In this document: positions 1 to 64,000 of the stretch, in pieces | How the letters are laid out: the number at the start of each line of letters is the position of its first letter | How positions within the stretch are numbered: position 1 is the stretch's first letter | From: Flavobacteriaceae bacterium | GTDB lineage: Bacteria; Bacteroidota; Bacteroidia; Flavobacteriales; Flavobacteriaceae | DNA length: 64,000 bases | Reading direction: 5' to 3' | Assembly: GCA_024743095.1 (NCBI GenBank) | Contig: JANSXF010000012.1 | Span: 1 to 64,000 of the forward strand | The notes under the pieces: generated by a model | The model's input: the letters and a program-made list of their open reading frames with translations, nothing else | Databases searched by the model: none | What the model was told of the DNA's origin: nothing | Program-made: the position numbers and the translations under genes

Positions 1-2
1 CC

Positions 3-2117
3 GTAACCTTTGTGGTGATGCTCGCCATGGGTTGGAGAGGTGGATTGGTAGTGTTCCTTTCCGTGCCGATCACATTCGCATTGACTTTGTTGAGCTATTA
101 TATGCTCGATTATACCTTGAACCGGATTACCTTGTTCGCTTTGGTATTTGTAACCGGTATTGTGGTGGACGACTCCATTATTATCGCGGAGAACATGCAC
201 CGCCATTTTAAGATGAAACGTCTGCCGTTCAAAGATGCGGCACTTTATGCCATCAACGAAGTAGGAAACCCGACCATTTTGGCGACTTTTACGGTAATCG
301 CATCCGTATTGCCCATGGCATTTGTATCTGGTCTCATGGGGCCTTATATGTCCCCAATGCCCATCGGGGCATCCATTGCAATGTTGTTGTCCCTGTTTGT
401 AGCCTTGACCATTACCCCTTATTTGGGATTCATCTTCTTGAGGGAAAAGGACAAAAGGAAGCATAAAAAAGAAAAAGAGGCGGTCGAGATTCAGGACACC
501 TTCATTTACAAAGCCTACGAACGTTTCGAAAAACCACTGATTGAAAGTAGAAAGAAGAGATGGATTTTTATTGGCATCACTGTGGTATTATTATTTGCCT
601 CTGTAGGGATGTTCTTCACCAAATCGGTGGCCGTAAAAATGCTTCCTTTTGATAACAAGAACGAATTCCAAGTAGTTATCGACCTTCCTGAAGGGTCTAC
701 TCTAGAAAGAACTTCAGCAGTTGCCAAAGAAGTGGGGGCATACTTATCCACAAGGCCTGAGGTGGTGAACTATCAAACCTATGTGGGAACATCAGCACCA
801 ATCACATTTAATGGATTGGTGAGACACTATGATCTGCGTGGAGGAAGCAATATGGCCGACATTCAGGTGAACCTTACCGATAAGCACGACCGAAGTGAGC
901 AAAGTCACGATATTGCCAAGGTGTTGCGACCTAAAATCCAAGAGTTGGGCAAAAAGTACAATGCCAACATCAAGATTGTTGAAGTACCACCAGGACCTCC
1001 TGTGCTTTCAACCATTGTTGCTGAGGTGTACGGGCCCGATTACGACAAGCAGATTGCATTGGCCGATGATGTAAAAGGCATCTTGAACAATACCACCGAT
1101 GTTGTGGATGTGGATTGGATGGTTGAGGATGACCAAGTGGAATACGATTTTGTGGTGGACAAAGAGAAAGCTATGCTTTATGGAGTTACACCCCAGCAAA
1201 TTGTTCAAGTGATGGCCATGGCTTTCTGTGAGCAGCCCGTTTCTCACATCTATCGTGAAGAGGCATTCGACCAAATCGGAATTGTCTTATCCGTTAGTGA
1301 AAAGGATAAATCGAGCCTAGATCAAATCAAGCAATTAAAAATAACATCCCAACAAGGGAATATGGTGTCCGTTGGTGATTTGGTTTCCATTAAAAAGGGA
1401 ACCAAGGCCAAGAGCATTTACCGGAAAAATCAAAAAAGAGTGGTCTATGTAATGTCCGATATGGCGGGTGAACTGGAAAGCCCGGTTTACGCCATTTTGG
1501 GCATGACGGATAAGTTAAATCAATTGGAACTGCCCCAAGGTTATTCCATTAACGAGCTCTATATGGAGCAACCCCAGTATGAAGATGATTATACAGTGAA
1601 GTGGGATGGGGAATGGCAAATTACCTTAGAGGTCTTCCGTGATTTGGGAATTGCGTTCCTCGGTGTAATTGTGATCATATATATGTTGATCGTGGGATGG
1701 TTCCAAAATTTTAAAGCGCCAATGGTAATGATGGTGGCCATTCCCCTTTCCTTGATCGGGATTGTGTTGGGACACTGGATGTTGGGTGCATTTTTTACCG
1801 CAACCTCCTTTATTGGGATGATTGCCCTGGCGGGAATCATGGTGCGGAACTCGGTATTGCTTATCGACTTTATCAACCTTAGGTTGAATGAGGGGATCCC
1901 TCTAAAACAGGCCGTAATTGAAGCGGGTGCTGTGCGTACCACGCCTATTTTATTGACAGCGGGAACCGTTGTTATTGGAGCTTTTGTGATCTTGTTCGAC
2001 CCCATTTTCCAAGGGTTGGCCATCTCACTTATGGGAGGAACCATTGTGTCCACTGTATTGACACTGCTGGTAGTACCATTGGTTTATTATATGATTGAAC
2101 GCAAAAATTACAACTAA
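3..2117 (+). CDS. RND-family efflux transporter permease, C-terminal part (5' end outside window)
   Basis: The frame is open from the first bases, so the gene starts before the window; about 705 residues remain of a protein usually over 1000 long. It begins inside the first transmembrane bundle, with the TM4-like segment carrying the paired acidic residues of RND pumps (VVDDSI near residue 55). A soluble porter/docking region follows (about residues 210-540), then a second bundle of hydrophobic helices ending at residue 700. RND pumps are inner-membrane proton antiporters working with a membrane-fusion protein and an outer-membrane channel, which are probably encoded upstream. The PII-like gene directly downstream favours a heavy-metal or HAE-type pump; the substrate cannot be read from the sequence. 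Confidence 0.93.
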   Translation, partial: VTFVVMLAMGWRGGLVVFLSVPITFALTLLSYYMLDYTLNRITLFALVFVTGIVVDDSIIIAENMHRHFKMKRLPFKDAALYAINEVGNPTILATFTVIASVLPMAFVSGLMGPYMSPMPIGASIAMLLSLFVALTITPYLGFIFLREKDKRKHKKEKEAVEIQDTFIYKAYERFEKPLIESRKKRWIFIGITVVLLFASVGMFFTKSVAVKMLPFDNKNEFQVVIDLPEGSTLERTSAVAKEVGAYLSTRPEVVNYQTYVGTSAPITFNGLVRHYDLRGGSNMADIQVNLTDKHDRSEQSHDIAKVLRPKIQELGKKYNANIKIVEVPPGPPVLSTIVAEVYGPDYDKQIALADDVKGILNNTTDVVDVDWMVEDDQVEYDFVVDKEKAMLYGVTPQQIVQVMAMAFCEQPVSHIYREEAFDQIGIVLSVSEKDKSSLDQIKQLKITSQQGNMVSVGDLVSIKKGTKAKSIYRKNQKRVVYVMSDMAGELESPVYAILGMTDKLNQLELPQGYSINELYMEQPQYEDDYTVKWDGEWQITLEVFRDLGIAFLGVIVIIYMLIVGWFQNFKAPMVMMVAIPLSLIGIVLGHWMLGAFFTATSFIGMIALAGIMVRNSVLLIDFINLRLNEGIPLKQAVIEAGAVRTTPILLTAGTVVIGAFVILFDPIFQGLAISLMGGTIVSTVLTLLVVPLVYYMIERKNYN

Positions 2118-2129
2118 CATGAAACCGAC

Positions 2130-2178
2130 ACGACTAAAACAATCTTTAGACATACAGTGTAGTGATTCTTTTAGTCGT
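2130..2178 (+). terminator. 10-bp inverted repeat after the RND gene
   Basis: A perfect 10-bp inverted repeat, ACGACTAAAA at 2130-2139 and TTTTAGTCGT at 2169-2178, lies just after the RND stop codon with a 29-base loop. The stem is A/T-rich at its base and no clear T run follows, so it could be a weak terminator, an mRNA-stabilising hairpin or an operator for the next gene. Confidence 0.35.
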
Positions 2179-2221
2179 CAAAGGTTCCATGTGACCATTG
2201 AAAAACAATAAAAGTAAGCAC

Positions 2222-2527
2222 ATGAAAATGATTATCGTCACCACGGTTGAAGAATATAAAAGCGAGGTTTTTAAACTCTTTAAAAAGGCTGGTGTGGAAA
2301 GTTTCAGCGGTTCCGATATCGACGGATACAAAAATGCCGCGCAATTGATGTACACCAGTAGTTGGTTTCCCAGTGAAAAAGGTGGTGCTGCATCCGATAT
2401 GTTCTTCTCTTTTACGGAAGAAGAAAAAGTAACCGAATTGTTCAAACTAATAAAACAATTCAATGAAAATAGCGAGACTACCAATCCTATAAGGGCAGTA
2501 GAAATACCCATTGAAAGAACCGTTTAA
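2222..2527 (+). CDS. PII-like small protein (DUF3240-like) downstream of RND pump
   Basis: A 101-residue protein if the ATG at 2222 is used; an in-frame ATG at 2198 would add eight residues. The start MKMIIVTTVEEY, the alternating beta/alpha pattern and the C-terminal strand (IRAVEIPIERTV) resemble PII-like proteins that sit beside heavy-metal RND exporters. Such proteins are thought to sense a ligand or metal and tune the pump. No catalytic motif is visible. It lies 105 bases after the RND gene and 10 bases before the next gene, consistent with one transcript. The family assignment rests on pattern and context, not on a database match. Confidence 0.55.
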   Translation: MKMIIVTTVEEYKSEVFKLFKKAGVESFSGSDIDGYKNAAQLMYTSSWFPSEKGGAASDMFFSFTEEEKVTELFKLIKQFNENSETTNPIRAVEIPIERTV

Positions 2528-2536
2528 AATTTAAAA

Positions 2537-2740
2537 ATGAGAAATAGAATTGTAAGAGGAGTAGCAGGAACATTTATATTGATCAGTTTGATCTTGGCCA
2601 TATATGTGAGCCAGAACTGGCTTTGGTTTACCGCATTTGTCGGAGCAAATTTGCTACAGTCTTCGCTCACCAAGTGGTGCCTTTTAGAAGATATCCTTAA
2701 AAAGCTTGGGGTGTCCAACGAAGAAAAGAATTGTTGCTAA
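2537..2740 (+). CDS. DUF2892 / YgaP-type small inner-membrane protein
   Basis: A 67-residue protein beginning MRNRIVRGVAGTFILISLIL, with two predicted membrane helices (about residues 9-27 and 31-47) and a short cytosolic tail ending in ...EEKNCC. This matches the compact two-helix DUF2892 family, found alone or fused to rhodanese domains (YgaP) in sulfur metabolism loci. The position right before YeeE/YedE genes fits that role. The terminal Cys-Cys pair could bind a thiol or metal, but that is speculation. It starts 10 bases after the preceding stop, so it is probably co-transcribed with it. Confidence 0.7.
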   Translation: MRNRIVRGVAGTFILISLILAIYVSQNWLWFTAFVGANLLQSSLTKWCLLEDILKKLGVSNEEKNCC

Positions 2741-2766
2741 ATACCTTCTGTATTTGATAATTAAAG

Positions 2767-2803
2767 CATTTTCGTGACATTTGTAAAAAACCTCACGAAA
2801 ATG
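2767..2803 (+). promoter_or_regulatory. 11-bp inverted repeat overlapping the YeeE/YedE start codon
   Basis: CATTTTCGTGA at 2767-2777 is perfectly inverted as TCACGAAAATG at 2793-2803, and the last three bases of the right arm are the ATG of the next gene. The spacer is 15 bases. Either a repressor binds here, or the mRNA hairpin hides the start codon. Confidence 0.5.
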
Positions 2804-3352
2804 ATTTATCAACCTTGGCCCTGGTATGTAGCAGGCCCTCTGATTGCCATCATTATGGCATTGCTCATTTTAATGGGAAAACGCTTCGGAATGTCCTCCA
2901 ACCTAGAAACTTTTTGCTCTATCGGGGGAGCAGGAAAATTCACGGATTACTTCAAAGTAGATATCAAATCCAAACGCTGGAACCTTTTGGTGGTTCTTGG
3001 TTCTGTAATTGGCGGATTTTTGGGCGCACATTGGTTATCGCCCAATCCCGCAGTCGATATTTCAACCAAAACCGTTGCCAAACTTCAAGAATTGGGGTTC
3101 AATAGTGCAGGAAAAGCCTATTTGCCCACGGAACTTTTTAGTTTGGAATCGTTGTCCGACCCAAAGGTTTGGGTCATCCTTTTGATTGCAGGATTTTTGG
3201 TGGGCTTCGGAACCCGTTATGCGGGTGGATGCACTTCTGGGCACGCCATTTCAGGCTTAAGTAATTTACAGCGACCTTCACTTATTGCTGTCATCGGCTT
3301 TTTTATCGGTGGATTGAGTATGGTTCACCTATTGTTCCCTTTAATTTTTTAA
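2801..3352 (+). CDS. YeeE/YedE family sulfur transporter, N-terminal half
   Basis: A 183-residue integral membrane protein starting [14 protein letters not shown] at the ATG at 2801; a GTG at 2774 is in frame, but this ATG starts the family's usual N-terminus. It has about four to five hydrophobic helices and the conserved Cys-Gly signature [17 protein letters not shown] near the C-terminus. YeeE/YedE proteins import thiosulfate or related sulfur species, the conserved cysteines relaying the sulfur compound through the membrane. Here the family is split over two genes, this one and the next, three bases apart. The DUF2892 gene upstream supports a sulfur role. Confidence 0.85.
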
Positions 3353-3354
3353 GT

Positions 3355-3768
3355 ATGAAGGATATAATCTACATCATATTAGGCACCTTTTTAGGAATCG
3401 TACTTTACAAGTCGGAAGCAGCATCTTGGTTCAGGATCTATGAAATGTTCCAGTTCGATTCGTTTCACATGTACGGCATCATTGGCTCTGCTTTGGTCGT
3501 TGGTATTGTTCTAGTGTTTTGGATTAAAAAGTTCAAGATAAAATCATTTTTTGGCGAATCCATCCAAATCGAAGACAAGGAAAGGTCTTTTTTCCGGTAC
3601 ATTTTGGGTGGAACCTTGTTCGGTTTGGGATGGGCCTTGGCAGGTGCATGCCCGGGGCCGATTTATATCTTGGTCGGAGCGGGTTATTGGCCTATAATTC
3701 TGGTACTTATCGGTGCTGTTTTCGGTGCTTTCATCTATGGTGTGGTAAGGTCCAAGCTGCCCCATTAA
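3355..3768 (+). CDS. YeeE/YedE family (DUF6691-like) transporter, second half
   Basis: A 137-residue membrane protein with four hydrophobic helices and the second conserved Cys motif (FGLGWALAGACPGPIYILVGAG, about residues 84-105). It starts three bases after the stop of the first YeeE/YedE gene, so the two are almost certainly translated together and form one transporter. Two half-size proteins in place of one fused protein are common in Bacteroidetes. The substrate is probably thiosulfate or a reduced sulfur compound, by family knowledge only. Confidence 0.85.
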   Translation: MKDIIYIILGTFLGIVLYKSEAASWFRIYEMFQFDSFHMYGIIGSALVVGIVLVFWIKKFKIKSFFGESIQIEDKERSFFRYILGGTLFGLGWALAGACPGPIYILVGAGYWPIILVLIGAVFGAFIYGVVRSKLPH

Positions 3769-3869
3769 GGTTGACTCAACGGTATTTTGGGCCAAACAAC
3801 GAAAATGGATGGTTCATTGATGGATTGCTGCTAGCTTTGGTCTCCCCAAACTTACGTAATAGTCCCTAC

Positions 3870-4274
3870 ATGAAGTTAACAACGTTTATCATAGACGATG
3901 ACCTGGTATCGCAATTTGCGACTCGATACTGCATACAGCAATCCCACGGTAATTTTGATATTGTTACTTGCTCCAGCGGAGAGGAAGGTATACAGGCTTG
4001 TTTGAGTTCGATAGAGAAGCACAATAGATTACCGGATATTATCTTTTTGGACCTGGTTATGGACGGGATGAACGGGTGGGATTTCCTGGAAAATTTGAAG
4101 AACTTGTTCAAAGGGCACCTTCTGCCCAGCGTATATGTGCTTTCTGCTTTTACCAATGCAACGGATAGAGCAATAGCAAAAAAGAATGGAATAATCTCAG
4201 GATATGTCGATAAACCATTGTCACGTTCTTATCTGGAAAAAATATTGAAGGAAGAAGAGGCAAAACGAACTTAG
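3870..4274 (+). CDS. Single-domain response regulator (REC only)
   Basis: A 134-residue CheY-like receiver domain. The acidic pair DDD lies at residues 9-11, the phospho-acceptor Asp is in IIFLDLVMDGMNGW (about residue 57), Ser is in VLSAFTN (about residue 88) and the conserved Lys is in VDKPLS (about residue 111). There is no output domain, so it works by protein contact in a phosphorelay. The ATG at 3870 is chosen because the open frame upstream of it lies inside the preceding transporter gene. It stands alone, 101 bases after that gene, with no histidine kinase nearby. Confidence 0.88.
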   Translation: MKLTTFIIDDDLVSQFATRYCIQQSHGNFDIVTCSSGEEGIQACLSSIEKHNRLPDIIFLDLVMDGMNGWDFLENLKNLFKGHLLPSVYVLSAFTNATDRAIAKKNGIISGYVDKPLSRSYLEKILKEEEAKRT

Positions 4275-4367
4275 TTAATTCCCTCATTTTTTTTAAAGCA
4301 AATAGATGGGGTCTGTTTGCAAAAAATCCATCAAAAACCCTATTTTTGCAATCCATTTTCAGGGAAT

Positions 4368-4439
4368 GGCCCCGTAGTTCAATGGATAGAATAGAAGTTT
4401 CCTAAACTTTAGATGCAAGTTCGATTCTTGCCGGGGCTA
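4368..4439 (+). tRNA. tRNA-Arg (CCT anticodon)
   Basis: A 72-base cloverleaf: acceptor GGCCCCG pairs with CGGGGCT, the anticodon loop is TTCCTAA (anticodon CCT), the T arm is GCAAG/CTTGC and the discriminator is A. CCA is not encoded. A T run follows. An integrase gene begins 232 bases downstream, so the 3' end of this tRNA is the likely attachment site of the island that follows. No second copy of its 3' end was recognised in the window. Confidence 0.95.
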
Positions 4440-4550
4440 CTTTTTGACTTCTGAATGATTCAAAAAATCATTAAATAAATGAAAATCAGTCATTTAATAT
4501 TTTTTGATTTTAATTGAATTCCTTTGATTTTGGCTTTTAGAGTTCACAAA

Positions 4551-4652
4551 TCGTCAACATTTTTCAGGTTGCTGTTTTAAGATAAGTGATTAAAATTCAG
4601 TAATTTAGTTGATATACTCGATTTGATTTGACTTTCGTATTCGTCAACATTT
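4551..4652 (+). repeat. Two direct repeats upstream of the integrase (candidate arm sites)
   Basis: TCGTCAACATTT occurs at 4551-4562 and again at 4641-4652, exactly 90 bases apart, between the tRNA and the integrase. Spaced direct repeats next to an attachment site are typical arm-binding sites of tyrosine integrases. The intervening sequence is A/T-rich with no gene. Confidence 0.4.
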
Positions 4653-4670
4653 AACTAAAAGAAGACAATT

Positions 4671-5939
4671 ATGAGGTCAAATTCCACATTTTCCGTCCTG
4701 TTTTGGCTTTATTCCAGTAGGTCTAAAAATGGCAAAGCTCCCATTTATGCCAGGATTTCTGTAAATGGAAAAAAGCTCAACATCAGTTTAAAGCGAAGGA
4801 TTCCAATCAATGAATGGGATTTAAATAAACAGCGTGTAAAAAATTCTTCCATACATGCTAAATCAACCAACCAATATCTTGATGAGTTCTACTCCGGGTT
4901 GTTTCAGTCATTCCAACAATTACGCATTGAGGGCAAGCACATCACCCCTCATAGTGTAAAGGCCAGATTTATGGATGAGGAAGTGGAAAATCAACATTTT
5001 ACCATGAGGGACTTAGTATCCTACCATAATTCCAATATGTTTCCCAAACTGCACGGTAATACCTCAAGACTATACCTGACAAGCCAGAAATATATCTTTT
5101 TGTTCTTGAAAAAGAAATTAAAATTGGAAGACATCAGACTTGATGAATTGAACTATAAGTTCATTCTTGACTTTGAAAATTTTCTTCGCAAGCATAAACC
5201 CAATCACTACCAAAAACAAATTGGTAACAATGCCGTAATGAAGCATATCCAAAGATTACGCAAAATGGTTTCCTTAGCTTATCGACTGGAGTGGATAGAT
5301 AAAGACCCGTTTCGACAGTTTAAGCAAAGATTGACCCCAACCAATAGAGAGTATTTAGGTGCCGAGGAACTTCAAGCGATTGAAGAACTGGAACTTCAAA
5401 GTAAGCGATTAAAAACTGTCAGAGATCTTTTTGTCTTCAGTTGCTACACAGGTGTATGTTATACTGATTTAATGCTTCTAACCGAGGATAATGTTGTTAT
5501 GGGGCTGGACAAGAAATATTGGATAATCACTAAGAGGCAGAAAACCCATAATCCCATTAAAATACCTCTATTAAAAAAAGCTCTGGACTTGATCGGACAA
5601 TATAAGGAAGATTCTAGGTCAGTCATAAACGATACTTTGTTTCCTAGAATTTCAAATCAAAAGATGAATGCTTATTTGAAAGAGATTGCAAGTGAAGCAA
5701 AAATTAAAAAGAACCTGACATTTCATATGGCAAGACACACTTTTGCCACAACAGTTACCTTGACCAATGGTGTACCTATTGAAACCATCTCAAAAATGTT
5801 GGGTCATAGAAAACTTACCACTACGCAGATTTATGCAAAGGTGTTGGAAAGGAAGGTTGGTGAGGATATGGAGATTTTGAGAAGCAAATTGGAAACGTCA
5901 CTTGAGTCAGATCAAAAAAAGAAATCGAATCAAGCATAG
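4671..5939 (+). CDS. Site-specific tyrosine integrase (Bacteroidetes type)
   Basis: A 422-residue tyrosine recombinase. Residues 1-90 form an arm-binding domain (start MRSNSTFSVLFWLYSS), residues about 100-200 a SAM-like core-binding domain, and residues about 220-400 the catalytic domain. Visible catalytic parts are HMARHTF (H-x-x-R), LGHRKLTTTQ and the nucleophile Tyr in IYAKVLE. The first Arg of the R-H-R-Y tetrad is absent: the usual TGLR is TGVCYTD here, as in IntDOT-like enzymes of this phylum. It lies just downstream of tRNA-Arg and is probably the integrase of this island. A related integrase occurs at 31439. Confidence 0.93.
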   Translation: MRSNSTFSVLFWLYSSRSKNGKAPIYARISVNGKKLNISLKRRIPINEWDLNKQRVKNSSIHAKSTNQYLDEFYSGLFQSFQQLRIEGKHITPHSVKARFMDEEVENQHFTMRDLVSYHNSNMFPKLHGNTSRLYLTSQKYIFLFLKKKLKLEDIRLDELNYKFILDFENFLRKHKPNHYQKQIGNNAVMKHIQRLRKMVSLAYRLEWIDKDPFRQFKQRLTPTNREYLGAEELQAIEELELQSKRLKTVRDLFVFSCYTGVCYTDLMLLTEDNVVMGLDKKYWIITKRQKTHNPIKIPLLKKALDLIGQYKEDSRSVINDTLFPRISNQKMNAYLKEIASEAKIKKNLTFHMARHTFATTVTLTNGVPIETISKMLGHRKLTTTQIYAKVLERKVGEDMEILRSKLETSLESDQKKKSNQA

Positions 5940-6096
5940 CGAAGTGCTGAAACTATAATTTCTTATCTCGAACTTTTGCGATTGATTTCTATCGTTTTTT
6001 TGTAGTGTATAGGAAGATAAGTTTAATCAACATCTCCTAATAAACAAAAACCTCTGAATTTATTGTTACTCTATATACCAAAGAAAGGTATTTGGG

Positions 6097-6116
6097 TTTT
6101 CACGCTCGCGTGAAAA
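6097..6116. terminator. Compact hairpin between integrase and IS110 transposase
   Basis: TTTTCACGC and GCGTGAAAA flank two bases, forming a stable symmetric hairpin with a short loop between two convergent genes. A runs and T runs flank it on both sides, so it could end transcription in both directions. Confidence 0.5.
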
Positions 6117-6179
6117 AACGATTTCCATGTTAAAAACAAGTCAAAAATGAACAAAGTGAACAATTCGATGATATTGGTA

Positions 6180-7175
6180 TCAAGCGACACTTTTTTGATA
6201 GGGCGTTTGCCGTTTTACCACGGCACAGACCCTAAGGACAAGCTTGTTTCGGACATTGTTGAGGACCAACATTTTGTTCTTTCCCTCCTCGGCCTTTCTT
6301 TCATAATAGGCCTTCAGTTCCGGATCGTGCCTGACTGCGGCAAGTGCGCACATATGCAACTGTTTTTTCATCGTCTTGTTTGCCATATGGTGCACCCTGG
6401 CACGTTTCTGGATACTGGAACCGGAGGTGTGCTCGAAGGGCACCACGCCACAGTAGCAGGCAAGCTGTTTGGGATTTTCGTACTTGGTGAAAAAATTGGT
6501 GTAGATGGTAAAGTATAGGGCCGTGAACATACCAATCCCCGTGACGGAAGTCGCCAGTCGAACCGTGGTGTTCAGCCTTTCATCGGAGAGCACAAGGGCC
6601 TCTATCTCTCCCTCCATGCGGCGGATCTCGTCGTTGAGGCACTTGGTGGTCTTTTTGATGTGCCTTTGGACCAGTTTTCCAAGTTCCGGGTCAAAGGTCT
6701 TGAGTTCATTGGGGTGCTTGCACAGGTCTGCCCTGAACCTGACCAGTTGGTCCCTTACCTTGAGCAGGGCATTGACCTTTTCCAGGATCTCCGGAACCGG
6801 TCTGTACAGTTCCATCTCGTTGTGGTTCTTGGCGGCGTACCGTGCGATCCGGATGGCGTCCAGCCTATCGTTCTTGCCACGTTGTATCCCCAGGCTACGG
6901 ATGATCCTCAACGACATCTCGACACAGAAATTGGCCTGTTTTTCGAGCAGCCTTGCGATGACCAGCCTGCCGTATATACCGGTATGTTCCAGACAGACCA
7001 AGGTTTTTTCCAAGGGAATGCCCCTGTTCTTGAGCAGCCTTATAAAGGCCCTGGTACCCTTTTGTGAATTGTCGAACACGAACGAGGCCGTGTCGTCCCC
7101 TTCGATAATGGCGATGTCAAAGGACTTTTTGGATATGTCCACGCCAACAAAATACTTGAAGTCAGATTTTTCCAT
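6180..7175 (-). CDS. IS110-family transposase (DEDD recombinase)
   Basis: A 331-residue protein from the ATG at 7175 (start MEKSDFKYFVGVDISKKSFD); the frame is open further upstream, but this is the usual family start. The N-terminal RuvC-like DEDD domain shows Asp in VGVDIS, Glu in CLEHTGIYG and Asp residues in KNDRLDAIRIARYA. The C-terminal Transposase_20 part has SVTGIGMFTALY and the serine-rich SGSSIQKRAR segment holding the catalytic Ser of this family. IS110 enzymes move DNA without terminal inverted repeats and are guided by a bridge RNA encoded beside the gene. Its base composition is clearly more G/C-rich than the flanking genes, a sign of recent arrival. It is full length and appears intact. 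Confidence 0.93.
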   Translation of the reverse strand: MEKSDFKYFVGVDISKKSFDIAIIEGDDTASFVFDNSQKGTRAFIRLLKNRGIPLEKTLVCLEHTGIYGRLVIARLLEKQANFCVEMSLRIIRSLGIQRGKNDRLDAIRIARYAAKNHNEMELYRPVPEILEKVNALLKVRDQLVRFRADLCKHPNELKTFDPELGKLVQRHIKKTTKCLNDEIRRMEGEIEALVLSDERLNTTVRLATSVTGIGMFTALYFTIYTNFFTKYENPKQLACYCGVVPFEHTSGSSIQKRARVHHMANKTMKKQLHMCALAAVRHDPELKAYYERKAEEGKNKMLVLNNVRNKLVLRVCAVVKRQTPYQKSVA

Positions 7176-7242
7176 GATAAAAAAGTTTAAAAAATGAGAG
7201 ATCCGTGAATTGGAGTACAACCGACAACTGAACAATCATCAA

Positions 7243-7372
7243 ATCCCTGTTAATAGGCCCTAGACCTGAACTTCCATATGATGCCGATCCAGAAGATGAC
7301 CGATAAAGGATTTAATCGATACCGATAAGTCCTGAACTTTGAATAGCAATTAATACGCCTTTATCGGTCTGG
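7243..7372 (-). ncRNA. Structured non-coding repeat, copy A (candidate bridge RNA segment)
   Basis: This segment is closed by a perfect 12-bp inverted repeat, GACCGATAAAGG at 7298-7309 and CCTTTATCGGTC at 7358-7369, around a 48-base internal region. It shares many blocks with copy B at 7523-7647, including AATAGGCC, TTCCAT, GATGACCGATAAA and ATAAGTCCTG. In IS110 elements the region upstream of the recombinase encodes a bridge RNA with large internal loops that pair with donor and target DNA; this is the right place and shape for it. The strand is inferred from the transposase. Confidence 0.45.
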
Positions 7373-7522
7373 CTGCCATCCAATATCATTGAAGTTCCAA
7401 GGTAGGACAATACCTCTATTCTTCTAAATGGACAGCGATATGAGTTCTGGTCCCGGGACTGTCACAAAGGGATGATCCCGGCCCAAGGGATATGTATCCA
7501 CAGTTATCTGAACTAGATCGAA

Positions 7523-7647
7523 ACCCTGGACAATAGGCCTTGAAGCCTGTATTTCCATCTGATCCTGTTCAGAGATGACCGATAAAAGGATTTGAAAAGC
7601 ATAAGTCCTGGACTTTCCCTGCGCCTAATCCTCCTTTATCGGTCGGT
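7523..7647 (-). ncRNA. Structured non-coding repeat, copy B (candidate bridge RNA segment)
   Basis: A diverged second copy of the element at 7243-7372, offset by about 280 bases. Its closing stem is GACCGATAAAAGG (7577-7589) with CCTTTATCGGTC (7633-7644), with one bulged A. The stem bases are kept while the loop bases differ, as expected if the stem is selected and the loops carry guide sequence. No ORF crosses it. Confidence 0.45.
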
Positions 7648-7769
7648 GGCCACTTACGGTCACCGAGGGTATTCCCGAGTTAAAGACGACCGTCATTTGA
7701 ACAACGATCACCTTAAAGGAAAAGCTCTATGTAAATGGTCGACGCTAAACTAAGGGGAATAGCAAGAGG

Positions 7770-7793
7770 GTGATGCGCAAATTGCGCCATCAC
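7770..7793 (+). promoter_or_regulatory. Inverted repeat before the mobilization genes (candidate oriT hairpin)
   Basis: GTGATGCGCAA and TTGCGCCATCAC pair with one bulged base, giving an 11-bp hairpin with almost no loop, about 200 bases before the mobilization genes. Origins of transfer usually lie here and contain such a repeat near the nick site. No nick consensus was recognised, so this is a candidate only. Confidence 0.35.
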
Positions 7794-7795
7794 GG

Positions 7796-8005
7796 TTGTT
7801 TTCGGGTCTTCAACAAGTTGAAAACCAGTTAATTGAACAGTATTTGAAATACTGTGCAAAAACGGGGGCTACAGTAGACTTTTCCAAAATCTACAGTAAA
7901 CCCTTTGGGAAGCCCTATAAACACTGGAAATTTTTGAAGAAAAAATTGACACAATTTGATGAAAAAATGAAAAAGACCTATGGAAAAGCAATCAACAAGT
8001 GGTAA
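7796..8005 (+). CDS. Small basic protein preceding the mobilization protein
   Basis: An open frame of 69 residues, lysine-rich in its second half and ending KKTYGKAINKW. There is no good ATG near the start; a TTG at 7796 or ATT at 7781 would have to serve, so the true 5' end is uncertain and the gene may have lost its start when the neighbouring IS110 arrived. It overlaps the start of the BfmA/BtgA-like gene by 26 bases. The product is not recognised; the charge and position suggest a DNA-binding accessory of mobilization. Confidence 0.4.
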   Translation: MFSGLQQVENQLIEQYLKYCAKTGATVDFSKIYSKPFGKPYKHWKFLKKKLTQFDEKMKKTYGKAINKW

Positions 8006-8564
8006 AATAAAGAAAGGAACAGGGGGGTATTCCAATATCACCGTAAAGAAAGAAACGGCCTCACGATTTCGCGGTTATTCCAAAAAGTTCAACAAGTCTC
8101 ATAGCGAGGTGTTGGATGGAATGGTACAATACTTCAAGGAGAACAACCTTGACCCTTTTGGTGAGGGAACAAAGATCATCCTTGACAGTATCAAAAAATT
8201 GGAGCGTCAGATGATGAAAAAATTCGATAGGCTCATCGCCATTATCAAGAACATGGAAAAGACCAGTATCCGGCCCACCTATGAAATGATGCTCATACTT
8301 TATGAAGCCTATGTAAAGGATGGGAGGAAACCTAAAAGTGAACCTGTCCAGATTCAGGAAGAACGAATGGATTTTTTGGAGCCTAGGAATACCGTTCCAA
8401 AAACAGAGCATGATAGAATGCTTCAAGAATTCAATGAATATAAAAAACGCTGCAATGAAATCCTCCATAATGTGGAAAAGGTAGAACCGATGATGGGAAA
8501 GCCATATCTAAAAATCAATATGGACATCGGGGATTTCGAAAGCCTGAAACATCAATTAAGATAA
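7980..8564 (+). CDS. BfmA/BtgA-family mobilization protein
   Basis: A 194-residue protein. Its N-terminus (about residues 15-65, NITVKKETASRFRGYSKKFNKS...) resembles a ribbon-helix-helix DNA-binding domain, followed by a coiled-coil-rich region with KKLERQMMKKFDRL and a C-terminal helical part. BfmA/BtgA proteins are relaxosome accessories of mobilizable elements in Bacteroidetes: they bind oriT and help the relaxase. It is followed after five bases by the MobB-type relaxase, which supports the call. The start ATG overlaps the small ORF upstream, suggesting translational coupling. Confidence 0.8.
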   Translation: MEKQSTSGKIKKGTGGYSNITVKKETASRFRGYSKKFNKSHSEVLDGMVQYFKENNLDPFGEGTKIILDSIKKLERQMMKKFDRLIAIIKNMEKTSIRPTYEMMLILYEAYVKDGRKPKSEPVQIQEERMDFLEPRNTVPKTEHDRMLQEFNEYKKRCNEILHNVEKVEPMMGKPYLKINMDIGDFESLKHQLR

Positions 8565-8569
8565 CGCTC

Positions 8570-9592
8570 ATGTACCTTACCATCTCGGCACAGAAAATGG
8601 GCAGCACCTACAACTCCAGTGTAGGGAACTATGTGGACTATCTGGAAAAGGAAAACGCAGAAAGGTTACCTGAACAAAGGGAGGAATTCTTTGACCAAGA
8701 GAACGACAGCGTAAGCCCTGAAAAGGTCGTGGAGGAAATAGATGCCAACACGGCCAAATTAAGGCAGAAAGACCCTAAATTCTATTCCATAGTGGTCAGC
8801 CCCAACCAAAGGGAGCTGAAGGCCATAGGCAATGACCCAAATATGCTAAGGGAATATACAAGGAAGCTCATGGAGGACTATGCCAAGAGTTTTCATAGGA
8901 ACCTAGAGGTAAAGGCCGAGAACCTGAAATATTATGCCAAGATAGAACATGAGCGCACCTATAGGGGCTTTGAAAGACAGGTTCAGGAGAATGCACCCTA
9001 TCGAGGTGAAATAGCACGGCTCAGGAACGAGATACGGAAAGTGGAACGTGGCGAATCCATCGGGAATGTCAATGAACTTGAAAAGAGGATCAAAGAGCAA
9101 GAAATATTGGCCCCTCACAAACAGAACGGACAATTGGTGGCCGCAGGGATGCAAAAGGAAGGGCCACAGACCCATATCCATATCATAGTGAGCAGAAGGG
9201 ACGTGACGAACACGTATACGCTTTCCCCGATGGCAAAGCACAAGGCCTCCGAAGTGGAACTGAACGGTAAGACGGTCAAAAGGGGATTTGATCGGGACAG
9301 CTTTTACCAAGCGGCCGAAAAGACCTTTGACAGGACAACAGGGTTTAAACGGAACTATGTGGAATCTTATGTCGGGAGAAAGGCACATGCCAAGGAACCG
9401 GGAAAGTTTTTTGCCAAGGTTATGGGTCTGCCCACCAAGGAAAAGGACATGGCTTTCAAACTGCTTAAGACAATGGGGGTCAAAGCTCCCAGTATACCGA
9501 CCAATAAAGTGCAGATGGCAGCCAAGATTATCAAGGCATTAGGGAGGGGCATTGATAAGGCAAGAGGTGCAGGTGAGGATATGGGCTACTGA
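8570..9592 (+). CDS. mobB: MobB-type relaxase (DUF5712-like)
   Basis: A 340-residue protein starting MYLTISAQKMGSTYNSSVGNYVDYLEKEN, typical of MobB relaxases of Bacteroidetes mobilizable elements. The metal-binding relaxase motif THIHIIVSRRD is at about residues 198-208 (H-x-H), preceded by a helical linker rich in Glu and Lys. Candidate nucleophilic tyrosines lie in the first 30 residues (YNSSVGNYVDY). Relaxases nick oriT and lead the strand into a recipient using another element's mating apparatus. No conjugation (Tra) genes are present, so the island is mobilizable rather than self-transmissible. Confidence 0.85.
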   Translation: MYLTISAQKMGSTYNSSVGNYVDYLEKENAERLPEQREEFFDQENDSVSPEKVVEEIDANTAKLRQKDPKFYSIVVSPNQRELKAIGNDPNMLREYTRKLMEDYAKSFHRNLEVKAENLKYYAKIEHERTYRGFERQVQENAPYRGEIARLRNEIRKVERGESIGNVNELEKRIKEQEILAPHKQNGQLVAAGMQKEGPQTHIHIIVSRRDVTNTYTLSPMAKHKASEVELNGKTVKRGFDRDSFYQAAEKTFDRTTGFKRNYVESYVGRKAHAKEPGKFFAKVMGLPTKEKDMAFKLLKTMGVKAPSIPTNKVQMAAKIIKALGRGIDKARGAGEDMGY

Positions 9593-9607
9593 AATCCAAA
9601 AAGTAGG

Positions 9608-9681
9608 TTGCGCCCTATCGTGTTTTTGCTCGACGCTTATCTACCAGAACACTACAAAAACCCGATAGGATCCATGCGCAA
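9608..9681. promoter_or_regulatory. Long imperfect inverted repeat after the relaxase gene
   Basis: CCTATCGTGTTTTTG (9614-9628) pairs with CAAAAACCCGATAGG (9655-9669) in 14 of 15 positions; an outer TTGCGC/GCGCAA pair (9608-9613, 9676-9681) extends it. The loop is 26 bases. It does not end in a T run, so it is more than a plain terminator. It may be an oriT or recombination site of the mobilization module. Confidence 0.4.
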
Positions 9682-9788
9682 AAGTTGGGGGTAAGATTTG
9701 GGGGACATTCAAATTGTTGTAAGAAAATTAAATAGAAAACAATCTTGACTTTGAGATCAAATAATCATTAAATTGTTAATTTTGGACC

Positions 9789-10739
9789 ATGGCCACTGCT
9801 GAACAAATAAAATCCCTCCTGCAATCGCATTATAAGAACGATAATGATCGCTTTAGTTCGATTGCATTACAAATGGCAGCCCACGAGGCTAGAAAAGGCA
9901 ATATGGCAATTGCCCAAGAAATAAAGTCCTTGGTCGAGAAGTCCAGAACAGGTGCTTTCAAAATAATAAAGTTAAATAGGGATGTCAGTGATTTAGTCTT
10001 GGTCTTTCATCCTGAAATTAGGTTAAATGAGCTAATTCTTTCTGAAGATGTTAGAAAGAAACTTGAAAGAATAATCTTAGAATATAAAGAAAGGGATAAA
10101 ATTCAGAAGTTTGGTTTACACAATAGGCGTAAAGTTTTGCTTTCAGGTCCCCCGGGCACTGGTAAAACTATTACTGCTTCTACAATTGCAGGAGAATTAA
10201 AACTACCTCTGTATGTCATTATGATGGATAAGTTAATGACAAAATATATGGGCGAAACTGCTGCCAAGCTGAGAGATGTATTCAACATGATGAATTCTAA
10301 TAGAGGAGTTTATCTGTTTGACGAATTTGATGCAATAGGAGCTGAAAGAGCTAGAGACAATGAGGTAGGTGAAATGAGAAGAGTACTCAATGCTTTTTTA
10401 CAATTCATAGAACAAGATAGTTCGGACAGTGTTATTCTAGGCGCTACTAACAATATTAAAATACTTGACTCTGCTCTTTTCAGGCGCTTCGATGATATAA
10501 TAACTTACACCTTTCCAAATCCTCAACAGATTGAGGAATTGATTCGTTTGAAATTATCCCGGTTTTTAGGAAACTATCAATTAAATAAGATTGTTGCTGC
10601 GGCCAAAGGATTAAGTCATGCAGAAATTACGAATGCGTGCAACGATGCTTTGAAGGAAACAATCCTAGCAGATAAGAAGACTGTAGTTCAGTCGCTTTTG
10701 ATTCAAATGCTAAAAGACCGGAAAGTTAATTATATGTAA
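9789..10739 (+). CDS. ietA: IetA-like AAA ATPase of IetAS defence system
   Basis: A 316-residue AAA ATPase. Residues 1-90 are helical; the ATPase core has Walker A GPPGTGKT at about residue 120, Walker B with YLFDEFDAIG near residue 178, sensor-1 GATNN and the arginine-finger region ALFRRFDD, followed by a small C-terminal lid. It is followed after nine bases by a large subtilisin-like protease. This AAA ATPase plus subtilase pair is the IetAS module, known on plasmids (ietA/ietS) and described as an anti-phage defence system. The ATPase probably controls or inhibits the protease until infection. It lies in a mobilizable island, as is usual for such systems. Confidence 0.82.
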   Translation: MATAEQIKSLLQSHYKNDNDRFSSIALQMAAHEARKGNMAIAQEIKSLVEKSRTGAFKIIKLNRDVSDLVLVFHPEIRLNELILSEDVRKKLERIILEYKERDKIQKFGLHNRRKVLLSGPPGTGKTITASTIAGELKLPLYVIMMDKLMTKYMGETAAKLRDVFNMMNSNRGVYLFDEFDAIGAERARDNEVGEMRRVLNAFLQFIEQDSSDSVILGATNNIKILDSALFRRFDDIITYTFPNPQQIEELIRLKLSRFLGNYQLNKIVAAAKGLSHAEITNACNDALKETILADKKTVVQSLLIQMLKDRKVNYM

Positions 10740-10748
10740 GCTCATTTT

Positions 10749-13220
10749 ATGGCCGATGATTTTAAACGACACCTCTTTGTAAACAACGTACATACATCCC
10801 AAAAATTTAAAGTTGCCCCTAGGAGTATTGTTTCCTCAAATGATATTCCTGCCAGAAACAGGACTATTCACGGAACTGCTATGCTTGCTCAATTAAATCA
10901 GGTTTGGCAAGCCTCAGATCAAGAGTTTTATAATAGAGTAGACATGGGTCTACCCGTAAAAGAAGGGGAGTATATAACCTTTAAAAGTGCTGAAGATAAC
11001 ACTCTAAAAATTGACTCTTTAGACACAAGTGGGGCAAGATTATTGAATGTTAAAATAGATTCTCAATCGGCTCAGGAAATTGCGACACTATTCATCCCGT
11101 CGGATAAAAAGAGTAAGTTAATCTCGAAGATAGAAAAATACTCAGATACTGAAAAGACGGAACGATTTAATAAAGAATTAGTTGCCAGGATTGAAGAAAT
11201 ATCAAAAGCTGAAATCGAAAATCTTTGGAGTAGTCCAATGGAGTACCTTCCAAAAGAAGAGGCTATTTGGGTTGAATTATGGATGGGTCTTGAAAAAGAT
11301 GATTATGAAATAAGCAAACCAAAGTTTCAAGGGATATGTGAGTTATTTGACATTCAATTGGGAATTGGAGTTTTATTTTTTCCTGAGCGTACGGTTCAAC
11401 TAATCAAAGCAAACTATAATCAACTTAGCGAGGTTTTAAAGTCATTTGATGGGATTGCCGAACTAAGAAAGCCTGAAGAATTTAATTCGTATTGGTTAAG
11501 TCAGACAACAGTTGAGAGGGAGGATTGGATAGAGGAAACCTTAGATAAAATTACAATCAACGACACAAATAACTTTATTTCCGTACTGGATACTGGAGTA
11601 AACAATGGACATAAATTAATAGCTCCTGTATTATTAAATGGCAATAAATTAACCGTGGAAATGAATTGGGGCACCAATGACATTGGTGGACATGGGACAA
11701 GAATTGCTGGAGTGGCTATTTATGGTAACTTAAATGCTGTTTTTGAAAATCCCAATATTGAAATCAATCACCATATTGAATCGGTTAAAATTATTGCTCC
11801 AAATGGTGAAGCCGCAAGTAAGAGTCTACCTATTATAACCCAAGATGCCGTCAATCTGGGAATAATTAATAATGCAGAATTAAAACGAATATATTGTTTT
11901 GCCAATACGGGAAAGAATCAATTTGAGTTTGGAAAGCCATCAACTTGGTCGGCTACCATTGACTCTATTGTTTTTGGTGAAGACGATGATGATAAAAAGC
12001 TTTTCGTTGTTAGTGCAGGAAATGTAAGGGAAGAGGATGATTACTCGCAATATCCCGAAAACAATTTAAACCTCCAAATTGAAAGCCCAGCACAATCTTG
12101 GAACTCAATCACTGTAGGGGCATATACGCAGAAAACTGTTCCTAATAAAAAAGTTTTAGCTTCAAAAGATACTTTGTCCCCGTTCAGTAGAACATCTAAT
12201 GCTTGGGAAAATAATTGGCCTATAAAACCGGATGTTGTTTTTGAAGGCGGTAATTTGTTAAAACTGGATAATGGAGATATTGATTTTGATGATAATCTCG
12301 AAATTCTTACCACCTCAAGTAATGCCATTATTAATCAATTGACCACTATCAATGCAACAAGTGCTGCAACCGCTTTTGCATCTAATTTTTTGGCAAAGTT
12401 AAGACATATATATCCTGATGCTTGGGAAGAGACATTAAGAGCCTTGACCATCCATTCTGCGAAATGGACCGATAAAATGATGGAGCAATCTAAATTTGAC
12501 GGAAGTCAAAGTTCCATTATCAAAATGCTTAGAACATATGGCTATGGGGTGCCCAATTTGGAAAAAGCAATTGAATGTAAATCGAACTATTTGACTTTCG
12601 TTTCAGAACAGGTTATTCAACCATACATAAAGGAAGACGGAAAAGACCCAAGTACCAATGATGTACATTTTTATGAATTTCCATGGCCCCGTGACATACT
12701 AGAAAATTTAGGAGATGCAAATGTCACGATAAAGGTCACTCTTTCATACTTTATTGAACCTAATCCTGGTGAAAAAGGATATTCAACCAAATATTCTTAT
12801 CAATCCACAGCCTTAAAGTTTGCTTTAATGCCTCCTAATGATACACCTGGCAACTTTATGTTACGAATAAACAATGTGGCTAGAGAAAAATTAAAAAAGC
12901 AATTGGAAGTCAAAAAATTGCCGGAGGATGCCATTGAAAGTGTGTCAAATATTAAATGGAAATTGGGTGCCGAAAATGTGTTTAAAGGATCCGTGCATAG
13001 CAACTATTGGGAAACTTCGGCAGCAGAGGCCTCCGCTTGTAATTATATTGCAGTTTATCCACAACCTTCTGGATGGTGGAAAAATTTGAAAAAGAAAAAT
13101 AAGTTTAACGAAAGCCTTCGATATTCTTTAATAGTTTCGATTGAAACACCAGAAAACGCATTAGATATTTATACTAAAATAGCTGAAAAAGTTACGGCTG
13201 AGAATCTGATAAAGGTTTGA
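10749..13220 (+). CDS. ietS: IetS-like subtilisin-family serine protease
   Basis: An 823-residue protein with no signal peptide, so it is cytosolic. The S8 catalytic triad is visible: Asp281 (FISVLDTG), His315 (GGHGTR) and Ser538 (NATSAAT). An N-terminal region of about 270 residues and a C-terminal region of about 200 residues flank the protease core and may carry recognition or regulation functions. It is translated with the AAA ATPase gene nine bases upstream. In IetAS the protease is the likely effector, harming the host or phage proteins when released by its partner. Its A/T-rich composition differs from the relaxase gene, suggesting a separate origin within the island. Confidence 0.82.
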   Translation: MADDFKRHLFVNNVHTSQKFKVAPRSIVSSNDIPARNRTIHGTAMLAQLNQVWQASDQEFYNRVDMGLPVKEGEYITFKSAEDNTLKIDSLDTSGARLLNVKIDSQSAQEIATLFIPSDKKSKLISKIEKYSDTEKTERFNKELVARIEEISKAEIENLWSSPMEYLPKEEAIWVELWMGLEKDDYEISKPKFQGICELFDIQLGIGVLFFPERTVQLIKANYNQLSEVLKSFDGIAELRKPEEFNSYWLSQTTVEREDWIEETLDKITINDTNNFISVLDTGVNNGHKLIAPVLLNGNKLTVEMNWGTNDIGGHGTRIAGVAIYGNLNAVFENPNIEINHHIESVKIIAPNGEAASKSLPIITQDAVNLGIINNAELKRIYCFANTGKNQFEFGKPSTWSATIDSIVFGEDDDDKKLFVVSAGNVREEDDYSQYPENNLNLQIESPAQSWNSITVGAYTQKTVPNKKVLASKDTLSPFSRTSNAWENNWPIKPDVVFEGGNLLKLDNGDIDFDDNLEILTTSSNAIINQLTTINATSAATAFASNFLAKLRHIYPDAWEETLRALTIHSAKWTDKMMEQSKFDGSQSSIIKMLRTYGYGVPNLEKAIECKSNYLTFVSEQVIQPYIKEDGKDPSTNDVHFYEFPWPRDILENLGDANVTIKVTLSYFIEPNPGEKGYSTKYSYQSTALKFALMPPNDTPGNFMLRINNVAREKLKKQLEVKKLPEDAIESVSNIKWKLGAENVFKGSVHSNYWETSAAEASACNYIAVYPQPSGWWKNLKKKNKFNESLRYSLIVSIETPENALDIYTKIAEKVTAENLIKV

Positions 13221-13234
13221 TAATAAACAGTCAA

Positions 13235-13642
13235 CTATTTTTTTTCTAGCAGCTTTTCCAAGTAAGCAATCTTGTCTTTCTCTGCTTGAACAAGACGCTC
13301 ATAAAGCTCAACTACTTTTTCAATTGTGTTGAATGTTGGCTGATAGTTAAGGGAACTGGCAATAATGGTGGAATTATCACTGCTTGTATTATTATAGGTA
13401 TTGTTGATGATATTGAATACTGCTTCTTCCGAAAAATTTTCAATCCCCTCCGTGGTAACTCCTAAGGCTTTGGCAATTTCTTTCAATTTCACATCGTCCA
13501 CCTGTTCGCTGTTCTCAATATTGGAAACGGCCTGTTGGCTTATGCCGAGTTCCTCGGCCAAAGTCTCCTGTTTCATTCCACGGAGTTCCCTGATCCTACT
13601 GATCTTTCTGCCTATATGATTGTTCTTGGTCTTTGTCTGCAT
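13235..13642 (-). CDS. XRE-family transcriptional regulator with coiled-coil tail
   Basis: A 135-residue protein. Residues about 11-65 form a helix-turn-helix of the XRE/Cro type (IGRKISRIRELRGMKQETLAEELGIS...), and residues 105-135 a short coiled coil (EKVVELYERLVQAEKDKIAYLEKLLEKK). Such proteins are common regulators on mobile elements and typically repress a neighbouring promoter. It is convergent with ietS and divergent from the HEPN gene at 13787, so it probably controls the HEPN cassette; the 144-base gap between them would hold both promoters. Confidence 0.85.
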   Translation of the reverse strand: MQTKTKNNHIGRKISRIRELRGMKQETLAEELGISQQAVSNIENSEQVDDVKLKEIAKALGVTTEGIENFSEEAVFNIINNTYNNTSSDNSTIIASSLNYQPTFNTIEKVVELYERLVQAEKDKIAYLEKLLEKK

Positions 13643-13786
13643 ATCTCAAATATAGGGTGTTTCCCACAATAATCCGATTGTAAAATACAAAACAGTTTCA
13701 ATAAAGTACAAGTGTTTATGGTGGGGTACTTGGGAATGTGGCCTTAATATGGTCAGTGATTCTCGAACCCTTTAAACCACGAACCC

Positions 13787-15010
13787 ATGAAGTATCACAC
13801 AAACATACCGGAAAACTTTGAAAGAGCGGAAGAACTCTCCAATTTGATTGAAAGCATCCTGAACGTGATTACGATTGATGCCGTCTTTTTGTCAAGAAAA
13901 CAAATAGAGGGCAATTCCACTTATCATATTCTAACACTCTTTACCGATGCCGATAACGATCCCATTCCAAATGAGATACTAGCTTTAGTGTCAAAACTTG
14001 GGAAGGAGTATCCCGATTTCAGGATAAGGATCTATACCGAGGAACAATCTGAAATTGGTCTTTCGCGTGGGTCGCTTTACTTCTTGGAACACTGTTGTCT
14101 TGGGGATACGGTTTATGCCCGTATAGAGGGTGCAAACCTCTTGGACTATCCAGAAATGACCCTGACCAATATCATTAAAAGGACCGTCCGCAATTATGAT
14201 TCGGAAATGAAGAAGGTGACAACATTTGCCAATACTGCGGACATCTTGATAAAGGAAGGGGACTATGCCATTGCCACCTTCAACATGCACCAAGCCTTTG
14301 AGCTTGGTTTCCGTTTTATAGAACAGATGTGCATAGGAAGGAGCAAGGTTACCCATAGCATCATCAGCCATATCAACTATTGCAGACATTACTTTCCAAC
14401 GATTATTCCGTTTACAAAAACCTTTGAATTGGACAACAACGAACTGCTGCTGCTGTTGGAACATGCCTATAGTGTGGCACGCTATGGCAATGAATTTGAG
14501 ATTGATAAAACACAGACCCTGACTATTCAATTCGAACTAAAGGAATTTATTGAAAAGATGGAAGCCGTTTATAGGAGACACTATGACTATTGTATGCATA
14601 GGATTGAGGGCGAGGATATAGATTCCACTAATGAAACTCAAAATGAAGCCCATGATGCGGATAAACTTGAAGAATCCCTTTGGGGAAAACTAAAAGATTG
14701 GGAGGAAGAACACTTTATCACTTTGATGTCCCTTAACGGACATAAGACCATAGACATCACCACGGAAGGCTATTTGGACTCTTCATTCATGATTTCCAAT
14801 TTGATAAAAGTATGTATTACGGCGATGGAATCCGATCTCCTATCAAATCGGGTGGTACCGGAACCAGAACATAATATACGTGAAGTGCTTGGGTATGTAT
14901 TGGATATGATACCACATGATGAGATGAGATTTCTTGATAAGATCAGCAAACTGCTTTCCAAACCGAAATACAATCATGAATCCAAAATAGCATATTATGA
15001 AGAAGAATAA
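13787..15010 (+). CDS. HEPN-domain protein with N-terminal nucleotidyltransferase-like region and C-terminal repeat domain
   Basis: A 407-residue protein in three parts. Residues 1-130 resemble a degenerate nucleotidyltransferase fold; the catalytic GS...D-x-D signature is not visible. Residues about 150-260 form a HEPN four-helix domain (FNMHQAFELGFRFIEQM, HSIISHI, YSVARYGNEF), with a possible R-x6-H motif in RRHYDYCMH near residue 265. Residues about 315-395 (from about GYLDSSFMISNLIKVC to FLDKISKLL) match the three small proteins encoded next. HEPN proteins are often RNases in toxin or defence systems. The gene overlaps the next by 14 bases. The role is inferred. Confidence 0.65.
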   Translation: MKYHTNIPENFERAEELSNLIESILNVITIDAVFLSRKQIEGNSTYHILTLFTDADNDPIPNEILALVSKLGKEYPDFRIRIYTEEQSEIGLSRGSLYFLEHCCLGDTVYARIEGANLLDYPEMTLTNIIKRTVRNYDSEMKKVTTFANTADILIKEGDYAIATFNMHQAFELGFRFIEQMCIGRSKVTHSIISHINYCRHYFPTIIPFTKTFELDNNELLLLLEHAYSVARYGNEFEIDKTQTLTIQFELKEFIEKMEAVYRRHYDYCMHRIEGEDIDSTNETQNEAHDADKLEESLWGKLKDWEEEHFITLMSLNGHKTIDITTEGYLDSSFMISNLIKVCITAMESDLLSNRVVPEPEHNIREVLGYVLDMIPHDEMRFLDKISKLLSKPKYNHESKIAYYEEE

Positions 15011-15344
15011 AAAGCTGAAGATCTTGGAGGAAATCCAACAGCTCAGGAACAATCTTTCAGGACTGTTGGGGAACAAAAAATCCATAGACCCCAAGGGTAA
15101 CTATGTGTCCTTTGAGGTAAGGGACAATAACCATCTTTTGATGCAGATCATCAGCCTTTTGGAGGTCTGTGTATTCGCCCTTGATGGAGATGGAATGATG
15201 TTGTCCCCTGACAATAAAAATGCATCCAAAGAGGATAGTGTGACCCAAGTATTGGAACTGATTTTGAGCATCCTTCCAGATAGCCAAATGTACTTTATGG
15301 ACCAATTGGAAGAAAAGCTATCGAAACTTGAAAACAAAAAATAA
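14997..15344 (+). CDS. Small helical protein, paralogue 1 of the HEPN C-terminal domain
   Basis: A 115-residue protein that starts inside the end of the HEPN gene (14-base overlap), indicating coupled translation. Its core (LLMQIISLLEVCVFALDGD, then VTQVLELILSILPDSQMYFMDQL) repeats the pattern of the HEPN protein's C-terminus: an aliphatic helix with Val-Cys, a variable loop, then a helix ending LLP-x-x-E/Q-x-x-F-L/M-D. No enzyme motif or signal peptide is present. It may be a regulator or antitoxin-like partner that binds the HEPN protein through the shared fold. The family is not recognised. Confidence 0.6.
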   Translation: MKKNKKLKILEEIQQLRNNLSGLLGNKKSIDPKGNYVSFEVRDNNHLLMQIISLLEVCVFALDGDGMMLSPDNKNASKEDSVTQVLELILSILPDSQMYFMDQLEEKLSKLENKK

Positions 15345-15348
15345 ATCC

Positions 15349-15696
15349 ATGAACGCGAACGAAGAAAAGCTTATAAAAGATTTAAGATTCCACGGGAACG
15401 ACCATACCCCAACACTTGTTCCCCATCCATGGTTCAAGGACAAGTTCCAACCAACGTTCTTTTATGTTGATGGCCATGCCGATCTGTTGTTGACCGTTCG
15501 CGCATTGATATACCTTTCCATGAGGGCAATAAACCCCGAATTGGGTTCAGACGATATAATGGAAAGGAACGAAGAGGAATTCATCCATCAGGCGATGACT
15601 ATAGCCAACCGTTTGATGCCGGTTGGGGAAGAGGCATTGATGGATCATTTGAACCTATATTATAGGGAGGAAAAGAAAGTCAAAGAAGAGGACTGA
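15349..15696 (+). CDS. Small helical protein, paralogue 2 of the HEPN C-terminal domain
   Basis: A 115-residue protein from the ATG at 15349, four bases after the previous stop; a TTG further upstream is in frame but overlaps the previous gene. The shared core is YVDGHADLLLTVRALIYLSMRAI, a variable loop, then MTIANRLMPVGEEALMDHLN. It keeps the Tyr-x-Asp and LMP...LMD positions of the group but lacks the Val-Cys pair of the others, so it is the most divergent member. The N-terminus contains many His and Pro residues. Function is unknown. Confidence 0.6.
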   Translation: MNANEEKLIKDLRFHGNDHTPTLVPHPWFKDKFQPTFFYVDGHADLLLTVRALIYLSMRAINPELGSDDIMERNEEEFIHQAMTIANRLMPVGEEALMDHLNLYYREEKKVKEED

Positions 15697-15726
15697 TTTA
15701 AGAAAACTACGAATAACGGGATAGTT

Positions 15727-16050
15727 ATGAAAAAGAGCAAAAAGGAATTGAAGAAACTAATAGAATCCGCAAGATATAAGTTGGAGGTACTGGAGCCTAC
15801 TAATCTACAAAAAGGTAAGTTCAGACCGTCCTTTGTTTTATTGGATGGATACTTGGACCTTTTTGATACCATAGAAGCATTGATTAATGTGTGTATTTTG
15901 GCAACCCAAGGAGAACCATATTCCCCACCGCACGTAAAACAGCCGGGGGAGGATATTCGTAAGACCTTGGAACTTGTCACACAACTTTTACCTTTTGAAG
16001 AAGGGGAGTTCTTGGATGAGGTGAACCAACTTTTGAAGAAAGAGACTTGA
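15727..16050 (+). CDS. Small helical protein, paralogue 3 of the HEPN C-terminal domain
   Basis: A 107-residue protein, 30 bases after paralogue 2. Its core LLDGYLDLFDTIEALINVC, then RKTLELVTQLLPFEEGEFLD, is the closest in pattern to the HEPN protein's own C-terminus (GYLDSSFMISNLIKVC...). The residues G-Y-L-D and V-C are shared with it. It is probably the last gene of a four-gene operon starting at 13787. Function is unknown. Confidence 0.6.
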   Translation: MKKSKKELKKLIESARYKLEVLEPTNLQKGKFRPSFVLLDGYLDLFDTIEALINVCILATQGEPYSPPHVKQPGEDIRKTLELVTQLLPFEEGEFLDEVNQLLKKET

Positions 16051-16130
16051 TTTATAAAGAAACCTTTCCTAAAGATCAGGGAATGATTTCAATTGTTAAA
16101 ATCCATTTAAAAATGGTAAAATCAAATTCG

Positions 16131-16904
16131 TTAATCAAGTATTACGTAAACAAAAAATAAATTAATAAATACTGTCAGCACTATCGTCAAACGGATTGCC
16201 CTTTTAGGGACTTTAAAAATAGCACGTACATCTTGTTTGCAGATTAAATAGAAAAAACTTCCAAAAAATAACAAAGTCATAAGATATACAGCAGGTGATA
16301 ATATTGGAAAAATTTCTTCAAGTGTAGAAATTCCAGATGACTGTCTATCCAAATTCATAAAGAAGAGAATAATGGTATTTAAAGCAGAATAGGCCAAAAA
16401 AATTGAAAGTAGTATCCAACCTATCATTCGTCGTTTCCAAAATAAAAATACTCCTATTGGTAAAAGGATTATTGGAAAGAAGTACTCCGCCATACTGAAG
16501 TCCCACTCTGAAATTCCCTCATGAAGTAAAATTTGAAACATGCCCCATTCATCATAAAGTCTGTAAATTGCAATAGCTCCAAAAATTAGAATTGTCAGTC
16601 TGATAATTTTCTCAGGTGTTTGAATTCCGTTCTGAATTGGATTTATGGTATCAAAAAAGGTAGAAGCACTTTTTTTTATCCTTTTTTCACGTTGTTTTCT
16701 TTTTTCAATCTCACGTCTTTTTGCATTTTCTTTTGCTATAATTTGAGATTTCGCAAGATTTAATTCTTGTTCAGTAAGTTTTCGGCTTTCAATTTCAGTT
16801 TTAGCGGTTTCGACGGCGATTGGATTATATTTTTCCGCCTCCACAATTATCGTCAAAAGTTCGCTGTTAGACAGTTTTTTATATAATTCCGTGAATTCGG
16901 TCAT
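16131..16904 (-). CDS. Hypothetical membrane protein with N-terminal charged helical region
   Basis: A 257-residue protein. Residues 1-85 are hydrophilic and helical, with many Glu and Lys residues (KENAKRREIEKRKQREKR), resembling the start of Bacteroidetes proteins with a short adaptor region before membrane helices. Residues about 98-255 hold four to five hydrophobic helices. No catalytic motif is visible. It lies alone on the minus strand after the HEPN cassette and may mark the boundary between the island and the chromosome. The family is not recognised. Confidence 0.6.
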   Translation of the reverse strand: MTEFTELYKKLSNSELLTIIVEAEKYNPIAVETAKTEIESRKLTEQELNLAKSQIIAKENAKRREIEKRKQREKRIKKSASTFFDTINPIQNGIQTPEKIIRLTILIFGAIAIYRLYDEWGMFQILLHEGISEWDFSMAEYFFPIILLPIGVFLFWKRRMIGWILLSIFLAYSALNTIILFFMNLDRQSSGISTLEEIFPILSPAVYLMTLLFFGSFFYLICKQDVRAIFKVPKRAIRLTIVLTVFINLFFVYVILD

Positions 16905-17049
16905 TGTCCTTATTGTTGGTTTTGGCTTGCTTGTAAAAGTATCCTTTATTTGATAGTAAAATCATCAGCAGATTTTTCCACTGAGAATTGAGTCTTTAAC
17001 CAGTGTTTTATTTCGATGTGGCAGCAACCATGAAAAGTCGTTACCATTC

Positions 17050-17700
17050 TTAATTACTGCTCTTTATTTTTAAATAAGTTCGCTCTTTATTTTGTCTATT
17101 ATCGAAAGTTTTGAGTGCAACATAATACCAATTTCGTTCAGGGATGTCCACTGTGAAAATTTCATCAAGTTTGTGCTCCCGAACCGCTTTTTCAAATTCT
17201 AACATCATTGCTCCTTCTTTAAACCAACCCAAATCACCTTTATTTGGATTTGGATCCATATTGTATTCTTCATTCAGATCTTCAAAGCTAATTCCATTTT
17301 CAAATTTTTGTATGATAATTGGTCGGAGAGAATCAATTTCAGTTTTTTTAAGTTTTGTTCCGTCAAGATATATGTAACTCGCTCTATATTCTGTATTAGT
17401 TTTGATGTCAATAAGGCAGTAAACATATACTCCATCTTCTTCTTTGGAAGTTAGGTATTCAAAAGGTTCTAAATCTTTTAACCCGTTTACCTCAGCTGGA
17501 TTTTCTTCATTAAAAGTGACTAACTCCTGATTGGTCAATTCAGAAATAGCGTTTAAAGAATCTGCGGTTTTGAATCTGTCCAATATGAGTTTGATTTCTG
17601 TCGTGTCCTTGTAGATTGTTTGCCATTCCGACCATTGGATATCCTGCCCAAATAAATTCACTGAGGAGAGCCACAAAAGGAAGATTATTGTTTGTTTCAT
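17050..17700 (-). CDS. Secreted PpiC/parvulin-type peptidyl-prolyl isomerase
   Basis: A 216-residue protein from the ATG at 17700, which gives a clean signal peptide (MKQTIIFLLWLSSVNLFGQ). The C-terminal half shows the parvulin pattern: SISFEDLNEEYN-like segment, then NPNKGDLGWFKEGAMMLEFEKAV and DEIFTVDIPERNWYYVAL, with the Gly-x-Leu-Gly-Trp-Phe signature of PpiC domains. It would act in the periplasm on folding of exported proteins. The N-terminal 100 residues are not recognised. It lies 124 bases upstream of the next minus-strand gene. Confidence 0.75.
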   Translation of the reverse strand: MKQTIIFLLWLSSVNLFGQDIQWSEWQTIYKDTTEIKLILDRFKTADSLNAISELTNQELVTFNEENPAEVNGLKDLEPFEYLTSKEEDGVYVYCLIDIKTNTEYRASYIYLDGTKLKKTEIDSLRPIIIQKFENGISFEDLNEEYNMDPNPNKGDLGWFKEGAMMLEFEKAVREHKLDEIFTVDIPERNWYYVALKTFDNRQNKERTYLKIKSSN

Positions 17701-17823
17701 AAGACTTATAACCATCTTTGTTAACTACTGGCTTTATTATTCCAGCCATTCAAACATTGCAATGTTTTTATTACTTAAACGTTCAATATCATCTTTGAAA
17801 TGGTCTTCAGTTTTTTTTCCACA

Positions 17824-20043
17824 TTATATTTTTTTCAATAATATCTTTTCTTGTGAGAATTGATAAGCAGCGTCCAAAAAAGATATCATGAGAGACCAAT
17901 TTTTATTTTCCTCAAAATAATTCCTATAGTACTTTTTGGTATTAACAATTAGTTTGCTGCCATCCATTTTTGCACTGCTCACAAAGCCACCAGTGGCATT
18001 TTCCACATTCTTGGAAAGGTTTTCCAAGCCTTGGACAGTGTAACCTTCTGGAATTTCCACCTCGATGGTGTTTTCATAGGTTTTTGGATAATCCATGTAA
18101 ATATCCTCTTTCCTTTGTTTTTCATCCTCATTTATTGCAACTTGTCCGCCGATGAACCTCCCGATTTCAAACAAATAACTTTCACCAGCTTTCTTTATAA
18201 AATCGTCGATGACATTAAAATTTTCTTCAATAACAAAGGGGTCATTTTTTTGGTACCTTCCGGAATTTTCAATGGAATATTCATAATCCTGTATCTCGGT
18301 ATCATATTCATTCTGTAATTTTTCCTTGAGATGTTCGTTCCAATTTTGCTTTGATTTCTTTTCAAGAGAACTATATTCGTTCATTACCCTTTCACGGTTT
18401 TTTTTCTTGAATTTGTATTGTTCGATGTAGGTTGGTCGTGAGTAGTGATCATAATCTTCCTTCAGAACATCAAAAGGGGACAATAGATCATCTTGATGGT
18501 CGGACTTTAGATGTCCAAAACATTCCGATTTCTTTTTGATGTCGAGGGACATATTATCAGAAATTTTAATCAAAGTATGCTCTTTTTCAATATTGTCGTT
18601 GTACGAGCTTTTAGGGAATTCGACTCTTTTTAAATCCAAAATTTTTGTGTTATCATCATCATAGGTGAGTAGATAGCCTTCAGTATTTTCGAAAAGAGGG
18701 GAATAGGAACCAAAGGAAGAATATACTTCAGTATCGGTCACCACTACATCTTCATTTGGCAACTTCAGTTTCAATAAGACTTTTTTTTCGTCATTGTAAA
18801 GCAAATCGTCAATATCCCCTTCATCGCGGGGCAGTAGAACGATGCACTCATATTTTATTTCATTTGCCCTTAACACTCGCGCATAATCCTGGAAGTTTTT
18901 TGAATAGGGCGGTTTATGTTGTCCAAAGACCTTCTCATTGTCACTAATGTTGGAATCATACTCAATTTTACTATCCTTTAGGATTTTCATTTGGAAGAAC
19001 TGGGTATAATCAAAATGTCTGATATAATTGTAAAGATTGCGGGCAATTTCTTTTCCCGAAAACTCTTTTTCATCAATATGGGCTTGAAATTCCTTGACAA
19101 ACCATTTTTCATCATTGTACGGGTTGATGAATTGATAGCCTTCCTTTTTGGCAAACTCCAATAATTCCCCAGCGGTGACGCTTTTTTGAACTGTTTTGGC
19201 ATCATCGGACCTAAAATCCGTAATGCTCGATTTGTATATGCCAAGCGCACTGGACTTTGCATAATTGACCTTCATTTTAAAATATGGCAAATCCCTGTAT
19301 GGATAATACCATCTTGGAAAATCTGTTTTTTCAAGGTCTTCGGCTACTAATTCATATAATTTTCGATTTGATTTTTCATTCTCCTCCTCTCTTAGTTCAG
19401 GAGCTCCGTTATAAGTGTCAAAATTGATAAAATACCCATTTCCGGTATCTATTTTAAGCACGAACTTTTTGATGGGATACTCTTGATTTAAAATCCTGGT
19501 TTCTGGATCAAAACTTCTAACGCCAACGAATCCGGTTTTACTAAAGGAATGAAGAAATACGTCAATAATATCCCCTATCTGCAAATTTGGTATTGCCAGT
19601 TTATATTCATCGTCCACTTTAATAGCTTCGCTATCAACATCCACGATGATTTCCTCCCCACTGGGTTTGATTATTTTGGCCCCTATAGTGTTTTCTCCTT
19701 TATTTTTCCACGTATGATAACCATACTTTGGCAAAAACTTTTTTGTGAATGTGAAATCTGAAAATTCGGTCACAGCGTTTTGATCGTTCAATTTGATTCT
19801 ACGCCTATATCCGTTGGTGATTTTTATTGTCTTTTGGAATCTTCTAAATTCTTTGTAATATTCCTCATACAGAATTACGGCAGATTCGTTTTTCCATTTT
19901 TCAGGCACTTGGGTGTTATTCTTTTGAGTATCATTTTCTCCCCAAAAAAAGTCTTGTACCTCCAACTCTTTTTTACTCTGCGGGTATGACACAGTTGAAA
20001 ATGAAAAGAATATAAACAACGGGATTATTAGCTTGTAGGTCAT
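17824..20043 (-). CDS. DUF3857-containing secreted protein, transglutaminase-like but without catalytic Cys
   Basis: A 739-residue protein with a signal peptide (MTYKLIIPLFIFFSFSTVSYPQ). The N-terminal half is a DUF3857 beta domain (about residues 60-240). The middle resembles a transglutaminase core, but where the partner gene has YGDCKG this one reads SKNFQDYAR, so the catalytic Cys is missing; it is probably a non-enzymatic relative. The C-terminus is a DUF2569/DUF3858-like beta region. It starts nine bases after the related gene upstream, so both are one transcript and probably partners at the cell surface. Confidence 0.75.
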   Translation of the reverse strand: MTYKLIIPLFIFFSFSTVSYPQSKKELEVQDFFWGENDTQKNNTQVPEKWKNESAVILYEEYYKEFRRFQKTIKITNGYRRRIKLNDQNAVTEFSDFTFTKKFLPKYGYHTWKNKGENTIGAKIIKPSGEEIIVDVDSEAIKVDDEYKLAIPNLQIGDIIDVFLHSFSKTGFVGVRSFDPETRILNQEYPIKKFVLKIDTGNGYFINFDTYNGAPELREEENEKSNRKLYELVAEDLEKTDFPRWYYPYRDLPYFKMKVNYAKSSALGIYKSSITDFRSDDAKTVQKSVTAGELLEFAKKEGYQFINPYNDEKWFVKEFQAHIDEKEFSGKEIARNLYNYIRHFDYTQFFQMKILKDSKIEYDSNISDNEKVFGQHKPPYSKNFQDYARVLRANEIKYECIVLLPRDEGDIDDLLYNDEKKVLLKLKLPNEDVVVTDTEVYSSFGSYSPLFENTEGYLLTYDDDNTKILDLKRVEFPKSSYNDNIEKEHTLIKISDNMSLDIKKKSECFGHLKSDHQDDLLSPFDVLKEDYDHYSRPTYIEQYKFKKKNRERVMNEYSSLEKKSKQNWNEHLKEKLQNEYDTEIQDYEYSIENSGRYQKNDPFVIEENFNVIDDFIKKAGESYLFEIGRFIGGQVAINEDEKQRKEDIYMDYPKTYENTIEVEIPEGYTVQGLENLSKNVENATGGFVSSAKMDGSKLIVNTKKYYRNYFEENKNWSLMISFLDAAYQFSQEKILLKKI

Positions 20044-20052
20044 TCGGGATTG

Positions 20053-21975
20053 TTATTTGGCTGTTAAGATTATTTGATGGTTGTATAGGTCGTTTAGACT
20101 TTTTGAAAGTCGACTCCAAGCTTCGAAGTCATTTTTATCAATTAGCGAGTTTTGAAAAACAAAATGCTTTTTGTACTCCAAAAGGTTTCCTTTTAGTGAA
20201 TATCCTGCATGTACCCTAAAGTTCTGGGTGCTCACGTCAACCGGTTTGGGCAGCGTGCTGATTTTATAGCCCTGTGGTACTTCAAATTCCACAACACTCA
20301 TTACGTCCATTTTATAGGGTAGCCTATACGCGTATTTTCTTTCGTTTAATTTTAGGTTCGAAAATTCTTTTTCGTTATCTAAATCGATATAAATTTCATT
20401 TCCAAAAGAGGATACCATGTTATTGAACTCTACTTCATAATCCAAGCTAAGATCGGCATCGCGATCGGTCAAATCCGATGTTTTGATGTTCCCCACCAAA
20501 ACATCCTTATCGCCTGAGTTGATATAATACTTTAGCGCTATATCTTTGTCAGAGTTCTTAATTTGGTGATAGCCATATAAGAAATTGGACTTGCTTTGGC
20601 CCGTATAGTTTTCGATTACCTTCCCTTTAAGGATATTGTCTTCCAGTATTAAACGTGTGAACTTTTCTTGTTTATTGGTTTCGGGATTTTGTATGGGCAC
20701 TTCCTCTTGGATGTACTCTTTTCCGTTTTCTATAAGAACGGGTCTGCCTTGGATTCGTTCAGCGTTGTCCTTGATGGATATGAATTTTTCGGTAGGGTCC
20801 AAAAAGAACCATTCCCCTTCTCTTTTTAAGGCGCAAATCATATGGTTGTCCACTGCAAGATTTGGTAGAGAGTAATCATATGCAATATTATTTGTGCCAA
20901 TCCAAGTCAAACGGGCATCATAACCGGCGATAACCAACATTTGTTTCAATAGATTTGCCATTCCTTTACAGTCACCATATTTCTTTTTGAGAACATTTTG
21001 GGACTCATCTGGTTTAAAGCCCGCTATCCCATCCTCAAAAGCAATATATCGTATGTTATCCTGGACCCAATAATAAATTTTTTTGATTTTCTCATCATCT
21101 GATGCCATACCTTCCGTTAATCGGGCAACAACGTTTTTTAAAGCATCGTCATCACTCTCATCCATTTCGTCTATTAAGGATTTGTACCATTTATATAAAT
21201 CCCGGGTCTCTCTAAAAAGTGTTTTTTCTTCCCCTTTGTCATTATAGGCTTTTGCCATGACTAATACATGGGGGGCAGTATGGGAAATCCCAGGGGATCT
21301 ATACTCCTTTTTTATGGCTTCAAGGTTCCGTATTGAGTAATTATAAATCGTAGTGCCCGCTTTCTCGTCTAATTCTTTTTTTAGTGAAATGGAGTAATTC
21401 CCAAAATTGAATTCCTTGAACTCAATTTTCAACCAATTGGGAACAATCAGCTTCACTTCTTTGTTCTGAATTGGGTATTCGTCCTGAAAAATGATTCTTG
21501 TAAAATACTTTATGTCTCCATATTCCTTTTCCATTTTAAAATTGAGCACAGAGCCTTTTGAGGGAAAAATCACATCCATATGTTTTACCCGTGCATCTGA
21601 ATAGAATATTTCGTCACTTTGATAATAATCATCTGATACGTCCAGACCCAAGGATTTTCCTTCTTGGTCCAATATTTCGAACTCTGAAACATTTGAAGTC
21701 TTATCATAAAATACATATTTCTTAATATGACTTCTTTCCGATATATTGATTATTTCTTCTTCAGTTTTTTGAAGTACACTGATCAAGTCTTGTTTTCGAT
21801 TCAATTCAAATTCAAAAGTTTGACTACTGTTTAAAATGGCTATGTCATCTTCATAAATCTCACTTAGATTTACAGCTTGTGATATTTGTTCAGAAGAGGG
21901 TGATTTTTTTTTCTGGCTTTGCAGTGTCCCAAATATCGAAAGGAAAAGGAAAAAGACATTTACTTTTTGAAGCAT
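20053..21975 (-). CDS. DUF3857/transglutaminase-like secreted protein
   Basis: A 640-residue protein with a signal peptide (MLQKVNVFFLFLSIFGTLQSQ), a DUF3857 domain at about residues 60-235, a transglutaminase core at about 290-400 and a C-terminal DUF3858-like region. The core keeps the Cys-His-Asp triad: Cys in YGDCKGMANLL, His in AVDNHMICAL and Asp in FFLDPTE. Such Bacteroidetes proteins are exported and thought to act as proteases or cross-linking enzymes on envelope proteins or glycans. It is the first gene of a two-gene operon whose second member has lost the active Cys. Confidence 0.82.
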   Translation of the reverse strand: MLQKVNVFFLFLSIFGTLQSQKKKSPSSEQISQAVNLSEIYEDDIAILNSSQTFEFELNRKQDLISVLQKTEEEIINISERSHIKKYVFYDKTSNVSEFEILDQEGKSLGLDVSDDYYQSDEIFYSDARVKHMDVIFPSKGSVLNFKMEKEYGDIKYFTRIIFQDEYPIQNKEVKLIVPNWLKIEFKEFNFGNYSISLKKELDEKAGTTIYNYSIRNLEAIKKEYRSPGISHTAPHVLVMAKAYNDKGEEKTLFRETRDLYKWYKSLIDEMDESDDDALKNVVARLTEGMASDDEKIKKIYYWVQDNIRYIAFEDGIAGFKPDESQNVLKKKYGDCKGMANLLKQMLVIAGYDARLTWIGTNNIAYDYSLPNLAVDNHMICALKREGEWFFLDPTEKFISIKDNAERIQGRPVLIENGKEYIQEEVPIQNPETNKQEKFTRLILEDNILKGKVIENYTGQSKSNFLYGYHQIKNSDKDIALKYYINSGDKDVLVGNIKTSDLTDRDADLSLDYEVEFNNMVSSFGNEIYIDLDNEKEFSNLKLNERKYAYRLPYKMDVMSVVEFEVPQGYKISTLPKPVDVSTQNFRVHAGYSLKGNLLEYKKHFVFQNSLIDKNDFEAWSRLSKSLNDLYNHQIILTAK

Positions 21976-22384
21976 GGATTAATTTTCATTCTTACACTTT
22001 TATATAACGGCTTTTTTGAGAAAAATTGTCACTCTGTCAAGACACACTTATTTAATTTAGGCTCAAACTTGTAATAATTTGAGTCTACCGATCTAGTAAA
22101 AAGATAACTGCCTTCTGGAATACTGGTACTGTTTGTATATACCCCGATCTTTAGGACAGGTTTTCTACAAAACCAATATAATTATTGAGCTTTTAAAGTT
22201 GAGCACCAAAAGCTTGAATATTATTACTATTTTTATTGATAGTTAAGCACATGAAAATTGTGTATAAAAGTTGTTTTTTGCTTTCCGTGTTCTAAACGGG
22301 AATACCTTCAAGATTACAGAGTTAAAACAATGATTTTCAATGATATAGGGTTTCGTTGATGATTCAGTCATCCCTTATTATATA
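21976..22384. other. Non-coding stretch between two minus-strand units
   Basis: About 410 A/T-rich bases without a convincing ORF. It contains the promoter region of the DUF3857 operon and a short CTCAAA/TTTGAG inverted repeat near 22063-22084. No RNA gene is recognised. Confidence 0.5.
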
Positions 22385-22412
22385 AAATGCGCCAACTCCC
22401 GCTGGCGCATTT
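22385..22412 (-). terminator. Intrinsic terminator of the slipin gene
   Basis: AAATGCGCCA (22385-22394) and TGGCGCATTT (22403-22412) form a perfect 10-bp stem with an 8-base loop, followed on the minus strand by TTATA. It begins five bases past the slipin stop and ends the RNA-repair locus. Confidence 0.85.
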
Positions 22413-22416
22413 CAAT

Positions 22417-23517
22417 CTATTTATTGACAGAGAAGATCTCTTTCAATTGTTTTACCATACCCCCGTTTCCAGAGACGGTGATCTCACCGATTTTCTCGGC
22501 GATTTTTTCAACGTATTCCATCTCCTTCAACTTGAAGAGCATTTCGTTTTCTTCCATCAGCTTTGCTGTGTTCAGCAAGCTTCGGGTAGAAGCGGTCTCT
22601 TCACGTCGGGTAATGATGTTCGCTTGGGCTTTCTTCTGTGCCACCAAAACCTGGTTCATGATATCTTTCATTTCACCTGTAAGGATCACGTCACGGATAC
22701 CACAGTTCAAAACGGTTACCCCTAATTTGGTGGCCTCGGTTTTGATGTCGTCAAACACCGCTTCCGCAATGCTCTCCTTGCGTTCCAAAAGCTCATCCAA
22801 GCTATATCCACCTACATAGGCACGTAGTACGAGTTGCATGGCAATATAAAGCTGCTTTTCATAGTCCTTGTTTTCCAAAAGCGCCCTTTCAATATCGGTT
22901 ACCTTATACTGTGTATAAAAGTTGATACGGACGGCGGCTTTGTCCTTGGTCAACAATTCCTGTCCGGCAATCTCCAATTGCAATTGGCGCATATCCGCCT
23001 TTGCAATTTTAATGGTGGTGTCGTTCTTCCAGAAGCGATAAGTGCCACCCGCAAGGGTTTTGGCATATACATCGTCAACCAGCATAATGGCCTTTTCATA
23101 CGCTGCCACTTCGAACAAACGGATGTACTGGCTTAATTCAGGCCGACTTAACCAAGAGGTATCGATTTCCTCAGTGATTTCAATCTTGCTACGGTCAACG
23201 GTGATGAACTTGTAGTCCAACAGATTTTTCCAGAAGAAATACCTACCTGCGGTAAGCACCTGCTTGAAAATTCCTTTCTCGACGACCACGGCCAATTCGT
23301 TATCCTTGACTTCGACCACATGGAGCATTTTCTCCAATCGTTCATCCTCAAGCAAGATCTCCGCTGCTATTGGGGCTGCAAAAGGTCTTGTAAGGTCATA
23401 TTGGACCAATTGTTCTTTAAACCCTAACCAATAGGTTCCATGGTCGATCACTCGTTTGTAATCTCCCTTTTTAAAAACTAAACCTACTTTTCCCGCATTG
23501 ATTCTTACTCGTTTCAT
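22417..23517 (-). CDS. Slipin-type SPFH/band-7 protein
   Basis: A 366-residue protein. Residues about 1-110 form two short repeats (GKVGLVFKKGDYKRVIDHGTYWLG and NELAVVVEKGIFKQVLTAGRYFF), a layout seen in bacterial slipins. Residues about 125-310 are the SPFH/band-7 domain, with the typical segments RINFYTQYKVTDIERALL and GVTVLNCGIRDVIL, and a coiled-coil tail with TRREETASTRSLLNTAK. Slipins form membrane-linked oligomers. They are repeatedly found beside rtcB RNA-repair genes, as here with rtcB 5 kb upstream on the same strand. No N-terminal membrane helix is obvious, so attachment may be indirect. Confidence 0.85.
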   Translation of the reverse strand: MKRVRINAGKVGLVFKKGDYKRVIDHGTYWLGFKEQLVQYDLTRPFAAPIAAEILLEDERLEKMLHVVEVKDNELAVVVEKGIFKQVLTAGRYFFWKNLLDYKFITVDRSKIEITEEIDTSWLSRPELSQYIRLFEVAAYEKAIMLVDDVYAKTLAGGTYRFWKNDTTIKIAKADMRQLQLEIAGQELLTKDKAAVRINFYTQYKVTDIERALLENKDYEKQLYIAMQLVLRAYVGGYSLDELLERKESIAEAVFDDIKTEATKLGVTVLNCGIRDVILTGEMKDIMNQVLVAQKKAQANIITRREETASTRSLLNTAKLMEENEMLFKLKEMEYVEKIAEKIGEITVSGNGGMVKQLKEIFSVNK

Positions 23518-23643
23518 TTTTTTACAATTTTAATTAAACAATCATTGGACACAAGGCCTGTTGTGGCTTTGCTAGCTTGGGATATCCGCTACGGGTACCT
23601 GCATTTATCCCAAGGGTATTTTTAGTTGATTCATTTCATATTT

Positions 23644-23675
23644 AAAAAACAGTGGATACAAATCATCCGTCCACT
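23644..23675 (-). terminator. Terminator overlapping the stop codon of the small ORF upstream of slipin
   Basis: On the minus strand AGTGGA (23675-23670) pairs with TCCACT (23656-23651), followed by GTTTTTT. The stop codon of the small ORF (23663-23665) is in the loop, so ribosomes finishing that ORF would cover the 5' arm. It could end the upstream transcript or act as an attenuator for the slipin gene. Confidence 0.55.
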
Positions 23676-23875
23676 ACGGAAACCCGACCGTTGCCCAGTT
23701 CCAAGACCAGTTTTGAGCAGTGGGCCAAATTGGGATTCAAGTTGCATGGCAACCCGTGTATCCAAATGGGCTGACCACAAAAAAGTGAACCCTTTACTTG
23801 ACAATGCATTCCGGTTTCAAGGTACTTTTCAGATTGTCGCATGTCCAAAAGGACATCAAACAGATCTGCATGCAC
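23663..23875 (-). CDS. Small Cys-containing protein between the tRNA-like RNA and slipin
   Basis: An open frame of 70 codons starting at a GTG (23875), with an in-frame stop upstream that bounds it. Its second half (GSLFCGQPIWIHGLPCNLNP, then HCSKLVLELGNGRVSVVDG) reads like a folded protein with four cysteines, and codon choice resembles real genes around it. A later in-frame ATG at 23842 is a possible start. It overlaps a terminator at its 3' end. No family is recognised; it could be a real small protein or a long leader ORF for slipin. Confidence 0.45.
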   Translation of the reverse strand: MHADLFDVLLDMRQSEKYLETGMHCQVKGSLFCGQPIWIHGLPCNLNPNLAHCSKLVLELGNGRVSVVDG

Positions 23876-23973
23876 TGTTTTTTGCCAATTTTACAGCGTG
23901 ACAGGCTGGGGACCAGTTTTACAAGATGGTCGGCTTTGGTATGGTTTTTCAGGCCATAATCCTACGTTAAAAG

Positions 23974-24040
23974 CGTAGTGCTCTACCAACTGAGCTATCT
24001 CCTGGGAGGGAGAGCGGGAGTCGAACCCGCGACATCCACG
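23974..24040 (-). ncRNA. Permuted tRNA-like module 2 (67 nt)
   Basis: Stem CGTGG (24040-24036) pairs with CTACG (23978-23974), including one G-T pair. T arm GCGGG/CCCGC with loop TTCGACT, short acceptor TCTCC/GGAGA closed by six bases, and D arm GCTC/GAGC with loop AGTTGGTA. The downstream CTTTTAACGTAG offers CTACG an alternative partner that would give a Lys(TTT)-like anticodon arm. Confidence 0.7.
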
Positions 24041-24107
24041 TCTGTTGTTCTGACCCCTGAACTATCCCAAATAATTGGGAGTGGGAATCGAACCCACGTC
24101 CTACAGA
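24041..24107 (-). ncRNA. Permuted tRNA-like module 1 (67 nt)
   Basis: Stem TCTGT (24107-24103) pairs with ACAGA (24045-24041). T arm GTGGG/CCCAC with loop TTCGATT, acceptor TCCCAA/TTGGGA closed by the tetranucleotide TTAT, and D arm GTTC/GAAC with loop AGGGGTCA. It has no anticodon loop, so it cannot decode as it stands. Confidence 0.72.
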
Positions 24108-24317
24108 TGTTGGCGATTGTTTTTTGGCTAACAATCCAAACCTCCAAGTCAAGTTGCACATGAAAGCATGATACCTCTCGGCAACGTTCCATACAATGGT
24201 GCCCTACAGAAACACCCAACAAGACCCGCTTGATATCGTAATCCCACTTGAGCGGGAATTTTATTTTCAATGAACCTTTATTGGCATGACCAATTATTCG
24301 ACAAACTTCAAATCATT

Positions 24318-24338
24318 CTACGCAATCATTATGCGTAG
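24318..24338 (-). promoter_or_regulatory. Operator-like palindrome shared with the rtcB/WYL promoter
   Basis: A 21-bp palindrome with arms CTACGCA and TGCGTAG lies between tRNA-Arg(ACG) and the Y-RNA-like gene. Eighteen of its 21 bases match the site at 29826-29846 between rtcB and the WYL regulator; on the minus strand both sites are also preceded by TTCACAACTA when read toward the Y-RNA-like gene and toward the WYL gene, respectively. The likely ligand is the WYL protein. Confidence 0.6.
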
Positions 24339-24361
24339 TTGTGAATTCATTTATTCGATTG

Positions 24362-24434
24362 TAGGAATAGCAAGACTTGATCTCGCGTCTCTAGGTTCGT
24401 AGCCTAGCGTTCTATCCATTTGAACTATACTTCT
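24362..24434 (-). tRNA. tRNA-Arg (ACG anticodon), array member 11
   Basis: Anticodon arm CTAGG-CTACGAA-CCTAG gives ACG. The acceptor AGAAGTA/TATTCCT has one mismatch and a G-T pair, and the T loop is ATCAAGT rather than TTCRANN, so it is somewhat degenerate. After A34 editing to inosine it would read CGA, CGC and CGT. Confidence 0.8.
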
Positions 24435-24438
24435 ATGG

Positions 24439-24511
24439 TGGAACAGACAGGACTCGAACCTGTATCCACGGATCTTCAATCCGTTGCATTGACCAGCTTT
24501 GCTACTGTTCC
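24439..24511 (-). tRNA. tRNA-Phe (GAA anticodon), array member 10
   Basis: Acceptor GGAACAG/CTGTTCC, anticodon arm ACGGA-TTGAAGA-TCCGT, T arm ACAGG/CCTGT with loop TTCGAGT, discriminator A. Only four bases separate it from the Arg gene. Confidence 0.92.
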
Positions 24512-24514
24512 TTG

Positions 24515-24586
24515 AAGACCTGAAAGGAATCGAACCTTTTCAGCAAGAGTCAAATTCTTGCATGCTAGCTGTTACATCACAGGTCT
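24515..24586 (-). tRNA. tRNA-Gln (TTG anticodon), array member 9
   Basis: Acceptor AGACCTG/CAGGTCT, anticodon arm CAAGA-ATTTGAC-TCTTG, T arm AAAGG/CCTTT. The D arm is short and irregular. Confidence 0.88.
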
Positions 24587-24588
24587 CG

Positions 24589-24662
24589 TACTCCACCCAA
24601 GATTCGAACTTGGACTTTAAGGATTTTAAGTCCTTTGCCTCTACCGTTTGGGCTAGTGGAGC
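24589..24662 (-). tRNA. tRNA-Leu (TAA anticodon), short variable loop, array member 8
   Basis: Acceptor GCTCCAC/GTGGAGT, anticodon arm AAGGA-CTTAAAA-TCCTT, T arm CCAAG/CTTGG, discriminator A. The variable region is only five bases (AAAGT), whereas bacterial tRNA-Leu normally has a long variable arm. Total length is 74 bases. Confidence 0.85.
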
Positions 24663-24666
24663 CTTG

Positions 24667-24740
24667 TACAGGGAGAGAGATTCGAACTCTCAATCTCCTG
24701 ATCCTAAATCAGGCGCGTTTACCATTTTCGCCATCCCTGC
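24667..24740 (-). tRNA. tRNA-Leu (TAG anticodon), short variable loop, array member 7
   Basis: Acceptor GCAGGGA/TCCCTGT, Leu-like D arm GCG-AAAATGGTAAA-CGC, anticodon arm CCTGA-TTTAGGA-TCAGG, T arm GAGAG/CTCTC, discriminator A. Variable region is five bases (AGATT); the long arm expected of tRNA-Leu is absent here too. Confidence 0.85.
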
Positions 24741-24746
24741 ATATTG

Positions 24747-24819
24747 TTGAGGCATTGGGGTTTGAACCCAAGACTCCCGTGTTAAAAGCACGGTACTCTA
24801 CCAACTGAGTTATACCTCA
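24747..24819 (-). tRNA. tRNA-Lys (TTT anticodon), array member 6
   Basis: Acceptor TGAGGTA/TGCCTCA, D arm ACTC/GAGT, anticodon arm CCGTG-CTTTTAA-CACGG, T arm TTGGG/CCCAA, discriminator A. A complete cloverleaf. Confidence 0.93.
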
Positions 24820-24824
24820 TTTTG

Positions 24825-24896
24825 CACTCCATAAGGGGATCGAACACTTGTCTTCCGGTAGAAAGCCGGATGCACTGGCCACTATGCTAATGGAGC
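24825..24896 (-). tRNA. tRNA-Glu (TTC anticodon), array member 5
   Basis: Acceptor GCTCCAT/ATGGAGT, anticodon arm TCCGG-CTTTCTA-CCGGA, T arm AAGTG/CCCTT with one mismatch, discriminator G. Confidence 0.9.
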
Positions 24897-24910
24897 AATT
24901 GTTTTTAGTG

Positions 24911-24983
24911 AGACAAGGATGAGATTCGAACTCATAAATGATGGATTTGCAATCCATAGCCTTGACCATTCAGCCACCTTGTC
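24911..24983 (-). tRNA. tRNA-Cys (GCA anticodon), array member 4
   Basis: Acceptor GACAAGG/CCTTGTC, anticodon arm ATGGA-TTGCAAA-TCCAT, T arm ATGAG/CTCAT, discriminator T as usual for Cys. Confidence 0.92.
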
Positions 24984-24989
24984 ATTTTG

Positions 24990-25077
24990 CGGAGGGCAAA
25001 GGAATTGAACCTTCACTACCGTGTCGATAGACTCGTTTAGCAGGCGAGCGCAACGAACCAGTATTTGCCTACCCTCC
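24990..25077 (-). tRNA. tRNA-Ser (GCT anticodon), array member 3
   Basis: An 88-base class II tRNA: acceptor GGAGGGT/GCCCTCC, anticodon loop CTGCTAA, a long variable arm, T loop TTCAATT, discriminator G. One anticodon-stem pair (C/A) is mismatched. Confidence 0.9.
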
Positions 25078-25080
25078 TTG

Positions 25081-25153
25081 CAGTACCGATGGGAATCGAA
25101 CCCATTGCTTCCCAAGAGACAGTTGGGCACTCTAGCCATTGAGTTACGGTACT
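25081..25153 (-). tRNA. tRNA-Asp (GTC anticodon), array member 2
   Basis: Acceptor AGTACCG/CGGTACT, anticodon arm CCCAA-CTGTCTC-TTGGG, T arm ATGGG/CCCAT, discriminator G. The 77 bases between it and tRNA-Tyr hold two small hairpins but no recognisable tRNA. Confidence 0.92.
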
Positions 25154-25230
25154 TTGATACATCTGTCAGCACTTGATTTCCAACCCCAAGTTTTAGGGGC
25201 ATGGATAACCCATGCGCTTCAGACCTATGG

Positions 25231-25313
25231 TGGGAGTGGTAGGAATCGAACCTACTCAGTCAAAGACAACGGATTTACAGTCCGCCCCGACTCTCCAACT
25301 TCGGCGGACTCCC
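25231..25313 (-). tRNA. tRNA-Tyr (GTA anticodon), array member 1
   Basis: An 83-base class II tRNA with anticodon loop CTGTAAA, variable arm GTC/GAC, T arm GTAGG/CCTAC and discriminator A. The acceptor pairs six of seven positions (C7/C66 mismatch). It begins 14 bases after the TPR stop codon, so both share a transcript. Confidence 0.9.
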
Positions 25314-25317
25314 ATAC

Positions 25318-25341
25318 AACCGCTCCTTATTTGGAGCGGTT
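25318..25341. terminator. Hairpin at the junction of the TPR gene and tRNA array
   Basis: AACCGCTCC and GGAGCGGTT pair perfectly around six bases and span the TPR stop codon. T residues follow only on the plus strand, where it could stop antisense transcription; on the minus strand it is more likely a processing signal separating the mRNA from tRNA-Tyr. Confidence 0.5.
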
Positions 25342-25875
25342 TTTAGATGTATCCTCCTTTCGTTTTTTCTTGTTCTTGTTTTTCTTCTTCTTCTTCCCAA
25401 GCTTTCCTTTTACACGACCTATCTCTTCTTCAATCCGTCTTATGAATTCATTGTTCAGTCCGTGCTTTTTTGCTAGCTTGTATGCATTGATTGCTTCCTT
25501 GTACTCGCTTTGTACCTCGTTGAGCAAACCTTGATAGAAATATAAAGCTGCTTTGTCGGCTGCCTTCAGGGCTATGGCGAAATCCAATAGTTTCTGGGCT
25601 TCTTCATAATCCTCGTTCATGATTAAGGTCCTGACATAATCAGGGTATATATAAGGCACCTGCATATTGCTGGCCATGGCCTGGGCGAAGCATTCCTTGG
25701 CTGCTTCATATTCACCCAACTGCTCAGCGTAAACCTTTCCCATCAGACAAAGAGCTTTTGCATTTTTGTCATCATAGGATAGGGCATAGTTCAATGCTTC
25801 GATTGCTTCCTCAAGGTCATACGGATATGCATCCAGTGCCTTGAACAGGTACATGTTAAAATTTGTTCTTTCCAT
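25327..25875 (-). CDS. TPR-repeat protein with lysine-rich C-terminal tail, leading the tRNA array
   Basis: A 182-residue protein with about four TPR-like helical repeats (for example ALCLMGKVYAEQLGEYEAAKECFAQAM and ALYFYQGLLNEVQSEYKEAINAYKLAK). The last 25 residues are nearly all Lys, Arg, Asn and Asp (KLGKKKKKNKNKKK), suiting RNA binding. An AGGAG Shine-Dalgarno-like sequence lies ten bases before the ATG, unusual in this phylum. It is preceded by a leader peptide and attenuator and followed after 14 bases by tRNA-Tyr, so it is made together with the tRNAs and may chaperone or present them. Function is inferred from context only. Confidence 0.8.
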   Translation of the reverse strand: MERTNFNMYLFKALDAYPYDLEEAIEALNYALSYDDKNAKALCLMGKVYAEQLGEYEAAKECFAQAMASNMQVPYIYPDYVRTLIMNEDYEEAQKLLDFAIALKAADKAALYFYQGLLNEVQSEYKEAINAYKLAKKHGLNNEFIRRIEEEIGRVKGKLGKKKKKNKNKKKRKEDTSKNRSK

Positions 25876-25970
25876 GATATAAATCTCCTATTGCATTTTG
25901 GGTATGGACATGCCAATCCCCTTATGCGGTTTGCATTGGCCTCGGAAATGTTTATGCGGTAATTGGGCAT

Positions 25971-26117
25971 AAAAAAATCCGAAACAGTCTATTTTTTGAA
26001 TGCTTCGGATTCTTTATTGGGGACTGTGCCCCTTATTGAAAGAACCGAAGCTTTCTCAATGATTGCTCAGTGAGCAATCGGCTTTCAAAACAACTTTGAT
26101 ATAAAAGCATAGCTTCG
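25971..26117 (-). promoter_or_regulatory. Three-way transcription attenuator upstream of TPR and tRNA array
   Basis: On the minus strand four segments can pair in alternatives. Segment 1 CGAAGCT (26117-26111) pairs with segment 2 AGCTTCG (26052-26046). Segment 2 GCTTCGG (26051-26045) pairs with segment 3 CCGAAGC (26008-26002), extended by TTC/GAA. Segment 3 AATCCGAA (26011-26004) pairs with segment 4 TTCGGATT (25983-25976), followed by TTTTT, an intrinsic terminator. Segment 2 is within codons 20-22 of the leader ORF. This is the geometry of amino-acid operon attenuators: stalling early frees segment 2 to block the terminator; full translation hides it. Confidence 0.8.
26033..26110 (-). CDS. 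25-residue leader peptide of the tRNA-array attenuator
   Basis: An ATG-to-TAA frame of 25 codons between the second promoter and the terminator. It starts M-L-L-Y-Q-S-C-F-E-S-R-L-L. The residues used are Leu, Tyr, Gln, Ser, Cys, Phe, Glu, Arg, Lys and a single Thr. Apart from Thr, these are residues whose tRNAs are in the downstream array; of the 11 array tRNAs only Asp is not tested. Codons 2-13 can all be read by array anticodons if the Leu(TAG) tRNA reads CTN codons and Arg(ACG) carries inosine. The ORF overlaps attenuator segment 2, so the peptide itself probably has no function beyond being translated. Confidence 0.75.
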   Translation of the reverse strand: MLLYQSCFESRLLTEQSLRKLRFFQ

Positions 26118-26158
26118 TTTTTACTGTTATGATTCACTTGTGTCGTTCTTGATTCGAC

Positions 26159-26170
26159 GGTGCAAATATG
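26159..26170 (-). promoter_or_regulatory. Promoter P2 of the tRNA-array leader
   Basis: CATATTTGCACC on the minus strand resembles the Bacteroidetes -7 box (TAnnTTTG), with CTTG 20 bases upstream as a -33 element. The same 12 bases occur at 26565-26576 before the other leader ORF. Confidence 0.6.
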
Positions 26171-26377
26171 AAACCAATATTTTAATTACACAAGAAAAAT
26201 ATGATTTTAATTAATTGATAATCAAATAGTTATAACTAATTTAGATAATAGTATCCCTGCCCGCTTTTCAGCAGATTTTTGAACATTTTACAATCGCCTG
26301 TCTCTCAATTGATTCCTGTTTCAACTATTTCTTTTTATGTCGTTTTAATTTTCACTCATTTCTTAAAAATTTTCCAT

Positions 26378-26406
26378 AAAAAAAGCGCCCAATGTTGTTG
26401 GACGCT
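26378..26406 (-). terminator. Intrinsic terminator after the 40-codon leader ORF
   Basis: AGCGTCCAA (26406-26398) pairs with TTGGGCGCT (26392-26384) around CAACA and is followed by TTTTTTT on the minus strand. Upstream segments GGACG (26473-26469) and TTGTG (26456-26452), inside the leader ORF, can pair with CGTCC (26404-26400) and CACAA (26410-26406) of this region and would then prevent the terminator. Confidence 0.8.
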
Positions 26407-26437
26407 TGTGTATTGTATCATGATTTGCTTTACATCA

Positions 26438-26560
26438 CTATAAAATAAACTCACAACTAGACACATCACGTCCCTTACGCAAGGATAATTCCAATATCCA
26501 GCGATAGTCACACTGACTGAACAGTGCTCCCGGTTTGATATGTACTCTAGTGTTTTTCAT
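26438..26560 (-). CDS. 40-residue leader peptide containing all 20 amino acids
   Basis: An ATG-to-TAG frame of 40 codons starting almost at the expected transcription start of P1. Residues 1-18 read MKNTRVHIKPGALFSQCD; residues 19-24 add Tyr, Trp and Glu, so all 20 amino acids occur by codon 24 with only Lys, Arg, Ile and Leu repeated. The remaining 16 codons overlap the segments that could form an antiterminator against the terminator at 26378-26406. A ribosome stalled at any amino acid in codons 1-24 would leave those segments free. This points to a general sensor of charged or intact tRNA rather than a functional protein. Confidence 0.7.
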   Translation of the reverse strand: MKNTRVHIKPGALFSQCDYRWILELSLRKGRDVSSCEFIL

Positions 26561-26564
26561 ATGT

Positions 26565-26576
26565 GGTGCAAATATG
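26565..26576 (-). promoter_or_regulatory. Promoter P1 of the 40-codon leader
   Basis: CATATTTGCACC on the minus strand, identical to P2 at 26159-26170. It ends only four bases before the ATG at 26560, so the transcript would be leaderless or nearly so. No clear -33 TTTG was found at the usual spacing. Confidence 0.55.
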
Positions 26577-26606
26577 GGTAAAAAACTATAAAGTTTGGTA
26601 ACACCT

Positions 26607-28334
26607 TCAAAACATTGTTACAATATGATATAGCAAAATTGTAAATGCTAGTATTAAAATTATTGAAAGAAAGAGGATGACTATATTACTAGTGTTTTTT
26701 TGGTTTTGATTTATTTTCTTTCTTTTCTCCCAATCTATTAATGAAGGATCAAAATCCAATTCGTCAAATAGCGCATCTTTATATATATCATTTTTGATTA
26801 GCTCGGCAATTGCTTTTTGAATTGAGTTGTATGCTTTTTCATGCATAAAAAAACTTCTCTTTTTTAAATACCAGTAGTCATAAATACAAGACCTAATTGC
26901 CTTAAAGGTATTTTTTTCATCTTTGATTTCACCCAATGCATCTATTTTCATCAACAGTTCTTTAAATCTGAACAGATTATTTGGTGCATTACCATTCCTA
27001 TAAAATCTAAATGCCTTTTCATATTCCTTCCTTTCGTAAAAAATATCCCCTAATAGAACTAAGAATGTGTTTAGATTTTTTCTTGTTTTGTTGTCGCCAT
27101 ATCCATTTTTCTCAAAAAGGAAGCTAAAATCGGAATCGACATGTTCTTCTCTTCTAAGGTCTAAAGAGCTTACGGTGTCAATTTCTTGAAGGGAGGAAAA
27201 GTCTATTATTTCATTGTTCTTAAGACTTAGGCTTTTTATACTGTTTTTACGATCAAGTGTAATGGTTTTTATTGGATTGTTGTCCAAATTGACAAACATC
27301 GCATTTACTGGGAGGTTGTTTATGTCTGTTATTTTATTGTGAGAAAAATTAACCCTTATAAGACTGTTAAGTTCGTTAAAAGGTGATATACTTACGACCT
27401 GATTTTCTTCCATATAGAGTTCTTTTAAAAATGTCATGTTTTCCAAACACATGATTTCAAAGATGTTGTTATGGGACAAGTTCAAATGCTCTAGTTTGAC
27501 CAAGTATCTAAGGTGTTCAATTTTTTCTATTCGGTTATTGGAAAGATTTAGAAAATGTATCCCAGTAATGTGTGATATTGGTTCAATATCTATGATATTG
27601 TTATAGGATAGATTTAAACCAGTAAGCTGTTTCAAATTTTTCAAAGAATCTATAGAGTCTATTTGTGAGTCGGTAAAATTTAGTGAGGATAGACTCGTCA
27701 GGTTCTCTAGAAATGAAATATCAGGCTTTGTTAAATTACTTAAACTTAAAGTTTCCAATGAGGTTAGTTCGGCCACATATCCCAAGTTTTTGATTGGATT
27801 TGCTACCAGTGAAAGGTTTTTAATATGTCGACAATGCCGAATAGCCGAAATATCTTCAATTTTGTTAGCATTGAGATTTAAGTGATGAAGGAGAGTTAGT
27901 TCTGAAATTGCGGTTATATCGTTTATGTTCCCTGTCCATAAACAAAGTTTCCCCAGTTTTTTACTTTTTCTTAAAAAGGAAAGTTCTTGAACTGTTGAAC
28001 TTCCGTCAATTGATAAGGTCGTTAATTCTTCAAGCCCTATGAGCTTTTCCAAGTTAAAGATTTCGTTTGCTTCAATAAGTATTGATTTTAAATGGGATAG
28101 GGCGGATATGGGCTCAATATCTAATGATTGTGGGATGCAAATTTCTATATGTTCAAGGTTTGGCAACTGATATAAAAAACTGATATCGTTTTGAAAGTCT
28201 GGAAGCTCAGGATATTCAGAATCAAAAAGAAAGAACCCAACAATATTGTCATTTTCGTCCATATTAAATGAATAATGGTGGTGTTCCCCTAAGCCATATT
28301 TTTCTAGGCTTTCTACTATTTCCTTTTTGTTCAT
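26607..28334 (-). CDS. Leucine-rich-repeat protein with C-terminal membrane anchor
   Basis: A 575-residue protein. Residues about 45-400 form some 15 leucine-rich repeats of about 22 residues (for example LTGLNLSYNNIIDIEPISHI and LEHLNLSHNNIFEIMCLEN). Residues about 405-530 are helical and TPR-like (LGDIFYERKEYEKAFRFYRNG). A single membrane helix closes the protein (NIVILFLSIILILAFTILLYHIV, about residues 548-570). There is no signal peptide, so the repeats face the cytosol. It starts 16 bases after rtcB stops, so the two genes form an operon. The repeats probably bind a protein or RNA partner of the repair ligase at the membrane; this is inference. Confidence 0.85.
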   Translation of the reverse strand: MNKKEIVESLEKYGLGEHHHYSFNMDENDNIVGFFLFDSEYPELPDFQNDISFLYQLPNLEHIEICIPQSLDIEPISALSHLKSILIEANEIFNLEKLIGLEELTTLSIDGSSTVQELSFLRKSKKLGKLCLWTGNINDITAISELTLLHHLNLNANKIEDISAIRHCRHIKNLSLVANPIKNLGYVAELTSLETLSLSNLTKPDISFLENLTSLSSLNFTDSQIDSIDSLKNLKQLTGLNLSYNNIIDIEPISHITGIHFLNLSNNRIEKIEHLRYLVKLEHLNLSHNNIFEIMCLENMTFLKELYMEENQVVSISPFNELNSLIRVNFSHNKITDINNLPVNAMFVNLDNNPIKTITLDRKNSIKSLSLKNNEIIDFSSLQEIDTVSSLDLRREEHVDSDFSFLFEKNGYGDNKTRKNLNTFLVLLGDIFYERKEYEKAFRFYRNGNAPNNLFRFKELLMKIDALGEIKDEKNTFKAIRSCIYDYWYLKKRSFFMHEKAYNSIQKAIAELIKNDIYKDALFDELDFDPSLIDWEKRKKINQNQKNTSNIVILFLSIILILAFTILLYHIVTMF

Positions 28335-28350
28335 AGCATTTTTATTAACC

Positions 28351-29772
<1,422 letters not shown>

Positions 29773-29825
29773 CTACTGATGAGCCAGATAGACTCTTATG
29801 ATTCCATACAAAGATTTCACAACTA

Positions 29826-29846
29826 CTGCGCAAACATTTTGCGTAG
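29826..29846. promoter_or_regulatory. Operator-like palindrome between rtcB and the WYL regulator
   Basis: A 21-bp near-palindrome containing CGCAAA-CAT-TTTGCG lies in the 157-base divergent promoter region, 38 bases before the WYL start. It matches the site at 24318-24338 in 18 of 21 positions. It is well placed to control both rtcB and the regulator itself. Confidence 0.65.
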
Positions 29847-29884
29847 ATAAAATAATTCGTTAGTTTTCTATAAAAATAACAGGA

Positions 29885-30904
29885 ATGGCCCTTAACAAGA
29901 ATGCACTCATAAGATATAAAACCATTGATAAATGTTTGCAGAACAGCTATCGTCAATGGACCTTGGAAGATTTGATAGAGGCATGTTCCGATGCACTCTA
30001 CGAGTATGAGGGAAGGTCTGTCAATGTCAGTAAACGTACCGTTCAGTTGGATATTCAAATGATGCGTAGCGATAAGTTGGGCTACAATGCACCCATAGTG
30101 GTCTATGACAAGAAATTTTACCGTTATGAGGACGAGGATTATTCCATTACGGATATTCCCTTGAATGAAAACGATATGAACGTACTCACGGAAACTGTTG
30201 AAATGCTGAAACAGTTCAAAGATTTCTCGCTCTTTTCGGAACTTGGTGGAATTATACAGCGATTGGAGGATAAGGTGTATACAGAGAAAACCCATAGGTC
30301 TTCCATCATCCATTTGGACAAGAATGAAAACCTGAAAGGCCTACATTGGTTAGATGAACTATATCAAGCCATTCAAAAAAAGATTGTGCTTAAAGTGGAG
30401 TACAAATCGTTTAAAGCCACCGAGTCCAATGTCATTACTTTTCACCCCTTTTTGTTGAAAGAGTTCAACAATCGTTGGTTTTTGATCGGGATTGGAAATA
30501 AGAATAGGGGAGTGGTAAACCTTGCTCTTGACCGGATTATTGCCTTGGATTACGACTTCGCATTAACCTATATAGAGCATGACTTTGATGCGGATGACTT
30601 CTATAAGGATGTTGTGGGGGTTACGGTAAGCAGAGGACGTCCTTCGGTTGTAAAGTTATGGATAGACAGCCATAATGCACCATATGTTGTCACTAAACCC
30701 ATACATCATTCGCAAAGATTGGTCAAGGAACACGAAGATGGTAGTATTGAGGTTACTTTTTTGGTCAAACCCAATTTTGAATTGGAACGTATGTTGTTGG
30801 GTTTTGGAGAATCCGTTGAGGTTTTAAAGCCCGAAAATTTAAGGAACCGGATTGCCGTCAAGTTGGAGAATGCGGCAAACAAATATAAAAAAGAAAGTAG
30901 CTGA
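29885..30904 (+). CDS. WYL-domain transcriptional regulator
   Basis: A 339-residue protein. Residues about 5-85 form a winged helix-turn-helix (YKTIDKCLQNSYRQWTLEDLIEACSDAL, then SKRTVQLDIQMMRSD). Residues about 140-250 are the WYL domain, with LKVEYKSF, FHPFLLKEFNNRWFLIGI and NLALDRI, and the rest is the C-terminal WCX region. WYL domains bind nucleic acids or small molecules and often govern DNA- or RNA-damage genes. Its position divergent from rtcB, with a palindrome between, makes it the likely controller of the RNA-repair locus. Confidence 0.9.
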   Translation: MALNKNALIRYKTIDKCLQNSYRQWTLEDLIEACSDALYEYEGRSVNVSKRTVQLDIQMMRSDKLGYNAPIVVYDKKFYRYEDEDYSITDIPLNENDMNVLTETVEMLKQFKDFSLFSELGGIIQRLEDKVYTEKTHRSSIIHLDKNENLKGLHWLDELYQAIQKKIVLKVEYKSFKATESNVITFHPFLLKEFNNRWFLIGIGNKNRGVVNLALDRIIALDYDFALTYIEHDFDADDFYKDVVGVTVSRGRPSVVKLWIDSHNAPYVVTKPIHHSQRLVKEHEDGSIEVTFLVKPNFELERMLLGFGESVEVLKPENLRNRIAVKLENAANKYKKESS

Positions 30905-31438
30905 CTCATTGGGGTCATTTTTCAATGAATGCCATTTTATGTTGTTAAATTAAGGAAAACATAATTAAGCAAAAAGTCTATTGAAAGGCTTGATAAAGAA
31001 GTAGACGAACTTGAAGTTGGAAGTTTAAGGTTCTATTTTAAGTTTATTTTAGATTTAATACTTATTTTGGTAATGCAAAGCATCATAAGTTTTGCCTCTG
31101 AATGTACTGTTTTATAGACAGTTTAGAGTTCGGTTAACCAGTTTTTAAGACAAGTGTAAAATATTGACTGTTAGAGTGTTGCGAGTTGCGCTTTCTTCCA
31201 GTCATCCCGACAAAGTGGCCTATAAAGGCCACCAAAAAAAGCTAAATCAAATGAAAATCAAGGATTTACATTTTCCTTGATTTCATTTGATTCTGTTAAA
31301 AACTGTTAAAAAGTTACCTTTTTGGTTACCTTTTTTGAGGAACCATAAAATTTTCTACCTTGGTAACCGGCATGGATCTGACTTTCGCTTTGATCCGACT
31401 TTCGCAAAAAACGATCGTTCAACAAAAAGTGAGGAACC
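30905..31438. other. Non-coding stretch with a long inverted repeat, upstream of the second integrase
   Basis: No convincing ORF. AATCAAATGAAAATCAAGGA (31245-31264) is inverted at 31274-31292 with one bulged A, giving a 19-bp hairpin. Further on, GTTACC occurs twice (31314 and 31325) before T runs, and GACTTTCGC occurs twice (31380, 31399). Such repeats suit integrase binding and an attachment site. Confidence 0.45.
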
Positions 31439-32662
31439 ATGCGCACTTCAAACAATTTTAAAGTTTTGTTCTGGCTCAATGTGGCCAAACAAAAAGGGGA
31501 ACATGCACCCATCTATGCACGTATCTTGATCAACGGAAAAAGGGCAGAGGTCAGCCTTAAAAAACAGACCTTGGTTACCTATTGGGACCAAATCCACAAA
31601 AGAACGGCCCTGGACAACCATTCCGAGAAGGAACTGAACGCCTTTTTGGATAGGACACAACATGAGCTGAGCCTAATATACGAGGGGCTTTGCAGGGAGT
31701 ATGAGCTGGTCAGCCCGGCCATGGTCAAAAACAGGTTCGTCGGGCAAGACCCCGAATATAGGTCACTAATGGAACTTGTCCGTTACCATAACTCCCATAT
31801 GAAGGGCACCTTAAAGGCAGGAACCCTTAAAAACTACTTTACCACTGAAAAGTATTTGAAGCGTTTCCTCAAAGATCACTATAAATCCGGTGATATCTAC
31901 TTGAAGCAGCTCAAATATGGTTTTATTCTCGATTTTGAGCAGTATCTATGGAACTCCCCACCACTTCAGGGAAACAACAAATTGAACAATAATGGGGTAA
32001 TGAAACACTTGGAAAGGTTGAAGAAATTAATGGGGCTTGCCATGGACTTGGAATGGTTGGACCGCCATCCCTTTGCAAGATATAGGCTCAAGTTCCATAA
32101 ACACCGTTCTTCCTACTTGGATGAATTCGAATTGGATGTGCTGGCCAATGGGCGTTTGGTAAAACAGGGCCAGTGCATCGTTCGGGACATTTTTGTGTTT
32201 GCCTGTTATACCGGACTATCCTATAGTGATGTCCGAAAACTTAAGGAAGGAAACATTCTTAGGGGCATTGATGGCGGTAAATGGATCTTTACCCAAAGGG
32301 AAAAGAATGCCCAACCCGTACGGATCCCACTTTTGGGGCCGGCAGGTGAGATCTTGGAACGCTACAGGGACTTTCCCAAAACCGAAGAGGGACAATTGTT
32401 ACCGGTGTACTCCAACCAAAAGGTGAACGCCTATCTGAAAGAAATCGTTACCGAGTTGGGCATCAATAAGCATTTAACCTTCCATTCGGCTAGGCACACC
32501 TTTGCAACTACGGTAACATTATCAAATGGTGTACCCATTGAAACAGTCTCAAAAATGTTGGGACATACCAAGATTACAACGACCCAGGGCTATGCAAGGG
32601 TATTGGAACAAAAGATCAGCAAGGACATGCAGTTCCTGCGGAACACATTGGGAGGTGTTTAA
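31439..32662 (+). CDS. Second tyrosine integrase (Bacteroidetes type)
   Basis: A 407-residue paralogue of the integrase at 4671, with the same three domains and start (MRTSNNFKVLFWLNVAKQ). Catalytic parts visible are HSARHTF, LGHTKITTTQ and the Tyr in GYARVLEQ; the first catalytic Arg is again absent (TGLSYSD). It lies 534 bases after the WYL gene. Its base composition is richer in G/C than the first integrase, so the two arrived separately. The element it moves is not defined; no tRNA lies beside it. Confidence 0.92.
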   Translation: MRTSNNFKVLFWLNVAKQKGEHAPIYARILINGKRAEVSLKKQTLVTYWDQIHKRTALDNHSEKELNAFLDRTQHELSLIYEGLCREYELVSPAMVKNRFVGQDPEYRSLMELVRYHNSHMKGTLKAGTLKNYFTTEKYLKRFLKDHYKSGDIYLKQLKYGFILDFEQYLWNSPPLQGNNKLNNNGVMKHLERLKKLMGLAMDLEWLDRHPFARYRLKFHKHRSSYLDEFELDVLANGRLVKQGQCIVRDIFVFACYTGLSYSDVRKLKEGNILRGIDGGKWIFTQREKNAQPVRIPLLGPAGEILERYRDFPKTEEGQLLPVYSNQKVNAYLKEIVTELGINKHLTFHSARHTFATTVTLSNGVPIETVSKMLGHTKITTTQGYARVLEQKISKDMQFLRNTLGGV

Positions 32663-32850
32663 TTTATAATTAGGGTACTATTCTGCTCCAAAATTGATTT
32701 TAATTTCATTGAAATTGGAGCAGAATTGAGGCCATAAATTTCATTCAAAAGAGCACATCAATTTTATCTTAACTTAGTCCCACACATATATGATAAATAA
32801 ATCATCTCTATGTTGGCAACAATTAAACTAGATTGAGATAATTCATAAAA

Positions 32851-33702
32851 ATGAATCGTGAAATAATAGATATTAATGATTATACAATCTTATTGGAGGA
32901 AGCTTCTACCATTGACAATGTAATAGATTCATGTTTTTTTGATGAGCCCGTAATAGCTATTGCCTTCTATGGTGCGGGTGATGTTGGTCTAAAAGTGAAA
33001 TTTGATGGAAAAACCAAAGAATTCCATCAAACAAAAGGAATGGTATTATCATTTTATGCCGATAATATTGTGGCGTTTGAACATCATGTATCAAAGTTAA
33101 AACCGCTGCAATGTTTAGTAATCGCAACCGCAATAAGAAACATAAAGAATTTACCAAATGGAGAAGGTCGGTTCTTGGAAAAATTTTTATGGCAATTGGT
33201 CCACCCCAAAGAACATTATGTCGAAGGCCCTTTATTTAATATGAGTCCGGAAATGTTTCTATTAGTGGAACAATTTTTCAGCAATACGTATGAAGGAGAA
33301 ATTAAAATGTTGTTATATAAAAGTCATATTACAGCACTGCTCTCGCATTATTTTGGACAACTGGCAAAACAAGAATCCATAAAAACAAATGCCGAACAAC
33401 TTGAAAAAATTAACTTGGCACAAGAAATTTTAGTGTCCGATTTAGAAAACCCACCTTCCTTAACAGAGCTTGCCCACAGGATTGGAACCAATACAAATAC
33501 ACTAAAAATAGAATTTAAAGCACAGTTTGGAGTTCCCGTTTTTAAATACTTACAAAATGAACGGCTTAAGAAAGCATACAATTTAATTAAGTACGAGAGA
33601 AAGACGATACAAGAAGCTGCTTGGGCAGTGGGCTATGATAGTTTAGGTTCTTTCTCTAATGCTTTTGAAAAAAAGTTTGGCTTTAGGCCCAGTCAAGTTT
33701 AA
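32851..33702 (+). CDS. AraC-family transcriptional regulator
   Basis: A 283-residue protein. The C-terminal 100 residues carry two helix-turn-helix motifs (LTELAHRIGTNTNTLKIEFKAQFG and IQEAAWAVGYDSLGSFSNAFEKKFGFRPSQ), the AraC signature. The N-terminal 150 residues are a divergent sensor domain. It precedes an NmrA-like gene on the same strand by 90 bases and probably regulates it. The ligand is unknown. Confidence 0.9.
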   Translation: MNREIIDINDYTILLEEASTIDNVIDSCFFDEPVIAIAFYGAGDVGLKVKFDGKTKEFHQTKGMVLSFYADNIVAFEHHVSKLKPLQCLVIATAIRNIKNLPNGEGRFLEKFLWQLVHPKEHYVEGPLFNMSPEMFLLVEQFFSNTYEGEIKMLLYKSHITALLSHYFGQLAKQESIKTNAEQLEKINLAQEILVSDLENPPSLTELAHRIGTNTNTLKIEFKAQFGVPVFKYLQNERLKKAYNLIKYERKTIQEAAWAVGYDSLGSFSNAFEKKFGFRPSQV

Positions 33703-33792
33703 AATTCCTTTCGAATAAATCATAATTCTTTTTGAATAAGTTACTGGCTCACAGCTACCATAGATTTGCTTCAAAATTAAAATTCAAAAATT

Positions 33793-34614
33793 ATGGAATC
33801 AAACATTTTGGTAATCGGAGGAACAGGTAAAACCGGTCGCCGGGTAGTGGAGCAATTGACTAAAAAAGGAATTAATCCAAGAATTGGCTCAAGAAATGCA
33901 TCGCCAAGCTTTGACTGGGATAATAAAGATACCTGGGTAAATGCTTTGGAGGGAATTGAAAAGATGTATGTCACCTACTATCCTGATTTGGCTGTGCCAG
34001 GAGCCAAAGAGACCATAGAGAGTTTAACGTACTTAGCTAAAGAATTAGGCGTTAAAAAACTGGTTTTGCTTTCTGGAAAAGGTGAGATTGAAGCGGAAGC
34101 ATGTGAAAAAATTGTGATGGAATCTGGTATAGGTTATACCATAGTTAGGGCTTCTTGGTTTAACCAAAACTGGAGTGAAAGTTTCTTTTTGGAACCAATT
34201 CTAACCGGTGAAGTTGCATTACCAATGTCTGATGTCTTAATTCCATTTGTAGATGCTGACGATATTGCCGAGGTTGCTGCAACTGTTTTATTGGATGACG
34301 ATTATAATGGTAAGATTATTGAGGTCACTGGTCCAGAATTGATCACATTTAAGGATATTGTCAGTATTATTTCAAAGACAAGTAATCGAAACTTAAACTT
34401 CCATGAAATAACTTTGGATCAGTATGTTGCTGGTATGAGGCAAATGAAGATTCCAAATGATGTCGTGTGGTTAATGGAGTACTTATTTAGCCATGTTCTA
34501 ACCAATCCAAAAAATCAACAGGTAGTTAATGATATTGAAAGAGTTTTAGGCAGAAAAGCAAAACCATTTTTAGCATATGCAAAGGAAACTGCCAAGACTG
34601 GAATTTGGAATTGA
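33793..34614 (+). CDS. NmrA-like NAD(P)-binding oxidoreductase
   Basis: A 273-residue Rossmann-fold protein starting MESNILVIGGTGKTGRRVVEQL, with the G-x-x-G-x-x-G dinucleotide motif at residues 9-15. Later segments LVLLSGKG, YTIVRASWFNQNW and the C-terminal helix match NmrA/HSCARG-like atypical short-chain reductases, which may sense redox state rather than catalyse. The preceding AraC gene, same strand, is the probable regulator; such pairs are common and often respond to electrophiles or antibiotics. Confidence 0.85.
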   Translation: MESNILVIGGTGKTGRRVVEQLTKKGINPRIGSRNASPSFDWDNKDTWVNALEGIEKMYVTYYPDLAVPGAKETIESLTYLAKELGVKKLVLLSGKGEIEAEACEKIVMESGIGYTIVRASWFNQNWSESFFLEPILTGEVALPMSDVLIPFVDADDIAEVAATVLLDDDYNGKIIEVTGPELITFKDIVSIISKTSNRNLNFHEITLDQYVAGMRQMKIPNDVVWLMEYLFSHVLTNPKNQQVVNDIERVLGRKAKPFLAYAKETAKTGIWN

Positions 34615-34773
34615 ATTCCCAGAGATCAATGTAAGAAAATATTTGGTTGACCGACCCAACCCTAAATTAGTTTGGAACAAAATTCAATAATCAACCCATT
34701 GCGTTTGATCAAATACATCGATGGTATTCCAATTTGGGTGAATATAGATTTGACCAAACAAAAAAGCGAATAA

Positions 34774-35709
34774 ATGAACAAATTTTTTAGAATATTTAAA
34801 AAGGTAATTTTATATACATTTTCTATTCTTTTACTGCTTTCAATTGGGGGTTACATATACCTCTATGTGCTTCCAAAAGGACCTGAAGTCACAGCAACCC
34901 ATAAAATCAATGTGGGAATAGACTCTTTTGTAATCCATGCTTATAAAGATAGTGAGAGAAAATCAATCAAGGTATGGACTTACAAACCTGAAAGTTGGAA
35001 AGACAAAGACAAGATAGTTTTCGTTATGCACGGTGGCGGACGAAATGCAGATGACTATCTAAACGCTTGGGTTGAATTGGCCAATAAGAACAACCTACTG
35101 ATAATAGCACCTGAATTCGAGAATAAGTTTTCAAAATATACAACGAACGACTACCAAGAGGGGAATTTATTCACCTTTTTTGGAACTAAAAACCCAAAAG
35201 CTGAATGGGCATATACAGTCGTTGAAAATATATTTGACCACATTAAATCGGTTAATAATATTACAAACGAGCAGTACGATATTTTTGGTCATTCGGCTGG
35301 AGCACAATTTGTACATAGAATGGTAATGTTGATGCCCGAATCGAGAATTGGAACAGCTATCGCCGCAAATTCTGGATTTTACAGTCTACCAAACGAGAAC
35401 CTCGAATTTCCGTATGGTATCAAGAATACAGATACAGATTTGCAAAAATCTTACAAAAAAAGATTGATTGTTCTTTTGGGAGAACTGGATAATGACCCAA
35501 GTTTAGGGACTTTTAGAACAACGGATTTGGCAATGGAACAAGGAACACATCGATTTGAGCGTGGAACAACTTTTTTTAATGTGAACAAGAAATTAACCAG
35601 TAAAAATAATTGGACATTTAATTGGGAAATGCACACTGTAAAAGAAGTAGGCCATGACTATAAAAAAATGTCTGAAAATGCAATTGGATGGATAAAAAAC
35701 CAACCCTAA
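34774..35709 (+). CDS. Alpha/beta hydrolase (PHB-depolymerase-like), membrane-anchored
   Basis: A 311-residue protein with an N-terminal membrane anchor (about residues 10-30). The hydrolase core includes the oxyanion segment VFVMHGGGRNADDYLNAW and the nucleophile elbow FGHSAGAQF (Ser at about residue 175), and a late His in VKEVGHDY. This matches LpqC/poly(3-hydroxybutyrate) depolymerase-like esterases, usually exported. The substrate is unknown. It stands alone, 159 bases after the NmrA gene. Confidence 0.82.
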   Translation: MNKFFRIFKKVILYTFSILLLLSIGGYIYLYVLPKGPEVTATHKINVGIDSFVIHAYKDSERKSIKVWTYKPESWKDKDKIVFVMHGGGRNADDYLNAWVELANKNNLLIIAPEFENKFSKYTTNDYQEGNLFTFFGTKNPKAEWAYTVVENIFDHIKSVNNITNEQYDIFGHSAGAQFVHRMVMLMPESRIGTAIAANSGFYSLPNENLEFPYGIKNTDTDLQKSYKKRLIVLLGELDNDPSLGTFRTTDLAMEQGTHRFERGTTFFNVNKKLTSKNNWTFNWEMHTVKEVGHDYKKMSENAIGWIKNQP

Positions 35710-35894
35710 CAAAAGTTTAGCAAATAAAAATTACGCAAGACTGTTAGAAGTCCCTCATCAGGTTGATTGAGATTTGAAGCCAAATTTGATGATATTTTTA
35801 TGATCATATTGAAGCGGAAGAAGAAAGCCGCTGACACCTATCCATCGTTTGAAGTGATTGGATTCTGGTACAGCGACTTCTGTAGCAATTTTAG

Positions 35895-36401
35895 TTAAAA
35901 GGAAGCTTTTTTAAAGCTTTTGAATTTCTCCAAGGTCTTCCAGTTCTTGTCTCCTTGTGCAATATGTTTGTCATGCCCTTCCTTTTCCCATGCGGTAACA
36001 AATTCTGCCTCCACATTTACGGTGAATAGATACAGCTTGTTATCCACTACCCGAAAACTTTTAGGGTTGGGGCGGTACTTATAGCCCAAGGAAACGGCGT
36101 AGGCACACCAGCCACCATATTGGGGAACATACTTTTTGGGATTGGATTGAAACTTTTTTTGTTGGTCTTGGTTAACGAAAAAGTAGGTCAACCCATCATA
36201 GGGAGCCTTATAGGCCTTCTTTCCCAATTGTGCCTGGCCATTTTCTATATAGGATACAGGGCTATAGCCTTCAAGAGCAATTGTGCTTTCATCTGTGTTA
36301 TAGCTATGGGATTGCGCTAAAAGCGATCCAATGCTGAATAGAAATAGTCCTATTGCAAGGGCTAACCACTTTTTTGGAATTGAATTCATCTTTGCTTTCA
36401 T
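35895..36401 (-). CDS. Secreted YHS-domain protein
   Basis: A 168-residue protein with a signal peptide (LALAIGLFLFSIGSLLAQS) and a YHS domain at about residues 45-105 (LEGYSPVSYIENGQAQLGKKAY, DGLTYFFVNQDQQKKFQSNPKKYVPQYGGWCAYAVS). The single Cys in GGWCAYA is typical of this exported family. YHS domains bind metals such as copper. It is an isolated gene with a Bacteroidetes-type upstream region. Confidence 0.85.
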   Translation of the reverse strand: MKAKMNSIPKKWLALAIGLFLFSIGSLLAQSHSYNTDESTIALEGYSPVSYIENGQAQLGKKAYKAPYDGLTYFFVNQDQQKKFQSNPKKYVPQYGGWCAYAVSLGYKYRPNPKSFRVVDNKLYLFTVNVEAEFVTAWEKEGHDKHIAQGDKNWKTLEKFKSFKKASF

Positions 36402-36630
36402 ATTGAATTGATTTTAAAAGTTATATGATGATGCAAAATTCCTTTAAAGTTAGAGGTCATAGATAGGATAGGTTTCCTTGGAACTTGGCAATATTTCCCG
36501 AATAGTTTCAGTGGTCAATTTTTAAATAAAATTTAGGAGAAAGTTGGGTACATCGTATGGTCTGGAATATTTATGCGACCAAGGTGTTGAATTGTAAAAA
36601 AACAAGAGAAGGATAAAATCAGACGTATTA

Positions 36631-37206
36631 ATGATGAGAAAAGGATTTTGGAATATTGAAAAAATTGTAGGACTAACTGCCTTAATAGTTAGTCTTTTGA
36701 CATTGATTGTTTTTGTTTACCAAACCAATCTGCTCAGAAAACAGCAGTATATGTCTGCTTACCCACATTTGAGCCTGATGAATGAAAAATCGGGTACAAT
36801 ACAATATTCCTTTAGCCTAGCCAATTACGGAGTTGGGCCAGCATTTATTGAATCAGTTAAGGTGTCTGCATCGAACGATATGTTATATGACGATATCATA
36901 CATTATGTTGAAAAAACAATAGGCAAACAAGATTCCATTAATTACGTCTATTCCAACCTTTGGGTTGGGCAATTGATACCTGCAAATGAGAAAATCAATT
37001 TGATTCAGCTTTTAGATGAGAACATGATTAAAGATTGGGGGCTTGTTACAACCGAAAAAACTACGAAAAGCACACTGGATAGGGCAAATAAACTGTATCA
37101 GATTTTAAATGATAACGAGATGGATATTGAGATCATCTATTCCTCTGTCTATGGCGAGAAATGGAGCATAGGAAACCACTCCAATGTTCCTAAAAAAATA
37201 GAGTAA
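36631..37206 (+). CDS. Hypothetical protein with N-terminal membrane helix
   Basis: A 191-residue protein with a single membrane helix (VGLTALIVSLLTLIVFVYQT, about residues 12-31), followed by a beta-rich extracytosolic part (HLSLMNEKSGTIQYSFSLANYGVGPAFIESV). The helix-plus-soluble-domain pattern resembles small Bacteroidetes membrane proteins of unknown role. An ATG three bases later is an alternative start. It is not clearly linked to its neighbours. Confidence 0.6.
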   Translation: MMRKGFWNIEKIVGLTALIVSLLTLIVFVYQTNLLRKQQYMSAYPHLSLMNEKSGTIQYSFSLANYGVGPAFIESVKVSASNDMLYDDIIHYVEKTIGKQDSINYVYSNLWVGQLIPANEKINLIQLLDENMIKDWGLVTTEKTTKSTLDRANKLYQILNDNEMDIEIIYSSVYGEKWSIGNHSNVPKKIE

Positions 37207-37292
37207 TAGTTCATGCTTTAAAATTAACAGCAAATTAAGTGAAACAAATAGTACTAAATGGTACTAACAAATCAATCAAATTGAAAAACGAT

Positions 37293-38031
37293 ATGAAAAA
37301 AACTTTCTACTTGCTACTAATGGTATTGGCAACATCGTTCCAAGTTATGGGGCAAAAATCAATCCTGACCCCAGAAAATAATCCTGCGGACAAAAGCCTT
37401 ATCCATGACGAAACCTATGAAATGGCTTGGTACATGCTCATGGATAGTTCAAAAATTGAAATTGGAAAAGTACGGACCGAAGTCCAAAAGAAGAAAAAGG
37501 GAATTTACATCATATCAACGGTGGAAATGCCAAATACTCCTACAACTTGGATAGACAGTACAATTGTTGGAAAAAAGAATCTTGAGCCGATTTATCATTC
37601 ATCTTTCAACCAGCAAAGGGATATGGTACTCAACTTTTCGGACTTGGTGACCGGATACTACAATGACAAACAATCGGGTAAAAAAACTGAAATTTCCGAA
37701 TCGGTGCCCCCCCCCTTTCTTTGACAGCAATTTTTATCCCCAATTCATACGATGGCTGCCCTTGAAAACTGGATACAATGGTTCAATAGCCATTTTTGAT
37801 TACAATCCTAAATCAGGGACAGGGGTGCTTACTGCAACTATTAAAAATACAGAACAGTCCACATTGGAACTCAAAGGAGCAATTAAGGAGGTGTGGAAAG
37901 TCACCATTACCGATGATATTTCCCAGAACACCGCAATCAGTACTTATTATATAGAAAGAGAATCCCGTAAAGTATTAAAACAAGAAATTAACCTGGGTGG
38001 TCGTAAAATGGTCATGGAACTGGTTGATTGA
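37293..38031 (+). pseudogene. Secreted DUF3108-like protein, frameshifted in a C9 run
   Basis: The first frame begins at the ATG at 37293 (signal peptide MKKTFYLLLMVLATSFQVMGQ) and ends at a stop just after a run of nine C (37707-37715). The same protein continues in another frame from about 37716 (FDSNFYPQFIRWLPLKTGYNG...) to 38031. Joined, it is about 245 residues and resembles DUF3108-type secreted proteins. One base gained or lost in the homopolymer explains the break. It could be a true mutation, a reversible phase switch or a sequencing error. The following beta-lactamase-like gene starts 44 bases later. Confidence 0.7.
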
Positions 38032-38075
38032 TAATTGTTGGCCAATACATTTCAAAACAAAAACTTACCAGAGCA

Positions 38076-39344
38076 ATGAAAAGAATATTAATAAACGTAG
38101 CCCTTATTTTGACCATTTCCATGGTATGGGTTCTAACCTGTTTTTTTGGCACCGTAAATGGATGGTGGCACGCACCTTTTACCAATGAAACGGATCCACA
38201 ATCTTTTGTTGAAGCCGTCGAACAGGAAATCCAAAAAGAGTATGTGGGTAACTTTGCCATGGCCATTATCAAAAATGGGGAAGTAAAAGAGGAAGTTTTT
38301 TATTCGGCCGGAAAACAGGTGGATAGAAATACCATTTTCCAAGTGGCATCCATGTCCAAATTTGTTTCAGCCACAGGTGTCATGAAATTACAGGAGTTGG
38401 GAAAAATTGATTTGGACACCCCTATAAGTCAATACTTGACAAGATGGCAATTGCCTCCAAGTGAATTTGATAATGAACAAGTAACGGTTAGGCGCTTGCT
38501 AAGTCATACTGCCGGACTTACGGACGGACTGGGTTATTCGGGATTCAAAACCCCAGATGCCGTACAGACCCTGGAAGCCTCTTTGACAAAAGCAGCAGAT
38601 GCTGATGAAGGAAAAAGTGGGGAAACAAAAGTTGGTATTGAACCAAATTCGAGTTGGGTATATTCTGGAGGAGGGTTTACACTCTTGCAATTATTGGTGG
38701 AGGAAAGAAGTGGACAGTCATTTGACGCCTTTATGAAAGAAAATGTATTTGCTCCGTTACAGATGAATCGGTCAACCTATGAATGGTCTGATTCACTTAC
38801 CGATGATCTTTGTGAGTTTTATAATGCGGATGGAACCAAGGCCCCTCACTTTTTTTATACTTCTTTGGCCGCAACATCACTGTATACCTCTTTAGCGGAT
38901 TTGGAGAAACTTTTTATGCTGTTCTTAAAGGATAAAAAAGATAATTCGAGTAGTCCACTCAGTCAAAGTTCATTGAGCTTGATGCAAGAATCCCATTGGG
39001 ATATGATGGGAGAGCCAATTTACGGTTTGGGCACATTTCTTTATGTGGACGTTGGAAACGATCAATATATAATTGGACATGATGGACAAAGTAATCCTCC
39101 CATTAACACGGCACTTCGTATTGACCCAGTATCTGGAGATGGAATAATTATCTTGGAAACTGGAAGCCCGGATTTGGCCACTAGGTTGGCAAGTGATTGG
39201 GTCTTCTTGAAAACTGGTAAAGTGGATACCCTTTTGTTTACCATGCTACAAGGAAAAATGTTGAATATGATGGGGATAGGCGTCTTGTTGATTACTGTTT
39301 TGGTAATTGCAATAGCATGGTGGCGAAAAAGGAAATCTAATTAA
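38076..39344 (+). CDS. Class C beta-lactamase-like serine hydrolase, membrane-anchored
   Basis: A 422-residue protein from the ATG at 38076. N- and C-terminal membrane helices (about residues 5-22 and 395-415) flank a penicillin-binding-type domain. The Ser-x-x-Lys motif is SMSK (near residue 93) and the second motif Tyr-Ser-Gly is in VYSGGGFTL (about 200). The third motif is weaker, in GHDGQSNPP. Such proteins act as beta-lactamases, esterases or peptidases on D-amino acid substrates in the periplasm; resistance cannot be concluded. It follows the frameshifted DUF3108-like gene closely. Confidence 0.85.
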   Translation: MKRILINVALILTISMVWVLTCFFGTVNGWWHAPFTNETDPQSFVEAVEQEIQKEYVGNFAMAIIKNGEVKEEVFYSAGKQVDRNTIFQVASMSKFVSATGVMKLQELGKIDLDTPISQYLTRWQLPPSEFDNEQVTVRRLLSHTAGLTDGLGYSGFKTPDAVQTLEASLTKAADADEGKSGETKVGIEPNSSWVYSGGGFTLLQLLVEERSGQSFDAFMKENVFAPLQMNRSTYEWSDSLTDDLCEFYNADGTKAPHFFYTSLAATSLYTSLADLEKLFMLFLKDKKDNSSSPLSQSSLSLMQESHWDMMGEPIYGLGTFLYVDVGNDQYIIGHDGQSNPPINTALRIDPVSGDGIIILETGSPDLATRLASDWVFLKTGKVDTLLFTMLQGKMLNMMGIGVLLITVLVIAIAWWRKRKSN

Positions 39345-39372
39345 GTAACTAAACAGAATAGCAATTGAAAAA

Positions 39373-39816
39373 ATGGAACTGACGATAGACAAAATAAATA
39401 AAATCGAATATTCAGAAGTAGTAAATGTCTGGGAAGCATCTGTTAGAGCAACCCATCATTTTTTAAAGGAAGAAGACATTGAATATTTTAAACCACTGAT
39501 CTTGAATACCTACTTGGATGCAGTTGAGTTGAGGTGTATCCGAAATAGTGAGAATAAAATAGTCGGATTCCTTGGTGTTGCGGACCAAAACTTGGAAATG
39601 CTTTTTATTGACCCTGAATACAGAGGGAAAAAGATTGGCAAAGCATTACTGGATTACGCTATCACAAAGCTAAATGTCATCAAGGTCGATGTAAACGAAC
39701 AGAATGAACAAGCTGTTGGATTTTACAAGCATTGCGGATTTGAAGTAATAGGTCGCTCTGAATTGGATGCTTCAGGGAAACCTTATCCAACTTTCCATAT
39801 GGAATTGAAAAAATGA
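39373..39816 (+). CDS. GNAT-family N-acetyltransferase
   Basis: A 147-residue protein with the acetyl-CoA-binding motif LFIDPEYRGKKIGKALLDYAI (about residues 80-100) and the C-terminal segment VNEQNEQAVGFYKHCGFEVIG typical of small GNAT enzymes. It transfers acetyl groups to small molecules or protein N-termini; the acceptor is unknown. It lies 28 bases after the beta-lactamase-like gene. Confidence 0.88.
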   Translation: MELTIDKINKIEYSEVVNVWEASVRATHHFLKEEDIEYFKPLILNTYLDAVELRCIRNSENKIVGFLGVADQNLEMLFIDPEYRGKKIGKALLDYAITKLNVIKVDVNEQNEQAVGFYKHCGFEVIGRSELDASGKPYPTFHMELKK

Positions 39817-40028
39817 GCAATGAACCGCTGTTAAAGCCAATATTGACAATAAACCATCAATTTAAAATATCGGTCAATGACAGCCCTAATACCTTTATGG
39901 AATTTAATCTTGATATGGACGGAAGAGTTCCCTAGTAGATGATTTACCATAAGTAAACAGATAGGGCCATGGTCAATAAATTAACTCCTAATTATTCAAA
40001 TATAAACCGCAACGACAATCAATTTAGA

Positions 40029-41426
40029 ATGAAAAGAACACTTTTACTATTGACCTATCTATTCGGGATGCAACTAGGTGCACAAGAAACAATCCCCAAA
40101 CTTATAGGAAAGGTCAAAATCTCAATTAAACAAGGAACCATTGAAGCCGATTTGACTTTACGCGACATTCCCCAGATCAAAGACTATTACATCAGATTAA
40201 ATTCGGGTTTGAACATATTGCATTTTAAAACTACCGAACCAAATGATTTCCTTCTGGGTTTTTCAGTGGCCCACAACGACACGCTCTCCTATGGGGAAAC
40301 AAAAGCATACTTTTTCCCTGATGATATGGGTAAAGGGAAGTTTTTGCCAAATGAGGTTCAAGTTAAATATGTAGGTAAATATCCTGTGGTTAAAGATACA
40401 CTCCACAATTACGCTAGGAAAGATTGGAGAGGTAACATCGCATTTAACCACAATTCCATTAGAGCCGATGGATTGCAATCATCTTGGTATCCTGTACTTT
40501 ATGATATAACCAATGACAAAACCTATGACAACCTCAAGTATGACGTGGAAATTGATTGTCAAGATTGCACAACCCTTTACATTAACGGCAACAAACCAGT
40601 AAATGCACAAAATCATAAGTTCAAAAGTGATATTGCCCGCGAATTGACACTCTTTTGCGGAAATTTTGACTTTTCGGCGGTTGGGGACACCTATATTTTG
40701 AACCCTAGTTTTACCAGCGAACAAATAAATGACTTCAGTAACCTGATCAATTCATATAAGGACTTTTATACCCAAAAACTGAATATACCATCTGACCAGG
40801 CGGTAACCTTTGTTGAAACTACGCCAACTTCAAAGAAAGATGGTTGGATGTTCGTCTCCTATCCTTCAATTTTCATTATTGGATGGGGGAAAATGGGATT
40901 GATCAGTCTTTTTGACCCTAAAATTCAAAATTGGTACAGGCCTTTTATAGCGCACGAACTTGGACATTATTACTTCGGTACATATAAAGTTCTCAACTCT
41001 GAACTTGGGGATATGATGACCGAGGGATTTGCAGAGTTTTTGTCATTGGAATTGTCCAAAAAAATGATGGGAGCTGAGGTTTATGACCAAAAGATATCGG
41101 ATAAAATAGAAGCACTCGAGGATTTTGACCCGATCCCAATGGGTAAAATTACAGGTGAATCCCAGTATGGTAACAGGGAATTATATGTTTATTATTATGC
41201 CCCAATTGTTTTTACCGCCATCAAAAAAGAAATCGGGGAAGAAAAAATGTGGGAATGGTTGAATGTAATCCTTACTACAGAGACAACTTTCACTAATTAC
41301 AACTTCTTGATTCAAACTTTACAAACAATTGTAAATGACCAAAAACGAACCCAGTTTATTGAAAAAAAATATCTAAAAAGTGACGATTCACTAAAAAATG
41401 CAATTGCCAAAATAACAATGAAATAA
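40029..41426 (+). CDS. Secreted M1-like zinc metallopeptidase
   Basis: A 465-residue protein from the ATG at 40029, which gives the signal peptide MKRTLLLLTYLFGMQLGAQ. The N-terminal half is a beta domain; the zinc motif is HELGHYYFG (about residue 318) with the second Glu in MMTEGFAEFLSLEL. This His-Glu-x-x-His...Glu layout fits the M1 gluzincin family. It is exported and may process envelope or nutrient peptides. Extra in-frame start codons upstream would lengthen it by 20 residues without adding a better signal sequence. Confidence 0.82.
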   Translation: MKRTLLLLTYLFGMQLGAQETIPKLIGKVKISIKQGTIEADLTLRDIPQIKDYYIRLNSGLNILHFKTTEPNDFLLGFSVAHNDTLSYGETKAYFFPDDMGKGKFLPNEVQVKYVGKYPVVKDTLHNYARKDWRGNIAFNHNSIRADGLQSSWYPVLYDITNDKTYDNLKYDVEIDCQDCTTLYINGNKPVNAQNHKFKSDIARELTLFCGNFDFSAVGDTYILNPSFTSEQINDFSNLINSYKDFYTQKLNIPSDQAVTFVETTPTSKKDGWMFVSYPSIFIIGWGKMGLISLFDPKIQNWYRPFIAHELGHYYFGTYKVLNSELGDMMTEGFAEFLSLELSKKMMGAEVYDQKISDKIEALEDFDPIPMGKITGESQYGNRELYVYYYAPIVFTAIKKEIGEEKMWEWLNVILTTETTFTNYNFLIQTLQTIVNDQKRTQFIEKKYLKSDDSLKNAIAKITMK

Positions 41427-41606
41427 AGTTTCTATGTAACCATCTTTTGGCTATTCCATAGGATTTCACAATACATTGATAAGAGTCATTTATAACCACA
41501 TATTTATAGATATTGTTTAAGGTAATAAAATTATGAACTGTCCCAACCTTCGATTATCTGGACTACCATGTTTATGAGGAAAGGTTAAACAAACTAAAAT
41601 GAAAAA

Positions 41607-42005
41607 ATGAACATAGAATACAGTGATAAAAAAAGACCTACAGTAGACCAAGTAATTGAACTTTATGACAACGCAGGTTTGCCAAGACCAACACATGACA
41701 GGAAGCGAATGCAGCAAATGTTTGAAAATTCCAACCTAATTGTAACAGCTTGGGACAACGAATTGCTGGTAGGTGTTTCCCGTTCTATTACTGATTGGGT
41801 TTGGGCTTGTTATCTGTCAGATCTTGCAGTTAGGGAGGAATATAAAAAAATGGGAATTGGAAGAAAACTGATAAGCTTGACAAAAGAAAAAGTTGGCGAC
41901 CAATCCATGGTACTGCTTCTTTCGGTTCCAACAGCTATGGAATACTACCCAAAGGTTGGATTTAAAAAACAAGAAAGCAGTTTTATAATAGACAGAGAGC
42001 AATGA
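41607..42005 (+). CDS. GNAT-family N-acetyltransferase
   Basis: A 132-residue GNAT enzyme with the conserved core LAVREEYKKMGIGRKLISLTKEKV (about residues 72-95, with the R/Q-x-x-G-x-G/A loop) and the late YYPKVGFKK segment. It is distinct from the GNAT at 39373. Its stop overlaps the next gene by four bases, so the two are co-translated. Confidence 0.86.
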   Translation: MNIEYSDKKRPTVDQVIELYDNAGLPRPTHDRKRMQQMFENSNLIVTAWDNELLVGVSRSITDWVWACYLSDLAVREEYKKMGIGRKLISLTKEKVGDQSMVLLLSVPTAMEYYPKVGFKKQESSFIIDREQ

Positions 42006-42577
42006 GAAATTCACCAATAGAAATTTTTGAGCAATGGTTTAAAGAAGAACTTGGTTTGACTGAAGTTCGGATTCCAACGGCAGTTTGTTTATCGACCCAT
42101 GGGACCGATGAATTTCCCAATGCCAGATTCGTGTCACTAAAGGAAATAATCAATGACGCCTTCATTATAACTGGTCCATTGAATTCTCTTAAGGGAATCG
42201 AGATAGCAAGGGACAACCATGTGGCTTTGACCTTTTGGTGGACCGAGACAGAAAGACAAATAAGGGTACAAGGAATAGCGAGGAAAATACCTGAAACACT
42301 AGCGGATAAATATTTCCATGAAAGGGATTTAAATTCTAAAATGGTTTCTTCGATTTGTAAACAGGGCAAAGAAACCAAGGAAGCAAAATTACTTGAACAA
42401 GAAATACAACATAGGGTTTCCAGAAAAGAAATGGTAGATAGACCCGAAGATTGGGGTGGGTATTCAATTGACCCCGTTCGAATGGAATTAATGGAATTCA
42501 AAGCAACAAGATTTCACAACAGAAAACTTTTTGAATTGGAAAATGGCAATTGGAAAATGAAACAAATACAACCATAA
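42002..42577 (+). CDS. PdxH-like pyridoxamine 5'-phosphate oxidase
   Basis: A 191-residue protein of the flavin split-barrel fold. The FMN-binding segment NARFVSLKEI, WWTETERQIRVQG and the C-terminal RPEDWGGYSIDPVRMELMEF with RFHNRKLFELENGNW match pyridoxamine phosphate oxidases. It starts within the end of the GNAT gene. Some family members are PdxH paralogues with other oxidase roles, so the vitamin B6 role is likely but not certain. Confidence 0.8.
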   Translation: MRNSPIEIFEQWFKEELGLTEVRIPTAVCLSTHGTDEFPNARFVSLKEIINDAFIITGPLNSLKGIEIARDNHVALTFWWTETERQIRVQGIARKIPETLADKYFHERDLNSKMVSSICKQGKETKEAKLLEQEIQHRVSRKEMVDRPEDWGGYSIDPVRMELMEFKATRFHNRKLFELENGNWKMKQIQP

Positions 42578-42780
42578 AATGACAAGTGAAACAATCAATT
42601 TGCTATATTAAATGCTTCACCAGTTACCTCTTGGCTCGGTAGAAATTTTACTCAAGACAAATTATAAGGGGGGATATATTGGTAACCGTTTTATTGAACT
42701 TTAAATGTAAAACGTGTCCACTGGTTTGTTAAAGTTGTCCAGTTCTTCACAGAATCGTACAAAATCAATGATACCGCCTT

Positions 42781-43491
42781 TCACTTTCTGGATTTCCTTG
42801 GAATAAAGATATTATCAATAGGGTGGTTCAGGTATTCCGTATGTTCACATTTCCATTTCAAAGAGGTCTTTTGGTTGGTGACCGCGGTTTGATAACCTGA
42901 GTTTTTCAAGGTACCGAAAACGGGCATCCGTTCATCAACGTTAAAGTCTCCTGCTATGACCAACGGATTTTTAATGGAATCCCTGATATATTCCGAAAGT
43001 GCCATTATCTCGCTTTCCGGGTCTTTATTATAGGGGCGGGAATGGAAATTGATCACAGTGAACGATTTTCCGTCCATATATAAATTCAGAAGAAAAGGTT
43101 CTCGATCTATAGTGGCATCCAAAGCGGAAATCAACCAACCTCTATTCTTGATTTTAATGCGATGGGTCTTCCAGATAATAGCATAGCGTTCGGACACATA
43201 TTTGGGGCTATTGGTAGGGTCGCTAATGACATAGTCCCATTTGGAACCCATCCTGTTCAGATTATCGGTTAGTCTGGCAACGGCTTGGGCACCTCCATAT
43301 CCGGCGACCACTTCTTGGATGGCGAGAATATCAGATTCCTTTACAATATCTGCAATTCGATGTAGCTCCTCATTGTTTTTAGTCTTACCAAAGTCCTTAA
43401 TGTTCCAGGAAATCAATTGAATATCATCAATTTGGGCAATGCAGGTAAAATGGAGTAAAAATAGGATAGTTAGTACTAGTCTATGTATCAT
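42781..43491 (-). CDS. Secreted endonuclease/exonuclease/phosphatase-family protein
   Basis: A 236-residue protein with a short signal peptide (MIHRLVLTILFLLHFTCIAQ). The DNase I-like fold is shown by LISWNIKDFGKTK (catalytic Asn), ILAIQEVVAG (Glu), INFHSRPYN and VIAGDFNVDERMP (Asp-x-Asn). It could be a nuclease or a phospholipase/phosphatase. It is exported and alone on this strand. Confidence 0.82.
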   Translation of the reverse strand: MIHRLVLTILFLLHFTCIAQIDDIQLISWNIKDFGKTKNNEELHRIADIVKESDILAIQEVVAGYGGAQAVARLTDNLNRMGSKWDYVISDPTNSPKYVSERYAIIWKTHRIKIKNRGWLISALDATIDREPFLLNLYMDGKSFTVINFHSRPYNKDPESEIMALSEYIRDSIKNPLVIAGDFNVDERMPVFGTLKNSGYQTAVTNQKTSLKWKCEHTEYLNHPIDNIFIPRKSRK

Positions 43492-43801
43492 GAGGTTGGT
43501 CGGTTTCTGACCTATAAAATTAAGAAAATAGCATCAGGGAGATTACAGAAAACCGTAAACAATAAAAACATTGATGTTTACGATGTCAGCTGTTGGTTTA
43601 GGGTCTTAAGTTCTGCTAGGAGTCGTGAGTTTAGCACATTTACACGATACCTCAATTTAGTGGATGAGCCGGATGGACGAAACGATCAAGAGCGAAAAAT
43701 TTGAGCCATCTAGTATTTGGTTTTAGTGGCTTGAAAATCAGATTTTTGTTTTAATCCAACGGTGCTCAATTTTATCCGGCGAGTGTGGTATACAATGTCC
43801 G

Positions 43802-43957
43802 GTGTTTCCAATCATCCAAGAGCGGAGGAACCAAATGAGGATTACCCACGAACAGTTGGCGGATATGGCCCAAGTAGGCATCAACACCCTCTGTAAGATT
43901 GAAAAGGGCGAGGCTAATCCTACCCTTTCCTCGTTAAGTAAAATCGCAGACGTTTAG
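43802..43957 (+). pseudogene. Truncated XRE-type (HipB-like) HTH gene
   Basis: The frame reads IIQERRNQMRITHEQLADMA, then VGINTLCKIEKGEANPTLSS and LSKIADV, then stops at a TAG. HipB-like regulators normally continue past IADVLG; here the TAG looks like a one-base deletion, and the sequence immediately becomes the end of the convergent gene. Only the DNA-binding half survives, probably after a rearrangement. GTG at 43802 or ATG at 43835 would be the start. Confidence 0.6.
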
Positions 43958-46689
43958 GGGGTGTTGACTTCATAAATGAGTTCATAATATCCGACTTTTC
44001 CAGTTAAGGAAATTCCTTCACAGATAATAACCATTTTTCCGGTAAGATCGCTATTGAAAAAGGTGGTTTTGGCCTTACCTCGGCTGTTGGTGACAATATC
44101 TGGCTTCCAATACAACAATGTCCGTCTGTCCGGAACATCCCAGTCTATTTTTGAGGGTTCATGGTACTCTGGAACATAATACTCACGAGTTGGGGAGAAT
44201 TGTGGAGATGTATCAATTAAAAGACTTGTCTTTTTGGATTTTGTAAAAGTACCATATAAGCCCTTTTCTGGATAAGTATAAATGGCTATTATGGCAGGAA
44301 ATGCAGGGGGAGGGCAAATAGGGGCACAAGGAAAAACTTCATTGAAATAGCGGTTGGCTGTGTGCGTGTTTTTTATTATCTGGACACTCTTGATTGCAGT
44401 AACTGGAATATTCCCAATATGCCTGTAATCATTTAGGTGCACGGGAATACCATCGATAACAACATAGGTGAATTCCGCGCCATTAACATTGGCAAGTTGA
44501 AAACCATCTATGTTACCCACCCGTTCAACACGTATATCCGATGGATAATTGAAGAGTAACCACCGGTAAAGATTTCTAGTCCATTTTTTTTGTTTATTTA
44601 TTAATTCTTCGCTTGGGATGACCAAATCCGGGATTCCGTGAAATTCTACCATTTCAGCTCGTTCAGGGGTAATCTTGTAATCACTGACCTCGACCTCATC
44701 AAGTACTATGGTGTTTGGTAAGAGAAATGGATTTAGCCTAATATCCTCTTCAATCTTTTGAATCATTTTTTTTTCTATAACGCTATCTACAGGAACAATA
44801 ACCTCTTCTGGCTTATAATCTATTTCAGGGATTTCATATTCTTTGATATTAACTTTTAAGCTGCCCCTTTTGTTGCTGGCCTTCGATGGCTGTATGGCAA
44901 ACTTTCTACCGAGACCATAGCTGTCTTCCAACCGGAAGCTAAAATTCCCCATGCTGTCTGTCTCTTTGGTGTAAACCTCTACGGGGTCTCCCATTAGGAG
45001 CATATTCAATTCATAATTGATTTTCTTTGTTTCTTCCTGGTTACGTGCGCCTTGCATATCTTCAACAGTTCCATTGACCTCCAAACCTTTTTCAGGACCA
45101 ACCAATCTTGTTTTCTTCCCATCTTTATATTTATAATTGGACCAACCTTGGGTCAACATCAAATAATCCAACTCGGCCACGTTTTCGTTGTTTTTAAAAT
45201 AGTATGACGGGTTTTCAACATTTCCTTTAATATCGGATTGCAACAAAAAGTAGGATGCAATGTTGTTCCTTTCTAAATTTACACCATAAAAATAAGTGGA
45301 GTCAACGGCCATAATGGAGACAGATGCGGGTAGGTACTGACCGTTTTGTATTGTTGATATAGAAACTTGGACACTATCCCTGACAGAATAGCTATCATTT
45401 TCTATTTCTGCTTTAATATCTAGGTATTCCTTTTCCCGCTCGTTAAAAAAGTGTCTTTCGTTCACGGGATTGAAGTGTTTATCGAAAACTGTAAGCCCTA
45501 TTACGCCATGCGGCAATTCATCATTCCTAAACTTAAATAAAAAGGTTCCATTCCTGAATTTCCCTTTTAAAAGAAAAAGGTTTTTGCCTCTATGGAAGAA
45601 TCTAATGAATAAACTATCCTTGTTTTGTACTTTATTCCAAATTCTTAATTCTTTGTTTGTCCCGTTTTGGACCAATCTCAAAACTTGCCCCATCCTTTTT
45701 GCTTGAGGCAATTCATATTTAAAAACATTACCACTTCTTGTTGTCAAAACACCGTGATATGTTTTTCCAGCTTCTGGCGTAAGGGTTAATTTGCCCATCC
45801 CCAAATCATTGCTTTTAAATTCAGTAACTTTAATATTATTCTCATCTTTTATTGTCCCATAAATTTCGGCACCTTTTCCCTTGTAGTTCATATATTTGAA
45901 CCCTACTACGCTTTGTAAACCCTCAACCAAAGAGCCTCCTTCAGGGAAAAATTGCAATGAACCGTGTTCCCCATTCAGAATTATCGACTTTGTAAACACC
46001 TCATTTTTAGTTTTTAATTGGTAATTTATTATTGGGACATTTAGTGGTACCCTGTGTTGGACACTAACATTAGGTTCTTTTTTTTTAGGTTTTAAAGGGA
46101 TAGAGTCTTTATTGCCTTTCCAATTCACATATAACGTCGCATCACCTGTATGAAGGCTATCTAACTCTTTTAACGCAATAGTAGGTGATAAAGAAAATGT
46201 ATTTGAGCTTGGGTCTTTTTTTAAGACTACATCTTTGATTGGGTCAAGTTTGCTATCCTTTTTTTGTAATTGGTATATATTGATAGGTATCGAACTTATA
46301 AAATCAGAATCAAAATTTTTGTTCCACTCAGTATATGCCCTTATTATATACCTTCCTTCACGATACCCTGAATGCAATTGAAAAAATCCATTTGTGACAC
46401 CACCACTTATTTTTAGAAGATTCTCGTCAACTATTCTGTTGTCCAACGGGTCTATCAACTCTACATGAAGAACACCACTTTTTGTTGTGGGCATATGGTT
46501 GACCACATCCGTAACAATGGCTTTGATCCAAATGGTTTCCGATGTATTAAAACCTGTTCCGGAAAGTTGTAAATATATTTTTTCGGCATTTGCGGACGTA
46601 TTATTTTCCAAAGGGTATTGTGCATGACTTTTAAAAACATGTAAACAGTAATACATGATAAAAACTATGTAAATGAACTTTTTGGTCAT
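43954..46689 (-). CDS. Large secreted MG2/TonB-plug-like protein
   Basis: A 911-residue protein with a signal peptide (FIYIVFIMYYCLHVFKSHAQ). Residues about 30-150 resemble macroglobulin-type beta domains (EKIYLQLSGTGFNTSETIWIKAIV), repeated further on, and residues about 690-800 resemble a TonB-receptor plug-like fragment (GFQLANVNGAEFTYVVIDGIPVHLNDYRHIGNIPVTAIKSVQIIKN). This architecture is common in Bacteroidetes and thought to act in outer-membrane transport or protein binding. No catalytic motif is visible. It ends against the XRE fragment. Confidence 0.75.
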   Translation of the reverse strand: MTKKFIYIVFIMYYCLHVFKSHAQYPLENNTSANAEKIYLQLSGTGFNTSETIWIKAIVTDVVNHMPTTKSGVLHVELIDPLDNRIVDENLLKISGGVTNGFFQLHSGYREGRYIIRAYTEWNKNFDSDFISSIPINIYQLQKKDSKLDPIKDVVLKKDPSSNTFSLSPTIALKELDSLHTGDATLYVNWKGNKDSIPLKPKKKEPNVSVQHRVPLNVPIINYQLKTKNEVFTKSIILNGEHGSLQFFPEGGSLVEGLQSVVGFKYMNYKGKGAEIYGTIKDENNIKVTEFKSNDLGMGKLTLTPEAGKTYHGVLTTRSGNVFKYELPQAKRMGQVLRLVQNGTNKELRIWNKVQNKDSLFIRFFHRGKNLFLLKGKFRNGTFLFKFRNDELPHGVIGLTVFDKHFNPVNERHFFNEREKEYLDIKAEIENDSYSVRDSVQVSISTIQNGQYLPASVSIMAVDSTYFYGVNLERNNIASYFLLQSDIKGNVENPSYYFKNNENVAELDYLMLTQGWSNYKYKDGKKTRLVGPEKGLEVNGTVEDMQGARNQEETKKINYELNMLLMGDPVEVYTKETDSMGNFSFRLEDSYGLGRKFAIQPSKASNKRGSLKVNIKEYEIPEIDYKPEEVIVPVDSVIEKKMIQKIEEDIRLNPFLLPNTIVLDEVEVSDYKITPERAEMVEFHGIPDLVIPSEELINKQKKWTRNLYRWLLFNYPSDIRVERVGNIDGFQLANVNGAEFTYVVIDGIPVHLNDYRHIGNIPVTAIKSVQIIKNTHTANRYFNEVFPCAPICPPPAFPAIIAIYTYPEKGLYGTFTKSKKTSLLIDTSPQFSPTREYYVPEYHEPSKIDWDVPDRRTLLYWKPDIVTNSRGKAKTTFFNSDLTGKMVIICEGISLTGKVGYYELIYEVNTP

Positions 46690-47297
46690 GGAAGTATTGT
46701 GAGTTTTCTTTAAAGCTAATCATAAAGTCAACAAAAAAAAATCTGTTTACTTTTAGTACAATTGCAATATTTAGTAATAGGGTTCAGCCCAATTTTGAGG
46801 ACACTTAAAGTAACTACCCGATATTTTAACTTGTTCCTAATCTTTGAATCACATAATCAATTGAAAAAGCACTTTCTTTATGAGAAATAGAATACATGTT
46901 CAAATAAAATCAAAACACTATTAATCTTATAATTTTCAGTGTTTTGTGTTTTTAGTGAATTCATTGGATGGTGTAAGTCTCTTTAAAAATAAGAGTGTTG
47001 AAAATTAAAATTCAACGTTTAAATCCAAGAGGGTGAAAAAAGTAGATTCACCGAGACATAGAACACATTGATTGGGAGCTTCCAATGGAATTTACCGGAA
47101 ATAGGTGATGGACGCTCATCTGTTAACGAAACTTGATTTGGTCAGGATGGCTTTGGTAATATAGCAATGTACGCCCACATGAATCATGGGCAATAGTCCT
47201 CACTGTGCTTTTTCCTTAAAATTATCTTTACTCATTGCAGTTGGATCTCACCTTTTACCTTTGATATGTAACTGTTTGGCTTTTTTGTCTTCACAAT
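46690..47297. other. 608-base non-coding stretch
   Basis: No ORF with convincing coding pattern on either strand. An AAAACACT/AGTGTTTT inverted repeat (46911-46946) could be a terminator. The part around 47090-47190 has fragments of possible decayed coding sequence too short to identify. Confidence 0.4.
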
Positions 47298-47543
47298 ATG
47301 TATAGTTTCTGGATTTATGCCAATTTTTATAAAAGTATTGAGAATGACTTGTTTTCCATGCCCAATATTCCGAAAGGAAAGCTTGTTATCGACCTTTTCG
47401 TTCTTTTGTTAATCCTTCTTGACTTATTGTATATGTCCATTTTATTGCATTTGGCACTATTGGGTGAAGGTGGGGAAACTTTGAAATCGAAATACTTGAG
47501 CGTTAAAAAGATGACATTTGTTATTTTTGGTTATACACTCTAA
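47298..47543 (+). CDS. Small hypothetical membrane protein
   Basis: An 81-residue frame with one long hydrophobic segment (VIDLFVLLLILLDLLYMSILLHLALL, about residues 30-55). Codon pattern is only moderately convincing and no RBS is seen. It would be a small membrane protein; it could also be chance. It precedes the protease gene by seven bases. Confidence 0.35.
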   Translation: MYSFWIYANFYKSIENDLFSMPNIPKGKLVIDLFVLLLILLDLLYMSILLHLALLGEGGETLKSKYLSVKKMTFVIFGYTL

Positions 47544-47550
47544 AAACATC

Positions 47551-48381
47551 ATGAGACACACATTTTCAACCTTGTTCTTTTGCCTCTTCTTGCAAATTTC
47601 GATGGCACAGGAACTCTCTATCGAAAAATTGGAGAAAGCATTATCCGATTATACCGCCAAAATTGAAGATGCAACTTTGCTGCAGGATTGCGGACATGCC
47701 TTTGATGGCCCCGCATTTTTTTATAAACAAATGGAAAACAATTGGTTGGATTTTGCCCTGAACGTGTCTAGTAATTCCAAAAAGAATATAGGAAGGGACA
47801 TGTACAACCGATATGTTGCCCTAGGTCAGTTGGATAACTCCCATTTTGCCAAACCAAAGGTTGAAGAAATACTGCAACGCATTGTTAGAAATGTATCCCG
47901 GAAGGAGGTGTCCTACCGGATAAGCATTCTTAAATCTGAGGAGATCAATGCATTTGCCACCTTGGGCGGTTACCTGTACATCACCACCGGTTTGCTCAAT
48001 TTTATTGATTCCTATGATGAATTGGCGTTCATCATAGGACATGAGGTAGCTCATGAAGAGATGCTTCACACCCAAAGGAAAGTCACCAAGCTTACGCTCT
48101 CCACAGATCTTGGGGGAATGACCAAAATGGAGGGGTTTACCAACATTGCCAATAAGATAAACAAAACCTTTTCACCTCCCTTTGATCAAATTGATGAATA
48201 TGAAGCCGACAAGATCGGATTTGAATTGGCAAAAGCAGCTGGATACGATGTAAGCAGATTTGCGGATTTCTTCAAAAAATTGGAACGCTACCAGAAACAA
48301 GACCTCATAAAAAAACTGACCTCCACACATCCCTTTGCCGAACACCGTAAAAAATGTGTAGAATCTTACATCCGTAATTAA
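47551..48381 (+). CDS. Secreted M48-family zinc metalloprotease
   Basis: A 276-residue protein from the ATG at 47551, giving the signal peptide MRHTFSTLFFCLFLQISMAQ. The M48 motif HEVAHEEMLHTQRK lies near residue 169 with the third ligand in YEADKIGFELAKAAGYD. M48 proteases of this type (YcaL/BepA-like) act in the periplasm on envelope proteins. Its stop overlaps the next start by one base, so it opens the signalling operon that follows. Confidence 0.88.
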   Translation: MRHTFSTLFFCLFLQISMAQELSIEKLEKALSDYTAKIEDATLLQDCGHAFDGPAFFYKQMENNWLDFALNVSSNSKKNIGRDMYNRYVALGQLDNSHFAKPKVEEILQRIVRNVSRKEVSYRISILKSEEINAFATLGGYLYITTGLLNFIDSYDELAFIIGHEVAHEEMLHTQRKVTKLTLSTDLGGMTKMEGFTNIANKINKTFSPPFDQIDEYEADKIGFELAKAAGYDVSRFADFFKKLERYQKQDLIKKLTSTHPFAEHRKKCVESYIRN

Positions 48382-50735
48382 TGGCATCAAAAGCACATCT
48401 TATTGGCAACGGACAGTCCATTTCCCTGCCTAAAAATGAAATTGTTACCATCGGAAGAAAAGGCCATGGTGCCGATGTTGAGATAGACAGCAGGCTGGCT
48501 TCCAGAAAACATGCACAACTTGAAGCAAGGACGGATGGAATCTACATCATGGACCTTGAAAGCTCAAATGGAACCATGGTCAAAGAACAGCCGATAGCCC
48601 CAAATACGTGGGTCAAGATTCCACCTGATGAGATTTTTACTATTGCATCGCAAAAGCTACAAGTAGTTACTGAAAACCAAAAAGGGAAGGTTCCAAAACC
48701 CTCAGAATCCCAAAAGGAGTTCAACGGATTCAAACAAAAAATCGTTTCCAAAGGAGCTTATAAAATTGGCCGCTTGGAAAATAATGACATTGTTCTGGAC
48801 GATCCCACCGTGACCCGGGAACACGCCATAATTTCCTATTCGCAAGGCGAATTTTGGATCGAGGACCTGGGCTCCACCAATAAGACCTATCTCAATGGCA
48901 AGGAGGTAAAAGCCAAGACCAAATTTAAGGACAGCGATACGATCACCATTTCATTTTATAGCATTGCCCTAAAGGAAGGGGCCAAGGATCTTCGGAAGGA
49001 GAGCAGTGCCATAAAGGCATTGGCCATTCAAAAAAAATATCCGAACAATAAGATTGGATTGCAGGATATGTCCTTGAACATTCCCCATTCCACTTTTGTG
49101 GCATTGATGGGACCTTCGGGCTGTGGAAAATCCACCTTGTTGAAATGTTTGAACGGGGAAAACCCCGCTACCTCTGGAAAAGTGTTCATTCACGGACTTT
49201 CATTGGCAGACAATTTTAGTCTGATCAAGAAGAAAATCGGTTATGTTCCCCAAGACGATATCATCCACAAAGAATTGACCGTCTACAAGACCTTGTTCTA
49301 TGCGGCCAAGCTCCGTTTGCCGGATGACACCGCCGTTTTAGAAATCAACCAAAGAATCGATAAGGTCATCAACGACCTGAACTTGGACCAGGACAAGGAA
49401 AAGGACATTAGGACCATAAAAGTAGGGGACCTTTCCGGCGGGCAGCGCAAACGCGTGTCCATTGCAGTGGAACTTTTGACCGAGCCCACTATTTTGTTTT
49501 TGGACGAACCCACTTCTCCATTAGATCCCGAAACCATTGAAAGTTTTTTGAAGAGCCTTAAAAAATTGGCCCATTCGGGAACCACCATTGTTATGGTGAC
49601 CCACAAACCGGAAGATCTAAATTATGTGGACCAGGCCATATTTTTAGGAATTCAGGGGCATTTGGTATTTCAAGGTCCGGCCAACTCACTGACCTCCCAT
49701 TTTGAGGTCCAGAACATTGTGGAAGTCTACAGTAAAATGAGCGATTTAGGCACGGTGACTTCTTACTACCAAAAACCGAACAAAGTTGGGTTCAAGGCCG
49801 TCAACAACCCCGAGGTAAAAAAAGAAAAACCCGACTCGTACTGGCTACAATTGTATTGGTTGGTTTCAAGATATTTCAACATCAAATTAAATGACAAGGG
49901 GAATTTGGTCTTGTTATTGGCCCAACCCGTGATCATCGCAGCATTGGTCTGTTTGGTGTTCAATAAATTTCAGATCGGGGTCATGTTCTTGATGGCCATT
50001 TCGGCCATTTGGTTTGGGGTGAGCAACGCGGCCAAAGAGATTGTGGGCGAGCTTACGGTCTATAAACGGGAGCGCATGTTCAACCTGAACATCAATACCT
50101 ATATTCTTTCAAAATGGTTGGTGCTTTCACTGATAGCCCTAGTGCAGACCGTACTGTTTGTAAGTATCATCTACCTCAATTTCAAATTAAACACCTTTGA
50201 AGGCTTTGAGGAAGTGTACCTGCGACCTTTTGGTCATAGCATGTTGTTCATGTTCTATATTTCGGTTTCTGCTTCGCTGATTGGATTGTGGCTTTCATCT
50301 GCCTTGAACACTACAGAAAAGGTGATGACCGTAGTGCCCATTGCCTTGATGCCACAGATTATGTTGGCCGGGGTAATGACAAAAATCAACAATACCTTGG
50401 TGGAAATCTTGAGTTTTTTCACCCTGGGCCGATGGGGCACCGAAGGTTTTGCCAGATTACAGGACGATGCCTCCCCAGCCTCTGAATTCAATCCGGACAG
50501 GGTACAAGCGGTTTTGACCTCTATTCCGCTACCTGCACCCGAAGTGGGTACGCAGACCGCGTCAACTTCTGCAGTGCGGTTACTTGACCTGTACAATGAA
50601 AAATTGATCGATGATGGAACCTTGATCGGAGATGCCTTTAACAGTTTTGATATGAATATAGTGGTCATCGCAGTACTCAATGTCATGTTCTACGCCTTGA
50701 TTTATGTCTCACTTAAAAAGAAGGACAGTATTTAA
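48381..50735 (+). CDS. FHA-domain ABC transporter (ATPase fused to membrane domain)
   Basis: A 784-residue protein with two FHA domains (about residues 25-95, GRKGHGADVEIDSRLASRKHA, and 130-200, IGRLENNDIVLDDPTVTREHA), an ABC ATPase (Walker A GPSGCGKST near 245, signature LSGGQRKR near 352, Walker B ILFLDEPTS near 372) and a C-terminal membrane domain with about six helices (about 510-780). FHA domains bind phosphothreonine, and this protein is encoded with a Ser/Thr kinase and a PP2C phosphatase, so its export activity is probably set by phosphorylation. Confidence 0.92.
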   Translation: MASKAHLIGNGQSISLPKNEIVTIGRKGHGADVEIDSRLASRKHAQLEARTDGIYIMDLESSNGTMVKEQPIAPNTWVKIPPDEIFTIASQKLQVVTENQKGKVPKPSESQKEFNGFKQKIVSKGAYKIGRLENNDIVLDDPTVTREHAIISYSQGEFWIEDLGSTNKTYLNGKEVKAKTKFKDSDTITISFYSIALKEGAKDLRKESSAIKALAIQKKYPNNKIGLQDMSLNIPHSTFVALMGPSGCGKSTLLKCLNGENPATSGKVFIHGLSLADNFSLIKKKIGYVPQDDIIHKELTVYKTLFYAAKLRLPDDTAVLEINQRIDKVINDLNLDQDKEKDIRTIKVGDLSGGQRKRVSIAVELLTEPTILFLDEPTSPLDPETIESFLKSLKKLAHSGTTIVMVTHKPEDLNYVDQAIFLGIQGHLVFQGPANSLTSHFEVQNIVEVYSKMSDLGTVTSYYQKPNKVGFKAVNNPEVKKEKPDSYWLQLYWLVSRYFNIKLNDKGNLVLLLAQPVIIAALVCLVFNKFQIGVMFLMAISAIWFGVSNAAKEIVGELTVYKRERMFNLNINTYILSKWLVLSLIALVQTVLFVSIIYLNFKLNTFEGFEEVYLRPFGHSMLFMFYISVSASLIGLWLSSALNTTEKVMTVVPIALMPQIMLAGVMTKINNTLVEILSFFTLGRWGTEGFARLQDDASPASEFNPDRVQAVLTSIPLPAPEVGTQTASTSAVRLLDLYNEKLIDDGTLIGDAFNSFDMNIVVIAVLNVMFYALIYVSLKKKDSI

Positions 50736-50745
50736 ACCCGACACT

Positions 50746-51600
50746 ATGAAAAAAATAGCATTGGTACTTGGCGCGTTCCTTCTTTTTGTCTCATGTAGCA
50801 AAAAACCTGAATTTGTTACCATAGACCATGTAACCATAAAAGGACTCACGGAAAATACATTGGTAGTGGAAATGGATTACGTGGTATACAACCCAAACAA
50901 TGTAAAAACAAAACTGAAGCAATCCAGCATGCAGATTTTTTACAAGGACTCCTTAGTGGGAAAGGGTTTTTTGAACGAACAAATGAGTTTGGCGGCCAAG
51001 GATACCATTCGGATACCGGTAACCTGCGAGATAGGGCTTAAAAGTCTCAATACCTTTTATCCTGAATTATTGGCATCGGATTCCACCGAGTTTGCCCTCA
51101 AGGGGAATGGAAAAGTGAGTTTTCTCCTGAATTCCTTTACCATTGCGCTAGATGATAAGATACACCTGAATACCAAAAAGGCCATTTTGGAAGAAATCAG
51201 CAAAAATTTGGACTATGGCAACAATTTTAAGATTCGGTCCATTTCCAGTAACAGATTGCCTTCGCTGAGCAAAACCCATTTAAAGTTAGGCGTTGAAACC
51301 CTCAACAGATTGCCCATTGCCTATACCATCAACACCATGAAACTTGAGTTCTATTTGGATGAGAACAAAGGGCAGGTGGCAGCGTGGACCATGGATGAAC
51401 CGTTCTTTCAAGAAGCACTGAAATCAACCACCATCCCCATAGATGTTACCCTAAGTAATTTTGATATATTAAAACAGATGAAGTTCTCCTGGTTGACCGA
51501 CCAAAAGGCGAATTTCACTATTTTAGGCGAGGCCCAAATAAAAATTCAGGAGTATGAATTCAACGTGCCCATAAAGGATTATGTGGAAATAGGATTATAG
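50746..51600 (+). CDS. LEA-type-2-like lipoprotein
   Basis: A 284-residue protein from the ATG at 50746, with a lipoprotein signal (LGAFLLFVSCSKK; Cys acylated). Two related beta domains follow (VTIDHVTIKGLTENTLVVEMDYVVYNPNNVKTKLKQ and KTHLKLGVETLNRLPIAYTINTMKLEF), matching the LEA/WHy fold. Such lipoproteins are envelope parts of unknown role. It overlaps the FHA-ABC gene region closely and is co-transcribed with it. Confidence 0.78.
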   Translation: MKKIALVLGAFLLFVSCSKKPEFVTIDHVTIKGLTENTLVVEMDYVVYNPNNVKTKLKQSSMQIFYKDSLVGKGFLNEQMSLAAKDTIRIPVTCEIGLKSLNTFYPELLASDSTEFALKGNGKVSFLLNSFTIALDDKIHLNTKKAILEEISKNLDYGNNFKIRSISSNRLPSLSKTHLKLGVETLNRLPIAYTINTMKLEFYLDENKGQVAAWTMDEPFFQEALKSTTIPIDVTLSNFDILKQMKFSWLTDQKANFTILGEAQIKIQEYEFNVPIKDYVEIGL

Positions 51601-51621
51601 CCATTTGAGAAAAAAAACTCG

Positions 51622-52182
51622 ATGACCGATCAAGAACTGATAGATGAATTAAAAAAAGGGAACGAGAATTGCCTGCAACAGTTGTACCAGTACATGGGCA
51701 TGGTAAAAAGTTGGGTGGGACAGAACAACGGTAATGAAGATGATGCTTTGGACGTTTTTCAAGAGGCGATTATTGTGTTCTATAAAAACGTGATGGCCGG
51801 AAACTATGAATACCGAAGCAAAATAAGTACCTATCTTTTTGAAATTTCAAAGCGACAATGGCTCAATCAACTCAACCGAAGAAAAAAATATGAGAACAGA
51901 CAGCGCGAGGATGGCATTTTACAAGGGGGCCATGAATCCATAAACCCGGAAATTACACGCAAGGGTCCAAATCTTAAAGAGTATCTTGAAAAAGCGCTTA
52001 CCAAAATTGGAGAACCTTGTAAATCGGTTTTGGAGGCCACCATATTTTTGGGGATGCGCATGGAGGATATTGCCGAAAGATTCAATTACTCCAGTGCCCG
52101 CTCCGCCAGTCAACAGAAACTGCGGTGCCTTCAAAAGTTAAGGGGCGAAGTTTCCTATGATATCATCATCCGTTTAAAATAG
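51622..52182 (+). CDS. ECF-type RNA polymerase sigma factor
   Basis: A 186-residue sigma-70 family protein. Region 2 includes DALDVFQEAIIVFYKNVMAG, and region 4 is the helix-turn-helix VLEATIFLGMRMEDIAERFNYSSARSASQQKLRCLQKLR. ECF factors turn on envelope-stress genes. It is followed after two bases by a membrane protein that is the likely anti-sigma factor, and lies inside the FHA-kinase cluster, which may set its activity. Confidence 0.9.
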   Translation: MTDQELIDELKKGNENCLQQLYQYMGMVKSWVGQNNGNEDDALDVFQEAIIVFYKNVMAGNYEYRSKISTYLFEISKRQWLNQLNRRKKYENRQREDGILQGGHESINPEITRKGPNLKEYLEKALTKIGEPCKSVLEATIFLGMRMEDIAERFNYSSARSASQQKLRCLQKLRGEVSYDIIIRLK

Positions 52183-52184
52183 CC

Positions 52185-53300
52185 ATGAGGGAAGAATTGC
52201 GACATATTGATTTGATTGACAAATACCTGACCGGACGTCTCAATGATGATGAAAAAACGGAGGTGGAACGGTTGCTGGCCGAAGACGAAGAATTTGTAAG
52301 GGAGCTCGAAGTTTTCAAACAGATTTATAAGGGCATTGAATGGAAGGAGGACGTAAAACTCAGGGCCAAGCTGGATCTTTTATACGCCGAGTATAAGGAA
52401 TCTGAGGAGCAAAAACCAAAAGGCCTATATCGAAGACTGATTATTTACAGTGGTGCCGCTGCGGCATGTATTGTTTTGGGAACATTTTTTTATGTCTTCA
52501 TATCAAAAAACGACGGACCCCTCATCAATGATACTCCCAATGTGGTTGATGTGGATTCTGTTCGAACCAAGCCAGAGGATAGCCTCATTTTAGAAAAAAA
52601 TAATACCCAAATTACAGACAAAGAAGAGCGGCCCAATGATGAGTGGGACAATAATCCCCAAGACGAGACGCAATTTGCCTTTTCCAACGGAAAACCCGTT
52701 CCAGCGGAATCCATACGTATCGTAAAACAGCCCTCGCCACTCTCTTACACTTTTAATGGCCAAGAACTGGTTCTTTACGGAGATTCAGGGATTTCGGGTC
52801 TTCAATTGCAAATAGGTAAAGATCAATCAGGCAAGTATTACGTAAAATATGGTGATAAACTGTTCCATCTCTCCACCTCATCCGCCATAAATCAATTGCA
52901 GGAAGTCCAAGAAGGATATACTTTTGGGAAACTACTGGATGAGAGCATACAAACGAAAGTAATGCCCCTCATGGAAAATTCGCAGCCCTATTCCGGTTTT
53001 ACAGTCTCGGTAACGGAGGATGCGTCTATGGACAGAAATTATTTCTTTTTGGAACAGGGTGGTAAGAAACATTTGGTCATAGATGCCAACATGGATATCG
53101 ATTCAGTTACGGTGATTGTTGTTTCAAAAAGTGATGGGAATTCCTACTACCTGATTCATGATAATGAGCTATACCCCCTGAACATTGACGCGACAGAAAC
53201 TACCTCTCTTGAAGAAATTGATTTTGCCAAGAACAACGAGACCCGCATGTTTATGGCCCGTCCATCCTTCACTGTGCGTGTATACCAAATAATTTTTTAG
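52185..53300 (+). CDS. Probable anti-sigma factor, membrane-spanning
   Basis: A 371-residue protein. Residues 1-85 are charged and helical (LIDKYLTGRLNDDEKTEVERLL, EDEEFVRELEVFKQIYK), like Bacteroidetes anti-sigma cytosolic domains. One membrane helix follows (LIIYSGAAAACIVLGTFFYVFI, about residues 84-105), then a long periplasmic region. It starts two bases after the ECF sigma gene, which strongly suggests it holds that sigma factor at the membrane until signalled. Confidence 0.75.
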   Translation: MREELRHIDLIDKYLTGRLNDDEKTEVERLLAEDEEFVRELEVFKQIYKGIEWKEDVKLRAKLDLLYAEYKESEEQKPKGLYRRLIIYSGAAAACIVLGTFFYVFISKNDGPLINDTPNVVDVDSVRTKPEDSLILEKNNTQITDKEERPNDEWDNNPQDETQFAFSNGKPVPAESIRIVKQPSPLSYTFNGQELVLYGDSGISGLQLQIGKDQSGKYYVKYGDKLFHLSTSSAINQLQEVQEGYTFGKLLDESIQTKVMPLMENSQPYSGFTVSVTEDASMDRNYFFLEQGGKKHLVIDANMDIDSVTVIVVSKSDGNSYYLIHDNELYPLNIDATETTSLEEIDFAKNNETRMFMARPSFTVRVYQIIF

Positions 53301-53377
53301 AAAAAATTTCCAAAAAAAGATGACATCGCCGATCTGCGGTTATATACCCATAGAATGTATAACCAAAACGATTTAAG

Positions 53378-53908
53378 ATGATATCCAAAAAAGTACACAC
53401 CATTATCCTTATTGGCTTGTTCTGCGGTTTTGTAAATGCCCAAAATTCAGACGCCACCAAGAGAAGAACCAGGGGAGTCACCGGTAAAACCGCTGATAAA
53501 GTAGGTCAAGTGGACCAAACCGTTCATGAAACCAACAACGACATTGACCAAACGGTGGAAGGCATTGACAACACTCTTGAAGGTGCCAAGGAAACCGTTG
53601 ACAAAGTGGGGAGTATTTTGTTCGGCTCCAAGAAGGAAAAAAGCAAGGACAAAATCTTGATCTCCATAGACTCTGTTGCGTATGGAGATGAAAATGTACA
53701 AAACCTGTACAATGAGCTGTCAAAGAAAAATGGAACAAAAAAAAACTCCAAAACCTTTTCGGGCGGGGTCGTTACCATTCAAATTGAATCCAAACAGAAC
53801 GCAGATGCCCTTTGGCAAGAGATATCTCAAAATGTGAGGGCATCTTTTAAAGTCATTGCCATGGGAGAAAACAACATTACCGTTGGGTTGCCAACAAAGG
53901 CCGAATGA
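53378..53908 (+). CDS. Secreted protein with repeat-rich helical middle
   Basis: A 176-residue protein with a signal peptide (IILIGLFCGFVNAQN). A repetitive helical middle follows (VGQVDQTVHETNNDIDQTVEGIDNTLEGAKETVDKVG), then a compact C-terminal alpha/beta domain of about 70 residues. Spacing of the repeats suggests a coiled coil. No family is recognised. It follows the anti-sigma gene by 77 bases and belongs to the same cluster. Confidence 0.65.
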   Translation: MISKKVHTIILIGLFCGFVNAQNSDATKRRTRGVTGKTADKVGQVDQTVHETNNDIDQTVEGIDNTLEGAKETVDKVGSILFGSKKEKSKDKILISIDSVAYGDENVQNLYNELSKKNGTKKNSKTFSGGVVTIQIESKQNADALWQEISQNVRASFKVIAMGENNITVGLPTKAE

Positions 53909-53968
53909 ACCATAGATCACCCAGTAACGATGTTATCATTTTATAAGTCCATAACATATTTGAAGCCA

Positions 53969-54457
53969 ATGCTTAAAAATGTTGGTATAAAAAGTTTCAT
54001 ATGCCTATTTTTAATGCAGACTTTCGAAATGGTTCAGGCACAGGAGGATATATCATTACATTCAACCGTGGGCCTCTCTTGTTATTTTACAGGCCGACCA
54101 ACACCTGTAATGAAGAGGATGTCCAAGTTGATTCAGGATGGTTCGTATAAAACGATACGTTCGATGTTGTGGTCCAACGATACGGGAGAAACCTATCTGG
54201 CCGTCGTTACCTGTGAAGTTTTGAATGAAAAAGCAATGCTTCGGTTGACTATTGATGAACAGCAACGTATCGCCAAACTTTATGTCTCAGATGAGCTATG
54301 GATTTCCGTCTGTTCGGGATGTATTGTAACCGAAGATGTTGTCATAAGAAAGCTTTTATCAAAACAAAATAGCTATGGGAGCAGCGTGCGGAGATGGATA
54401 AACAAAAAAGTAAGAAACACAGGACAAACAATCAACCTTAAACCTAATCAAAAATGA
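53969..54457 (+). CDS. Secreted protein of unknown function
   Basis: A 162-residue protein if the ATG at 53969 is used, which gives a signal peptide (MLKNVGIKSFICLFLMQTFEMVQAQ). The mature part is a mixed alpha/beta domain with four Cys residues including CSGC. Its stop overlaps the next start by four bases. It probably acts with the neighbouring envelope proteins. No family is recognised. Confidence 0.6.
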   Translation: MLKNVGIKSFICLFLMQTFEMVQAQEDISLHSTVGLSCYFTGRPTPVMKRMSKLIQDGSYKTIRSMLWSNDTGETYLAVVTCEVLNEKAMLRLTIDEQQRIAKLYVSDELWISVCSGCIVTEDVVIRKLLSKQNSYGSSVRRWINKKVRNTGQTINLKPNQK

Positions 54458-55227
54458 AAAAATTACTCTTCCTGATCGCTTTGCTCACCTTGTTTCCCAA
54501 TCTTGCATCTGCAAGACGGGTCGGGGGCCTTTTTGGAAAAAGTGAACGTATTCAAAAAATTGCAGACGTTGATATTAAAGGTGCCAATGGCGAAGATCTT
54601 TATCTAGCCCATAAAACGACATCCCTGTTCATTTTTATGGGGGTCTATATGACAGACGATGGTTATGTATTGGGTGTAAAAGGAAGTATGGACATGTATT
54701 ACCCATTAAATGGCGAACAGACCAAAAACTTCCAGACCAGTGGGGCCTTGCCTGTCCCTTTGCCACCCTACAAAATAGAATTTACGGAATGGCTATGGGG
54801 ATTCTCATTATGGATATTGCTTGCTGTTCTGACCGCAATTTGGTTCTTTCCCAAAAACAAAGAAGCCCTTTTTGCCCAAGGATGTAAATATTACTTCGGC
54901 AAAAATACTCCGGTAAATTACCCAAAGGCCATGCGCTATTTTGAAAAATCGGCCAAAAAGGAATATGGGCCGGCGGTGTTCAACCTCGGGATAATGAACC
55001 TCTCTGGGCAAGGAATGGATAAAGACGTGGACAGCGGTATTGAATTGTTGAAAAGAGCCTCCAAACTGGGATATATGGATGCCAATGTTACCTTGGGAAA
55101 CCTTTATTTCAATGGCGAAGAAGTCAATAAGGACTTAAATAAGGCCCTGACCTGGTATAACATAGCTTGCGGCCAAGGACATGCAAATGCCTGCAAAATG
55201 GTGACCCATATACAACAGGCCAATTAA
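54454..55227 (+). CDS. Membrane protein with Sel1 repeats
   Basis: A 257-residue protein with a signal peptide, a short periplasmic domain, a membrane helix at about residues 115-130 (LWGFSLWILLAVLTAIWFF) and three C-terminal Sel1 repeats (for example AVFNLGIMNLSGQGMDKDVDSGIELLKRASKLGY). Sel1 repeats are 36-residue helical pairs that bind proteins. The kinase encoded next has the same repeats, so the two may interact. Confidence 0.82.
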   Translation: MKKLLFLIALLTLFPNLASARRVGGLFGKSERIQKIADVDIKGANGEDLYLAHKTTSLFIFMGVYMTDDGYVLGVKGSMDMYYPLNGEQTKNFQTSGALPVPLPPYKIEFTEWLWGFSLWILLAVLTAIWFFPKNKEALFAQGCKYYFGKNTPVNYPKAMRYFEKSAKKEYGPAVFNLGIMNLSGQGMDKDVDSGIELLKRASKLGYMDANVTLGNLYFNGEEVNKDLNKALTWYNIACGQGHANACKMVTHIQQAN

Positions 55228-55270
55228 TTAAAATCAACACCAAACAGTAACCAAATTAATACCGACCATC

Positions 55271-58042
55271 ATGAAACTATCACATTACCAGTGGGACCCT
55301 GAAAAAGACCTTATTGCGGAAGGTGGGTTTGCCGAAGTATTCAGGGCCAAGGATTTAAATGCGGAGGGGAGATATGTGGCCCTTAAAATCTATAAAGAAG
55401 CGGTTTCAAGGGGCACATCCGGAAGCACTGGACAGAAGAAGTATAGTCTCGAACAAGAGTTTTCCAAAATTGATGGGCTTTCGCATACCCACCTCATTAC
55501 CTATTATGGTCTGGAATACATTACCCATAAGGACGCCATGGGCAGAAATGTCAGTTACCCTGTATTGATCATGGAATATGCCGGTGAAGGAACTTTGGGT
55601 CAGTCCATTAATCGAAAACTCTCTTTGGAAGAAGGAAAGAATATTATTGTGGAAGTGGCCCAAGCGGTGGATTATTTGCACAGACAAGGCATTATCCACA
55701 GGGATTTAAAACCGGGCAATGTACTGTTTTCCAAAGACAGAAAAGGAAACAAGGTCTCAAAAGTGACCGATTTTGGTATCAGTCAGGATATACTATCCGA
55801 TAAAACCATACAGCAGTCCATGACCGAGGGTGTTGGAACACCTCACTACATGGCTCCTGAGCAATTCTTTAAAAAGAAATTCGGGCTGAACGGGGAAATT
55901 AGCGAACGTACCGACATCTGGGCCCTTGGCCTTATGTTCTACAAAATACTGACAGGGAAATTGCCTTTTGGGAACGACAAGAAAGACTATGAACTCATAA
56001 GGGACAGTATAGTTGGGGAAGAGCCCGATTATTCCGAGGTGCCTGAAAGGTTTAAAAACTGCATAAAAACCTGTTTGCAGAAAAATGCTTCGGACAGGTA
56101 TGCTTCGGTATCGGATTTGATCCGTGAAGTCAATGGGGAAAGTATTGAAAGCGGTACGGTGTTCATGGGAGGAAATGAAACACCATCTTCGGTACCGGAC
56201 ACCAAGATCAAAAAGAAGAAAAAAATTTGGCCCGTTCTGTTGATGGGAATCTTGGTTCTTGGGGGTGGTTACGGGGGGTATGCCTTTTTCAAGGCTTCCA
56301 AAGTAAAGGCTTTGTTATCGGATGCTTGGGAATCCTATACAATGGGGGATCACGAAAACGCTTACGATCTCTACCAAGAAGCTGCTGAATATGGTTCTGG
56401 TGAAGCAAATTACTTTTTGGCGACCATGAGCAACTATGGCTTTGGTACCGAAGTGGATTATGACTTGGCCCAAGAGTATACGGATAGGTCGTTGGATTCA
56501 GGATATGAAATGGCAAATTTCCAGTATGCCTGGTCTTATCAGAACGGTCTAGGTGTTGATCGGGACACCATCAAAGCCCTTGGGTATTTTGAAAAGGTAT
56601 TGGATCAGGTCAAAAAACAAAGTGATAGGGGAAACCCGGAAGCACAGAATGTCTATGGACTAATGGAATTGAACGGGTATGCAGTGGAAAAGGATTTCGT
56701 CAAAGCACAAGACTTGTTCAAAACAGCCGCTGAACAGAACCATCCAGCAGCCATAGAGAATTTGGCCATTCTTTACAAAGCGGACAAAAAATACAAAGAA
56801 GCCTTTGAAATGTATGAGAAAGGCAGAGATTTAAATAGATATTCCTGCTATCGTGGTTTGGCCGAAATGTATCGTAATGGCCAATTTGTCACGAAGGACA
56901 CCATCAAGGCGTTCGAGCTATATACCAATGCCGCCGAACATAGGGATATGCTGTCACAATATTGGCTTGGTAAGTTTTATTACCATGGGATTTTAACAGA
57001 GAAAGACAGGTTGAAGGCTGTACAATGGTATTCCAAAGCTGCGGACAAGGGGTATTTAAATGCACAAAATGAGCTTGGTATCATTTTTTTTGATGAAAAA
57101 AATTATATCGAAGCGGGGAAGTGGTTCCAAATGGCTGCAGACAAGGGAAATGCCTTTGGGTCGTACAATCTTGGATTATTGCACTATAAGGGATTGGGTA
57201 GGGAAAAGGATATTGTAGAGGCAAAAAAATGGTTCCAAATCGCGGCAGAAAAAGGATATGGCCAAGCACAATACAAAATGGGCAATATCCTGGAGTATGG
57301 AGAGGATGGCAACCTGCCCAATATAAAGGAAGCTATATCATGGTATGAACTCTCTTCCAAACAGAACCATTCCGCTGGTCAATATGCCCTGGGAAGACTT
57401 TACTATGATGGGAAGGGAAAACCAAAAGATCGCAAAACCGCCAAAACTTTTTTTAAACAGGCGGCCGATCAAAACTATTATTTGGGACAATATATGTTGG
57501 GCCTCATGGCCGAAAAAGGGATAGAGTCGCCCATTGATCATTCGGAAGCAGAAAAATGGTATACCCTGTCGGCAAACCAAGGATACCTAAACGCACAAAA
57601 AGCACTCGGACGATTGATTTACGGTGGCATACTAAAAAAGCATAAAAAGATAACGGCTCGTGTATGGTACAAGAAAGCTGCAGATCAAGGAGATGCTGAA
57701 AGCCAGTATATGGTTGGGCTTATAGATTATAATGACAAGTATTATTCCCTGGCCAAATCGTGGTTTTTAAAGGCTGCGGAGCAAAACAATTCCAATGCTC
57801 AAAATTATCTAGGGGTGATGAACGAACTTGGACATGGATTTCCTAAGAACTTATATACGGCCTTCAGTTATTATAAAAAGGCGGCAAACAACCAAAACTC
57901 AGTGGCCATGTACAATATGGGTTTATGTTATTACTATGGAAAAGGGGTGACCGCGAACAAATCCACTGCGAAGAGCTGGTTCGATAAGTCCTGTAATGTA
58001 GGCTACCAATCGGCCTGTAGTTTTAGTAAGAATAATTATTAG
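55271..58042 (+). CDS. Ser/Thr protein kinase with Sel1 repeats
   Basis: A 923-residue protein. Residues about 12-275 are a eukaryotic-like kinase: Gly-rich loop AEGGFAEVFRA, the Lys in VALKIYKEA, HRDLKPGNVL (about residue 143) and DFGIS (about 166). A membrane helix follows (KIWPVLLMGILVLGGGYGGYAFF, about 318-340), then about 15 Sel1 repeats to the C-terminus (for example AAEYGSGEANYFLATMSNYGFG). The repeats are outside the membrane, so they may sense an envelope signal. The PP2C phosphatase gene follows directly. Confidence 0.93.
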   Translation: MKLSHYQWDPEKDLIAEGGFAEVFRAKDLNAEGRYVALKIYKEAVSRGTSGSTGQKKYSLEQEFSKIDGLSHTHLITYYGLEYITHKDAMGRNVSYPVLIMEYAGEGTLGQSINRKLSLEEGKNIIVEVAQAVDYLHRQGIIHRDLKPGNVLFSKDRKGNKVSKVTDFGISQDILSDKTIQQSMTEGVGTPHYMAPEQFFKKKFGLNGEISERTDIWALGLMFYKILTGKLPFGNDKKDYELIRDSIVGEEPDYSEVPERFKNCIKTCLQKNASDRYASVSDLIREVNGESIESGTVFMGGNETPSSVPDTKIKKKKKIWPVLLMGILVLGGGYGGYAFFKASKVKALLSDAWESYTMGDHENAYDLYQEAAEYGSGEANYFLATMSNYGFGTEVDYDLAQEYTDRSLDSGYEMANFQYAWSYQNGLGVDRDTIKALGYFEKVLDQVKKQSDRGNPEAQNVYGLMELNGYAVEKDFVKAQDLFKTAAEQNHPAAIENLAILYKADKKYKEAFEMYEKGRDLNRYSCYRGLAEMYRNGQFVTKDTIKAFELYTNAAEHRDMLSQYWLGKFYYHGILTEKDRLKAVQWYSKAADKGYLNAQNELGIIFFDEKNYIEAGKWFQMAADKGNAFGSYNLGLLHYKGLGREKDIVEAKKWFQIAAEKGYGQAQYKMGNILEYGEDGNLPNIKEAISWYELSSKQNHSAGQYALGRLYYDGKGKPKDRKTAKTFFKQAADQNYYLGQYMLGLMAEKGIESPIDHSEAEKWYTLSANQGYLNAQKALGRLIYGGILKKHKKITARVWYKKAADQGDAESQYMVGLIDYNDKYYSLAKSWFLKAAEQNNSNAQNYLGVMNELGHGFPKNLYTAFSYYKKAANNQNSVAMYNMGLCYYYGKGVTANKSTAKSWFDKSCNVGYQSACSFSKNNY

Positions 58043-58795
58043 ATGGTTATGGAACTCTTTTTACCGGCCCACTGTAACGAAATTGGCCAACGTTCCAATA
58101 ATGAAGACGCCATTTATCCCTATACTGCATCAAAAGACGCAAGACTCTTCATGGTTTGTGATGGGGTCGGCGGACAGGCCAAGGGAGAGATGGCATCGTC
58201 CATGGCATGTGAAAATTTGGCCGCTTTTGTGAGGGAACGGCCTATAACGGACATCAAAGATGCTTCCTATATGCCCACGGCCCTTCAATATGTGGAACAG
58301 CAAATGGAAACCTACCTTGGCAATCATCCGGAAGCTGTTGGAATGGCCACGACCCTCACCTTTTTATACTTGTCCGATATTGAAAAAAAAGCCTTGATAG
58401 CTTGGATCGGCGATAGTAGGGCATACCACATCCGGGATGGCCAAATCCTTTATCGAACAAAAGACCACAGTGTTGTGCAGGGAATGGTGGATGTGGGGGA
58501 AATTACCGAAGAGGAGGCACAAACCCACCCCAAACGAAATATCATTACCAGGGCGATCAACGGATCTAATCCAACTAGGATCGATCAAAAAGTCATTGTG
58601 GATATTAAGAAAAATGATTTCTTTTTACTTTGTACCGATGGCATATTAGAGTCGCTAAATAATAATATCATTACCTCGATCTTTAAAAAAGATGCATCCG
58701 TGGAAGAAATCAAGTCATATGTACTTTGCAAGGCTAAAGGTATGACCATGGACAATTATTCCATGTTTATTATAAAGGTACGGGCATCAATATAG
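58043..58795 (+). CDS. PP2C-family protein phosphatase
   Basis: A 250-residue protein. The metal-binding motifs of PP2C phosphatases are all visible: NNEDAIY (Asp at about residue 19), VCDGVGGQAKGEMAS (about 37), WIGDSRAYHIRDGQ (about 123) and LCTDGILESL (about 199). It starts directly after the kinase stop, so the two are co-translated and form a kinase/phosphatase pair acting on FHA-bound targets such as the ABC transporter. A second ATG two codons later is an alternative start. Confidence 0.92.
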   Translation: MVMELFLPAHCNEIGQRSNNEDAIYPYTASKDARLFMVCDGVGGQAKGEMASSMACENLAAFVRERPITDIKDASYMPTALQYVEQQMETYLGNHPEAVGMATTLTFLYLSDIEKKALIAWIGDSRAYHIRDGQILYRTKDHSVVQGMVDVGEITEEEAQTHPKRNIITRAINGSNPTRIDQKVIVDIKKNDFFLLCTDGILESLNNNIITSIFKKDASVEEIKSYVLCKAKGMTMDNYSMFIIKVRASI

Positions 58796-58947
58796 GAAAG
58801 GGAAGGATTGGCCCAGGTGTTTTCCCAACTACCCCAAGGGATGGTGTTGTCAATGGTGGACTAAACCAGGCATCTTTGGATTTACGTTTCAAAAAGCGTG
58901 TATACGGGAACACCCTGCCAATGTGAAGAATGGCTCTGTGGCCATAT

Positions 58948-59922
58948 CTAATTGAATCTACTGTACTTGTTCAAATATTCCAAAGGAGTAAGGTGCGTAT
59001 GTTTCTTAAAAACATCCCTAAAGGCCTTTGGATCGTTATACCCGACACCATACATTACTTCGTTGACCGTTTTTCTTCCTTTTTCAAGTTCTTTTTTGGC
59101 CGCTTCGACCTTAACGCGCTGTAGGTATTCGATAACTGTGTTTGAAGTAGCTTTTTTAAAACGTCTCTCAAAAGTGCGTCGACTCACGGCAACTTTTTCG
59201 GAAAGTTCATCCACGGTAATCTTATCCAAGTAGTTTTTTTCTATAAACTCTTGGGCTTTTAAAACTTCTTTATCATTGTGGGATTTTTGACCTTTAAAAA
59301 TAATAAAGGGCGATTGGCTGGCACGGCTGATATCAATCTCAAAAATTTTTGAAGAGAGTACGGCCATTTCACGGCCTGCAAATTTTTCGACCAAATAAAG
59401 ATTCAGGTTTAAAGAGGAATAGGCCCCTCCACTGGTATACAATCCATTTGTGTCGGTAATGATCTTATCATCGATTAGGTTTACTTTTGGATACATGGCC
59501 CTAAACTCACTTGCAGCCAGCCAATGGGTGGCACAATCCCGTCCATCCAACAAACCGGTGCCGGCCAATATAAATGCACCAATGCACAAGCTGGCCACCT
59601 CGGCACCATTGCCATATTGTTGTTTGATCCACGGAATAAATGTGCTGTTTTTGGAAACCACCTCCTTGTAATCGCCATGTATGGCAGGGATTATGATCAG
59701 ATCCGTTTTGTCTACCTCATCAATTGTAGTATTGGGTATAATACTGAACATTCCATTGCTCGATCTCGTTTTATTGTTTGTGCCCACAAGGTGTGTGGAG
59801 AACAATGGAGCTTTACCAGCTTTTTTCAAGGCATCATTGGTCATATTGAACATTTTAAAGGTGGCCTCTAAATTGCTCAGGCTGGAATCACCTTCGGGAA
59901 CAAGTATCGAGATATGTTTCAT
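58948..59922 (-). CDS. GlxA-type AraC regulator with DJ-1/PfpI domain
   Basis: A 324-residue protein from the ATG at 59922. Residues about 1-185 form a DJ-1/PfpI-like sensor domain (HISILVPEGDSSLSNLEATF, LIIPAIHGDYKE, SLCIGAFILAGTGLLDGR); the reactive Cys of the family is in ASLCIGAF. Residues about 215-320 are an AraC helix-turn-helix pair (VDELSEKVAVSRRTFERRFKKAT, VMYGVGYNDPKAFRDVFKKHTHLTPLEY). It is divergent from the DHFR-like gene and probably regulates that run of small enzymes. Confidence 0.9.
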   Translation of the reverse strand: MKHISILVPEGDSSLSNLEATFKMFNMTNDALKKAGKAPLFSTHLVGTNNKTRSSNGMFSIIPNTTIDEVDKTDLIIIPAIHGDYKEVVSKNSTFIPWIKQQYGNGAEVASLCIGAFILAGTGLLDGRDCATHWLAASEFRAMYPKVNLIDDKIITDTNGLYTSGGAYSSLNLNLYLVEKFAGREMAVLSSKIFEIDISRASQSPFIIFKGQKSHNDKEVLKAQEFIEKNYLDKITVDELSEKVAVSRRTFERRFKKATSNTVIEYLQRVKVEAAKKELEKGRKTVNEVMYGVGYNDPKAFRDVFKKHTHLTPLEYLNKYSRFN

Positions 59923-60074
59923 TTTATGAAAATCAATGGATTGTGGTTGATTCAAAGGTAGATCAGCACCTTGTCGTAATCAACCCGTGATATTGACGTA
60001 AATGTACCTCTAAAGTACGGATTGGTACCTGTATCTTTGGTAATCTGTTGAATATTAGATAAAAAAGTAAAGTG

Positions 60075-60617
60075 ATGAGGCAGGTTGTGTTATCAATGTT
60101 AATATCCCTTGATGGTTATATTGAAGGTGTGAACAAGAATATCGATTGGCACGTTTGGAACGATGAAATGCAGGCCTATATGATGGAGTTTTTAAAAACT
60201 GTGGATACTTTTATTTATGGTAGAAAATCGTATGGATTAATGCTTGATTATTGGCCCGGGCAAGAAGGTGAATTTGCCGATATCATGAATCAAACCCCTA
60301 AAATAGTTTGCTCCACCTCATTGCAAGAGGCAAAGATCAATGCAAGAATATTGAAGAATGATCTCGTGGAAGAAATCACAAAGGAAAAAAATAAACCGGG
60401 AAAGAATATGGTACTATTTGCAGGAGCCAATTTGGCTTTATCGTTTATGGAGCATAACCTAATAGATGAATATAGACTTATTGTAAATCCAGTAGTGCTT
60501 GGTGAAGGAACTCCATTGTTCCAAACCAAGGAACGTTATACACTCACTTTGGTCGAAGCCAAACCTTTTGCATGTGGCAATGTGTTACTAACCTATAAAC
60601 CTGAATATAATGGATGA
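60075..60617 (+). CDS. DHFR/RibD-family oxidoreductase
   Basis: A 180-residue protein from the ATG at 60075; a GTG one codon earlier is also possible. The start RQVVLSMLISLDGYIEG and later KTVDTFIYGRKSYGLM, KNMVLFAGANLALSFMEHNL and DEYRLIVNPVVLGEGTPLF are typical of the DHFR-like YwjB/RibD-C family. The reaction is a reduction with NADPH, substrate unknown. Its stop overlaps the DinB gene, so both are one operon. Confidence 0.85.
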   Translation: MRQVVLSMLISLDGYIEGVNKNIDWHVWNDEMQAYMMEFLKTVDTFIYGRKSYGLMLDYWPGQEGEFADIMNQTPKIVCSTSLQEAKINARILKNDLVEEITKEKNKPGKNMVLFAGANLALSFMEHNLIDEYRLIVNPVVLGEGTPLFQTKERYTLTLVEAKPFACGNVLLTYKPEYNG

Positions 60618-61116
60618 TAGAGTAGTTTTAAAAGAATATGGTACAACAACATCGAAACTTGTAGGATTGCTTTCCTCATTGACCAATGAGCAACTTAATT
60701 CAAGACCTGCAAATGGCGGCTGGACGGCGGGACAGATCGGTGATCACTTGAATAGATCTTATAATGTATCCAATATTTTGATGGGAACCACGGAGGTGAC
60801 CAATCGTTCTCCTGATCAAAAAATGGAGGAAATACGTGAACTATTTTTAAACTTTGATATAAAAATGGACTCACCCAAAGCTGTGGAACCAACCGATGGA
60901 CCGATTGACAAGAAAGACCTCCTGAGCAGTTTGAAGAAGAAAATTGAATGGGTGAACCAAAACTGCAAGGATATGGACCTCTCAAAAACGTGTTTGGATT
61001 TTGAAATCCCGGAATATGGTCCGTTCACCCGACTAGAATGGATAGGCTTCAATACCGTACATACTCAGCGCCATATCCATCAACTGGAACAAATCACTAA
61101 ATATATTAAAGCATGA
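60610..61116 (+). CDS. DinB-family protein
   Basis: A 168-residue four-helix protein. The DinB/YfiT-like metal sites are visible as GDHLNRSYN (about residue 41) and TQRHIHQLEQI at the C-terminus. The family includes damage-inducible and thiol-transferase-like proteins. It overlaps both neighbours, indicating tight operon translation. Confidence 0.85.
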   Translation: MDDRVVLKEYGTTTSKLVGLLSSLTNEQLNSRPANGGWTAGQIGDHLNRSYNVSNILMGTTEVTNRSPDQKMEEIRELFLNFDIKMDSPKAVEPTDGPIDKKDLLSSLKKKIEWVNQNCKDMDLSKTCLDFEIPEYGPFTRLEWIGFNTVHTQRHIHQLEQITKYIKA

Positions 61117-61529
61117 TACCTAAAAAAATCTGGGCAAACCTTGGCGTAGAAAATGTGGAACGGACACAGGAATTTTATCTGGCATTGGGAATTAAACAAA
61201 ATCGAATCCCTACAAATGATTTGGTGAGCTTTCTATTTGGCGAGGATGAGTTTGTGATTCACTTTTTTGAGAAAGAAAAGCTAAAGACAAGTCTTGAGGG
61301 AGAGGTGGCCGACTTGAATCAGGGCAACGAAATTATGTTCACCCTTTCTGCAGGGAGCAAGCAAGAAATCCATGATTGGTTGGATACCGTGAAAAGGTTA
61401 GGAGGGAGTATTAGATATGACCCTAGAAAAGACAGCAAAAAGTTTTATGACGAAAACGGTTATTACGTCGGCGTTTTTGCCGATTTGGATGGGCATTTGT
61501 TCAATTTGTTTTGTAATTTGAATGGTTAA
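61113..61529 (+). CDS. VOC-family (glyoxalase-like) protein
   Basis: A 138-residue protein with the VOC start PKKIWANLGVENVERTQEFYLALG, a middle strand/helix pair and the C-terminal YVGVFADLDGHLFNLF metal-site strand. The fold binds a metal for isomerase or dioxygenase chemistry, or an antibiotic; the substrate is unknown. It overlaps the DinB gene by four bases. Confidence 0.83.
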   Translation: MIPKKIWANLGVENVERTQEFYLALGIKQNRIPTNDLVSFLFGEDEFVIHFFEKEKLKTSLEGEVADLNQGNEIMFTLSAGSKQEIHDWLDTVKRLGGSIRYDPRKDSKKFYDENGYYVGVFADLDGHLFNLFCNLNG

Positions 61530-61551
61530 CCTAATAAAGTTCAAGCAAATA

Positions 61552-61998
61552 ATGATACTTCAGAAATTTAAAATAATCATTAAGGCTACACCCGAAAAAG
61601 TATGGCAAGTACTTTGGAACGATAGCACCTATCGAAAATGGACAACTGTTTTTGCGGAAGGATCTTTCGCCGAAACCGATTGGCAGGAAGGAAGCAAGGC
61701 TCTCTTTCTCGGCCCTGACAGAGGAGGAGGTATGGTAAGTCGGATTAAACGGAACATACCCAATGAGCGGATGACCATAGAACATTTGGGAGTTGTTAAG
61801 GGAGGTGTGGAAAGCTTTGAAAGTAAGGAGGCCAAACAGTGGGCTGGAGCAATAGAAGAGTATACGCTCAAGTCGGTCGATGAAGGAACCCTATTGCGGG
61901 TAGAAATGGAGACAATCGAGGATTACAAGAGTTTTTTCCAGGAAACTTGGCCAAAAGCGTTGGAGAAAGTAAAGGAACTGGCAGAAAAGTCATTATAA
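61552..61998 (+). CDS. SRPBCC/AHSA1-like protein
   Basis: A 148-residue protein of the START/AHSA1 fold, starting MILQKFKIIIKATPEKVWQVLW with the typical TPEKVW turn. The late segment FFQETWPKALEKVKELAEKSL is the C-terminal helix. The fold has a hydrophobic cavity that binds small lipids or drugs. An ATG at 61522 would add ten residues and overlaps the VOC gene. Confidence 0.8.
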   Translation: MILQKFKIIIKATPEKVWQVLWNDSTYRKWTTVFAEGSFAETDWQEGSKALFLGPDRGGGMVSRIKRNIPNERMTIEHLGVVKGGVESFESKEAKQWAGAIEEYTLKSVDEGTLLRVEMETIEDYKSFFQETWPKALEKVKELAEKSL

Positions 61999-62033
61999 AC
62001 ACATATATCACATTAATTCAAAAACCTAACACA

Positions 62034-62456
62034 ATGAAAGTAAACCCTTATTTAAACTTTAACGGAAATGCCGAAGAAGCCTTTAATTTTTACAAGTCGG
62101 TATTTGGTGGAGATTTTACGGCTGTCATGAAAATGAGCGATGCACCGGACAGCGATAAAATGCCAGCGGAAGAAAGGGACCGTATTATGCATATCTCGCT
62201 TCCCATTTCCGAGGACATCACATTAATGGCGTCGGATATCCTACCTTCTATGGGCCATTCCCTGAACAGTGGTAACAACGTTTACCTATCCTTGCATCCC
62301 AATAGTAAAGAAGAAGCTGACCGTTTGTTCAATGGACTTTCCCAAAATGGCGATATAGAAATGCCCATGGCCGATCAATTTTGGGGAGATTATTTCGGAA
62401 GTTTTGTAGATCAGTTTGGTGTGCATTGGATGGTCAACTATAACCCTGAATTTTAG
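62034..62456 (+). CDS. PhnB-like VOC-family protein
   Basis: A 140-residue protein from the ATG at 62034, which begins with the family's usual MKVNPYLNFNGNAEEAFNFY; the open frame upstream overlaps the previous gene and is not used. The strand DQFGVHWMVNYNPEF is the PhnB C-terminus. Its function is unknown and it is probably not a phosphonate enzyme. It belongs to the preceding operon. Confidence 0.85.
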   Translation: MKVNPYLNFNGNAEEAFNFYKSVFGGDFTAVMKMSDAPDSDKMPAEERDRIMHISLPISEDITLMASDILPSMGHSLNSGNNVYLSLHPNSKEEADRLFNGLSQNGDIEMPMADQFWGDYFGSFVDQFGVHWMVNYNPEF

Positions 62457-62485
62457 TGGTCTTTCAAAAACTTACAGAAACCGCT

Positions 62486-62731
62486 ATGCACAGTAGTTCT
62501 ATCGAGCAATCTACAAAAACAGTGGAGGTGTTTTCTACCTCTGTATCATCCATTGGGCAAGCTGAATTCCTTTTGGATAAACTCCAAGAGGAATTTCCTT
62601 GTTATGAGATCAATTTTGATTTGGAGGATTGTGATAATATTCTCCGTGTAGAGAGTGTTGGTTCCGACGTAGATTCCAAAATGGTTATTTTGATTATGGA
62701 AAAGCATGGGACAGAAATCCAAATATTATGA
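62486..62731 (+). CDS. Small alpha/beta protein, unknown function
   Basis: An 81-residue protein if the ATG at 62486 is used. The alternating pattern (KTVEVFSTSVSS, AEFLLDKLQEEFPCYEINFDLED, VDSKMVILIMEKHG) resembles a ferredoxin-like/HMA fold but lacks the Cys-x-x-Cys metal motif. It follows the PhnB-like gene closely. Function is unknown. Confidence 0.65.
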   Translation: MHSSSIEQSTKTVEVFSTSVSSIGQAEFLLDKLQEEFPCYEINFDLEDCDNILRVESVGSDVDSKMVILIMEKHGTEIQIL

Positions 62732-62849
62732 TTATTCAATGATTACAATAGGTCGACCATATAAAGAAGATGTGCCCAGGGACAAAAGGAAAATAATATT
62801 GCATACATTTACACCTAAATAAGTTCTTTACTTAATTTCTTTATCAAAA

Positions 62850-63040
62850 CGATAGGGGTTCTCGACAGGTCATTGTCGGGATTAAAAGGGAATCGTGTGT
62901 AAATCACGAGCTGACGCGCAACTGTAAGTCCGATTCCACTTTTGGGATAGCATGTTTTTGCCAATTATGCCATTGTCCACCATATTTAGTGGATGAGAAG
63001 GCGGCAAAGATCGGACAAGCCAGGATACCTGCCTATATTG
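62850..63040 (+). promoter_or_regulatory. Cobalamin riboswitch upstream of metE
   Basis: The typical core is seen: AAAAGGGAATC with GTGTAAATCACGAGC, CTGACGCGCAACTGTAA and, near the 3' end, AAGCCAGGATACCTGCC (B12 box, 63017-63033). In the presence of cobalamin such riboswitches turn off the B12-independent methionine synthase, which follows at 63211. Confidence 0.93.
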
Positions 63041-63170
63041 TTCCTACTTTGTAGGATTTTGACGGTGCCTTCGCGTAAAGGGCAGGTCGAACGTTTGAAA
63101 TTTACCCAGAACCTTGGGCCAATTCCATCTGCGTTCTTCTTGTTCAAGGCATTGCGAAGTTGAGCTAAGG

Positions 63171-63204
63171 AGCTTTTATCTAATTATTCAATTTTATAAA
63201 AGCT
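63171..63204 (+). promoter_or_regulatory. Hairpin just before metE (riboswitch expression platform candidate)
   Basis: AGCTTTTAT (63171-63179) and ATAAAAGCT (63196-63204) form a perfect 9-bp stem ending six bases before the metE ATG. It could hide the ribosome site when cobalamin is bound. Confidence 0.5.
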
Positions 63205-63210
63205 TTAGCA

Positions 63211-64000
63211 ATGAAAACAAGCAATTTGGGCTACCCTAGAATTGGGGCCCACCGTGAGCTGAAAAGAGCTTGCGAAAAGTATTGGTCGAACAAAATCTCT
63301 TTGGAAGACCTTGTAGAAGTCGGTAAAAGTATACGTGCGGAAAACTGGAAGCTGCAAAAAGAGAGGGGAATCGACCTTGTTCCATCCAACGATTTCTCCT
63401 TTTACGATCAAGTTTTGGACACTACGTTAATGGTCGGAGCCATTCCTGATCGTTACAAAAACGCCAAAAAGTCAAGCAAAAATATTTTGGACCTTTATTT
63501 TGCAATGGCCAGGGGCTTACAAAAGGATGGAGTGGATGTTATCGCCATGGAAATGACCAAATGGTTCGATACCAATTACCATTACATTGTTCCAGAATTT
63601 ACAAAAGACCAAGAATTTGAACTGGTTTCCCAAAAAATTGTAAAAGAGTTTCAGGAGGCCAAACATCTCGGGATACATACAAAACCTGTGCTTTTGGGTC
63701 CAGTGACTTATTTATTGTTGGGCAAGGAAAAGGAGGAAGACTTTCATCGTCTTGATCTTTTACCAAAACTGATTCCTGTCTATCATTCCATTTTGAAAAT
63801 GCTGGCAGATGCCGGAGCAACGTGGATTCAATTTGATGAGCCCATACTCTCTACAGATCTTTCAGAAAAAGAAAAAGAAGCAATCGGTAAAGTCTATAAT
63901 GGAATTACAGAAGCATTTTCGAACCTAAAAATCCTATTGGCCGGTTATTTTGGTGATTATGGCAATAACCTTGATACTGTCCTAAACCTACCTGTTTGTG
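63211..64000 (+). CDS. metE: Cobalamin-independent methionine synthase MetE, N-terminal part (runs off window)
   Basis: The frame is open from the ATG at 63211 to the end of the window (263 codons so far). The start MKTSNLGYPRIGAHRELKRA, GPVTYLLLGK and WIQFDEPILSTDL are characteristic of the MetE N-terminal domain. MetE transfers the methyl group of methyl-tetrahydrofolate to homocysteine without B12. The cobalamin riboswitch upstream shows that the cell shuts this enzyme off when B12 is present, so it probably also has a B12-dependent MetH elsewhere. Full length should be about 770 residues. Confidence 0.95.
   Translation, partial: MKTSNLGYPRIGAHRELKRACEKYWSNKISLEDLVEVGKSIRAENWKLQKERGIDLVPSNDFSFYDQVLDTTLMVGAIPDRYKNAKKSSKNILDLYFAMARGLQKDGVDVIAMEMTKWFDTNYHYIVPEFTKDQEFELVSQKIVKEFQEAKHLGIHTKPVLLGPVTYLLLGKEKEEDFHRLDLLPKLIPVYHSILKMLADAGATWIQFDEPILSTDLSEKEKEAIGKVYNGITEAFSNLKILLAGYFGDYGNNLDTVLNLPVC

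What the first reader, a model, noticed from the sequence alone, without database searches (positions are those of the whole stretch)
26378..26576. 40-codon leader ORF that samples all 20 amino acids in 24 codons, before a terminator
Seen: the ORF contains every amino acid by codon 24 with only four repeats, an extreme composition, and is followed by a strong intrinsic terminator. The last 16 codons hold segments (GGACG, TTGTG) able to pair with the terminator's 5' side. Known: in attenuators, stalled ribosomes expose antiterminator segments. Inference: this is a universal tRNA-shortage sensor, where lack of any tRNA prevents termination.
Basis: partly seen in the sequence, partly recalled or inferred. 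Interest (0 to 1): 0.95.

Follow-up and report, generated by a model that had tools for sequence, protein, structure and literature searches.

The report
Leader peptide sensing every amino acid
Many flavobacteria carry, upstream of RNA-repair-associated and spare tRNA genes, a tiny gene whose roughly 40-residue peptide keeps nearly all 20 amino acids packed in front of a predicted on/off RNA signal although its sequence changes freely between species, so it likely works as a universal alarm that would switch those genes on when any amino acid or its tRNA runs short.

Summary
Related loci gave 60 distinct leaders upstream of a matching terminator. Their peptides diverge below 40% identity, yet hold 18.97 kinds of amino acid on average against 16.0 expected; 26 of 60 hold all 20 against 0.1 expected. 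The variety is packed into codons 1-26, just ahead of an RNA segment complementary to the terminator's 5' arm, found at codons 26-32 in 57 of 59 leaders, in all three reading frames. Residues that are a peptide's only copy of their amino acid change 3.4 times less often than redundant ones (odds ratio 4.6-6.6 after stratifying). In the window the leader precedes a second leader, a TPR gene, 11 tRNAs and slipin, beside rtcB. Best reading: a ribosome-mediated attenuator that tests whether every amino acid can be read. Untested: expression and response to starvation. Against it: 34 of 60 lack 1-4 kinds; no conserved anti-antiterminator; fold models need kinetics.

The parts
26569..26576 (-). -7 promoter box CATATTTG (P1); predicted start of transcription at 26564, 5' UTR of 4 nt
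   Evidence: Sequence; TAnnTTTG lies at -12 to -5 in a mapped Flavobacterium (PMC9723704, passages). TTTG begins 11-13 nt before the ATG in 52 of 59 leaders.
26438..26560 (-). ORF1, leader peptide of 40 codons with all 20 amino acids in codons 1-24
   Evidence: 60 distinct related leaders
26468..26473 (-). Segment 2 (GGACGT, codons 30-31), complementary to the terminator's 5' arm
   Evidence: best complementary site at codons 26-32 in 57 of 59 leaders, in all three frames, with covarying variants
26378..26407 (-). Intrinsic terminator T1 (AAGCGTCCAA-CAACA-TTGGGCGCTT, T run); its 5' arm (26398-26407) is segment 3
   Evidence: only match of the pattern GCGTCCAAN{3,14}TTGGNCGCTTTTT in the held genome
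26260..26275 (-). Conserved hairpin TCTGCT-GAAA-AGCGGG followed by CAGG, between T1 and P2, function unknown
   Evidence: Stem of at least 5 bp in 40 of 47 extracted blocks, 15 distinct inner stems
26163..26170 (-). -7 promoter box CATATTTG (P2)
   Evidence: Sequence; a similar box in the relatives printed, except G082
26033..26110 (-). ORF2, second leader peptide MLLYQSCFESRLLTEQSLRKLRFFQ
25972..26015 (-). Second intrinsic terminator T2 (ATCCGAAGC ... GTTTCGGAT, T run follows); AGCTTCGG near the end of ORF2 can pair with CCGAAGC (by eye)
25327..25875 (-). TPR-repeat protein gene of the island
   Evidence: Pfam TPR_19 over cut-off; relative in 66 of 397 family genomes, own genome counted
24361..25313 (-). 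Bank of 11 tRNA genes (Tyr, Asp, Ser-GCT, Cys, Glu, Lys, Leu-TAG, Leu-TAA, Gln, Phe, Arg-ACG)
   Evidence: 8 of the 11 anticodons were also found elsewhere in the held genome
22417..23517 (-). Slipin-like SPFH/Band_7 protein gene
   Evidence: Pfam Band_7; the name slipin is recalled
28351..29727 (-). rtcB, RNA ligase gene
   Evidence: Pfam RtcB
29885..30904 (+). WYL-domain regulator gene, divergent from rtcB
   Evidence: Pfam WYL and WCX

Best explanation
ORF1 and terminator T1 likely form a ribosome-mediated transcription attenuator whose leader peptide is apparently selected to hold as many of the 20 amino acids as possible ahead of its predicted antiterminator segment, so that a shortage of any one aminoacyl-tRNA would let transcription continue toward a TPR gene, a bank of spare tRNA genes and slipin. 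Shown by sequence: promoter box, ORF, segment 2 and terminator in at least 23 genera, the variety packed into codons 1-26, the slower change of sole-copy residues, and segment 2/segment 3 complementarity with covariation. Predicted: transcription starts 4 nt before the ATG. Inferred: a ribosome that has read codons 2-25 in time masks segment 2 and T1 forms (off); a ribosome stalled at any earlier codon, or absent, leaves segment 2 free to pair with segment 3, so T1 cannot form (on). Read-through would then reach the conserved hairpin, the second promoter and the second leader, in series.
For: Kinds of amino acid 18.97 observed, 16.02 expected, maximum of 2000 simulations 16.55; 26 of 60 with all 20 against 0.115 expected; representatives below 40% identity 18.58 against 15.92; residues shuffled within alignment columns never reach the observed mean in 3000 trials. 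First 24 codons 17.54 kinds against 15.26 for permuted peptides, 0 of 1000, also for representatives below 40% identity; base-shuffled ORFs 16.85 against 19.0. Segment 2 at codons 26-32 in 57 of 59 leaders, frames 0, 1 and 2, with GGGCG/CGCCC and CAGGCG/CGCCTG variants. Sole-copy residues differ in 42 of 507 cells, redundant ones in 159 of 566; odds ratio 6.6 within amino-acid kinds, 4.6 within positions. Folding of 10 leaders: 2:3 pairing stays possible with the ribosome at early codons and collapses between codons 25 and 29, given an assumed 30-nt footprint. Of 59 leaders 46 have tRNAs or slipin downstream. The six leaders lying downstream of TPR sit 480-679 nt before the first tRNA of a run. 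Six hand-picked peptides of a different leader class before tRNA runs hold 17-20 kinds, 0 of 3000 simulations.
Against: Only 26 of 60 leaders hold all 20; W is absent from 12 of 30 representatives. No conserved pairing that would hide segment 2: without a ribosome 8 of the 10 leaders folded keep 2:3 pairing at 0.65 or more, at equilibrium the terminator wins in most states printed (exceptions in G476, G376, L144), and with the ribosome at the stop codon segment 2 is partly free again, so the switch must rest on kinetics. A promoter lies between T1 and the regulated genes, so the size of its effect is unknown. 17 of 59 leaders have no tRNA within 5 kb downstream. 53 of 148 loci have no T1 near TPR, 12 have another gene's terminator there. 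Eight of the nine loci found outside the family were examined: no bank, and no leader-terminator unit within 1.2 kb upstream of TPR. Beyond codon 26 sole-copy and redundant residues change alike, but only 18 sole-copy cells were available. Related sequences are not independent. No expression data.
Confidence: 0.82

Rival explanations
1. The leader is a general translation-stress sensor for ribosome-targeting antibiotics, like toiL or the whiB7 uORF: stalling anywhere opens the switch, and amino-acid shortage is only one trigger.
For: In the fold model absence of a ribosome also permits antitermination. toiL is proposed to respond to stalling anywhere in the uORF (PMC12121999, passages). The Anabaena tRNA operon is induced by antibiotics that target translation (PMC10272220, abstract).
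Against: Antibiotic sensing alone does not need nearly every amino acid before segment 2, nor slower change of sole-copy residues.
Confidence: 0.1
2. ORF1 encodes a functional small protein, or the P1-T1 transcript is a non-coding RNA, with its own terminator and no attenuation.
For: P1-T1 is a complete transcription unit; the single RNA folds better than shuffles (z -3.06); close relatives share much of the peptide.
Against: Peptides fall below 40% identity while variety is kept; segment 2 is read in different frames; a non-coding RNA does not explain amino-acid packing and slower change of sole-copy residues; no NCBIfam match and no Pfam match over cut-off.
Confidence: 0.06
3. The leaders are tuned to the particular tRNAs in their own bank rather than to all amino acids.
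For: In the window 23 of 24 ORF2 residues after Met belong to amino acids of the bank (0.96); own-bank fit beats swapped banks in all but 2 of 2000 swaps.
Against: The effect is small over 28 loci (0.570 against 0.536) and the loci include close relatives; ORF1 is rich in loci with and without tRNAs (18.38 and 17.47 kinds in 26 codons).
Confidence: 0.02
4. Chance: one lucky ORF among many.
For: A whole genome offers many ORFs to search through.
Confidence: 0.005

Closest known systems
Ribosome-mediated attenuators of amino-acid operons (trp, his; Elf and Ehrenberg 2005, PMC1183508, abstract only)
   Same: Short leader ORF, terminator, a race of ribosome against polymerase
   Different: Known leaders carry regulatory codons for the amino acid of their own pathway; here repeats are avoided and nearly all 20 kinds are sampled before segment 2; the genes downstream are tRNAs and RNA-repair-associated; no clear anti-antiterminator
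Leader-peptide attenuation reported in Flavobacterium psychrophilum (PMC9723704, passages)
   Same: Flavobacteriaceae, same TAnnTTTG promoters
   Different: Reported upstream of amino-acid biosynthesis operons; no all-amino-acid leader in the passages read
toiL uORF of E. coli and whiB7 uORF (PMC12121999, passages)
   Same: One uORF answers many kinds of translation stress because stalling at many places opens the switch
   Different: toiL acts on translation and Rho termination; no selection for a complete amino-acid set in the passages read ('all 20': 0 occurrences)
trn tRNA operon of Anabaena under the repressor TrcR (PMC10272220, abstract and passages)
   Same: Spare tRNA array, silent in normal growth, induced by translational stress; rtcB and a slipin-family gene rise in the same repressor mutant
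   Different: Protein repressor (ribbon-helix-helix); 'leader' and 'attenuat' occur 0 times in the text
RtcB2-PrfH operon (PMC9223846, search listing and abstract start only)
   Same: rtcB2-like genes precede the TPR gene in several loci
   Different: In several of those loci a different, short leader of about 20 codons lies upstream

Membership tests
Ribosome-mediated transcription attenuator | Short ORF between promoter and terminator | tested here: met
   59 leaders; promoter box to ATG 11-13 nt in 52 of 59; stop 28-49 nt before the terminator (G220 counted); two loci with broken ORFs. The rule itself asked for an ORF, a TTTG and a terminator.
Ribosome-mediated transcription attenuator | Intrinsic terminator before the regulated genes | tested here: met
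Ribosome-mediated transcription attenuator | Alternative antiterminator pairing | tested here: met
   position, covariation; fold model of 10 leaders
Ribosome-mediated transcription attenuator | Control codons concentrated on one or a few amino acids | tested here: not met
   Opposite found: nearly all 20 kinds present, few repeats; hence a variant, not a classical member
Ribosome-mediated transcription attenuator | Anti-antiterminator (1:2) hairpin | tested here: inconclusive
   Of 10 leaders modelled only G198 (0.13) and G249 (0.50) show reduced 2:3 pairing without a ribosome
Ribosome-mediated transcription attenuator | Read-through rises when control codons are starved | not testable with these tools
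   Needs reporters
Phe_leader (Rfam RF01859) | Reaches the family's gathering score | tested here: not met
   25.0 bits against 55
T-box riboswitch | Match to an Rfam T-box model | tested here: not met
   No such family among the nine matches at E up to 10 in 25900-26700
6S RNA | Rfam RF00013 match at this place | tested here: not met
   The only match in the held genome is on another contig, 31.5 bits, below cut-off

The most novel reading that the evidence does not exclude
A tRNA and RNA-repair bank run by a cascade of all-amino-acid attenuators: leader 1 (T1), the bank leader (T3) and more weakly leader 2 each make the ribosome read nearly the whole amino-acid alphabet before the antiterminator closes, so that damage to or starvation of any tRNA releases spare tRNAs and repair proteins. 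This would be a closed loop in which the decoding machinery tests itself, and the first regulatory peptide known to be selected for completeness rather than for sequence.
Probability: 0.65. Interest if true: 0.96.

Novelty: new variant of a known kind. Interest (0 to 1): 0.93.

Why it matters
Attenuation is known as a sensor of one or a few amino acids. Here evolution appears to have made one that reads nearly all of them, where it makes most sense, ahead of a reserve of tRNAs. It would give a compact natural probe for overall decoding capacity, suggests how bacteria could sense tRNA cleavage without a dedicated receptor, and shows a peptide conserved in composition but not in sequence, which similarity searches miss: a protein search with ORF1 found only 2 relatives.

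Tried and rejected
Rejected: chance; 6S RNA; known Rfam families; a conserved small-protein family. Close relatives first seemed to refute completeness (G013 18, G003 17, G085 16 kinds); the wide sample reversed this. The idea that ORF2 is tuned to its own tRNA bank looked striking in the window and proved weak over 28 loci. Leaders 1 and 2 do not complement each other: union 19.39 kinds against 19.57 when leader 2 is swapped among 46 loci, all 2000 swaps at or above the observed value. With tRNAs in the locus leader 1 is only marginally richer (18.38 against 17.47 kinds in 26 codons, p 0.051). A toy race model of mine lowers termination for 19 of 20 amino acids, but it has free parameters and a simplified masking rule; I do not rest on it. 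Two alignments hold a row cut from the wrong place (G087, L162); one search was not used, and only for its other rows.

Rows dropped or missed: of the 65 other genomes found, loci of 60 were fetched (G187, G189, G195, G429, G479 were not); one search kept the best 80 of 237 relatives. ORFs above 50 aa were left out: the 59-aa ORFs at the T1 place of 12 loci are the C-terminus of a longer upstream gene in the three looked at; I call it TerB-like from recall, and Pfam gave no match to the 59-aa piece; G470 and L165 of these passed the looser rule. G220 (spurious, 5.7 kb from TPR) was left out, so 59 leaders. G026/L137 are cut by a contig end. G135/L158, which holds all 20, fails the promoter-distance rule and was not counted. 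L197 and L211 have early stops. Some genomes occur twice (G and L names); counts are of distinct peptides. The third leader class was picked by hand from the listing in six loci (G082, G455, L156, L160, L178, G412, the last read by eye); none was picked in G369, G143 and L170. Of nine TPR loci outside the family eight were fetched.

Full report
What is there. On the minus strand the window reads: rtcB (29727-28351), a leucine-rich-repeat gene (28334-26607), promoter P1, ORF1, terminator T1, about 215 nt, promoter P2, ORF2, terminator T2, a TPR gene (25875-25327), 11 tRNA genes, slipin; a WYL-domain regulator diverges from rtcB. ORF1 contains all 20 amino acids by codon 24. Exact chance with the composition of the window's long ORFs is 1.04e-6, and no other of 421 ATG ORFs in the window exceeds 17 kinds in 24 codons. 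G021, of the window's genus, has a contig of the same length (395602) as the record of Flagellimonas oceanensis, so the genus is taken as Flagellimonas/Allomuricauda.

First doubts. Close relatives have the same unit, but G013 lacks P and Q, G003 lacks C, N and W, G085 lacks Q, T, W and Y. Taken alone this looked like a refutation. The two relatives of the protein search hold all 20 by my count.

Wide sample. I searched with the TPR protein, which is independent of the finding: matches in 8 of 71 genomes of the genus and 66 of 397 of the family, in 53 genera, own genome counted, and 237 relatives in the species collection, of which the best 80 are kept as named loci. In 148 loci (window, 7 of the genus, 60 of the family, 80 named; some genomes twice) a fixed rule (T1-like terminator, ATG with TTTG 6-24 nt upstream, 30-50 codons, stop 15-60 nt before the terminator) found 77 leaders, 60 distinct, in at least 23 genera by the labels; 71 loci gave none. 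Of those 71, 53 have no T1 near TPR, 12 have another gene ending there, 6 have T1 without an ORF by the rule: 2 cut by a contig end, 2 with an ORF 41 nt from the promoter box, 2 with early stops.

Completeness. The 60 peptides hold 20 (26 peptides), 19 (15), 18 (13), 17 (3) or 16 (3) kinds; mean 18.97 in 38.4 residues against 16.02 expected. All 20 kinds are expected in 0.115 peptides. Thirty representatives below 60% identity average 18.7 (8 complete), nineteen below 40% average 18.58 (4 complete). Shuffling residues within alignment columns never reached the observed mean in 3000 trials, for all 60 and for the 30 representatives. Random fragments of 39 residues from the window's long ORFs average 15.9 kinds and none had 20. 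A complete peptide with 60% of its residues replaced at random would keep 17.0 kinds and be complete in 1.8% of cases. Cysteine is in 26 of 30 representatives against 6 expected, histidine in 29 against 15, tryptophan in 18 against 10.

Place. The first 24 residues hold 17.54 kinds, permuted peptides 15.26, random ones 13.42; 0 of 1000 permutations reach the observed value, also for representatives below 40% identity. The last new amino acid has appeared by codon 27 in 30 of 59 leaders. The site most complementary to the terminator's 5' arm (searched from codon 11 on) starts at codons 26-32 in 57 of 59 leaders (not in G003 and L186), read in all three frames (GRDV, RTLC, HRDV, GRFV), and covaries where the terminator differs: GGGCG/CGCCC in G156, G472, L185 and L193, CAGGCG/CGCCTG in G485. 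Single leaders are only weakly significant against codon-shuffled ORFs (27 of 60 at p<0.05); I take the constant position as the stronger sign, though I computed no null for it. In a fold model of 10 leaders with a 30-nt ribosome footprint blocked, 2:3 pairing stays possible with the ribosome at early codons and collapses between codons 25 and 29; that point depends on the footprint assumed.

Selection. In 43 nearest-neighbour pairs at 50-98% identity, residues of codons 2-26 that are the only copy of their amino acid differ in 42 of 507 cells, redundant ones in 159 of 566; 0 of 2000 permutations reach this. The odds ratio is 6.6 within amino-acid kinds and 4.6 within positions; for pairs at 35-60% identity 3.3 and 2.4. 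In codons 27 and later the rates are 16.7% (n=18) and 19.8% (n=516). Pairs share ancestry, so the z-scores are not probabilities.

Mechanism. Inferred: a ribosome that reads codons 2-25 in time covers segment 2 and lets T1 form; one held at any codon before it leaves segment 2 free and T1 is prevented. The P1 box, placed by the TAnnTTTG positions mapped in F. psychrophilum (-12 to -5; PMC9723704, passages), predicts a 4-nt 5' UTR. Against a simple equilibrium switch: the terminator is the most stable state in most conditions printed, and 2:3 pairing is also possible with no ribosome (0.65 or more in 8 of 10) or with one at the stop codon. The device would have to be kinetic, a race as in Elf and Ehrenberg (PMC1183508, abstract), with loss of translation reading as 'on'.

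What it controls. Of 59 leaders 53 lie within 1 kb upstream of TPR, 42 have at least one tRNA and 39 have slipin downstream. The six others lie 480-679 nt before the first tRNA of a run. There a further leader class with another terminator follows in most cases; six such peptides, picked by hand, hold 17-20 kinds, one of them all 20 in 40 residues. Leader 2 (80 distinct) is mildly enriched: 15.1 kinds against 13.9, and front-loaded. In the window's genome 8 of the 11 bank anticodons have another gene elsewhere, so the bank is largely spare; Tyr-GTA, Lys-TTT and Leu-TAA were not found elsewhere, but the assembly is 94.6% complete and 150 of 229 first-look candidates were scored.

Breadth. In a sample of 345 genomes of the class 15 have a TPR relative, 9 of them outside the family. 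The eight I fetched have no tRNA genes in the stretch and no leader-terminator unit within 1.2 kb upstream of TPR; seven have an rtcB-like gene. So the device is so far seen only in Flavobacteriaceae.

Known systems. Nine paper searches listed, by title and start of abstract, nothing on a leader peptide selected for all amino acids; lists were capped (15 of 47, 15 of 100, 12 of 25), and subscription journals are mostly missing from that library. Nearest in function are toiL and whiB7 uORFs (PMC12121999, passages) and the Anabaena tRNA operon with rtcB and a slipin gene under TrcR (PMC10272220, abstract and passages). Attenuation itself is a known kind; the all-amino-acid leader is the new variant.

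Noticed in passing
window 26260-26275 (minus); also in the blocks of G085, G455, G476 and others: A hairpin TCYG..loop..CGGA (or CGGG) followed by CAGG lies about 100 nt after T1 in most of 40 of 47 blocks that have it, with 15 distinct inner stems, in a conserved block before P2 that also holds an ATTGAT..TCAAT-like palindrome (by eye). RNA element or operator, function unknown.
   Followed up: partly
L045, L087, L089, L098, L105, L113, L119, about 2.6-4.8 kb upstream of TPR: A short leader of 16-21 codons (often H..DA.KLF) with a T1-like terminator in loci that carry an rtcB2-like gene; 11-15 kinds of amino acid, enrichment not tested.
   Followed up: no
L045 (20 tRNAs), L102 (15), L086 (15), L104 (14), L170 (18), L208 (15): tRNA banks beside TPR vary strongly in content between genera.
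   Followed up: partly
window 26607-28334 (minus): A 575-aa leucine-rich-repeat gene lies between rtcB and the leader in this genome; tblastn found no relative in the seven other loci compared, two of them on short contigs.
   Followed up: no
window 23941-23997 (minus): A partial tRNA-like match (33.4 bits, Rfam) just beyond the bank, not called by ARAGORN.
   Followed up: no
window 62839-63050 (+): Cobalamin riboswitch, 92.3 bits.
   Followed up: no
G000 contig C8 2042-2214 (minus): Possible 6S RNA, 31.5 bits, below the family cut-off.
   Followed up: no
L197 (T1 506 nt before the TPR match), L211 (T1 521 nt before it): Two leaders with early in-frame stops in loci where ARAGORN finds no tRNA genes, possibly decaying units.
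   Followed up: no
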